This document shows, piece by piece, positions 1 through 36,094 of a stretch of DNA of 36,094 nucleotides (position 1 is its first letter; the number at the start of each line of letters is the position of its first letter). A model generated the notes under the pieces. That model was given only the letters and a program-made list of their open reading frames with translations, was not told the DNA's origin and did not search any database. Where the stretch lies: assembly GCA_003246855.1 (NCBI GenBank), contig QKCP01000051.1, forward strand, positions 1-36,094. The letters run 5' to 3'. Made by a program: the position numbers and the translations under genes. This DNA is from Ilyobacter polytropus. Lineage in GTDB: Bacteria; Fusobacteriota; Fusobacteriia; Fusobacteriales; Fusobacteriaceae.

Positions 1-538
1 CCGTACCGTTGTGCGCAGAGTAGAACATTACGTCGGTATTGTCGAAAATCAGTTTTTTCCTTATCTCTTTCAGCTGCCTGAACTTTTCGTTGTTCGACAG
101 TTTGTCCACCTTTGTAAAGATTATCTTGAATGGCACTTCGTAATGATCCAGCCACTGGAGCATCTCGATGTCGTCCTGTGAAGGCACTCTTCTTATATCC
201 AAAAGTACGAAAACAAGTTTATGCCTCTCAGATGCCAGGTATTCCGTTATTATGTGGCCCCAGTTGTCCTTGATTTGTTTTGGAACTTTTGCAAAACCGT
301 ACCCGGGAAGGTCCACAAAATAAAATCCATGATTTATTATAAAATAATTTACCAGTTGTGTCCTACCAGGTGTCTTACTTGTCTTTGCAAGTTTTCTCCT
401 ATTTGTAAGGCTGTTTATCAGGGAAGATTTCCCTACGTTTGACTTCCCTACAAAGGCAAATTCTATGTTTGCCATGATCTCGGGATAGTCTACCGATTTA
501 ACTGCAGATTTTACATAATCTGCTTGCTTTATATCCAT
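1..538 (-). CDS. engB: Ribosome biogenesis GTPase EngB/YsxC (partial, C-terminus beyond window)
   Basis: EngB (YihA/YsxC) is a GTPase needed for assembly of the large ribosomal subunit. About 179 codons are in the window, and the gene runs off the left edge. All five G motifs are readable: G1 GKSNVGKSS at residues 31-39, G2 in TPGRTQ, G3 DLPGYG, G4 TKVDK and a G5-like SAHNGT near the edge. The family is usually about 190-200 residues, so only the last few are missing. The ATG lies 2 bases after the TGA of the upstream flavin reductase-like gene, and its ribosome site (AAAGAGGT) is inside the end of that gene, so translation is probably coupled. It is the last gene seen in the tig-clpP-clpX-lon run; lon-engB linkage is common in bacteria. 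Confidence 0.95.
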   Translation of the reverse strand, partial: MDIKQADYVKSAVKSVDYPEIMANIEFAFVGKSNVGKSSLINSLTNRRKLAKTSKTPGRTQLVNYFIINHGFYFVDLPGYGFAKVPKQIKDNWGHIITEYLASERHKLVFVLLDIRRVPSQDDIEMLQWLDHYEVPFKIIFTKVDKLSNNEKFRQLKEIRKKLIFDNTDVMFYSAHNGT

Positions 539-540
539 TT

Positions 541-1047
541 TCATACCTCTTTTTTCATTGCTTCTACTATTTCTCCAACGTAGAGATAGTGATAATCGTG
601 ATCTTGATAAAACTCCACCAGGCTTTTGTCAACCAAACAATCTTCCGAGAGCTTCTGTTTGTAAAGTTTTCTGCACTTCAGCACAAGTTTTGCCTCTTCA
701 AAATACACAAACTCGTCCTCTGTTTTCTTTGTAAGAGATGAATTTTCTATCTTATCCTCGTCTCTTCCAGACACTTTTCCCATGTACTGCAACTCTTCCC
801 TTTTGTCCTCGTTAAAAAAACTGAGCGTGAAGTACGGCGACGCGTCCAAAAATTCCTTAGTATACCTTTCAGGTCTTACAAATATAAATGCTACTTTTTT
901 GTGCCAAAGCACCCCTAGCCCGCCCCAAGAAGCGGTCATGGTGTTGGCTTTGTCGCCGTCTTTAGCACTTATGAGCATCCAGTCTCCGTTTATTAGTTTA
1001 AAAGTATTTTCGTTCATGCTCAGAACATCTAGTTTTTCAAAATTCAT
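541..1047 (-). CDS. Flavin reductase-like domain protein (FMN-binding split barrel)
   Basis: This 168-residue protein resembles the flavin reductase-like/DIM6 split-barrel family, which binds FMN and often passes electrons from NAD(P)H to flavin or another acceptor. The N-terminal part has the family pattern: KDGDKANTMTASWGG, then a tryptophan and KVAFIFVRPERYT, followed by FTLSFF. These segments form the FMN phosphate site in relatives. No transmembrane or extra domain is seen. The ATG at 1047 is chosen because AAGGAG lies 6 bases upstream; the in-frame TTG at 1053 would touch the ribosome site. It lies between lon and engB, with 39 bases to lon and 2 to engB. Its substrate cannot be read from sequence; the operon context suggests no specific partner. 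Confidence 0.85.
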   Translation of the reverse strand: MNFEKLDVLSMNENTFKLINGDWMLISAKDGDKANTMTASWGGLGVLWHKKVAFIFVRPERYTKEFLDASPYFTLSFFNEDKREELQYMGKVSGRDEDKIENSSLTKKTEDEFVYFEEAKLVLKCRKLYKQKLSEDCLVDKSLVEFYQDHDYHYLYVGEIVEAMKKEV

Positions 1048-1070
1048 AAACAACTCCTTTTTGTAACAAT

Positions 1071-1087
1071 GGGGGGATTGCCCCCCC
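1071..1087 (-). other. G6/C6 hairpin at the end of lon
   Basis: Six G and six C residues flank a four-base loop directly after the lon stop codon, whose first base joins the C run. No T-tract follows on the minus strand, so this is not a classical terminator. It may be a processing or mRNA-stabilising element, or a weak attenuator that lowers expression of the flavin reductase-like gene and engB. Confidence 0.45.
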
Positions 1088-3393
1088 TATTTTTCAAATA
1101 CAAGTTTCTCTACTTCTTCATAATCTTTGACAAAGTAGAACTTCATATCCTTAGAGATTTCTGAAGGTAGTTCATCAACGTCAGACTCATTGTCTGCCGG
1201 TAAAATTACCTCTCTTATGCCAACCCTGTGTGCTCCTATTACCTTCTCCTTGATCCCTCCTACAGGTAGGACTTCTCCGGTTATTGTAACCTCTCCCGTC
1301 ATTGCTATATCCTGTCTGACGTTTTTGCCGGCCAAGACAGAGATAAGTGCTGTAGTTATGGTGATCCCTGCAGAAGGTCCGTCTTTAGGCACGGCTCCTT
1401 CTGGAAAGTGAAGATGTATGTCGTATTTTTCGTTGAACTTATCCTCTATCTCGTATCTTTCCCTTTTCGATCTCACATATGAGTAGGCAACCTGCGCAGA
1501 CTCCTTCATTACCTCGCCGAGCTTTCCTGTTAGGGCTAGTTTTCCTTTACCCTCCATAGATACAGCTTGCACTTCAAGTGCTGTTCCGCCAACTGCTGTC
1601 CAGGCAAGTCCAGTAACTATTCCAAGTTTAGGGCTTTTTTCCCTCTGCTTGTCTGGCCTGTACTTAGGTTTACCCATATATTTCTCAAGGTTTTTTACGT
1701 TTATTCTTATGGAAGGTTTTTTGTTTTTTACAAACTCTCTGGCGATTCTTCTATAGAGCTTGCTTATCTCCCTTTTCAGGTTTCTTACACCTGGCTCCCT
1801 GGTGTACTCGTTTATCATCTTCATAAGGGCTTCGTCCGATATCTTTACCTCGCATTTTCTAAGTCCGTTTTCTACCTGAGCTTCCTCCAAAAGGTACCTT
1901 TTTGCTATGTGAAGCTTTTCAAACTCTGTATAAGAGTTTATCTTTATAAGCTCCATTCTGTCTCTTAACGGGCCAGGTACGCCACCTAGATCATTTGCAG
2001 TGGCTATGAAGAAAACTTTAGACAGATCAAACGGCATATCCAAGTAGTGGTCTTCAAAATGCATGTTTTGCTCTGGATCTAACACCTCCAGCATTGCTGA
2101 AGCCGGGTCCCCTTTAAAATCGCTTGCCATTTTATCCAGCTCGTCAAGAAGAACTACAGGGTTTTTGCTTTTCGCCTGCTTTATCCCCTTTATTATTCTA
2201 CCGGGCATAGATCCTATGTAGGTTCTCCTGTGTCCCCTTATCTCTGCTTCGTCCCTTACCCCTCCAAGTGATATTCTCACGAATTTTCTACCCATTGAGT
2301 CGGCTATAGAACGTGCAAGGGAGGTCTTCCCTACTCCTGGAGGCCCAACCAGGCAGAGTATAGAGCCTTTCATTTCAGGGTTAAGCTTTTTAACCGCCAA
2401 AAATTCAAGTATCCTCTCTTTTACATCTTTCAGGCCGTAATGATCGGCGTCTAAAGTTTCAGATGCCTTTTCTATATCTAAGATATCCTTTGTCATTTTT
2501 ATCCAAGGGATTTCCAGTACAGTCTCTATATAAGACCTTACGACTGTAGCTTCTGCCGAAAAAGGCCCCATTTTATAGAGTCTTTTTAACTCTTTTTCAA
2601 GCTTGGCCTTTACCTCTTTTGGAAGTTTTTGTGATTCTATGCTGTTTTTTAGTTCTTCCAGGTCGTCGTCAGATGAGGCAGAGTCTCCCAGTTCCTCTCT
2701 AAGAGCGTTTATTTTCTCTCTCAAGTAGTAGGATTTTTGAGCGGCATTTAGCTTATCTTTTACTTTTGAGTCTATTGTTTTTTCTATGTTTACTATATCT
2801 ATCTCTTTCGTCAAGATCTCTATGAGCTTGTACGCTCTTTTCTCGAGATCAAAGACCTCTAGTATCTCTTGTTTTGTTTCGTTTGGAATAGGGAGGTTAG
2901 ATGACATGATGTCGAATACCTTCCCCAAGTCTTCTATCCCTCTCAGATTGGCAATTAGATCTGGCAGAATTTTCGTACTAAGTTTTGCGTATTTTTCGAA
3001 TATATTCATTACCTTTCTTCTAAGCGCCACATCAAGAGATTCTGTGAGCCCTTCTATTTTTACATCTTCGTATTCTGCGTAGTAGGCCCCTTCTTCTTCG
3101 CTGGCGTCATGCAGCAGTATCCTGTTTTTCCCTTCTACAAGGACTTTTATCGTACCGTTAGGCATCTTAACTGTCTGAAGGATATTTACTATTACCCCAA
3201 TTTTGTGTACGTCTTCTGGAAGCTTTGGCTCTTCTTCATTGAAATCCTTTTGCATGCAGAGGATCATTCTGTTGTCGTCTAGCATAGCTTTTTCAAGTGT
3301 ACTTATGCTCGTTTCTCTTCCTATGAACAGAGGTGTGATTATTCCAGGAAATATAATCAAGTCTCTAGTCGGTATAAATGCTTTTTTTCCCAT
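1087..3393 (-). CDS. lon: ATP-dependent protease Lon (LonA type)
   Basis: Lon degrades misfolded and regulatory proteins in the cytoplasm, using an AAA+ unfoldase and a Ser-Lys protease in one chain. At 768 residues it has normal LonA length. The N-terminal substrate-binding domain starts with AFIPTRDLIIFPG. Walker A GPPGVGKT is at 350-357, Walker B VVLLDELDK at about 413-421, and the S16 protease domain has KDGPSAGIT with catalytic Ser674 and Lys715 in GGIKEK. The Ser-Lys spacing equals that of E. coli Lon (679/722). The ATG has GGAAG about 7 bases upstream. The gene lies 27 bases after clpX and shares its direction, so it is probably in the tig-clpP-clpX-lon transcript. No CtsR-type or HrcA/CIRCE-type site was noticed in the short gap. 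Confidence 0.98.
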   Translation of the reverse strand: MGKKAFIPTRDLIIFPGIITPLFIGRETSISTLEKAMLDDNRMILCMQKDFNEEEPKLPEDVHKIGVIVNILQTVKMPNGTIKVLVEGKNRILLHDASEEEGAYYAEYEDVKIEGLTESLDVALRRKVMNIFEKYAKLSTKILPDLIANLRGIEDLGKVFDIMSSNLPIPNETKQEILEVFDLEKRAYKLIEILTKEIDIVNIEKTIDSKVKDKLNAAQKSYYLREKINALREELGDSASSDDDLEELKNSIESQKLPKEVKAKLEKELKRLYKMGPFSAEATVVRSYIETVLEIPWIKMTKDILDIEKASETLDADHYGLKDVKERILEFLAVKKLNPEMKGSILCLVGPPGVGKTSLARSIADSMGRKFVRISLGGVRDEAEIRGHRRTYIGSMPGRIIKGIKQAKSKNPVVLLDELDKMASDFKGDPASAMLEVLDPEQNMHFEDHYLDMPFDLSKVFFIATANDLGGVPGPLRDRMELIKINSYTEFEKLHIAKRYLLEEAQVENGLRKCEVKISDEALMKMINEYTREPGVRNLKREISKLYRRIAREFVKNKKPSIRINVKNLEKYMGKPKYRPDKQREKSPKLGIVTGLAWTAVGGTALEVQAVSMEGKGKLALTGKLGEVMKESAQVAYSYVRSKRERYEIEDKFNEKYDIHLHFPEGAVPKDGPSAGITITTALISVLAGKNVRQDIAMTGEVTITGEVLPVGGIKEKVIGAHRVGIREVILPADNESDVDELPSEISKDMKFYFVKDYEEVEKLVFEK

Positions 3394-3420
3394 AACGTCA
3401 CTTCCTTCCTAGCTTTAAAA

Positions 3421-4641
3421 TTAGGCTGATTTTATCACCACAGCTTTTTTATTGTCAAGAACAGCTTCTTCTGTGATTACAATTTTTTCTACCTCAGAAT
3501 TCGATGGTATTTCAAACATCAGCTCAAGCATTACCCCTTCCATTATAGCTCTCAGACCTCTAGCACCTATCTTTCTTTTCAGTGCTAACTTTGCTATCTC
3601 TATAAGGGCATCTTTCTCGAATTCCAGTTCAACTCCTTCTAATTCAAAGAACTTTTTGTACTGTTTAACAAGGGAGTTTTTAGGTTCGCTAAGGATATTT
3701 ACAAGGGCTTGTTCATCTAAGCTTTCTAGCGTAGCTATAACAGGTAGCCTCCCTATAAGTTCAGGGATTAGTCCTGATTTAACCAGATCTTCTGGAAGAA
3801 CTCTTTTGAAGATTTCACCCTCATTTTCACTTGTTTGGCTGCTAACTTCAGCTCCAAAACCTAGTACCTTCTTGTTTGTTCTCTCTTTTATTATTTTTTG
3901 TAATCCCTCGAATGCCCCGCCAACTATGAACAAGATATTTTTGGTGTTTATCTCTATCATAGGTTGGTGCGGATGCTTTCTTCCTCCTTGCGGAGGCACA
4001 CTTGAGACCGTCCCTTCAATTATTTTTAAAAGGGCTTGCTGCACTCCTTCTCCGGATACGTCCCTTGTTATTGAGACATTCTCAGATTTTCTGGATATTT
4101 TATCTATTTCGTCTATATAGATTATACCTCTTTCCGCAGCTTCCACATCCATATCGGCAGCCTGTAGCAGTCTGACAAGGACATTTTCCACGTCATCTCC
4201 CACATACCCCGCCTCTGTTAATGTAGTAGCGTCGGCTATTGCGAATGGTACATTTAGTATTTTTGCAAGGGTCTCTGCAAGCAGGGTTTTACCGCTACCT
4301 GTAGGTCCTATAAGCAATACGTTGGATTTTTGAAGTTCCACATCCTGGATTTTCCCAACATTGTGTTGTATCCTTCTATAGTGGTTGTACACAGATACTG
4401 CCAATACTTTTTTTGCCTCTACTTGACCTATTACATAGTCATCTAGTTTTTGCTTTATTTCTATGGGTTTTAAAAGGTTTACCTCACCAAAATCTTCCTC
4501 AGCCTCAGGTGTGTAGCTGAGCATTTCGGCACAAGCTTCCACGCATTCATCACATATAAAAGCTTCCGGTCCCGAAATCAGTTTACTTACTTCAGATTCT
4601 TTCTTGCCACAAAATGAGCAATGTGCTTCATGGTTCTTCAT
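3421..4641 (-). CDS. clpX: ATP-dependent Clp protease ATP-binding subunit ClpX
   Basis: ClpX is the AAA+ unfoldase that recognises tagged proteins and feeds them to ClpP. The 406-residue protein has the N-terminal C4 zinc-binding dimerisation domain (CSFCGKK at 9-15 and CDECVEAC near residue 30), Walker A GPTGSGKT, Walker [10 protein letters not shown], and the C-terminal sensor-2 region [13 protein letters not shown]. The IGF-type loop that docks on ClpP is probably represented by the LGFGAE stretch. Its ATG overlaps the clpP stop by one base (TAATG), a sign of coupled translation that would keep the two partners in step. No unusual insertions are seen, and the length is within a few residues of other bacterial ClpX proteins. 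Confidence 0.98.
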
Positions 4642-5234
4642 TATTCATTCTCACCTCTCAAACTATAAAAAACCTTATCTATAATGCCGTACTCCTTGGC
4701 TTCTTCCGAGCTCATAAAGTAGTCCCTTTCCGTATCCCTTACTATCCTTTCTTCTGGTTGTCCAGTGTTTTTAGAAAGGATCTTTGTTGTCAGCTCCTTC
4801 ATTCTTAGTATCTCTCTTGCTTGTATCTCTATATCGGTTGCTTGGCCTCTGGCTCCGCCAAGAGGTTGGTGGATCATTATTCTAGAATTCTCCAAAGCAT
4901 ATCTTTTTCCTTTTTTCCCCGCTGAAAGTAGCAGTGACCCCATGCTGGCCGCCTGACCTATGCATACAGTAGATACATCTGGTTTTATATAATTCATGGT
5001 ATCGTATATAGCCATACCTGATGTTATAACTCCACCAGGACTGTTTATATACATTATTATATCTTTTTCAGGGTCTTCTGCCTCTAAAAAAAGTAGTTGT
5101 GCCACTATTGAATTGGCTACTTGATCGTTTATCTCTGTCCCCAAAAAAATAATCCTATCCTTCAAAAGTCTAGAATATATGTCATACATTCTTTCCCCTC
5201 TGCCTGTGTTTTCTACTACTGTTGGATTAAACAT
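4641..5234 (-). CDS. clpP: ATP-dependent Clp protease proteolytic subunit ClpP
   Basis: ClpP forms the tetradecameric serine-protease chamber that works with ClpX. The 197-residue protein has the full catalytic triad: Ser97 in GQAASMGS, His122 in MIHQPLGG and Asp171 in RDTERDY, the same numbers as in mature E. coli ClpP. A short propeptide such as E. coli has is not evident. The start is supported by a G-rich site (AGGGGGG) three bases before the ATG, somewhat close for a ribosome site. A 17-base perfect palindrome lies just upstream. It is followed with one-base overlap by clpX and preceded, after 150 bases, by tig. This tig-clpP-clpX-lon order is a widely conserved folding and proteolysis cluster. 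Confidence 0.98.
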
Positions 5235-5242
5235 AGTCCCCC

Positions 5243-5259
5243 CTAAATAATTTATTTAG
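5243..5259. promoter_or_regulatory. 17-bp perfect palindrome upstream of clpP
   Basis: CTAAATAATTTATTTAG is a perfect inverted repeat (8-base arms, one-base centre) ending 8 bases upstream of the clpP ATG and touching its G-rich ribosome site. It does not match the CtsR heptad (GGTCAAA) or CIRCE. It could be an operator for an unknown regulator or an RNA hairpin near the ribosome site; being AT-only in the arms' core, chance is also possible. Confidence 0.35.
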
Positions 5260-5317
5260 TATTTAATGTTGAATTAAATTGTTCCACATTAAGTACAAAA
5301 CTTCAAACATAAGTAGC

Positions 5318-5345
5318 TTTAGGGACAGAAATATCTGCCCCTAAA
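5318..5345. other. Stem-loop between tig and clpP
   Basis: TTTAGGGACAGA pairs with TCTGCCCCTAAA with one mismatch around an AATA loop, 40 bases after the tig stop. Neither strand shows a T-tract, so it is more likely a partial terminator or an RNase processing/stability hairpin separating tig from clpP-clpX-lon than a full terminator. Confidence 0.5.
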
Positions 5346-5384
5346 CCACTCTATTTGATTTGTAAACCTGTCAGTTACTTCTGC

Positions 5385-6674
5385 TTATTTCGCAGCTTCC
5401 ACTATCAGGTCAACTGTTTTTTGCATTGTAGTTTCTACTTTAACATTTTCTAAGAAGTTATCTAGGCTTCCTGCTTTAGTTAACTCTTCTTTTAATTTAT
5501 CTGATTCCATGTTATACATTTTAGCAACATCTGCTACTTTACCTTCTAATTCTTCGTCAGATACTTCAACGTTTTCAGATTTAGCGATCTCTCCTAGGAT
5601 AATGTCCATTTTCACTTTTGCTGCAGCCATCGGAGAAATTTGGATTTCCATAAGGTCTTGAGTCATACCTGTCATTTTCAAGTACATATCCAAGCTAGCT
5701 CCTTGCATTTTCAGCTGTTGCTCCATCTCAGATATTCTAGCTTTTATCTCTCTTTGAATCATTGAATTAGGTATCTCTACCTCTGTATTTTCAGATATTT
5801 TTTCAAGTAGTGAGTTTTTATATGCATTTTCTATTCTTGCTACTTCTCTTTCTTTGATCTCTTCAGCTTTTTTAGCTTTTAAATCTTCCACAGAATCATA
5901 CCCGTTATCCTTAGCAAACTCATCATTTAACTCAGGTTTTTCAACAACTTTTATAGCATTTACTTTTACTTTAAAAGTAGCTGGTTTACCGGCAAGATTT
6001 TCTGCGTGGTAAGATTCAGGGAACGATACATTTACTTCCCCTTCTTGACCTGCTTCATATCCAACTAATTGATCTTCGAATGTATCGATGAATGTTTTAG
6101 ATCCAAGTTTTATTTCATGCCCTTCAGCTTTACCGCCTGCAAAAGCTTCCCCTTCGATGAATCCTTCGAAGTTTATATCAAGCGTGTCTCCCATTTGTGC
6201 TTTGTACCCTTCAGAAGCCTCTTTTAATTTCGATTGAGCCTCTAGCATTGTGTTGATCTCTTGCTCTAGAAGTTCATCTGTGATTTCGAAGTTTTCTTTT
6301 TCAACTTCTAAACCTTTGTATTCTCCTAGTTTAACTTCAGGGTAAACTTCCACAGTAAAAGTTCCTTGGAATTTATCCGCTTCTAAATTAGCCTCTACAG
6401 ATTTTATAAAATCAACCGGCTTGATGCCTGCTTCTGTTATCACTTGCTCGTAGTAAGCTTGAAGTAATTTATCAGTTACTTCCTCTTTTATAACATCTGC
6501 AAATTGAGCTTCTATAGTAGAAAGCGGCGCCTTCCCTTTTCTAAATCCAGGTATATCAGCCTTTGCTTGTATGTTTTTTAGAACTCCGCTTTTAATATTT
6601 TTTACTTCGTCTCCCTCAACTTTTAAAACTATTTCTACTGTTGAATTCTCAAGTTTCTTTAATTCGTAAGTCAT
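5385..6674 (-). CDS. tig: Trigger factor (ribosome-associated chaperone)
   Basis: Trigger factor binds the ribosome exit tunnel and shields new chains; it also has a peptidyl-prolyl isomerase domain. The 429 residues show the ribosome-binding signature GFRKGKAP at 43-50, then the FKBP-like isomerase domain (about 150-250, with GDTLDINFEGFIEGEAF and an LVGYEAGQEG segment), then the helical C-terminal chaperone arms rich in charged residues. Length matches the family (about 430). The ATG has a very strong AAGGAGG site 5 bases upstream. It follows recJ by 42 bases with no terminator seen, and precedes clpP-clpX-lon, so the chaperone and protease genes are probably expressed together. Confidence 0.98.
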   Translation of the reverse strand: MTYELKKLENSTVEIVLKVEGDEVKNIKSGVLKNIQAKADIPGFRKGKAPLSTIEAQFADVIKEEVTDKLLQAYYEQVITEAGIKPVDFIKSVEANLEADKFQGTFTVEVYPEVKLGEYKGLEVEKENFEITDELLEQEINTMLEAQSKLKEASEGYKAQMGDTLDINFEGFIEGEAFAGGKAEGHEIKLGSKTFIDTFEDQLVGYEAGQEGEVNVSFPESYHAENLAGKPATFKVKVNAIKVVEKPELNDEFAKDNGYDSVEDLKAKKAEEIKEREVARIENAYKNSLLEKISENTEVEIPNSMIQREIKARISEMEQQLKMQGASLDMYLKMTGMTQDLMEIQISPMAAAKVKMDIILGEIAKSENVEVSDEELEGKVADVAKMYNMESDKLKEELTKAGSLDNFLENVKVETTMQKTVDLIVEAAK

Positions 6675-6716
6675 CTGTTCCTCCTTGTTATTTTTATCTA
6701 TAATTTTTAAATTTGT

Positions 6717-8432
6717 TTATTTTGTGAAAACTTCAAAGAACTCGTCTTTGAAACGAAGGTCTTTTACCCTTATCTGCAATATATCCTCACCGTTGTACTT
6801 TACCTTTTCCGGGTAATACACTATATCGAATTTTTGCAGCGACATCATCTTTTCATCTATCTTATGGGCGAGGTTAAAGGCCACAGCAGAATATATCCTG
6901 TCATTCTTATTTATATAGGTCTTGAAATGCCTATTTTCAACCCCGAATTTTTTCACCTTTTCGAAGCTCAGGTCTCTGTCTAAAAATACCGGCTGCTTGT
7001 TCTCCATTCCGTAAGGTGATAGGAGCCTCAGATCTTCCAAAAATTTATCATCTATTTTTTCAAGTGGAAATTCATAATCTATTCTAAGCACCCTTTTTTC
7101 GTCAGTACTGTTAAGCTTCTCAATGTAATCTCCTATTCGGGCTTCTATCTCTTCGAGATCCTCTAGCTTTGCTATGAACCCGGATGCCAAATCGTGTCCT
7201 CCGAAACGTACGAACTTATCTTCCATGCTGGTCAAGAGGTTGAATATGTTTACCCCCTCTATACTCCTGCACGAGGCCTTTCCCATTCCGTTTTTTATGG
7301 CTACAAGCATGGTTGGGACATTGTATTTAAAGGCCAGCCTAGAAGACACAACTCCTATTATTCCAGGATGCCAAGACTTTGACTTCAGAAAAAGGTATTT
7401 AAAATCACCATCTTTCTTCGCTATCTCACTGTCTATCTCATTGAAAATTTTTCTCTCTAGTTTACGCCTCTTTTTATTGGACTTCTTCATCTCTTCGATT
7501 ATGTTATATATTAGGAAATCGTCCTGCTGCAGGAAAAACTCCACACCTACCTTAGAGTTCCCTATCCTCCCAAGTGCGTTCAGGAGGGGGGATATGAAGA
7601 AACTTACATCAGTCGTTGTTAGGTCCTTATCTTCTAATTTTAGATATTTCAACAAGTATACCATACCTTTTATCTTGGTGTTCCTTATAACTTCAAGACC
7701 TTTTTTTATGATTACTCTATTCTCGTCTATCATGGGAACAACGTCAGCCACTGTACCTATCATAATGACATCTAGATAGTCGTAAAGCTTCTCTAAATCT
7801 TCATCGAGTTTTATGTATACAGCCTGTGCCAGTTTAAATGCTACGCCGGCACCTGAAAGGTACTTGAACTGGTAATTCTTGCTGAACTTTGGGTTTATTA
7901 TTATTACACCCTCGTCATTTTCATCTTTTACCATTTTATGGTGGTCAGTTATAACTATGTCTATACCCAGCGATCTAGCGTACTCCACCTCGGATTTTGA
8001 GTTAACCCCTGTATCCACAGTGATTATCAGCCTTCCGTCACTGTCGTGTATCTTTTTTATCGCCTCTTTGTTAAGTCCGTAGCCTTCATCCATTCTGTTT
8101 GGGATATAGTAGTCCACATCAATGCCTATCTGTCTAAAAACAATCGTCAAAAAAGCTGCTGCTGTTATTCCATCGACATCGTAATCCCCGTATATAAAAA
8201 GCTTTTCCCCACTATTTTTGACTTGGATAATTTTAGAGACAACTTCTTCCATTTTTTCAAACTTAAAAGGGTCCCTAAGCCTAGAGATGTCAGGATTTAT
8301 ATATTCCTCTATCTTTTCTTTTGTCTCTATGCCCCTGTTCAAGAGAAGCTTAATTATATTTTCAGATAGTTGATACTCTTCGGCTTTAGATTTCACCAGC
8401 TGGTCATCAAACTCACTATATTCCCAATGCAT
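6717..8432 (-). CDS. recJ: Single-stranded-DNA-specific 5'-3' exonuclease RecJ
   Basis: RecJ digests single-stranded DNA 5' to 3' in recombination and mismatch/base-excision repair. The 571-residue protein keeps the DHH-family metal motifs in order: YGDYDVDGITAA, ITVDTGVNS, VITDHHK and a later GTVADVVP aspartate, then the DHHA1 part (SKSWHPGIIGVVSSRL and GGHDLASGF) and a C-terminal OB-like domain. Length is close to E. coli RecJ (577). ATG at 8432 is preferred over the in-frame GTG at 8438, because GAGGTG lies 5 bases before the ATG and would overlap the GTG. It starts 10 bases after rbfA and is followed by tig. Placement next to rbfA/infB is not mechanistically explained and may only reflect shared growth-linked expression. 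Confidence 0.97.
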   Translation of the reverse strand: MHWEYSEFDDQLVKSKAEEYQLSENIIKLLLNRGIETKEKIEEYINPDISRLRDPFKFEKMEEVVSKIIQVKNSGEKLFIYGDYDVDGITAAAFLTIVFRQIGIDVDYYIPNRMDEGYGLNKEAIKKIHDSDGRLIITVDTGVNSKSEVEYARSLGIDIVITDHHKMVKDENDEGVIIINPKFSKNYQFKYLSGAGVAFKLAQAVYIKLDEDLEKLYDYLDVIMIGTVADVVPMIDENRVIIKKGLEVIRNTKIKGMVYLLKYLKLEDKDLTTTDVSFFISPLLNALGRIGNSKVGVEFFLQQDDFLIYNIIEEMKKSNKKRRKLERKIFNEIDSEIAKKDGDFKYLFLKSKSWHPGIIGVVSSRLAFKYNVPTMLVAIKNGMGKASCRSIEGVNIFNLLTSMEDKFVRFGGHDLASGFIAKLEDLEEIEARIGDYIEKLNSTDEKRVLRIDYEFPLEKIDDKFLEDLRLLSPYGMENKQPVFLDRDLSFEKVKKFGVENRHFKTYINKNDRIYSAVAFNLAHKIDEKMMSLQKFDIVYYPEKVKYNGEDILQIRVKDLRFKDEFFEVFTK

Positions 8433-8442
8433 ATACACACCT

Positions 8443-8796
8443 CTAATCCTGTATATCTTTTAGAAGTTTAGAGATTTTTACAGCATGCTCTATACTGTCG
8501 TCTAAGTGCACCCTTATCTCAGGAATATATCTGACGTCTATATTTTCAGAAACCACTTTTCTCAAGTATCCCTTTATTTCGTTAAGCCCCTCTAAGACTT
8601 CATTAACATCTAGAGGATTCTCCCCAACGGGCATAATGCTGAAATAAACGTCGGCAAACTTTAAGTCAGGGGTTATTCTGACTTTAGTCACGGAGATAAG
8701 CCCTTTTATCTTTGGATTTCTTATTTCCCCGTAAAGGGTCTTGGATATGACCCTAGAAAATTCCTTCTCTATTCCCGCCAATCTTTTTTTATTCAT
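8443..8796 (-). CDS. rbfA: 30S ribosome-binding factor RbfA
   Basis: RbfA binds immature 30S subunits and helps process the 5' end of 16S rRNA. The 117-residue protein has the KH-like fold pattern of the family: RLAGIEKEFSRVISKTL at the start, VTKVRITPDLKFADVYFS in the middle and RYIPEIRVHLDDSIEHAVKI near the end. The ATG at 8796 follows GGAAAGAAGTG at good distance and gives normal length; a longer TTG start at 8820 has no ribosome site. It follows infB, as in many bacteria, but a promoter-like sequence and a hairpin lie in the 72-base gap, so rbfA-recJ-tig may also be transcribed alone. Confidence 0.96.
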   Translation of the reverse strand: MNKKRLAGIEKEFSRVISKTLYGEIRNPKIKGLISVTKVRITPDLKFADVYFSIMPVGENPLDVNEVLEGLNEIKGYLRKVVSENIDVRYIPEIRVHLDDSIEHAVKISKLLKDIQD

Positions 8797-8839
8797 TTTA
8801 TCACTTCTTTCCAAACTCAAATTATTTTAAGTGACTTAA

Positions 8840-8848
8840 ATTATACCA
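8840..8848 (-). promoter_or_regulatory. Extended -10 promoter before rbfA
   Basis: On the minus strand TGG precedes TATAAT (TATAAT at 8840-8845), an extended -10. A -35 candidate TGGAAA lies 17 bases upstream (4 of 6 consensus bases). It would add an internal start for rbfA, recJ and tig. The spacer overlaps the infB end hairpin. Confidence 0.45.
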
Positions 8849-8866
8849 GAAAAGGGAAGCCTTTTC
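8849..8866 (-). other. Hairpin after infB
   Basis: GAAAAGG pairs with CCTTTTC around a four-base loop, 2 bases after the infB stop. No T-tract follows on the minus strand, so it probably only weakly terminates or protects the infB mRNA end. Confidence 0.45.
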
Positions 8867-8868
8867 CA

Positions 8869-10962
8869 CTATTTTAAAGTTCTTTGGATCTCTTCTATTG
8901 CATAAGCTTCTATAATATCTCCGTCTTTGATATCATTGAAATTTTGTATACCAAGACCACATTCTTGACCTGCTACAACCTCTTTAGCGTCATCTTGGAA
9001 CCTCTTTAGAGAAGCAAGCTTGCCATCGTACACAACTATTCCGTTTCTAAGAACCCTTATGTTGGCATCTCTGTTAACTTTTCCGTCAACAACAACACAC
9101 CCTGCTACGTTTCCAACTTTTGTAATTTTGAAAACTTTTTTGATCTCTATTCTTCCAAGGTAAACTTCTCTGTATTCAGGTTCTAGCATTCCTGTAAGTG
9201 CCTTTTCAATCTCTTCAGTAATATGGTAGATTACATTATGCGTTCTTATTTCTACCCCAGTTTTGTCAGCCTCTTTCATAGCTTTAGTTGTAGGTCTTAC
9301 GTTGAATCCTATGATTATAGCATCTGAAGCCTCTGCTAGTTTAACGTCTCCTTCAGAGATTGCCCCTGAAGTCGCTTGGATTATGTTTACCGCAACCTCG
9401 TCAGTTGAAAGCTTGTAAAGAGATTCTTTAAGGGCTTCCACTGAACCTTTAGAATCAGCTCTTATTATAAGTTTAAGTTCTTTTATCTTGTCTTCTTCTA
9501 GTTGCTGAGAAAGCATCTCAAGAGATACATGTTTTTTCCTGTTCTGCTCTTTTAGTTTTCTTTCTTTAGCCATCTCTTCAACTATTCTCTTGGCATGTTT
9601 TTCATTTTGAATCACATAAAGTACGTCTCCAGCTTCAGGAACTATGTTGAATCCTACTATTTCTGTAGGCTGAGAAACTTCAATCTGCTCTACCCTTTCT
9701 CCACGGTCGTTTAAAAGAGCCCTTACTTTACCTGATGCTTCACCTGCAACTATAACGTCTCCAACTTTAAGAGTCCCCTCTTGGATTAAAACGTCCGCTA
9801 TAGGTCCAACTTGTGGGTCTAGCCTGGATTCTAAAACTACTCCTTTAGCTCTTTTGTTTGCATTTGCTTTTAGCTCAAGTATCTCAGAAGTTAATAGGAT
9901 AGTCTCTAAAAGTTCATCCAAGTTTTCACCGAATTTTGCAGAGATCTCAACAAACTCAACATCTCCACCCCATTCTACAGAAACTACTCCATGCTCCATA
10001 AGTTCCTGCTTAACCCTCATAGGATTTGCATCTGGTTTATCTATTTTGTTTACCGCAACTATTATCGGTACGTCCGCTTCTTTAGCATGGGATACAGCTT
10101 CTACTGTCTGAGGCATTACCCCGTCATCTGCAGCAACTACAAGGATAGCAATGTCTGTAACTTTAGCCCCCCTTGCCCTCATATCTGTAAAGGCCTCATG
10201 TCCAGGAGTATCTATAAATGTTATTCTTTTACCATTTTTTACTATTTGGTAAGCACCAATTTTTTGGGTGATTCCACCAGCTTCCCCTTCAGCAACACTT
10301 GTTTTTCTAAGTGCATCCAGAAGTGAAGTTTTCCCGTGGTCAACGTGACCCATTATAGTGATTACAGGAGCCCTTTCAGACAGATCAGATTCTCTGTCTG
10401 AAATTTCAAGGTCGAACTTATCACCGAATGCAATTTCAACCTCTTTCTCCTCTTCTACTAGTACATCATAGGTCATAGCCAACTCTTCAGCTAATGCATA
10501 AGATATTGGACTATTTATTGTAAGCATCTCCCCTTTAAGGAACAGCTTCTTTATTATTTCAGTTGCAGATACACCTAGCCTTTCCGCAAACTCGGATACA
10601 GTTGTACCATCTTTTACTTTTATTATTTTAACCCCGTCTTCTTCTATTACTTTTTCTTCTTCGAACTCCTCGTTGCTTCTTACAACGAAATCGTGCCTTC
10701 TAGCCTTTTTCTTTCTGCTTTTTTTCTCTTTTTTGTCAGTTTTCTCTTCATCAGCAGACTCTTTTATCTTAACCTTTTTCTTTTTCTTTTTCTTCTTATC
10801 TTCCTCTTGTCCCACTACGCCTAGATTCTCCTCAATAAATTCAATCTCTTCCTCTGTAAGCCCTGATAAGTGCGACGAAACATCCATCCCCATGTCTTGT
10901 AATTCTTTTAAAAAATCTTTATTTGAAATTCCGTGTTTTTTTGCTAATTCGTGTACTCTCAA
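8869..10962 (-). CDS. infB: Translation initiation factor IF-2
   Basis: IF-2 is the GTPase that brings fMet-tRNA to the 30S subunit and promotes subunit joining. The 697 residues contain an N-terminal IF2-N motif ([20 protein letters not shown]), a very lysine-rich linker (eight lysines in a row at 56-63), a second IF2-N module, then the G domain with G1 GHVDHGKT at 205-212, G3 DTPGHEAF, G4 NKID and G5 SAKFGEN, and the C-terminal domains II, III and IV that bind fMet-tRNA. The N-terminal region is short compared with E. coli (890). The start is TTG at 10962, with AGGAGG 7 bases upstream; no ATG is near. The gene lies in the classical rimP-nusA-infB-rbfA operon. Confidence 0.98.
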
Positions 10963-10977
10963 ATTTACACCTCCTGT

Positions 10978-11496
10978 TTACAATAACCCACGCGCTACTT
11001 TCTTACTCTTTATTCCAACAGCATTTACCTCTTTTTTGCTGAATATTGCTCCTAGCTTTTGCTTGTCGGAAAAGTAAGCGTAATTTATCTTTTTTTCATC
11101 TAGTATTCTAATTAATTTTACATCATTTTTTTCACTTATGTCGTCCGCTATGATGACGAAATGAATTTTATCTATTTCTTCAAAAATCATCTTTATCCCA
11201 AAAACAAGGTAGTCCGAACTCTTCATAGCGCTCAAAATATTAAGATAGTCTTTTTTCTCTTTTTTTAAAGCCGCCATCATTTTTCCAAGCTCTTCAATAC
11301 TGATATTGTATTTCTTGTGTTTTGACAGCCTGTTTATACAGTTGGCGTCCTTGCAGACATAAGCTCCCCGCGCCTGCACATCCATATTCTTGTCGAACAC
11401 AAACTTCCCCTTTTTCTCAGCGAACCTAAAAAGCTCGTCCTTCGACTTTTTACTCCTGCAAACCACACAGGTCCTTTCGGGATTATTCTGCGACAT
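10978..11496 (-). CDS. YlxR (DUF448)-L7Ae/YlxQ fusion protein
   Basis: This 172-residue protein joins two RNA-binding domains. Residues 1-75 match the YlxR/DUF448 family, with the signature PERTCVVCRSKKSKDELFRF and the ARGAYVC segment. Residues about 85-172 resemble the L7Ae/YlxQ family (SAMKSSDYLVFGIKMIFEEI, then FVIIADDISEKNDVKLI and LGAIFSKKEVNAVGI). In Bacillus these are separate neighbouring genes, ylxR and ylxQ, between nusA and infB; here one chain carries both. ATG 11496 is chosen because GAGGGTG precedes it; an upstream GTG at 11502 lacks room for a ribosome site. The start overlaps the nusA end by 14 bases and the stop lies 15 bases before infB. YlxR is reported to bind RNase P RNA; the role here is inferred. 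Confidence 0.9.
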   Translation of the reverse strand: MSQNNPERTCVVCRSKKSKDELFRFAEKKGKFVFDKNMDVQARGAYVCKDANCINRLSKHKKYNISIEELGKMMAALKKEKKDYLNILSAMKSSDYLVFGIKMIFEEIDKIHFVIIADDISEKNDVKLIRILDEKKINYAYFSDKQKLGAIFSKKEVNAVGIKSKKVARGLL

Positions 11497-12541
11497 TTTC
11501 ACCCTCTTGAATTTTTATATCGACTCTCAAGCCGGTCAACTTGGCAGCAAGTCTTGCATTCTGACCATTTTTACCTATAGCAAGGGAAAGCTGGCTAGGT
11601 TCAACTACTACTCTTGCAGTTATTTCATCCTCTAGAAGCTCTACTTTTTTGACTTTTGCCGGACTTAAGGCAGTGGATACGAACTCCTCACGGTCATCCT
11701 TCCACTCTATTATATCTATTTTCTCGCCGTTTAATTCATCGACTATATTTCTTATTCTGAGTCCCTTTTGCCCTATGCAAGAACCAACGGTGTCTATTTC
11801 AGGATTAGGCGAGTAAACTGCAACCTTAGATCTTGACCCTGCTTCCCTGGCTATACCTTTTATCTCTATAGAGCCGTCACCTATTTCAGGTATCTCTATC
11901 TCAAAAAGTTTCTTTAGCAAGCCTTCGCTTTTTCTAGAGATGATGATTTTAGGGAATTTATTTGTCTTCTCTACCTCTACAACATATATTTTTATCCTGT
12001 CCCCTACCCTGTAAAGGTCGGATGCGGATTGCTCAACAACTGGAAGCACAGCCTCCACTCCGTCGAACTCTATGTACACATTTTTTCTCTCGTCGATTCT
12101 TCTTATTATACCATTTATTATATCGTTTTCTTTTTCTTTGAACTTTTCGTATATGTAGTGTCTTTCGGCTTCTCTCACCTTTTGTATCACTATTTGCTTC
12201 CCGTTCTGGATGGCATTCCTTCTGAACTCCTCACAGTTAACCTCAACTGTTACCTCGTCACCGTAGTCAGCATTCTTTTCCACGGCCTGAGCATCTTCCA
12301 AAGATATCTCCAGGCTAGGGTCGTAGACAATCTCCACTACCTCTTTAGTCGCATAAACCTTTATTTCTCCACTTTCCCTGTTTATTGCGACCTCTACGTT
12401 CTCGTCTTCCCCATAATTCTTCTTATATGCCGCTAGCAAAGCCTGCTCAACAGTCTCTAGTAGACTCTCTTTGCTGATACCCTTTTCTTTTTCAAGTTGC
12501 TCAAGGGCCTCTAAAAAGATTTCATAATCTTTCTTTTTCAT
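11483..12541 (-). CDS. nusA: Transcription termination/antitermination factor NusA
   Basis: NusA binds RNA polymerase and stimulates pausing, intrinsic termination and antitermination. The 352 residues contain the N-terminal polymerase-binding domain (1-125), an S1 domain (about 130-200), and KH1/KH2 (GSCIGQKGLRIRNIVDEL and LAIGKNGQNARLAAKLTG). It lacks the C-terminal acidic repeats of E. coli NusA, as in Firmicutes-like and many other bacteria. The ATG follows GGGAGG by 6 bases. It lies 14 bases after rimP and overlaps the YlxR fusion by 14 bases. A terminator-like hairpin in the leader of rimP gives NusA an obvious site to regulate its own operon (see findings). Confidence 0.98.
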   Translation of the reverse strand: MKKKDYEIFLEALEQLEKEKGISKESLLETVEQALLAAYKKNYGEDENVEVAINRESGEIKVYATKEVVEIVYDPSLEISLEDAQAVEKNADYGDEVTVEVNCEEFRRNAIQNGKQIVIQKVREAERHYIYEKFKEKENDIINGIIRRIDERKNVYIEFDGVEAVLPVVEQSASDLYRVGDRIKIYVVEVEKTNKFPKIIISRKSEGLLKKLFEIEIPEIGDGSIEIKGIAREAGSRSKVAVYSPNPEIDTVGSCIGQKGLRIRNIVDELNGEKIDIIEWKDDREEFVSTALSPAKVKKVELLEDEITARVVVEPSQLSLAIGKNGQNARLAAKLTGLRVDIKIQEGENVAE

Positions 12542-12555
12542 TTTTAACCTCCCTA

Positions 12556-13032
12556 CTAAAAATCCTCAAACTCAAATACCAGGTTTGCTTTCTTTATCTC
12601 AGAAAATGGAATCTCAAGAGTCTTTTCCTCTGTTTTAAGAAACACTGTACCGTTTTCATATTTCTCGATAACCCCAGTCCAGTTCCTCGAGTCGTCCATC
12701 TTGTGCTTCAATAACAACTTAGCCTTTTTACCAGTGAACCTCTCGTAGTCTCCCTCTTTTTTAAGCGGTCTTTCAAGGCCCGGAGATGATACTTCCAAGA
12801 AAAACTTGTCCTGTATCAGTCTGTCGATATCCTCCTCTACCTTAGAGCTCAGTTTAGAGCAGTCTTCTAAGCTTACTTCATCATCCTCTTTCTCTATATA
12901 TATCCTCACATACCAGTACCCACCGTCTTGAAGATACTCAACATCTACAAGCTCAAGTCCAAAAGTTTGGGCTGCTGGCACGACTATTTTCTCGATCTTA
13001 CCAACTATCTCCTCCGTATTTATCCTAGACAA
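12556..13032 (-). CDS. rimP: Ribosome maturation factor RimP
   Basis: RimP assists maturation of the 30S subunit. The protein is about 158 residues, with the family pattern: an N-terminal domain containing GLELVDVEYLQDGGYWYVRI and LEDCSKLSSKVEEDID, the conserved LEVSSPGLERPL, and a C-terminal SH3-like domain (GKKAKLLLKHKMDDSRNWTG). The start is TTG at 13032: GAGGTG lies 6 bases upstream, and longer in-frame starts overlap this ribosome site. It is the first gene of the operon, with nusA 14 bases downstream. A promoter at 13110-13138 and a leader hairpin at 13057-13079 precede it. Confidence 0.93.
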   Translation of the reverse strand: MSRINTEEIVGKIEKIVVPAAQTFGLELVDVEYLQDGGYWYVRIYIEKEDDEVSLEDCSKLSSKVEEDIDRLIQDKFFLEVSSPGLERPLKKEGDYERFTGKKAKLLLKHKMDDSRNWTGVIEKYENGTVFLKTEEKTLEIPFSEIKKANLVFEFEDF

Positions 13033-13056
13033 AAAAATCACCTCACTTATCAAAAG

Positions 13057-13079
13057 AAAAAGCGGGTCAGTTGACCCAC
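13057..13079 (-). terminator. Terminator-like hairpin in the rimP-nusA leader
   Basis: On the minus strand GTGGGTC pairs with GACCCGC around an AACT loop (13062-13079), followed by five T, one C and four T. It lies between the rimP promoter (about 24 bases after the expected transcription start) and the rimP start, not after any gene. It therefore looks like an attenuator. On the plus strand the same hairpin is followed by seven T. Confidence 0.75.
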
Positions 13080-13109
13080 TTTTTTTGAAAACGTCTATAA
13101 TTTCAACTA

Positions 13110-13138
13110 ATTATATCACAACAACCAATAAAAATCAA
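13110..13138 (-). promoter_or_regulatory. Promoter of the rimP-nusA-infB operon
   Basis: Minus-strand TTGATT (13133-13138), 17-base spacer, TATAAT (13110-13115). The -10 is preceded by TGTG, an extended -10. Predicted start near 13103, giving a leader of about 70 bases that contains the hairpin at 13057-13079. Confidence 0.75.
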
Positions 13139-13333
13139 ATAAATATGGATACAATTTATTTTAGAATCTTATCTTTATCAGTAACTTTTACTATGCTGAT
13201 GCCCCTTTCTCCGGCACAGTTCTGCTTCCGGTCCCCACTGCAATACAACTGATCAGATCGATTCATAATTTATCCCCATTGAAATAAAAGGAATTTTATT
13301 TTTTATCGGTATCTGATTACAGAGGTGATCTTT

Positions 13334-14614
13334 ATGAAGTTAAACGAATTTTTCCATAAAAATATTTACAAGAGAGCATTTTTTCAGAGTAAATCCACGT
13401 ACTCTGACCAAAAGCAGAAGCTGGCTCACCTCCTGAAACTCTTCCTGCTAGCTGCAGAAAACTACACCAAGACGCGTTCCAATCTTTGGGCGGCAGCTTT
13501 AAGCTTTTACTCTCTGCTCTCTATAGTACCCATTATAGCAATAGCTTTTGGAATAGCCAAAAATTTCGGTGTAGAGGAGCTGGTCAAGCAGCAGATATTA
13601 AAAAACTTTCCCTTGCAGGAACAGATCCTACAAAGGATTTTTATCTTGGCGCAACGGGTTCTCGATAATACTAAGGGCGGAATTATAGCCGGTACAGGGT
13701 TATTGTTTTTGCTGTGGTCCGTCATAAAAATATTCTCTTTGGTGGAAAAATCCTTCAACGAGATATGGAAGGTAAAGAAAGCTAGGACCATTATAAGAAA
13801 ATTGACCGACTACCTCTCTATAGTTATACTGCTACCTATTATAGTCGTAGCCACAAACGTTATCTCCACCTATTTCGAAATACACACAATAAATTTAAAC
13901 GGCATAGCCGTGTCTTCACTTAAATTTCTGCCATATCTGCTATTTTGTCTTTTTCTCACCCTCATATATATGATAATACCAAACACGAGGGTAAAGCCAG
14001 CTTCGGCCTTTATAGGCGGGCTTATCGCCGGTATACTGCTACAAATTCTGCAGACGCTGTACATCAAGCTGCAGCTTGGAATACTTAACTACAATAAAAT
14101 CTACGGTAGTTTTTCCATTTTACCTATATTCTTTATATGGCAGAGGCTTACTTGGCTTTTTGTGCTGTTAGGGGCACACGTGTCGTTTGTAACCCAGAAC
14201 TCCTACAAGTACACCTCACTGGTAAAATTAGAGAATTTGAACTACTACTCCAAACGCTCCCTAGTATTCTTGATGACATATATCTTTGTCAAAAACTACG
14301 AGGAGGACAAACCCATCTTGACGACTGAATTAGTCGCCGAAAACCTGGGTCTCTCCATAAGCTTGGTCCAGGAGATATTAAATTTGTTAGTGGAACTTCA
14401 AGTTGTGATAGAGGTCTCCACTTCTGAGGAGATAAGGGCTTACCAGATGAACAAAAACATAAATCAGCTCACACTGTCAAAACTGAACTACCTTTTGGAA
14501 AAACACGGTTTGACCGAACTGCCGGTTTTAGATGAAAACCTGAAAAGGGTAGAGTGCGAGCTAGACAGGTTCATAAAAGAAAATCAACTAGATGTTTTGC
14601 TAAAAGAAATTTGA
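13334..14614 (+). CDS. YihY/BrkB-family membrane protein with winged-helix-like C-terminal tail
   Basis: This 426-residue inner-membrane protein belongs to the YihY/BrkB (formerly 'RNase BN') family of unknown function. The N-terminal half has the family features: NLWAAALSFYSLLSIVPIIAI at about 50-70, GTGLLFLLWSVIKIF, a SFNEIWKVKKAR loop, and further hydrophobic segments ending with LLGAHVSF, about six transmembrane helices in all. After about residue 285 the chain is soluble and resembles a winged helix (TTELVAENLGLSISLVQEIL, then LLVELQVVIEV). Typical YihY proteins are about 290 residues, so this tail is an addition, as in some relatives. ATG 13334 is chosen over GTG 13325 because GAGGTG is its ribosome site. 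The PEPCK-like gene follows after 45 bases on the same strand. Confidence 0.85.
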   Translation: MKLNEFFHKNIYKRAFFQSKSTYSDQKQKLAHLLKLFLLAAENYTKTRSNLWAAALSFYSLLSIVPIIAIAFGIAKNFGVEELVKQQILKNFPLQEQILQRIFILAQRVLDNTKGGIIAGTGLLFLLWSVIKIFSLVEKSFNEIWKVKKARTIIRKLTDYLSIVILLPIIVVATNVISTYFEIHTINLNGIAVSSLKFLPYLLFCLFLTLIYMIIPNTRVKPASAFIGGLIAGILLQILQTLYIKLQLGILNYNKIYGSFSILPIFFIWQRLTWLFVLLGAHVSFVTQNSYKYTSLVKLENLNYYSKRSLVFLMTYIFVKNYEEDKPILTTELVAENLGLSISLVQEILNLLVELQVVIEVSTSEEIRAYQMNKNINQLTLSKLNYLLEKHGLTELPVLDENLKRVECELDRFIKENQLDVLLKEI

Positions 14615-14659
14615 TGCGTAGGCTTGCCTTTAAAACTATTAAAACAAGGAGGAATTTTC

Positions 14660-16384
14660 GTGAAAAAAGAGTTCTCGCTAAGTCGTGGTTCCGCCATGAT
14701 AAACTTTACTATGAAATACTGCAACACAGCTGATTCACTTTTAGACAGTTTGGGGTTTAGAAAGGTGCTCACCGCCTATATAAACAGGATAGAGCAGCGT
14801 GATGCCCCTGTATACAGGTATTTTATCGAGAGGGCTGAAAACGACAAGGAGATCTTAATAGAGAAACTGATAAAGGTATTCAAATTGCTGGTTGTACTAG
14901 ACGTGGAGGATATAAAAACATACGCATATTTTTTCGATGAAAAGAATTTTTTTATAGAGCTGATAGAGGGTGTGTACAGTTATTGGAGAAAGCTGGAAAG
15001 GTATGTGGTCGTTCGAAACGCCAGGAAGGGGGAAGGACTTCAAAATGTAAGTTTCATAGAAGCTAGCAACAACTTCAGTAATCTGGTTATAAGTACATAT
15101 AGAAAAATAGAAGAAACCGTAATGGGATACAAACACAGGGTTTATAGACAGCTAAATGCCGGTGCAAATGCCGGTGTTATACTAAACGATATAAAGTGGG
15201 ACTGTCCGGAAGAGTACTCATTTTTGAAAAGGGTGCCTTTTATAGAGTCAATAATATTAAACCCGCCCTTCATCGCTTATCCAAAGAGAAACACTAGAAA
15301 AGGAGTCTTTCAGGAGGTTAGTAAAAATCCCCTTTATGACTGTCTTATAAACGAAGAAAACTGGTTTTGTTACCCTGCTAAGGTTGGAGAATTTTTAGCT
15401 TACATATACTTTCACAAAGACTTTATGTCACAAGGGGTCTCCCTGGGTAACCTTTTCGAATTGGCAAAAGAAGAGGAGTATTCCAGCAAAAAACCAGATA
15501 TTATATACGTTTTCGGCGCAAGGGACTACGAAGCTGAAATGAAAACCGTATTCCACATGGATAGGGACAACGATGTTATAGTTGGATACGCAAATTACTG
15601 CGAAGACATCGATTACTTCGGTTATATGAAAAAAATGATTTTGACTCTTCATAACGTGAGAATGATAGAGAACGGCAATCTGCCTATGCACGGAGCTATG
15701 GTCAATATCACGATGAAAAATGGCGAGGTGGTGAACATCCTCATTGTCGGTGATAGTGGAGCTGGTAAGTCTGAGAGTTTAGAAGCGTTCCGGATTTTAA
15801 GTGAAGAGTATATAAAGGATATGAAAATAATTTTTGATGATATGGGTGTCCTCAAACTAAACGGTCTCAACAAGCCTTTGGGTTACGGAACGGAAATCGG
15901 AGCCTTTGTCCGCCTAGATGATTTAGATGTGGGCTACGCTTATAAAGAGATCGATAGAAGCATCTTTATGAACCCCGACAAAGTGAATGCAAGGGTCATA
16001 ATACCAGTAGCTACCTACGCCGAGATAACAAAAGGCTATCCAGTTGACCTCTTACTCTATGCAAACAACTACGAGAACGATGAAAACAAGCTGAGCTTTT
16101 TCGAAACCCCTTCAGATGCCGTAAGCGTCTTCAAATCAGGCGCCAGAATGGCAAAAGGTACCACAAACGAAAAGGGATTGGTCGAGTCTTACTTTGCAAA
16201 TCCATTCGGACCGCTTCAAAGGATGGCCCAGACCGATGTTCTCATCGAAAGTTTTTTTGATAGTTTTTTCAAAACCGGAGTGAAGGTCGGGCAGATAAAA
16301 ACTTCTCTAGGAATAAAAGGGCAGGAAAAGGAAGGTCCTAAAAAAGCTGCACACGAACTGTTTGAATACATAAAAAGTATATAA
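14660..16384 (+). CDS. Divergent PEP carboxykinase-fold protein with HPr-kinase-like P-loop
   Basis: This 574-residue protein resembles ATP-dependent PEP carboxykinase in its C-terminal half but is divergent. Aligning by eye with E. coli PckA, the residues for catalysis are present: GYMKK (Lys325, like Lys213), PMHGAM (His344, like His232, same spacing of 19), FDDMG (Asp394, like Asp269), VNARVIIP (Arg445, like Arg333) and SGARMAKGTTNEKG (like SGYTAKxAGTE). The P-loop is GDSGAGKSE (364-372) rather than GLSGTGKTT, and so looks like that of HPr kinase. The N-terminal 230 residues match nothing I recognise. The GTG start has AAGGAGG 7 bases upstream. The protein may be a decarboxylase, a protein kinase or a regulator; I cannot decide which. 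It follows the YihY-type gene, so the two may be cotranscribed. Confidence 0.75.
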   Translation: MKKEFSLSRGSAMINFTMKYCNTADSLLDSLGFRKVLTAYINRIEQRDAPVYRYFIERAENDKEILIEKLIKVFKLLVVLDVEDIKTYAYFFDEKNFFIELIEGVYSYWRKLERYVVVRNARKGEGLQNVSFIEASNNFSNLVISTYRKIEETVMGYKHRVYRQLNAGANAGVILNDIKWDCPEEYSFLKRVPFIESIILNPPFIAYPKRNTRKGVFQEVSKNPLYDCLINEENWFCYPAKVGEFLAYIYFHKDFMSQGVSLGNLFELAKEEEYSSKKPDIIYVFGARDYEAEMKTVFHMDRDNDVIVGYANYCEDIDYFGYMKKMILTLHNVRMIENGNLPMHGAMVNITMKNGEVVNILIVGDSGAGKSESLEAFRILSEEYIKDMKIIFDDMGVLKLNGLNKPLGYGTEIGAFVRLDDLDVGYAYKEIDRSIFMNPDKVNARVIIPVATYAEITKGYPVDLLLYANNYENDENKLSFFETPSDAVSVFKSGARMAKGTTNEKGLVESYFANPFGPLQRMAQTDVLIESFFDSFFKTGVKVGQIKTSLGIKGQEKEGPKKAAHELFEYIKSI

Positions 16385-16388
16385 ATAA

Positions 16389-16420
16389 TTTAAGGTCAGT
16401 ATACAAATCCCGACCTTAAA
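16389..16420 (+). other. Stem-loop after the PEPCK-like gene
   Basis: TTTAAGGTC pairs with GACCTTAAA across a 14-base loop, 4 bases after the stop codon. No T-tract follows; probably an mRNA 3'-end hairpin that works with the next terminator. Confidence 0.45.
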
Positions 16421-16430
16421 GTCTAGCATA

Positions 16431-16458
16431 AAAAAAAGACCTGTTTAACAGGTCTTTT
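16431..16458. terminator. Bidirectional terminator between PEPCK-like gene and tRNA genes
   Basis: GACCTGT/ACAGGTC around a TTA loop, flanked by a run of seven A on one side and TTTT on the other. It ends the minus-strand tRNA transcript (strong T-tract) and can also end the plus-strand transcript. Confidence 0.85.
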
Positions 16459-16469
16459 GATCATTTTAA

Positions 16470-16546
16470 TGGCGTGCCTGACGAGATTCGAACTCATGGC
16501 CTACGCCTTAGGAGGGCGTCGCTCTATCCTGCTGAGCTACAGGCAC
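16470..16546 (-). tRNA. tRNA-Arg (anticodon CCT)
   Basis: A 77-base tRNA with encoded CCA. Acceptor GTGCCTG pairs with CAGGCAC, discriminator G. The anticodon arm is ACGCC/GGCGT with loop CTCCTAA, giving anticodon CCT, which reads AGG. The T-arm has GTTCGAATC. It lies 6 bases after tRNA-Gly in one transcript. Confidence 0.95.
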
Positions 16547-16552
16547 TTTTAG

Positions 16553-16628
16553 TGGAGCGGGAAACGGGATTCGAACCCGCGACCCCAACCTTGGCAAGGT
16601 TGTGCTCTACCAACTGAGCCATTCCCGC
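16553..16628 (-). tRNA. tRNA-Gly (anticodon GCC)
   Basis: A 76-base tRNA with encoded CCA. Acceptor GCGGGAA, D-arm GGCTCAGTTGGTAGAGC, anticodon arm CAACC/GGTTG with loop TTGCCAA, anticodon GCC, T-arm GGGTTCGAATCCC. It is first in the two-tRNA transcript that ends at the hairpin 16431-16458. Confidence 0.96.
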
Positions 16629-16643
16629 GAAACAACAATATAA

Positions 16644-16672
16644 TTTTTACAATATTTTCATGAAAAAGTCAA
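16644..16672 (-). promoter_or_regulatory. Promoter of the tRNA-Gly/tRNA-Arg pair
   Basis: Minus-strand TTGACT (16667-16672), 17-base spacer, TAAAAA (16644-16649). Start is expected near 16637, about 9 bases before the tRNA-Gly 5' end. The -10 is weak, and readthrough from rtcB is possible because no terminator separates them. Confidence 0.5.
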
Positions 16673-16698
16673 TGTTTTTTTTATAAAAACTTAAAAAA

Positions 16699-17892
16699 TC
16701 ACGCAGCCTTAAAATTATAAATCGGCTTTATCATGTCGACTATTTCGACGCTTTCCTTTACTTTTTCTAGTATATCCTCAAAAGGTTTATAAGCAAAAGG
16801 GCTTTCGTCTATAGTCTTCATACCAACAGAAGTAGTATAAATACCCTCCATGCTCTTTTTAAAATCTTTTATGTCTATACTGTTCTTGGCCTTTTTTCTA
16901 GACATGAGCCGGCCAGCCCCGTGTGGTGCAGAAAAATTCCACTCAGGATTCCCTTTTCCTATCGCCAATATGCCGCCATCCCTCATGTTGAACGGTATTA
17001 AAAGTCTCTCTCCTTTTTTTGCAGAGACAGCACCCTTCCTTATTATACGGTCTTCAAAATTTATGTAGTTGTGCACAGTTTCAAACCAGTCGTTCATTGG
17101 CACCCCAAAAAACTTGCATATTTTTTCAGCCATAAGCTTCCTGTTCAAAGATGCGTATTCCTGAGCTATCCGCATATCATGCAGGTACTCTTCCAAATCC
17201 TCCCCCTCTACAAAGGCCAGGCTTTTTTCCACCTCGTATTCGCCTATTTTATGCTTATACTCCCCGAAAAGTCGCTCCCTCTCTTTTTTATCCTTAATCT
17301 TGTCAATTTCCCAGTGTAGCTCTTTTACTATTTTTTCGCAGTATTTTACTGCTTTTCTCTGGTGGTATTGCGCTATCTGCAATCCAAAATTTCTGCTGCC
17401 TGAGTGTATCATAAGCCATTTTGCGCCGGACCCGTCTTCTCCCACCTCTATAAAATGGTTTCCGCTGCCAAGCGATCCCAGACTAAGCAGATTCCTTTCA
17501 TAGTTTGTTCCTGTTTTTTCAGATAGCTTTTTTATTTCGATTTTTAACTTTTCAGGTATTTTTAAAGGTATTTTGTTGATTTTAAATCCAGATGGTATAT
17601 TATGCCTTATATAGTTATCCAACTCATCAAAATCTGTTTTTATTTTTCCTAATCTAACAGACACAACCCCACATCCTATGTCCACTCCTATAAGATTTGG
17701 TACAACTTTTCCTTTCAATTCGGCAGTAAAGCCTATTACACAACCGACACCCGCGTGTACATCCGGCATTATCCTTATTTTTATATCCTTAAAAGCTTTT
17801 TGGTCACACAATTTTTTCACCTGGTTTAAGGCCGTCTCTTCTATGTCTTCGGTGAAAATTACAGCTTCAGTATACGCTCCCTTCACTTTCAT
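16699..17892 (-). CDS. rtcB: RNA-splicing ligase RtcB
   Basis: RtcB joins RNA ends bearing 2',3'-cyclic phosphate or 3'-phosphate to 5'-OH ends, using GTP and Mn2+; in bacteria it is linked to RNA repair. The 397-residue protein keeps the metal and guanylylation residues: IPNLIGVDIGCG-type motif here as NLIGVDIGCG (Asp71, Cys74), GNHFIEV (His146), MIHSGSRNFG (His163), HNYI (His274) and the nucleophile His324 in APHGAGR. The ATG at 17892 is preferred over upstream starts, because AGGGGTGG lies just before it and homologues begin near here. Neither rtcA nor the rtcR activator is adjacent. Two tRNA genes follow 70 bases downstream on the same strand, which may be chance or may give tRNA substrates nearby. 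Confidence 0.95.
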   Translation of the reverse strand: MKVKGAYTEAVIFTEDIEETALNQVKKLCDQKAFKDIKIRIMPDVHAGVGCVIGFTAELKGKVVPNLIGVDIGCGVVSVRLGKIKTDFDELDNYIRHNIPSGFKINKIPLKIPEKLKIEIKKLSEKTGTNYERNLLSLGSLGSGNHFIEVGEDGSGAKWLMIHSGSRNFGLQIAQYHQRKAVKYCEKIVKELHWEIDKIKDKKERERLFGEYKHKIGEYEVEKSLAFVEGEDLEEYLHDMRIAQEYASLNRKLMAEKICKFFGVPMNDWFETVHNYINFEDRIIRKGAVSAKKGERLLIPFNMRDGGILAIGKGNPEWNFSAPHGAGRLMSRKKAKNSIDIKDFKKSMEGIYTTSVGMKTIDESPFAYKPFEDILEKVKESVEIVDMIKPIYNFKAA

Positions 17893-17961
17893 GTTACCAC
17901 CCCTTAAAAAATACACCAATATTCGATACTACCTACATTTATATTTTACATTATTTTTAAA

Positions 17962-17992
17962 ATAAAAAAGACGCGGATAAAATCCGCGTCTT
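17962..17992 (-). terminator. Terminator of nifJ (PFOR)
   Basis: An 11-base perfect stem (AAGACGCGGAT/ATCCGCGTCTT, 17968-17992) with an AAA loop, followed on the minus strand by six T. It lies 14 bases after the nifJ stop and before rtcB. Confidence 0.92.
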
Positions 17993-18005
17993 AAACAATG
18001 TTAAA

Positions 18006-21000
18006 TTATTTTTCTTCTGAGTAGTCTAATGTAGCAAGTCTGTTGTATTGTCTCCATTTCTTTTGAGCTTCAGCTTTATTTCTTGCGAAAAGTTCTGCTG
18101 CTCTTTCTGGACTAGATTTAGCAAGAGTTGCGTATCTAACCTCTCCCATTAAGAAGTCGTTGTAGATATCCCAGTTAGGCTCTTTTGAGTCTAATTGAAG
18201 TGGGTTTTGACCTTCATTTTCTAGTAATGGGTTGTATCTGAATAGTGGCCAGTAACCAGATTCAGTAGCAAGTTTCATCTCTAGTTGAGATTGTCCCATA
18301 CCTTTTCTGATTCCGTGGTTAACACATGGAGCATAAGCAATTACTATTGATGGTCCTGGATAAGCTTCTGCTTCTTTGATAGCTTTCAAGTATTGAGCTT
18401 GGTTTGCACCCATAGATACTTGAGCTACGTAGATGTATCCGTAAGACATGAATATTCCGGCCATATCTTTCTTTTGGATTGCTTTTCCTGCTGCAGCAAA
18501 TTTAGCTACTGCACCTGTACGAGATGCTTTTGATGCTTGTCCACCAGTGTTTGAGTATACCTCAGTATCCATAACTAGTATGTTTACGTCGTCTCCTGAT
18601 GCAAGTACGTGGTCGATACCTCCATAACCGATATCATTTGCCCATCCGTCTCCACCGAAGATCCATTGTGATTTTTTAACGATATAGTCTTTTAGAGATT
18701 CTATTTCGTTAGCACCTTCGAAATCTTTTCCAGCTATTAGAGGTAATAATTTAGCTCTGATTTCAGCTGTTTTTTCTCCGTTAGCTCTGTTAGCTATCCA
18801 CTCTTTGTATAGTTCAGCTACTTCTGCAGGAACTGCATCCATAGTAGTTTCCATTACATGTTGGATTTTGTCTCTAAGTGCTTCCACACCTACGTGCATT
18901 CCGTATCCGTACTCAGCATTGTCTTCGAATAGTGAAGATGCCCAAGCTGGTCCTTCTCCGTTAGCATTTTTACAGTATGGAGTAGATGGTGCAGATCCTC
19001 CGTATATTGAAGAACATCCAGTTGCGTTTGCTACCATCATTCTGTCACCGAATAATTGAGTGATTAGTTTGATATAAGGAGTTTCCCCACATCCAGCACA
19101 TGCTCCGTGGAATTCGAATAGTGGTTGTGCAAACTGAGTTCCTTTTACGTTTGTTTTTGGCATGATGTCGTCTTTGTATGATACTTTATTGAATAGGTAG
19201 TCAGCATATACTTGTTCAGACATTACATCTGCGATTGGTTGCATAACTAGAGCTTTTCCTTTTGGTGCAGGACATACGTTAGCACATGATCCACATCCTG
19301 TACAGTCTAGTGGAGATACTTGTAGTCTGTATTCTACACCGTCAGCTTTTCCGATTACTTTTAAAGTTATCATACCTTCTGGTGCGTTTGCTTTTTCTTC
19401 TTCATTTATTAAAAATGGTCTGATTACTGCATGTGGACATACATATGAACATTGGTTACATTGGATACAGTTTTCAGAAACCCATTTAGGTACGTTAACT
19501 GCGATTCCTCTTTTTTCATATGCAGTTGTTCCGTTTTCAAATGTACCATCTTCATATCCGTTGAATGCAGATACTGGAAGGTCGTACCCTTTGATTGCGT
19601 TGATTGGATCACAGATATTTTTAACAAATGCTGGTTTGTCTCCGCATCCGCAGTCTTTTGCTCCGCAGCATTCAGCTGTTTTTTCGTCTTCTAGGTTTGC
19701 CCAAGCTGGGTCTACAGGTATCTCAACTAATTCACCTGCACCTTTGTCGATTGCATCATAGTTCATTTTTACGATGTCGTCACCTTTTTTAGCATAAGAC
19801 TTTTTAGCGTATTCTTTCATGAACTCTTGAGCTTGTTCGAATGGGATAACATCCGCTAGTTTGAAGAATGCTGATTGCATGATTGTGTTTGTTCTGTTTC
19901 CAAGTCCGATTTCTGCTCCTAGTTTAGTAGCGTTTAGTGTGTAGAATTTAGCTTCTGCTTTAGCTAGTTGTTTTTTTACTGAGTTAGGAAGGTTAGCTAT
20001 TACTTCATCTTTGTCCCATACGCAGTTAAGTAGGAAAGTTCCACCTTTTTTAAGTCCACCTATCATGTCATATTGACCTAGGTAAGAAGGTACAGAACAA
20101 GCTACGAAGCTTGGAGTATTTATTAGGTAAGTAGATCTTACTGGATCTTTTCCGAATCTTAAGTGAGATCTAGTAACTCCACCTGATTTTTTAGAGTCAT
20201 ATGCAAAGTAACCTTGTGCATATAGGTCTGTTTTATCCCCGATAATTTTGATTGAGTTTTTGTTTGCCCCTACTGTACCGTCAGATCCTAATCCGTAGAA
20301 TAGACATTCTTTTACGTCTTCAGCAACAACAGAAACTTCTTCTCCTACTTTTAGTGATAGGTTAGTAACGTCATCTTCGATACCAACTGTAAATCCAGCT
20401 TTAGGAGTTTCTGCTTTTAGGTTGTCGTATACTGCGATCATTTGAGCAGGAGTTGTGTCTTTAGAAGATAGTCCGTATCTTCCTCCAACTATTACAGGAG
20501 CGTCTGCTTGTCCGTAGAATAAGTTTCTTACGTCTAAGTATAATGGTTCTCCCATTGCTCCAGGTTCTTTTGTTCTATCTAATACAGCGATTTTTTTAAC
20601 TGTTTTAGGTAGTACGTTCATGAAGTATTCAGCTGAGAAAGGTCTGTATAGGTGAACTGATAATAATCCAACTTTTTCACCTTTAGCTGTTAAGTAGTCT
20701 ATAGTTTCTTTAATAGTCTCAGTAACTGATCCCATTGCTACTATGATGTTAGTTGCATCTTCTGCACCGTAGTAAGTGAATGGTTTGTACTCTCTTCCTG
20801 TTACTTTTGATATTTCTTCCATGTATTCTGCTACTATTGCAGGAACTGCATCGTAGAATTTGTTTTGAGCTTCTCTAGCTTGGAAGTATATATCGTCATT
20901 TTGAGCTGTTCCTCTAGTCACTGGGTGGTGAGGGTTTATCGCTCTATCTCTGAATTCTTGAATTGCTTTTCTGTCCAACAATTTGTCGAATACTTCGTAG

Positions 21001-21560
21001 TCCATTACTTCTACTTTTTGGATTTCATGAGAAGTTCTGAATCCATCGAAGAAATGCATGAAAGGTACTCTTGATTTAAGTGTAGCTAAGTGTGCTACTC
21101 CAGCCAAGTCCATTACTTCTTGAACTGATCCTGTTGCTAGCATAGCATAACCAGCTTGTCTAGCAGAGTAAACGTCTGAATGATCCCCGAAAATAGATAA
21201 TGCTTGAGCTGAAAGTGCTCTAGCCGAAACGTGGATTACACTTGGTAATAATTCTCCAGCTATTTTGTACATATTAGGTATTTTTAATAGTAGTCCTTGT
21301 GATGCTGTGTAAGTAGTAGTTAAAGCTCCAGCTTGTAGTGAACCGTGTACTGTTCCTGCTGCTCCAGCTTCTGATTGCATTTCTACTAACTTTACTGGTG
21401 TTCCGAATAAGTTTTTCTTACCTTGAGCCGCCCAAGCGTCAGTGTATTCTGCCATTGGCGATGAAGGTGTTATAGGATAGATTCCTGCTACTTCTGTAAA
21501 AGCATACGATGCCCATGCAGCTGCTTGGTTACCATCCATAGTTTGCATTTTTTTTGCCAT
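18006..21560 (-). CDS. nifJ: Pyruvate:ferredoxin (flavodoxin) oxidoreductase
   Basis: PFOR converts pyruvate and CoA to acetyl-CoA and CO2, reducing ferredoxin. It is the main pyruvate-oxidising enzyme of anaerobes, and here feeds the adjacent Pta-AckA pathway. At 1184 residues it is a single-chain PFOR. Visible parts: N-terminal TPP/pyruvate domain (ITPSSPMAEYTDAW), GFRTSHE, ferredoxin-like clusters CIQCNQCSYVCP (C698-C708) and CTGCGSCANVCP (C753-C763), GACAGCGE for the third cluster, and the TPP motif GDGWANDIGYGG. An unusual CCxxxxCxC cluster lies at 631-639 (see findings). The ATG has AGGAGG about 9 bases upstream. It has its own promoter, a 110-base leader with a Rex-like site, and a strong terminator, so it is monocistronic. 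Confidence 0.98.
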   Translation of the reverse strand: MAKKMQTMDGNQAAAWASYAFTEVAGIYPITPSSPMAEYTDAWAAQGKKNLFGTPVKLVEMQSEAGAAGTVHGSLQAGALTTTYTASQGLLLKIPNMYKIAGELLPSVIHVSARALSAQALSIFGDHSDVYSARQAGYAMLATGSVQEVMDLAGVAHLATLKSRVPFMHFFDGFRTSHEIQKVEVMDYEVFDKLLDRKAIQEFRDRAINPHHPVTRGTAQNDDIYFQAREAQNKFYDAVPAIVAEYMEEISKVTGREYKPFTYYGAEDATNIIVAMGSVTETIKETIDYLTAKGEKVGLLSVHLYRPFSAEYFMNVLPKTVKKIAVLDRTKEPGAMGEPLYLDVRNLFYGQADAPVIVGGRYGLSSKDTTPAQMIAVYDNLKAETPKAGFTVGIEDDVTNLSLKVGEEVSVVAEDVKECLFYGLGSDGTVGANKNSIKIIGDKTDLYAQGYFAYDSKKSGGVTRSHLRFGKDPVRSTYLINTPSFVACSVPSYLGQYDMIGGLKKGGTFLLNCVWDKDEVIANLPNSVKKQLAKAEAKFYTLNATKLGAEIGLGNRTNTIMQSAFFKLADVIPFEQAQEFMKEYAKKSYAKKGDDIVKMNYDAIDKGAGELVEIPVDPAWANLEDEKTAECCGAKDCGCGDKPAFVKNICDPINAIKGYDLPVSAFNGYEDGTFENGTTAYEKRGIAVNVPKWVSENCIQCNQCSYVCPHAVIRPFLINEEEKANAPEGMITLKVIGKADGVEYRLQVSPLDCTGCGSCANVCPAPKGKALVMQPIADVMSEQVYADYLFNKVSYKDDIMPKTNVKGTQFAQPLFEFHGACAGCGETPYIKLITQLFGDRMMVANATGCSSIYGGSAPSTPYCKNANGEGPAWASSLFEDNAEYGYGMHVGVEALRDKIQHVMETTMDAVPAEVAELYKEWIANRANGEKTAEIRAKLLPLIAGKDFEGANEIESLKDYIVKKSQWIFGGDGWANDIGYGGIDHVLASGDDVNILVMDTEVYSNTGGQASKASRTGAVAKFAAAGKAIQKKDMAGIFMSYGYIYVAQVSMGANQAQYLKAIKEAEAYPGPSIVIAYAPCVNHGIRKGMGQSQLEMKLATESGYWPLFRYNPLLENEGQNPLQLDSKEPNWDIYNDFLMGEVRYATLAKSSPERAAELFARNKAEAQKKWRQYNRLATLDYSEEK

Positions 21561-21626
21561 TGAGATTTCCCTCCTAAAAATTATATATGTCTGTCTAAAT
21601 AGTGCACGTAGATAAGTACACCTTAT

Positions 21627-21644
21627 AAGTGTATAATTTCACAA
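21627..21644 (-). promoter_or_regulatory. Rex/CRP-like operator in the nifJ leader
   Basis: On the minus strand TTGTGAAATTATACACTT matches the bacterial Rex consensus TTGTGAAATTTTTCACAA at 14 of 18 bases; it also partly fits CRP/FNR-type TGTGA-N6-TCACA. It lies about 30 bases after the predicted nifJ start, where a bound repressor would block elongation or initiation. The regulator is inferred. Confidence 0.4.
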
Positions 21645-21676
21645 CAGTTTACCCTGAGTATACTGCGCTCTTTACA

Positions 21677-21705
21677 ATACTACCTTATTCTATTCTTTAT
21701 GTCAA
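21677..21705 (-). promoter_or_regulatory. Promoter of nifJ
   Basis: Minus-strand TTGACA (21700-21705), 17-base spacer, TAGTAT (21677-21682). This is a near-perfect sigma-70 type promoter, as expected for a highly expressed fermentation gene. Predicted start near 21670; the leader is about 110 bases. Confidence 0.85.
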
Positions 21706-21822
21706 CCATTATTTTTAGCTATACTTAACAATTTTCATCTACATTTTCCAAAGGTTTCTTGCAAGGAGCTAGTAGCTAAACATTTTTTAGTATTCAATCC
21801 TCTAAAACACATTATATTTCAC

Positions 21823-21852
21823 AACATGAAGAGGGGTACCCCTCTTTATGTT
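21823..21852 (-). terminator. Hairpin overlapping the ackA stop codon
   Basis: AACATGAAGAGGGG pairs with CCCCTCTTTATGTT (one G-T pair) around a two-base centre, in practice a 12-13 bp stem with a small loop. The ackA stop codon is part of the stem. The T-rich side is on the plus strand (TATTTTTTC), so on the ackA strand it may act as an mRNA end protector or weak terminator. Confidence 0.6.
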
Positions 21853-23041
21853 ATTTTTTCACTATACTATAAGTATCTTTTGCAATCATGTATTCTTCAT
21901 TTGTAGGTATTTTATATACTTTAGTTTTAGAACCTTCTTTTGTTAACTTTTGCACTCCACCTTTTCTTTTAGAGTTTTCTTCTTTATCAAAATCTATCCC
22001 TAAAAATTCTAATCCTTCACATATAGCCTCTCTTAGAGGTAAAGCATTTTCTCCTATTCCAGCAGTGAAGCATATAGCGTCTACGCCACCTAACTCTGCT
22101 GCATATGCTCCTATGTAGTGTTTGATTCTGTGTACGAACATATCAAACGCCAATTTAGCCTTTTCGTTTCCAGCTTCTATACCTGCTAGTATATCTCTAA
22201 AGTCTGAACTATCACCGAAAATTCCAAGCAAACCAGATTGCTTGTTCATTCTAGCATCCATCTCTTTTGCAGTTAGCCCTCTTTTCTCCATTATGTAAAG
22301 CACGGCAGCTGGATCTATATCTCCACATCTAGTTCCCATCATAAGACCTTGTAGCGGAGTTAATCCCATAGAAGTGTCTATACATTTTCCAGCTTTTACA
22401 GCTGAAATAGACGCTCCATTACCTATATGACAAACAATTATTTTTGCATCGTCCTTTTTAAGCAGTTTCGCCGCTTCTAAAGAAACATAGTTGTGTGAAG
22501 TTCCGTGGAATCCGTATTTTCTTACTTGAAGTTCTTCATAGTCAGCATATGGAAGCGGGTACATAAAAGCGTCTTTTGACATAGTTTGATGGAAGGCTGT
22601 ATCAAAAACTGCTACATTAGGTTTCCCAGGCATAAGCTCCATACAAACTTCTATCCCAAGTATGTTAGCTGGATTATGAAGTGGTGCTAAGCTAGATAAC
22701 TCTTTTACAGCTTCTATAACATCTTTTGTTATTAAAATTGATTTATCGAATTTTTCTCCACCGTGAACAACTCTGTGTCCAATAGCGTCTATCTCGTCTA
22801 CAGATTTTACAACACCGCTGTCTTTGTCTTGAAGGGTTTTAAGTACAAGATCTATAGCTTCTTTATGCGATGGCATATCATGCAGTATCTCTTTTTTTGT
22901 ACCATTTGCTTTATAAGTCATTACAGAAGCGTCCATGCCGATTCTTTCGCAAATTCCTTCAGCAACTGCCTCTTCCGTTGTCATGTCTATTACTTGATAT
23001 TTCAATGATGAACTACCACTATTTAAAACTAAAACTTTCAC
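21851..23041 (-). CDS. ackA: Acetate kinase
   Basis: Acetate kinase converts acetyl phosphate and ADP to acetate and ATP, the ATP-yielding step of acetate fermentation. The 396-residue protein shows the family start MKVLVLNSGSSSLKYQV, HRVVHGG, the DTAFHQTM and RKYGFHGTSH motifs, the nucleotide-binding CHIGNGASI, and GDIDPAAVLYI and FTAGIGENA further on. Length is typical (about 400). The start is GTG at 23041 with AGGAGGAG about 7 bases upstream. It follows pta by 38 bases, so pta and ackA form an operon. The stop codon is buried in a hairpin. Confidence 0.98.
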   Translation of the reverse strand: MKVLVLNSGSSSLKYQVIDMTTEEAVAEGICERIGMDASVMTYKANGTKKEILHDMPSHKEAIDLVLKTLQDKDSGVVKSVDEIDAIGHRVVHGGEKFDKSILITKDVIEAVKELSSLAPLHNPANILGIEVCMELMPGKPNVAVFDTAFHQTMSKDAFMYPLPYADYEELQVRKYGFHGTSHNYVSLEAAKLLKKDDAKIIVCHIGNGASISAVKAGKCIDTSMGLTPLQGLMMGTRCGDIDPAAVLYIMEKRGLTAKEMDARMNKQSGLLGIFGDSSDFRDILAGIEAGNEKAKLAFDMFVHRIKHYIGAYAAELGGVDAICFTAGIGENALPLREAICEGLEFLGIDFDKEENSKRKGGVQKLTKEGSKTKVYKIPTNEEYMIAKDTYSIVKK

Positions 23042-23079
23042 CAGATATCTCCTCCTAGATTTTTTTCACCGAAAATTTA

Positions 23080-24075
23080 TTAGTTACCTAAAACTGCTGT
23101 AATTGCCGCTACGTTTACGATATCTTCTACGCTGCATCCTCTTGAAAGGTCATTAACAGGTTTAGCAAGCCCCTGTAATATAGGACCGTACGCCTCTGCG
23201 TTTCCAAGTCTTTGCACCAATTTATAACCGATATTTCCAGCTGACAGGTTAGGGAATACAAGTACGTTGGCTTTCCCAGCCACTTCAGAACCAGGGGCTT
23301 TTTTCTCACCAACACTAGGAACCAACGCAGCATCTGCTTGTAGTTCGCCGTCAAATTTAAAGTCAACCGATCTGTTTTTCAAGATTTTTACAGCTTCTTG
23401 AACTCTGTCAACACATTCATGGCTTGCACTTCCCATAGTAGAAAAAGAAAGCAGCGCAACCCTTGGATCTAGACCTATTTGTCTTGCTGAATAAGCTGCA
23501 GAAGTAGCTATATCAGCCATTTGCTCTGAATTCGGGTGTGGAACTACACCACAGTCAGAGAATATCAGTATTCCGTCGTCACCGTAATTTTTTGCTTTTT
23601 CATCAAGCACCATAATAAAACAAGATGAAACTGTTTTCAAACCAGGTTTTGTTCCGATTACTTGAATAGCTGCTCTAAGTACGTCTGCAGTTGGTGAAGC
23701 CGAACCAGCTACCATACCGTCAGCATCCCCAAGTCTAACCATCATGGCCCCGAAGTATCTAGGCTCAGTTTTCAGGATTTGTCTAGCTAACTGCTCTGTC
23801 ATCCCTTTTTTCTTTCTAAGCTCTACCAATTCCGCTACATACTCGTTTAGCTTTTGAAATTTTTTAGGATCGATTATTTTAGCGCCTTCTATGTTTGCTC
23901 CGACACTTTTTGCATCATACTTGATTTTCTCTTCGTCGCCGATTAGAACTACTTTAGTTAATCCACCTTTAATTATAGCTTCGGCAGCTAACAGCACTCT
24001 TTCGTCTTCTGCTTCAGGCAAAACTATCGTTTTCCCTAACTCTTTAGCTTTTTCCTTGATTTTTTCAATAATCAT
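23080..24075 (-). CDS. pta: Phosphate acetyltransferase
   Basis: Pta converts acetyl-CoA and phosphate to acetyl phosphate, which AckA uses for ATP synthesis. The 331-residue protein is the short form without the N-terminal regulatory (DRTGG/CobB-like) domain of E. coli Pta. Family motifs: TIVLPEAEDERVL, GDADGMVAGSASPTADVLRAA, FSDCGVVPHPNSEQ, ALLSFSTMGSA, ELQADAALVPSVG, KAPGSEVAGKANVLVFPNL and the end YGPILQGLAKPVNDLSRGC. The ATG has GGGAGGG 6 bases upstream. A promoter lies about 160 bases upstream, and a long leader precedes the gene. With nifJ nearby, the set covers pyruvate to acetate. Confidence 0.98.
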   Translation of the reverse strand: MIIEKIKEKAKELGKTIVLPEAEDERVLLAAEAIIKGGLTKVVLIGDEEKIKYDAKSVGANIEGAKIIDPKKFQKLNEYVAELVELRKKKGMTEQLARQILKTEPRYFGAMMVRLGDADGMVAGSASPTADVLRAAIQVIGTKPGLKTVSSCFIMVLDEKAKNYGDDGILIFSDCGVVPHPNSEQMADIATSAAYSARQIGLDPRVALLSFSTMGSASHECVDRVQEAVKILKNRSVDFKFDGELQADAALVPSVGEKKAPGSEVAGKANVLVFPNLSAGNIGYKLVQRLGNAEAYGPILQGLAKPVNDLSRGCSVEDIVNVAAITAVLGN

Positions 24076-24231
24076 AAACTACCCTCCCAGTTTAATTTTA
24101 TTTAAATTTAATATCTATATTTTTTATTTTTCAAGCAATCTTAGGCTTTTTATAAAGCATAATCTTCTTTTTTAGAAAACAAAACTTCTATCTAGAACAT
24201 TGTACAGCCTTACAGTCTAATAATTAAGTAT

Positions 24232-24261
24232 ATTTTAACACATTCCACTCTAAAAATACAA
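24232..24261 (-). promoter_or_regulatory. Promoter of pta-ackA
   Basis: Minus-strand TTGTAT (24256-24261), 18-base spacer, TAAAAT (24232-24237), preceded by TGTGT, an extended -10. It would give a leader of about 150 bases. Confidence 0.55.
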
Positions 24262-24333
24262 GCATTTTCATCTGCCAACCTAAACTTTATCCGGGTTTTG
24301 TGAAATCAATCTCTAATTTTGTTTTAATTACAG

Positions 24334-24347
24334 GTTAACATTTTAAC
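24334..24347. promoter_or_regulatory. Rex-like inverted repeat upstream of pta
   Basis: GTTAACATTTTAAC is a perfect GTTAA-N4-TTAAC repeat, matching the core of the Clostridia-type Rex consensus TTGTTAANNNNTTAACAA. It lies about 75 bases upstream of the pta -35 box, so direct blocking is less obvious than at nifJ. Being AT-rich, chance is possible. Confidence 0.35.
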
Positions 24348-24412
24348 TAATCATTGTTTTCTGAGATCTGACTGATTTTGAATCGTCTAGATTGTGAAAA
24401 TTTGTACCAAGT

Positions 24413-24438
24413 AAAAAATAGAGGGGATTCCCTCTATT
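24413..24438 (-). terminator. Terminator of ftsY
   Basis: AATAGAGGG pairs with CCCTCTATT around GATT, followed by a run of T on the minus strand. The ftsY stop codon TAG is inside the stem (24434-24436). Confidence 0.9.
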
Positions 24439-25552
24439 CGAAAATTGCATTTATATATTCTTCTGCGTTAAATTCTCTGAGATCTTCTATTCCTTCTCCA
24501 ACCCCTATAAATTTAATAGGCTTTCTCAGTTCTTCTGAAATGGAAAAGATTATCCCACCTTTTGCTGTACCGTCAAGTTTTGTGACAACAAACCCTGTCA
24601 AGTCTGTGACCTCATTAAAGACTTTGGCCTGCGTAAGTCCATTTTGTCCAGTTGTCCCGTCTATTACTAGCAAACTTTCATAAGCCGTTTCTCCGACATG
24701 GGATTTTATAATTTTGTTTATTTTTTCAAGTTCTTTCATAAGATTTCCCTTATTATGAAGTCTTCCAGCGGTATCTATTATCGCTACGTCAGCACCTCTT
24801 TTTTCTGCTGCTTTCAACGTGTCAAATACAACTGCACCAGGGTCACTACCTTGAGAGTGTTTTATTATGTCCGCCCCGCTTCTGTTGGCCCATTCTTCAA
24901 GCTGTTCAATGGCTGCAGCCCTAAAAGTATCGGCCGCACCTATTACTACCTGTTTGCCCTCTCTTATCAACTTAGCTGCAATTTTACCTATTGTGGTGGT
25001 TTTCCCTACTCCATTTACACCCACTATTAAAACTACGTTTAACCCAGGTTTATTTGTATCTAGCATATTCTCTTCTTTTACCAAGAAATCCTTCATAACA
25101 TCTTTCAGGACTTCGTAGACTTCTTGAGGGTCTTTTACTCCTCTCGCCCTTACCTCTTTTTCTAGATTCTCTACTATTTTGAGGGTCATATCCATTCCTA
25201 TGTCAGACTGTATTAATAAATCCTCCAAATCCTCATACATCTCTTCATCTATAATTGTTCTTCCACTGAAAAAGTTTTTTATTTTTCCAAACAGTCCCTC
25301 TTTAGATACGCTTTTAACCAGTTTTTCTTTTAGGCTTGTGAAAAAACTTCTTTTTTCTTGCACAATTACCTTTGCTGGTTCCTCTTCGGCTTCCTCTTTT
25401 TCTTGCAAAATGCTTTCTTGTATCTCCTCTTTCAGTTCCTCTATCTCTTCCTTGAGCTCTTCTACTTCTTCCTTAAGCTCCTCTATAAGCTCTTTTTCCC
25501 CTTTGGCTTCCTCTTTTTTAAATATACTTTTTATCTTTTTAAACACCGTCAT
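24434..25552 (-). CDS. ftsY: Signal recognition particle receptor FtsY
   Basis: FtsY is the GTPase receptor that docks SRP-ribosome complexes at the membrane for cotranslational insertion. Residues 1-90 are an acidic, lysine-rich A domain with heptad-like ELKEEVE repeats; the C-terminal NG domain has GVNGVGKTTTIGKIAAKL (G1), DTFRAAAIEQL, DTAGRLHN and TKLDGTAKGG. Length is about 372 residues. The start is uncertain. ATG 25552 directly follows a run of seven G; GTG 25546 has better spacing to that run; an ATG at 25588 has a GAGGG site but overlaps a strong promoter and would add 12 residues that homologues lack. I use 25552. A promoter at 25579-25607 and a terminator overlapping the stop make it monocistronic. 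Confidence 0.95.
   Translation of the reverse strand: MTVFKKIKSIFKKEEAKGEKELIEELKEEVEELKEEIEELKEEIQESILQEKEEAEEEPAKVIVQEKRSFFTSLKEKLVKSVSKEGLFGKIKNFFSGRTIIDEEMYEDLEDLLIQSDIGMDMTLKIVENLEKEVRARGVKDPQEVYEVLKDVMKDFLVKEENMLDTNKPGLNVVLIVGVNGVGKTTTIGKIAAKLIREGKQVVIGAADTFRAAAIEQLEEWANRSGADIIKHSQGSDPGAVVFDTLKAAEKRGADVAIIDTAGRLHNKGNLMKELEKINKIIKSHVGETAYESLLVIDGTTGQNGLTQAKVFNEVTDLTGFVVTKLDGTAKGGIIFSISEELRKPIKFIGVGEGIEDLREFNAEEYINAIFE
25415..25490 (-). repeat. Degenerate 21-base repeats in ftsY (ELKEE heptads)
   Basis: About three imperfect 21-base units encode EELKEE(V/I) heptads in the acidic A domain of FtsY. They look like a slippage-prone coding repeat that extends a charged coiled coil. Confidence 0.6.
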
Positions 25553-25578
25553 CCCCCCCAAAATATTATATCTTAAAA

Positions 25579-25607
25579 ATAATACCATATTTAGACCCTC
25601 TTTTCAA
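25579..25607 (-). promoter_or_regulatory. Promoter of ftsY
   Basis: Minus-strand TTGAAA (25602-25607), 17-base spacer, TATTAT (25579-25584). It overlaps the alternative long ftsY start at 25588, which argues that the true start is downstream at 25552 or 25546. Confidence 0.6.
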
Positions 25608-25789
25608 GAACTTGAATTTCATAAGGCATTTCGTAGAAAACAAAGTAATTTCCTCTTTGATTTTACCTTGTAGAAATTACTCATTTTATTTATTTTCCTC
25701 AATGAAAAAACTTATAGGCAGTTCTTTCCGTTGATCAGTCAAAGAATCAGACAAAAGAAAATTACAAATTCAATATTCCAATCCAAAAT

Positions 25790-25814
25790 AAAAAATCCGC
25801 TAAATAGCGGATTT
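25790..25814 (-). terminator. Terminator of the nudL-to-surface-protein operon
   Basis: AAATCCGC pairs with GCGGATTT across a six-base loop, followed by a T-rich stretch on the minus strand. It overlaps the stop codon of the surface-repeat gene. Confidence 0.88.
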
Positions 25815-26442
25815 AAAAATTCAGGTTGAAGTTTATAAGTGGTAAGGCTGGGAAAAGTTCACTGTTTTTAGCTATATTCAATAGCCCAAGCTGTATCCCC
25901 TGCAGCTGTTCAGAGTAGTTGAAAAGTCCAATTTGAACCCCTCTAGCTGTTTCGCTTATATTTACCCAAGCAAGTTCCCCGCCGTACATATTCTTGGCAT
26001 AGTTGACTCCGCCAACCCTTACACCGGTAAAGCTGTTGTCAAGGTTTACCAATCCAAGTTGAAACCCAAGCCCATTTCCGTCTAATATGTTAAGCCCACC
26101 GAATTGCGCCCCTAAAAATTCTCCTCCTACCGAGTTAAAAGAAAGTGGAATCGGTAAACTCCAAGGTAACCTTACTCCAGTGAAATCCCCATCAGTTCTG
26201 TCATAAAAAGACAAAAGAGACACACCTTTAAAATTTCCTTTTGTTCTTTCCGCTACTAAGTTTACATCTACCCCAGTTACATTCACGTTTTCAGTATAGA
26301 TAAGCCCCAGCCTTACACCCTCGACGCTTGTTCCTGGTCCGTTGAGCTGAGTAGGTGAAAGAACACCTATCTCAATAGGTTCTTGTGCAAAAATAAAATT
26401 AAAAGAAAAAACCGCAAATACTAATAAAATAATTTTTTTCAT
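25813..26442 (-). CDS. Secreted surface-repeat protein, probable outer-membrane (LA_2272-like repeats)
   Basis: A 209-residue protein with a signal peptide (KK, then a hydrophobic stretch, cleavage after FIFA, residue 19). The rest is made of about nine short repeats of 16-23 residues with the pattern G-(V/I/F)-(Q/R)-x-G-(L/G)-x-N, clearest from residue 140 on: GVRVGGVN, GGELAWVN, GVQIGLFN, GIQLGLLN. The chain ends in NFNLNF, a terminal phenylalanine typical of outer-membrane beta-barrels. It resembles the surface repeats first named in Leptospira (LA_2272 type), from memory and not searched. GGAGG lies 5 bases before the ATG. It is the last gene of the operon, 15 bases after tsaB, a tRNA-modification gene with no obvious link to it. 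Function unknown. Confidence 0.75.
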   Translation of the reverse strand: MKKIILLVFAVFSFNFIFAQEPIEIGVLSPTQLNGPGTSVEGVRLGLIYTENVNVTGVDVNLVAERTKGNFKGVSLLSFYDRTDGDFTGVRLPWSLPIPLSFNSVGGEFLGAQFGGLNILDGNGLGFQLGLVNLDNSFTGVRVGGVNYAKNMYGGELAWVNISETARGVQIGLFNYSEQLQGIQLGLLNIAKNSELFPALPLINFNLNF

Positions 26443-26457
26443 AGCTTCCTCCGGTTC

Positions 26458-27144
26458 CTAAGATTTTTTAGCCGCCTTCATTCTTTCTGCCTGTGTTTTA
26501 CTGTGGTAAAATGGCTCCAGGATAAAAAGATTATCAGGCTCCATTTCAAGTGACAGTTCCGCAAGAATGGAAGACTTTACGCAGCTAGAAGAAATTCTGT
26601 TAAAATAAGCCCGCTCCCCCATCTTTCCAATTATCTTATCCCTGTAGTTTACACTCCCGTCACCCGTGAAGATCACCTTTCCACTGTAGGAATCCAAAAG
26701 CTCCTCAAGGTGGGCATCTCCATAATCACGCTCCCTTTTAAGTTTCCCTTCGGCATCATATGTATATTCACAATAATACACCCTTTCCTTCCTTGCATCT
26801 ATAAGGGGAATTATTTTCATATCGGTGTGCGTCACCATAGAAGCAAGAGCATCAAGCTCGTTTACACCTACTATATCAGCACCTGTAGAGTAAGCAAGTC
26901 CTTTTGCAGCACCTACTCCCACCCTTATTCCTGTAAATGATCCAGGACCTGTACCGACAGCTATCCTGTCTATTTCACTAACATTTTTTTCCGAAAATTT
27001 AAAAACAGTATCCACAGCTTTCATCAGCGTGTCTGAATGGTTCAACTTTATATTCAAAGTGAGTTCCGCTAAAACACCTTTTTTATCGTCAAACACACTT
27101 ACAGAGCTGGATTTTGTGGAAGTATCAATTGCTAAAACTAACAT
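26458..27144 (-). CDS. tsaB: tRNA threonylcarbamoyladenosine biosynthesis protein TsaB
   Basis: TsaB (YeaZ) is the non-catalytic partner of TsaD in making t6A at position 37 of ANN-decoding tRNAs. The 228-residue protein starts with LVLAIDTSTKSSSVSV and has KLNHSDTLMKAV, GTGPGSFTGIRVGVGAAKGLA and PLIDARKERVYY, all characteristic of TsaB. The ATG lies inside tsaE: the two overlap by 20 bases, so they are translated together. GGAG is about 10 bases upstream, a little far. The next gene starts 15 bases after its stop. TsaD and TsaC are not in the window. The overlap with tsaE, another t6A protein, fits one complex. Confidence 0.96.
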   Translation of the reverse strand: MLVLAIDTSTKSSSVSVFDDKKGVLAELTLNIKLNHSDTLMKAVDTVFKFSEKNVSEIDRIAVGTGPGSFTGIRVGVGAAKGLAYSTGADIVGVNELDALASMVTHTDMKIIPLIDARKERVYYCEYTYDAEGKLKRERDYGDAHLEELLDSYSGKVIFTGDGSVNYRDKIIGKMGERAYFNRISSSCVKSSILAELSLEMEPDNLFILEPFYHSKTQAERMKAAKKS

Positions 27145-27589
27145 ATTCCAATAACTCCTCTTCGCGTTTTTTATTCCCTATAAAATCAAGCTTTACCCTT
27201 CTGCTGAACTCATCATGATAATCAAGCTCTACCCTTATGTACTCATCTGGAAGCTCCTCTTCTATAAGATTTGCCCACTCTATTATGCAAATGCCGTCAT
27301 TATAAAGGTAGTCCTCATACCCCACCTCGTATATCTCCTCCGGTTCCCCTATCCGGTATACATCAAAGTGGTACAGCGGATATTTCCCGTCTAGATATTC
27401 TATCACATAGTTGAAAGTAGGGCTCTTTATATTCGAACTTATGCCGAGCCTTTTTGCAAAAACCTTTACAAAGGTGGTCTTGCCTGTTCCGAGATCTCCC
27501 ACCAGTGCTACCACATCATTTTTATCCACAAAGTCAGCCAATTTCTCGGCCAATATGTCTATCTCTTCAAATTTAAGTAAATTTTCCAT
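27125..27589 (-). CDS. tsaE: tRNA threonylcarbamoyladenosine biosynthesis ATPase TsaE
   Basis: TsaE (YjeE) is the small ATPase that completes the bacterial t6A complex with TsaB and TsaD. The 154-residue protein has Walker A GDLGTGKTTF at 31-40, SPTFNYVIEYL, YHFDVYRI and the Walker B-like CIIEWANLIEEELP segment, the usual TsaE set and length. AGGGG lies 5 bases before the ATG. It overlaps tsaB by 20 bases and follows rfaE2 by 17 bases. No odd features. Confidence 0.96.
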   Translation of the reverse strand: MENLLKFEEIDILAEKLADFVDKNDVVALVGDLGTGKTTFVKVFAKRLGISSNIKSPTFNYVIEYLDGKYPLYHFDVYRIGEPEEIYEVGYEDYLYNDGICIIEWANLIEEELPDEYIRVELDYHDEFSRRVKLDFIGNKKREEELLEYVSFSN

Positions 27590-27606
27590 AACTTCCCCTC
27601 TAAAGT

Positions 27607-28080
27607 CTAGTTATTTTCAGATATTTTGTTTACAATATTTGTAGTAGACTTTCCTTCTATGAGGCTAAGTATCCTTACTTCACCGCCGTTTTTCTCCACT
27701 ACTTCAGTTTCCGGGAGCTCCTCTTTTTTGTAGTCCCCACCTTTTACATGTATGCTGGGCTTGAGTTCTGAGATAAGTTCTACTGGTGTATCTTCGCCGA
27801 AGATCACAACATAATCCACCGGCTTAAGCCCAGCAAGCATCTCTGCCCTGTCATTTTCGCTGTTTATGGGTCTTGTCGGCCCCTTAAGCCTTTTTACGGA
27901 ATCGTCTGAATTTACGCCGACAAAAAGGATATCCCCCTGCTCACTAGCCTCCTCCAGATATCTTAAGTGACCCACGTGTAGTATGTCAAAACACCCGTTT
28001 GTGAACACCACTTTTTTCCCGTCTTTTTTTAGCTTTTCCGTCAAATCAGCAGCTGCCTGCCTAGTTAGTACTCTCTCCAT
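27607..28080 (-). CDS. rfaE2: D-glycero-beta-D-manno-heptose 1-phosphate adenylyltransferase (stand-alone RfaE2)
   Basis: RfaE2 activates heptose 1-phosphate with ATP to give ADP-heptose for lipopolysaccharide cores; in E. coli it is the C-terminal half of HldE. The 157-residue protein shows the nucleotidyltransferase motifs FTNGCFDILHVGHLRYLEEA, GVNSDDSVKRLKGPTRPIN, ERAEMLA-like DRAEMLAGLKPVDYVV and the end LIEGKSTTNIVNKI. I prefer ATG 28080, because it gives the usual distance to FTNGCFD and AAAGGAG lies 12 bases upstream; ATG 28104 has no ribosome site. Its presence implies an LPS outer membrane. The kinase half (RfaE1) and other heptose genes are not nearby, so the operon is a mix of functions. 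Confidence 0.93.
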   Translation of the reverse strand: MERVLTRQAAADLTEKLKKDGKKVVFTNGCFDILHVGHLRYLEEASEQGDILFVGVNSDDSVKRLKGPTRPINSENDRAEMLAGLKPVDYVVIFGEDTPVELISELKPSIHVKGGDYKKEELPETEVVEKNGGEVRILSLIEGKSTTNIVNKISENN

Positions 28081-28119
28081 ATTTTGCAATAACTCCTTTA
28101 CCATATATTATATATTACT

Positions 28120-28872
28120 CTACATCATAAGCTTTATGGCGCTTATAAATGTAACAGCGATCATTACCATCCTATAAGGTTTTTCAGGTATAAATTTTAC
28201 CAGTCTGATTCCTATAACAGCCCCTAATATTATCATAGGGAAAAGAATAAGGTTGAGGGAAAAACTCTCCCATGTTATATTGTGCCAAACAAAGGCGTAT
28301 AATGGCACCTTTATAAGGTTCACAGCAAAGAAAAACCATGCCACTGTTCCTATAAAAGTGTTCTTATTTAAATTCATAGATAGAAAATAAACTATCATAA
28401 TCGGTCCGGCGGCATTTCCAATCATTGTTGAAAATCCTCCCAAAAGCCCCATCGCAACGGAAAAATACCATTTTTTACCTATGTGGTCCTCATTTAAATC
28501 CCTTTTAACTACCAGCATAACTGCACATATGAAGACTATTACAGCCATTATTTTTTTAAACTCGGCGTCTGACACAGAGTTTCCTACAAACAGTCCAACC
28601 AATATTCCTACTACTGCCCATGGCAAAAGTTTTATCACCATTTTTAGTTGTGTATGGCGTTTATAGTAGGTAACTGCAAAAATATCTCCCATAACCAGAA
28701 GCGGCAACAAAAATCCTGCTGAAACCTTCCCGCCCAATATTTGGGCCATTATCGGTACCATAATTAGAAAATTAGGTATTCCAACCTTCTCCAAACCTAT
28801 AGAAAGCCCAGATAAAATTACAACAACCCACTGTACCGTAGTGAAGTCGTAGTTTACTAAAATATCCAACAT
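28120..28872 (-). CDS. TauE/SafE-family permease (putative sulfite/anion exporter)
   Basis: A 250-residue, very hydrophobic protein with about seven to eight transmembrane segments. It matches the TauE/SafE (DUF81) family: VVILSGLSIGLEKVGIPN at the start, LLGGFSTMIGNAAGPIMIVYFL in the middle (the repeated G-F-x-x-G-N-x-A-G-P motif) and a second G-rich half ending GAVIGIRLVKFI. Members export sulfite, sulfoacetate and similar organosulfur anions, but the substrate here cannot be read. The ATG has AGGAGG 7 bases upstream. It follows the Nudix gene by 15 bases and precedes rfaE2 by 39. No sulfur-metabolism genes are adjacent. Confidence 0.88.
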   Translation of the reverse strand: MLDILVNYDFTTVQWVVVILSGLSIGLEKVGIPNFLIMVPIMAQILGGKVSAGFLLPLLVMGDIFAVTYYKRHTQLKMVIKLLPWAVVGILVGLFVGNSVSDAEFKKIMAVIVFICAVMLVVKRDLNEDHIGKKWYFSVAMGLLGGFSTMIGNAAGPIMIVYFLSMNLNKNTFIGTVAWFFFAVNLIKVPLYAFVWHNITWESFSLNLILFPMIILGAVIGIRLVKFIPEKPYRMVMIAVTFISAIKLMM

Positions 28873-28887
28873 GAATATACCTCCTGG

Positions 28888-29532
28888 TTAATTTTTTAAA
28901 AGCTTCATAGTTTCGATTATAAGATCGGCAGTTATTCCCCAAATAATCTCGCCATCATAGCTATAAAAATAAACTTTTCTATCCCTGCCCTTCCATATGC
29001 CGTGATACCTTGCAGGCAGCCCCAGCTCCTTTGCAGAGAAAAAAAGTTCTTCTCTGGTATCCTTGCAGTAGAAAGCCTTGTTCTCTATCTTTATATAATA
29101 TGTTTTAGGTTCATTTTCCATAAAAAATTTTACAGGGACACTTATCAACCTCTCAACCTCATCTTTATTCGGATTAAGTTCATCTAAGCTCCTCACATCA
29201 AGCTCCCCTATGTAAGCTTCCACTATAACCCCGTTTGGTATTACAAGGGTTCCCAACTTGCCTATCACATCTATCTTTTCCTCCGATATGCCAAGTTCTT
29301 CTTCGGTCTCCCTTATTGCAGTCCTCTCAAAATCTATATCTTCTAGGTCAAATGCCCCTCCAGGAAAGCTTATCTCCCCACCCTGGCTTATCTCCTTAGC
29401 CCTTTTTTGAAAAATAAAATGGTAGTCGTCTTCAATTTTCATAAGGGTAATCAGTACCGCCGAATTGAAGTATTTATCCCTTGATATAAGGTCAGCTTGC
29501 AGGCTATTTCTCAACTTTTCTACTACATCCAT
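28888..29532 (-). CDS. Nudix hydrolase, CoA pyrophosphatase (NudL/PCD1) type
   Basis: A 214-residue Nudix hydrolase. The region FQKRAKEISQGGEISFPGGAF and the following TAIRETEEELGI combine the CoA-pyrophosphatase signature (UPF0035, KR..x..GG.ISFPGG) with the Nudix box, so cleavage of CoA or acyl-CoA to phosphopantetheine and 3',5'-ADP is the likely reaction. The first acidic residue of the Nudix box is Asp, as in NudL relatives. ATG 29532 follows GGGTGG; the GTG at 29541 lies inside that site. It is first in an operon with the TauE-like gene, rfaE2, tsaE, tsaB and the surface-repeat gene, with a promoter at 29566-29594. Substrate choice is inferred from motif only. Confidence 0.88.
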   Translation of the reverse strand: MDVVEKLRNSLQADLISRDKYFNSAVLITLMKIEDDYHFIFQKRAKEISQGGEISFPGGAFDLEDIDFERTAIRETEEELGISEEKIDVIGKLGTLVIPNGVIVEAYIGELDVRSLDELNPNKDEVERLISVPVKFFMENEPKTYYIKIENKAFYCKDTREELFFSAKELGLPARYHGIWKGRDRKVYFYSYDGEIIWGITADLIIETMKLLKN

Positions 29533-29565
29533 GATAACCACCCTAGTCCAGAATTTAGATAAAAA

Positions 29566-29594
29566 ATTATATCACAATATATATGATACTTCAA
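29566..29594 (-). promoter_or_regulatory. Promoter of the nudL-tauE-rfaE2-tsaE-tsaB operon
   Basis: Minus-strand TTGAAG (29589-29594), 17-base spacer, TATAAT (29566-29571), with TGTGA before the -10. The 12-base stretch TTGTGATATAAT is shared with the rimP promoter. Confidence 0.75.
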
Positions 29595-29799
29595 TTATAT
29601 TCTTTTTTCCACTTATTTCACATTTTGATTTGTTTTAAAACAACATATTATGAATTCTACATTTTTATCCACCTTACACTGCTTCTAAAAAATTCTATTG
29701 TTTGACGTTAAAAAAAACACAATTAAACATATATAATTTAAATTTTATATATAGTTTATATATTTTTAATCATAATTATTTATAAAGTTAACTTAAATG

Positions 29800-29826
29800 T
29801 TGTTTTTTTAATTTTCATCTTATAAT
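29800..29826 (+). promoter_or_regulatory. Probable promoter of the symporter pseudogene
   Basis: TATAAT at 29821-29826 with a weak TTGTTT 15 bases upstream. A start near 29833 would give a 30-base leader with AGGAGG. The site appears intact although the gene is broken. Confidence 0.4.
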
Positions 29827-29862
29827 TACGCATCATTTAATTTAGATATAGGAGGTTTAAAT

Positions 29863-31084
29863 ATGTGGAAGATGTTTTCACTAACCACTAAGATTTTTTT
29901 AGGTTTAATTTCGGGTATTATTCTTTGACTTTTAATCTATCCATTTAGAGAAGCAGTTTTTATCGAAAAGTATTTTTTAGGATTTTTTCTGCAGCTATTT
30001 GGAAAATTATTTATAAACTCTATTAAAATGCTTGTCGTACCGCTTGTTTTTATATCGCTTACAGCAGGGGCTATGTCCATGAAAGATGTAAAGAAACTAG
30101 GTAGAGCAGGCTCTAAGACACTGTCTTTCTAGCTGATGACTACAGCCGTAGCCGTAACCATTGTTTTAGGAACTATAACCCAACCTGGTTATGGATTGAA
30201 GATGGCAGAGTTGGACAGTGTCAATTATGCAGTAAAAGAGTCACAAGCGGTGGTGGACGTACTGGTAAATATGGTCCCAACAACCCCTTTTGAATCACTT
30301 TCCAGTTGGGTAATGCTTCAAATAATAGTGTTTGCACTCTTTTTAGGAACTACTCTCACCATCCTGGGAGAAAAAACAAAGTATATAAAAAATCTCTTTG
30401 AAGAAGCAAATGTTCTCGTATTAAAAATGGTAGATCTCGTTATGCAATTAGCTTCATTTGGTGTGTTCTGCCTTATTACAAAAACTATGGCTACACTTGG
30501 ATACAGCGCAATGAAACCTTTGGCACTCTACATGCTTACAGTTATCGGGGCACTTTTATTGCATGCTTTTTTTAATTACCAGGGAATGCTCATAGCTTTT
30601 ACAAAAATGAATCCACTGGATTTTTTTAAGAGATTTTCTCCGGCTCTTTCGGTTGCCTTTTCAACTGCAAGTAGCAACGCCACCATACCAGTAACCATGG
30701 AAACTGTTCAGGATGAATTTGGGGTTTCTAAACAGATAAGCTCATTTACTATCCCACTTGGAGCCACAATAAATATGGACTGTACAGCCATCATGCAGGG
30801 TGTTGCTACCGTTTTCATCTCACAGGTATATGCCATACCACTTACAATAACCGACTTTATCGCAGTTATTCTAACCGCTACACTTGCTTCTATAGGTACT
30901 GCCGGGGTTCCTTGAGTGGGGCTAAGCACCATTTCCATGATACTTACCCAGGTCGGTCTTCCAGTAGAGGGGGTCGCCTTATCATAGGTATTGATATATG
31001 ACCCGAACAACTGTAAACATCACAGGGGGTGCTGTCTGCACCCTTATAGTCGCTAAAACCGAAGAGGATATACTGCTAAGTTGA
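29863..31084 (+). pseudogene. Dicarboxylate/glutamate:cation symporter (SLC1/DAACS) pseudogene
   Basis: Translation from the ATG at 29863 (good AGGAGG) reads as an SLC1-type symporter: KIFLGLISGIIL, then KMLVVPLVFISLTAGA, then SNATIPVTMETVQDEFGVSKQ, the substrate/cation region IPLGATINMDCTAIMQGVATVFISQ, TLASIGTAGVP, ISMILTQVGLPVEGVAL and RTTVNITGGAVCTLIVAK. It is broken by in-frame stops at 29926 (TGA), 30130 (TAG) and 30913 (TGA), a one-base loss near 30982 and a loss of about 10 bases near 31000 (where relatives read IDRFLDMARTTVN). The NMDGT motif reads NMDCT. The longest open piece (30136-30915) encodes the middle only. The family moves dicarboxylates or glutamate with Na+ or H+. The upstream promoter and ribosome site look intact. 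Confidence 0.9.
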
Positions 31085-31116
31085 GCTGCAGGACGCCAAT
31101 ATATAATTAAAAACCT

Positions 31117-31141
31117 AAGAGGGGATGCCCCTCTTTTTTTA
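31117..31141 (+). terminator. Terminator after the symporter pseudogene
   Basis: AAGAGGGG pairs with CCCCTCTT around ATG, followed by a run of T. It lies about 33 bases after the last codons of the pseudogene and appears undamaged. Confidence 0.9.
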
Positions 31142-31274
31142 TTTGAAATATTCGTTGGATAATTTAAAGGATTTTAATAAAAAATTAGAAATAAACTATA
31201 TATTTAGATTTTTGTTTCAAAATTCAAAAATTTCCTGATTTATTTTATAACTATTTTTTATAAGATCATCTTTC

Positions 31275-31280
31275 TATAAT
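31275..31280 (+). promoter_or_regulatory. Candidate -10 of the peroxiredoxin gene
   Basis: TATAAT at 31275-31280, 70 bases before the peroxiredoxin start. The -35 region (TATTTT at 17-base spacing) is weak. The rest of the 267-base spacer is AT-rich without clear structure. Confidence 0.35.
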
Positions 31281-31351
31281 ATTTAATTAGTACATATGAA
31301 GTGTAAGCAAATTCTAAAAATTAATCTAATTTCTTAATAAGGGGGCAATTA

Positions 31352-31804
31352 ATGAAAGTAAAAAATTTTACTCTACCTGCCAGCAACGGTGAAAATATAT
31401 CTTTAAGTGATTTTTCTGGAAAAAATGTTGTGCTTTACTTTTATCCTAAGGACAATACTCCAGGATGTTCTAAGGAGGCGTGCAGCTTCAGAGATTTCAA
31501 CTCAGAATTTCAAGATTCAGATACGGTTATACTAGGTGTAAGCAAGGATAGCTTGAAAAAACACAGTAATTTCATCGAAAAATTTAATCTGCCTTTTCTT
31601 TTACTCAGCGATGAAAACGGAGAAGTCTGCGAGCTTTACGGAGTCTGGAAACTCAAAAAAAATTATGGAAAAGAATATATGGGAATAGAAAGGTCAACTT
31701 TTCTAATAGATAAAAATGGGGAGTTAGTTAAAGAATGGAGGAAAGTAAAAGTTGCAGATCATGTAGAAGAGGTCTTAGAGTACATCAAAAATAACTTGGG
31801 TTAA
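31352..31804 (+). CDS. bcp: Peroxiredoxin, Bcp/PrxQ type
   Basis: Bcp-type peroxiredoxins reduce hydrogen peroxide and organic peroxides with a cysteine and thioredoxin-like reductant. The 150-residue protein has LYFYPKDNTPGCSKEACSFRD: Cys39 is the peroxidatic and Cys44 the resolving cysteine, five apart as in atypical 2-Cys Bcp. Further marks are ILGVSKDSLKKHSNFI and GIERSTFLIDKNGE. Normal length. AAGGGGG lies 6 bases before the ATG. The D-2-hydroxyacid dehydrogenase follows after 19 bases with its own ribosome site, so the two form an operon. An oxidative-stress gene fits an anaerobe that meets oxygen. Confidence 0.95.
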   Translation: MKVKNFTLPASNGENISLSDFSGKNVVLYFYPKDNTPGCSKEACSFRDFNSEFQDSDTVILGVSKDSLKKHSNFIEKFNLPFLLLSDENGEVCELYGVWKLKKNYGKEYMGIERSTFLIDKNGELVKEWRKVKVADHVEEVLEYIKNNLG

Positions 31805-31823
31805 TCTATTAGGGGGTAGAAAC

Positions 31824-32771
31824 ATGGATAAAATACTCATACACTGTCCAAATTTTTTTAACATTCCGGAGGGCTTGGTAGAGCAATTGAGCAAAAGATA
31901 CAATGTAATATATACAAAAAATTCTGAAGAAGCAGCAGAAAATATAGTAGATGCTGATATATTGATGGCTATTAAGGTGAAACCTGAAAATATAAAAAAT
32001 GCTAAGAATTTAAAATGGATCCAATCATTTAGTTCTGGGGTGGACAAATTCCCGCTTGATTTAATAGAGGAAAAGGGAATAGTTTTAACCAATGCCAGAG
32101 GTATACACAGGATACAAATGTCTGAATTTATTATTTTTGCGATGATTTTCCTAGCTAGAAACTTTAAAAATGTGATGCAAAACCAAAATAATCTTATATG
32201 GGATTCGTTAATAACTCAGGATGAAATCTACGGTAAAACTGTCGGTATCCTAGGCATAGGGAGTATCGGAAAAGAGCTTGCAAAACGAGCTAAAACTTTC
32301 GGCATGAAAGTGGTGGGGATAAAAAAATATCCTGAAGAAATAGAAGCTGTGGACAAAGTTTATTCTCCGTTTAACATAGAAAAAGTCTTTGCCCAAAGTG
32401 ACTTTGTGGTAAACCTGCTACCTAGTACACCGGATACTCGAAATCTCATAAATATAAAATTGTTCCACAAGATGAAAAAGGGATCATATTTTATTAACAT
32501 GGGCAGAGGGGACACTGTAGTGGAAGAGGACTTGATCTCAGCACTGAACAATGGTCAGATAAAAAGAGCATTTGTGGATGTTTTTGCAAATGAACCACTT
32601 GGTCCTAACAGTCCTTTATGGGGTATAGAAACCCTAACTATAAGTTCACATCTAGCCGGATCTTCACCTATGTACATAAGAAGACTCTTCGAACTTTTTT
32701 CAGAAAATCTCATGAGGTACGAAACAGGCGACAAGCTTATAAATATAATAGACAATAAAAAGACTTATTAA
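31824..32771 (+). CDS. D-isomer-specific 2-hydroxyacid dehydrogenase
   Basis: A 315-residue NAD(P)-dependent dehydrogenase of the D-2-hydroxyacid family (phosphoglycerate, glycerate, lactate, formate-type). The nucleotide-binding motif GILGIGSIGKELA is at 141-153. The catalytic set is visible: Arg228 in NMGRGD, Glu257 in ANEPLGP and His276 in SSHLAG, with the typical SFSSGVDKFP region near 70. Length fits. The substrate cannot be told from sequence; family members with this arrangement include glyoxylate/hydroxypyruvate reductases. AGGGGG lies 7 bases before the ATG. Cotranscribed with bcp. Its last codons form part of a 21-base hairpin stem that serves as its terminator. It converges on upp. 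Confidence 0.9.
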   Translation: MDKILIHCPNFFNIPEGLVEQLSKRYNVIYTKNSEEAAENIVDADILMAIKVKPENIKNAKNLKWIQSFSSGVDKFPLDLIEEKGIVLTNARGIHRIQMSEFIIFAMIFLARNFKNVMQNQNNLIWDSLITQDEIYGKTVGILGIGSIGKELAKRAKTFGMKVVGIKKYPEEIEAVDKVYSPFNIEKVFAQSDFVVNLLPSTPDTRNLINIKLFHKMKKGSYFINMGRGDTVVEEDLISALNNGQIKRAFVDVFANEPLGPNSPLWGIETLTISSHLAGSSPMYIRRLFELFSENLMRYETGDKLINIIDNKKTY

Positions 32772-32814
32772 AAGCGGAGGCTGGTTATAAACGGCCTCCG
32801 CTTTTAATAAGTCT
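32761..32814. terminator. Bidirectional terminator with 21-bp perfect stem
   Basis: A 21-base arm at 32761-32781 is perfectly complementary to 32794-32814 across a 12-base loop. It includes the last codons and the stop of the D-2-hydroxyacid dehydrogenase gene and separates it from the convergent upp gene. The GC-rich core AGCGGAGGC/GCCTCCGCT with AT arms gives T-rich tails on both strands. Confidence 0.9.
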
Positions 32815-32840
32815 ATGGTATAATTCAATTAGTATAAATT

Positions 32841-33467
32841 TTATTTAGTTCCAAATATCCTATCTCCGCAATCTCCTAATCCAGGGTATATGTATGATTT
32901 TTCATTCAACCCCTGATCTATTTTAGCCGCGTATATATCTACATCTGGATGTTTATCTATTACCTTTGCTATCCCTTCTGGAGCCGCGATTAAGCATAAA
33001 AACACTATATCCTTTACCCCTTTTTCCTTAAGGTAGTCTATGGCATATATCGCCGATCCTCCTGTTGCCAACATAGGATCAACTAGCATTACCTTCCTTT
33101 CGGAAATATCACTGGGAAGCTTGCAGTAGTAGTATACAGGTTCTAAGGTCTCCTCATCTCTGTATACACCTATATGCCCTACTTTTGCTGTGGGTATAAA
33201 AGTCAATATCCCGTCTACCATACCAAGTCCGGCCCTAAGAATAGGAACCACTGCAACTGCTTTTTCAGGAAGCACGTAGGACTTCGTCTTCATTAAAGGC
33301 GTCTCTACCTCTATCTCCTGAAGTTTCAGGTCTTTTGTAGCCTCATAGGTCATAAGCCCCGCTATCTCATTTAAAGTCTCTCTGAAAGTTTTCGTATCCG
33401 TATTCTTGTCTCTCAAGTATGAAAGTTTGTGTTGAATCAACGGATGATTTATCTCCATTACTGACAT
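32841..33467 (-). CDS. upp: Uracil phosphoribosyltransferase
   Basis: Upp salvages uracil, making UMP from uracil and PRPP. The protein begins [20 protein letters not shown] and is 208 residues, the usual length. Family motifs: [16 protein letters not shown], the PRPP loop [18 protein letters not shown], and the uracil-binding end [17 protein letters not shown]. Start 33467 is chosen by homology and a GAGGAG site about 9 bases upstream; an open frame continues 17 codons upstream but homologues do not. It follows rpmE on the same strand, separated by a terminator. It converges with the D-2-hydroxyacid dehydrogenase gene. Confidence 0.97.
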
Positions 33468-33548
33468 CTGTATATTCTCCTCTCTTCTAAGTAATTCGCG
33501 TGAAACTCCCATTTTCAACGTTTTAAACTAATAAGCATTTAGCTCCGC

Positions 33549-33574
33549 AAAAAAAAACAGAGCCATATGCCCTG
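33549..33574 (-). terminator. Terminator of rpmE
   Basis: Minus-strand CAGGGC pairs with GCTCTG (one G-T pair) around ATATG, extended by A/T flanks and followed by a run of nine T. It ends the rpmE transcript before upp. Confidence 0.85.
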
Positions 33575-33580
33575 TTTTTT

Positions 33581-33787
33581 TTATTTAAGTCCGTATTTTT
33601 TTCTAAATTTGTCAACTCTTCCAGTTGTATCAACGAATTTAGATGTTCCAGTGTAGAATGGGTGGCATTGAGAGCAAACAGCTACTTTTAGCTCATCTTC
33701 TTTATAAGTAGATCTAGTCGCAAACTTTACTCCACATTGACACTCTACAGTTATTTCATGGTAATTAGGATGAATTCCACTTTTCAT
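33581..33787 (-). CDS. rpmE: 50S ribosomal protein L31 (zinc-binding type)
   Basis: L31 is a small protein of the 50S subunit that bridges to the 30S. The 68-residue protein is the C+ form, with the four zinc ligands: Cys16, Cys18, Cys38 and Cys41 (CQC ... CSQC). It has the family start [13 protein letters not shown] and end [17 protein letters not shown] lies 8 bases before the ATG. It has its own promoter (33829-33857) and terminator. Under zinc limitation, bacteria with a C- paralogue replace this form; none is seen here. Confidence 0.97.
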
Positions 33788-33828
33788 TTATTTTTCACCT
33801 CTCTTTAAAAACTCATAACTCGAAAATT

Positions 33829-33857
33829 ATTCTAGCACATTTTCAGAATTTTTTCAA
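33829..33857 (-). promoter_or_regulatory. Promoter of rpmE
   Basis: Minus-strand TTGAAA (33852-33857), 17-base spacer, TAGAAT (33829-33834), with TGTGC before the -10 (extended type). Predicted start is about 35 bases before the ATG. Confidence 0.75.
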
Positions 33858-33962
33858 GTTTTTTTTGTAAGCTTGATTTACTTGACGCCTGAGATTAAAG
33901 TATTGTTGCTGTAATGCAAGCCCTGTGTAAAAACTATCTTTTTAAATTTTTAAAATATATGA

Positions 33963-33968
33963 TAAAAT
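33963..33968 (+). promoter_or_regulatory. Candidate extended -10 upstream of the RNase H gene
   Basis: TATGA precedes TAAAAT, an extended -10 (TRTG-N type), 33 bases before the start. The -35 region is weak (TTTTAA). The spacer 33788-34000 otherwise holds the rpmE promoter and AT-rich sequence. Confidence 0.4.
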
Positions 33969-34000
33969 AGTATAGAACTTTACTGTATGGAGGCTTATTT

Positions 34001-34774
34001 ATGAAACAGCAAAAATTCTACGCTTACGTAATAGGAGATAAAAAAGGGATCTGCACTTCATGGGCAGACTGCGAAAAAATAGTAAAAGGAAAATCAGCAA
34101 AATATAAGTCGTTTTTGACAAAACAGGAAGCCCAAAATTGGCTGGACGGCGATTATAAGGCACCTAAAAACAGTAAAAAAGTCTACGCTTACTGGATAAA
34201 TGACGAAAATAACGGTATAGTTGCTTCATGGGATGATTGCAAAAAACTCATAGCTAGAAAAAAATCAAGATACAAGTCCTTTTCAAATTTATCTGAAGCC
34301 CAAAATTGGCTGGATGATGGGGCAAAGTACCAGTCCAAAGATGGTCTGAAAAAAGATTTAGAAGATGGGGTATATTTTGATGCAGGTACAGGTAGGGGTA
34401 TCGGTGTAGAAGTTAGGGTTACCGATAAGTATGGCAACAGCCTTCTTAAAGATATTCTTTCGGAAGACAAAGTAAACGAGTTCGGAAACTACCTTACAAA
34501 AGACGGAAGCACAAATAATTTTGGAGAACTTTTAGGAATTTACATAGCTCTTAAATTTGCTATTAAAAATAATAAAATGAAGATTTTCGGAGACAGCAAC
34601 CTGGTCATACATTTTTGGTCAAAAGGCATAATGAATAAAGGTCAATTAAGTAAAGATACAGTGGAGCTAGCGGAGATGGTTGTGAAACTCAGAAAAAAAT
34701 TTGAAGAATTGGGCGGAAAAATAGAGCATATATCTGGTGACATTAATCCTGCAGACTTGGGATTTCATAGATAG
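34001..34774 (+). CDS. RNase H family protein with two N-terminal viroplasmin (hybrid-binding) domains
   Basis: RNase H cuts RNA in RNA-DNA hybrids. The 257-residue protein has two copies of the hybrid-binding/viroplasmin domain (about 5-50 and 59-107), recognisable as (K)xYAY...G...SW.DC.K...GK..KYKSF...EAQNWLDG and its second copy. A RNase H1 domain follows with D127 in YFDAGTG, E176 in NNFGELLG, D198 in IFGDSN and D252 in NPADLGF, giving the DEDD set. Two binding domains are unusual; eukaryotic RNase H1 and most bacterial examples have one. GGAGG is 7 bases before the ATG. The YwaF-like gene starts 8 bases after it, so the two are probably cotranscribed. Confidence 0.9.
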   Translation: MKQQKFYAYVIGDKKGICTSWADCEKIVKGKSAKYKSFLTKQEAQNWLDGDYKAPKNSKKVYAYWINDENNGIVASWDDCKKLIARKKSRYKSFSNLSEAQNWLDDGAKYQSKDGLKKDLEDGVYFDAGTGRGIGVEVRVTDKYGNSLLKDILSEDKVNEFGNYLTKDGSTNNFGELLGIYIALKFAIKNNKMKIFGDSNLVIHFWSKGIMNKGQLSKDTVELAEMVVKLRKKFEELGGKIEHISGDINPADLGFHR

Positions 34775-34782
34775 GAGAATTT

Positions 34783-35460
34783 ATGGAGACGTTTAAAATT
34801 TTTGGAAAAGAGCATATACTTATTATAATTTTTTATATATTTTTCATCAAGTTTGTTACGAATATTCCTAATTTTTCAAAAAAAATAAGCAAAGACTTTT
34901 TTGGAAAAATTATTGGCTACACGTTAATAACAACCAAATTACTTGAGTATTTTTATAAATATTTTTATATGAAATACCCTTTAAAATATCTCCTGCCGCT
35001 TCATATATGCAACTTTACCCTTTTCTTTGTTGGGATAATGCTTATTAAAAAAAGTTACAGGATATTTAGGTTTTCCTATTTTTGGAGTGTCGGGGCTATA
35101 GCAGCTATATTGACACCTGATTTAACAGAAAGCTTCCCCAACCTGCTAAACATCTCTTTTTTCTTCACACACTTTTTATTGATAGCAGGCGTAATCTATT
35201 CCATAAAGTATTATTGTTTCAGTCCAAAATTTAAAGATGTTATTACATCATTTGGACTGCTTAATGCAATAATGATTATGATTTTCCCAATTAATTTCAT
35301 CTTAGACACCAACTTCATGTATTTGAGGGAGCGGCCTCTTGGTGAAGTATTCTGGTTTCTAGGTGGTTGGCCAGTTTACATTATATGGTTTGACATTATT
35401 ACTTTTATACTATTCATTTTGTTTTATATACCATTTAAAATAACTAAGAGGGACGTCTAG
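34783..35460 (+). CDS. YwaF/TMEM164-like integral membrane protein
   Basis: A 225-residue, very hydrophobic protein with about six to seven transmembrane helices, resembling the YwaF family of Bacillus (conserved LPLHICNFTLF near residue 70, a second acidic motif near TPDLTESFPN, and NFMYLRERP...LGGWPVYI towards the C-terminus). Family function is unknown. It is enriched in Phe, Ile and Tyr. It starts 8 bases after the RNase H gene. The stop codon lies in the loop of a hairpin terminator shared with the convergent YigZ gene. Confidence 0.75.
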   Translation: METFKIFGKEHILIIIFYIFFIKFVTNIPNFSKKISKDFFGKIIGYTLITTKLLEYFYKYFYMKYPLKYLLPLHICNFTLFFVGIMLIKKSYRIFRFSYFWSVGAIAAILTPDLTESFPNLLNISFFFTHFLLIAGVIYSIKYYCFSPKFKDVITSFGLLNAIMIMIFPINFILDTNFMYLRERPLGEVFWFLGGWPVYIIWFDIITFILFILFYIPFKITKRDV

Positions 35461-35472
35461 TGACGTCCCTCT
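35447..35472. terminator. Shared terminator hairpin of the convergent YwaF-like and YigZ genes
   Basis: AGAGGGACGTC pairs perfectly with GACGTCCCTCT (11 base pairs) around TAGT. The loop contains the stop codon of the plus-strand gene, and the right arm includes the first base of the YigZ stop codon, so the ends of both genes are inside one hairpin. T-rich tails on both strands are modest. Confidence 0.8.
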
Positions 35473-36043
35473 ATATTACTATTACATCTTTTAATTCACT
35501 CAGCTCATTTTTCAACTGTTCGGGAGCCTCCAGCCTGTATGTCACCCTCTCACCGTACTCTCTACTGAAAACCTTTACTTCATAAATGGTCAACATTCTG
35601 TCCACTTCAGATGCAACTACATATGGAAAATCAATTACAAAATTTTTCTTTTCTATATAATCTACTATCCCAGCTTCGCCAACAGCGAGTTTAGCTGTCT
35701 TAGCATATGCTCTTATAAGACCGCCGGCACCTAGCTTTATTCCGCCAAAGTAACGGGTAGCTACCACTACAAGGTTGTCCACCCCTAGTAAATTAAATAT
35801 TTCTCCCATTGGTTTTCCGGCTGTTCCGCTTGGCTCCCCATCATCATCTACTTTGTAGTACTCCTGCCCATCTTCTATCACCTTATAAGCTGAACAGTTG
35901 TGTACTGCGTCTGCATGCTTCTCCTTTATATAACTTATAAATTTTTCCGCTTCATTTTTACTCTGAATCGGTTTTATGTACCCTATGAACCTTGATTTTT
36001 TTTCTTCAAATTCAATAGAACACTCCTTATCTACAGTCTTCAT
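35471..36043 (-). CDS. YigZ/IMPACT family protein
   Basis: A 190-residue protein of the YigZ (UPF0029/IMPACT) family, named for a eukaryotic GCN1-binding regulator; the bacterial role is not established. Motifs: EFEEKKSRFIGYIKPIQ, the family signature HNCSAYKV...DDDGEPSGTAGKPM at about 45-80, TRYFGGIKLGAGGLIRAYAK, and a C-terminal ferredoxin-like fold domain. ATG 36043 is chosen because AAGGAG lies 6 bases upstream; a TTG one codon earlier is less likely. It may follow another minus-strand gene whose last codons seem to enter at the right edge. Confidence 0.92.
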   Translation of the reverse strand: MKTVDKECSIEFEEKKSRFIGYIKPIQSKNEAEKFISYIKEKHADAVHNCSAYKVIEDGQEYYKVDDDGEPSGTAGKPMGEIFNLLGVDNLVVVATRYFGGIKLGAGGLIRAYAKTAKLAVGEAGIVDYIEKKNFVIDFPYVVASEVDRMLTIYEVKVFSREYGERVTYRLEAPEQLKNELSELKDVIVI

Positions 36044-36054
36044 CAAAAACTCCT

Positions 36055-36094
36055 TTACGTCTTTTCCCCTTTTGGTAGATTCAATCTATATTTT
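36055..36094 (-). CDS. Possible last codons of an upstream gene (partial)
   Basis: At the right edge the minus strand reads KYRLNLPKGEKT and a TAA stop, whose last bases form the AAGGAG ribosome site of yigZ. Such compact ends are common here, but 12 codons cannot prove a gene. No family can be named. Confidence 0.3.
   Translation of the reverse strand, partial: KYRLNLPKGEKT

Follow-up and report, generated by a model that had tools for sequence, protein, structure and literature searches.

The window, the whole 36,094-nucleotide stretch of Ilyobacter polytropus DNA analyzed here, contains a gene whose product carries residues typical of the ATP-dependent phosphoenolpyruvate carboxykinase (PEPCK) PckA together with a P-loop in the style of HPr kinase/phosphorylase (HprK). 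This combination raises the question of whether the protein is a carboxykinase, a protein kinase, or, as an initial annotation of the sequence had suggested, perhaps an intermediate between the two. We refer to this protein and its relatives as the P family.

The gene spans positions 14660 to 16384 of the plus strand and encodes 574 amino acids from a GTG start codon. The longest open reading frame listed is 14624 to 16384, with a TTG start. Two features favor GTG 14660 over TTG 14624, as the initial annotation had it: a ribosome-binding site, AAGGAGG, read directly from the sequence at 14646 to 14652 (plus strand), 7 bases 5′ of the GTG codon, and the family consensus, which begins there. All residue numbers below are counted from this GTG codon.

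The window lies on a 102-kb contig and holds ordinary housekeeping genes encoding Lon, ClpX, ClpP, trigger factor, RecJ, IF-2, NusA, and FtsY. The upstream membrane-protein gene to which the initial annotation had drawn attention (13325 to 14614, plus strand) belongs to the YihY/BrkB family. It ends 45 bases before the P-family start, and the two genes are possibly cotranscribed at this locus. We rejected YihY/BrkB as a functional partner because it does not adjoin the P-family gene at other loci. Just 3′ of the P-family gene, on the minus strand, positions 16470 to 16628 encode tRNA-Arg(CCT) and tRNA-Gly(GCC).

Predicted fold and domain organization

An AlphaFold model of the protein, built with 55 aligned family members, had a pLDDT of 88 and a pTM of 0.87. 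When this model was compared with the PDB by Foldseek, all of the 50 best matches were PEPCKs, with E values of about 1e-15 to 1e-13. They included ATP-type enzymes (Thermus 1j3b, E value of 1.4e-15, and those of E. coli, Anaerobiospirillum, and Actinobacillus) as well as GTP-type enzymes (mitochondrial 2fah, E value of 2.3e-15, and those of rat, chicken, and Mycobacterium, with TM-scores up to 0.50). The full-length TM-scores are only 0.4 to 0.5, partly because approximately 165 residues of the P-family protein are extra, and identity in the fold alignment is about 16%. By this model, the protein has the predicted fold of the PEPCK superfamily. The PDB holds no solved structure of a close P-family relative, and every match to the P-family protein in sequence searches of it was spurious (PPR, ABC, and the like).

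The extra residues are predicted, from the secondary structure and pLDDT of the model and from conservation, to form a helical N-terminal domain (about residues 1 to 165; 14660 to 15154, plus strand), in which F16, R114, R148, R163, and Q164 are invariant in the family. Residues 1 to 192 modeled alone gave a pLDDT of 83.5, and this model had no match in a PDB fold search (best E value of 0.18, probability of 0.07); the same residues matched no Pfam profile. The following segment (about residues 166 to 318, 15155 to 15613, plus strand; by a looser reckoning, to about residue 330) most plausibly represents a PEPCK N-domain in shortened form, a reading suggested by the strands of the model and by a weak profile alignment of WFCYPAKVGEFLAY with IFIFDGFAGADLKY of PckA. 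The initial annotation had described about 230 N-terminal residues that match nothing. That description holds for residues 1 to 192 in the profile and PDB searches, and fits less well from about residue 166 onward, where the protein is read as a PEPCK N-domain; on this reading, the truly new part is about residues 1 to 165.

Conservation of PEPCK motifs

Every residue singled out in the initial annotation is present: K325 and H344 with a spacing of 19, D393-D394, R445, the HprK-style P-loop GDSGAGKSE (residues 364 to 372), and the loop SGARMAKGTTNEKG (residues 493 to 506). Across 55 P-family sequences, K324, K325, H344, the whole P-loop, D393, D394, and R445 are invariant, as are G494, R496, G500, T501, T502, E504, and G506 of the loop. 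All of these residues are also kept in a distant homolog (44% identity) from a Limosilactobacillus fermentum plasmid record. This conservation is far above chance.

Most of these motifs can be paired with PckA. Conservation and profile alignment match YFGYMKK (residues 319 to 325; 15614 to 15634, this and all following motifs being on the plus strand), which contains the PEPCK motif Y..GxMKK invariant in the family, with the Y207/K212/K213 motif of PckA, and H344 (15689 to 15691) with H232 of its Mn2+ site. The P-loop (15749 to 15775), recognized by its sequence and invariance, is followed by D393-D394 (15836 to 15841), which invariance and profile comparison equate with PckA D268/D269. R445 (15992 to 15994) is invariant, and its motif NARVIIP was aligned by hhalign, with the C-domain only, with NTRVAYP of PckA, which we take to be the R333 motif of the E. 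coli enzyme (E. coli numbering; NTRVxYP). TEIGAFVR (residues 411 to 418; 15890 to 15913), with T411, E412, G414, A415, F416, and R418 invariant, is a proposed counterpart of PckA FEGGCYAK; the pairing was made by eye, and hhalign placed TEIGAFVR otherwise. The conserved loop SGARMAKGTTNEKG (16136 to 16177) appears lid-like.

The substrate arginine of PEPCK (Arg65 in the ATP type, Arg87 in the GTP type) has an invariant candidate in R213 of NTRKG (15296 to 15298), in a stretch over which the profile alignment is unreliable. R213 is proposed as the equivalent of E. coli PckA Arg65, being the best candidate by motif position and invariance. A joint MAFFT alignment of the P family, a related group Q (below), and PckA instead placed the TGR arginine of the Arg65 motif near R110 to R114 in the new domain, which we judged to be a misalignment. 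Neither the joint MAFFT alignment nor hhalign revealed a clear P-family counterpart of the adenine-contacting arginine or other adenine-site residues of PckA, and the choice of nucleotide is therefore not predictable.

Relationship to known families

The window protein scored 23.7 to 25.2 bits with the Pfam PEPCK_ATP profile, below the gathering score of 26.5, and the best score among the family members tested was 23.9. None of the NCBIfam PEPCK models, including TIGR00224, exceeded its cutoff; the best was NF006821, with 29.1 bits against 369. With every Pfam and NCBIfam model below its cutoff for the P family, these libraries contain no curated model of the family. In profile-profile comparisons, the P family gave E values of 3.2e-11 with group Q, 1.6e-7 with PckA, and 5.2e-4 (probability of 31%) with the HprK of the same genome, a comparison that is not perfectly even, as its HprK side is a single sequence. 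The C-domain alone gave 6e-11 with group Q and 2e-8 with PckA. Together with the fold matches and the motifs, these values bear out the PEPCK ancestry proposed in the initial annotation.

Compared with PckA (PF01293, TIGR00224), the P family has the same fold; the motifs YxGxMKK, MH, GxSGxGKS, DD, and NxRxxxP in the same order; and the same Lys-His spacing of 19. It differs in its P-loop (GDSGAGKSE rather than GLSGTGKTT), in the distance from the P-loop Lys to DD (23 residues, compared with 14 in E. coli PckA), in its short N-domain preceded by the extra helical domain, and in an adenine site that is not recognizable. The predicted fold also resembles that of GTP-PEPCK (PF00821), with which there is no sequence-profile match.

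Group Q, the closest profile to the P family, is a second uncurated PEPCK-like group of the Fusobacteriaceae, with proteins of about 555 amino acids in 10 of 61 Fusobacteriales genomes and probably also in one Clostridiaceae genome. It shares the YFGxxKK, CHGG, and ANPF motifs with the P family, whereas it has a GLSG[TS]GKST P-loop and lacks the extra N-terminal domain. Its members score above the Pfam cutoff and far below the NCBIfam cutoffs (best with NF006821); examples from Fusobacteriaceae are L114:881-2554, L116:861-2525, and L117:700-2358. Separately, in a Pfam scan, two P-family members (L129 and L030) matched DUF4914 (PF16260, 612 positions) weakly in the region of the P-loop, and DUF4914 may be another relative of the PEPCK-like fold.

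According to a review of the PEP-pyruvate-oxaloacetate node (PMC8100219), PEPCKs come in ATP, GTP, and PPi types, the last evolutionarily unrelated to the others; its relevant passages name no family like the P family. We found no work on the P family and no enzyme assay of a member in the open-license literature; the PckA of Lactobacillus bulgaricus, LBU0686, is discussed by annotation only (PMC3022021).

Distribution and gene neighbors

A search of the GTDB contig collection (E value of ≤1e-3) returned 516 candidate stretches. The best 80 of these are 54 to 67% identical to the window protein over the whole length and come from Clostridium, Fusobacteriota, Dysgonomonas, an Erysipelotrichaceae bin, and others; homologs in genomes of the same family, Fusobacteriaceae, are 59 to 67% identical. 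The initial annotation had ranked this as the most novel gene of the window. It belongs to a widespread, major clostridial family, at least one homolog of which, that of L. fermentum, was already deposited, on the strength of homology, as “phosphoenolpyruvate carboxykinase.” No relative was found among 2.9 million viral contigs, and matches in PADLOC and PHROGs were weak noise, mostly around the P-loop, so we rejected a phage or defense gene.

Among 61 Fusobacteriales genomes, the P family occurs in 17, true PckA (E value of <1e-200) in 18, and PEP carboxylase in 22, and the P family overlaps with neither of the other two. The PEPCK_GTP profile had no match in the I. polytropus genome or its 60 relatives. 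Profile searches showed this genome to be without an ordinary PEPCK, a check that the initial annotation had set. Part of the Fusobacteriales nonoverlap is phylogeny. A Sebaldella-like genome (G055) has the P family and neither PckA nor PEP carboxylase, in a family otherwise rich in both. In the tree, Sebaldella-type copies, that of G055 among them, group with those of Dysgonomonas (support of 99/97), apart from other Fusobacteriota, which suggests gene transfer and would fit replacement. All 12 Dysgonomonas genomes tested have the P family and none has PckA, compared with PckA in 100 of 118 other Bacteroidales; the P family is present in 1 of 295 Bacteroidia sampled, namely, the Dysgonomonas used as the center. 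Some Dysgonomonas genomes hold two copies. Propionigenium maris has a partial second copy (L007/L099, G004:C5:127451-127873; about 150 amino acids, 39% identical) that adjoins its full copy and is probably the remnant of a diverged duplicate.

The P family is found in 137 of 196 Clostridiaceae genomes, alone in 97 and with PckA in 40; PckA is alone in 38, and 21 have neither (odds ratio of 0.23). The P family thus often replaces PckA, and the exclusion is not constant. Since presence patterns are phylogenetically clumped, P values overstate independence. Overall, the distribution mirrors that of PckA rather than that of a regulator, and the genomic pattern suggests that the P-family protein is a working PEPCK.

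The P-family gene mostly stands alone. Where neighbors recur, they point to the PEP/oxaloacetate/aspartate node: PEP carboxylase lies directly downstream on the same strand at 12 Dysgonomonas-type loci (gaps of 84 to 166 bases), followed by AroA in 8; a class I fructose-bisphosphate aldolase gene is divergently oriented at 9 loci with the other paralog; and ArgG-ArgH lies upstream at 6 clostridial loci.

Proposed function and alternatives

We propose, with a probability of roughly two in three, that the P-family protein is a divergent nucleotide-dependent PEPCK that interconverts oxaloacetate with PEP and CO2 and takes the place of PckA in Fusobacteriota, Dysgonomonas, and many Clostridiaceae. 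From the predicted fold, the motif conservation, the distribution, and the neighbors, we infer the reaction, the substrate residues, the direction, and the nucleotide dependence. The P-loop, through K370/S371 and with D393/D394, would bind the phosphoryl donor or acceptor (nucleotide phosphates). A divalent metal would sit at K325/H344/D394, in a metal and substrate site that would also take in K324. PEP or oxaloacetate may be held by Y319, R445, and probably R213, with SGARMAKGTTNEKG as a putative lid, and the helical N-terminal domain could perhaps serve in oligomerization or control.

Could the protein instead be an HprK-type regulatory kinase that acts, for example, on the product of the adjoining PEP carboxylase or aldolase gene in Dysgonomonas? 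That adjacency and the GDSGxGKSE P-loop would suit such a role, and HprK (PF07475, TIGR00679) likewise has a GxSGxGKSE P-loop followed by a DD motif on a distantly common fold. However, the short P-loop motif is the main resemblance. The Hpr_kinase_C profile reached only 13.7 bits (cutoff, 33.3), at the P-loop only, and TIGR00679 does not appear when the window protein is searched against NCBIfam at an E value of ≤1, whereas a separate HPr kinase encoded in the same genome scores 503.8 bits. HprK does not appear among the 50 best fold matches, and the PEPCK-type Y..GxMKK motif, invariant here, is to our knowledge not found in HprK; the P-family protein is also about twice the length of a single HprK. 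Given that genomes with the P family often lack the ordinary enzyme, the protein is probably an alternative PEPCK rather than a protein kinase. We consider the kinase reading improbable, and the protein is not an HprK/PEPCK hybrid or evolutionary intermediate. As an observation in its own right, the genome's HprK (L100:118-2103, G000:C72) is a 662-amino-acid tandem fusion of two HprK units, with a broken P-loop in unit 1 (GYSEAKIGTA) and an intact one in unit 2 (GKSGIGKSE), possibly a pseudokinase-kinase pair.

The strongest competitor of the carboxykinase reading, although an unlikely one, is a PEPCK-derived small-molecule phosphotransferase, or a carboxykinase for another substrate, with a rebuilt N-terminal half. 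The shortened N-domain and added domain would fit a change of substrate, and the 40 Clostridiaceae genomes (of 196) with both genes, like the paired copies in some Dysgonomonas genomes, suggest that there is perhaps no simple replacement. However, the positions that bind PEP and the second metal in PEPCK do not vary in the family, and neighbors and distribution indicate the PEP/oxaloacetate node. Least credible of these readings is a PEPCK relative that has lost catalysis or serves regulation only: nothing speaks for it directly, apart from adenine-site residues that could not be mapped, and the P-loop Lys, both Asp residues, and the Lys, His, and Arg residues are invariant across members from Bacillota, Fusobacteriota, and Bacteroidota. 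A bolder form of the PEPCK proposal, which we put forward tentatively, is that the P family is a third nucleotide-dependent PEPCK class, equally far from the ATP and GTP classes, marked by the new N-terminal domain and perhaps by another donor, direction, or control, that repeatedly replaced PckA in anaerobes.

Significance

The P family is real, conserved, and divergent, a PEPCK family whose members carry a new domain, and it extends beyond this genome. A recognizable ATP-PEPCK is absent from many Clostridiaceae, Fusobacteriota, and Dysgonomonas, and the Fusobacteriales with the P family also lack PEP carboxylase and GTP-PEPCK. Without these enzymes, it is difficult to say which protein carries out the PEP-oxaloacetate step, and this bears on metabolic models of anaerobes from the gut and from industry. 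If the P family is the enzyme, this gap would be filled in hundreds of genomes. The family would also represent a deep new branch of PEPCK with an unusual P-loop, and it would open the question of PEPCK/HprK evolution to structure determination and assay.
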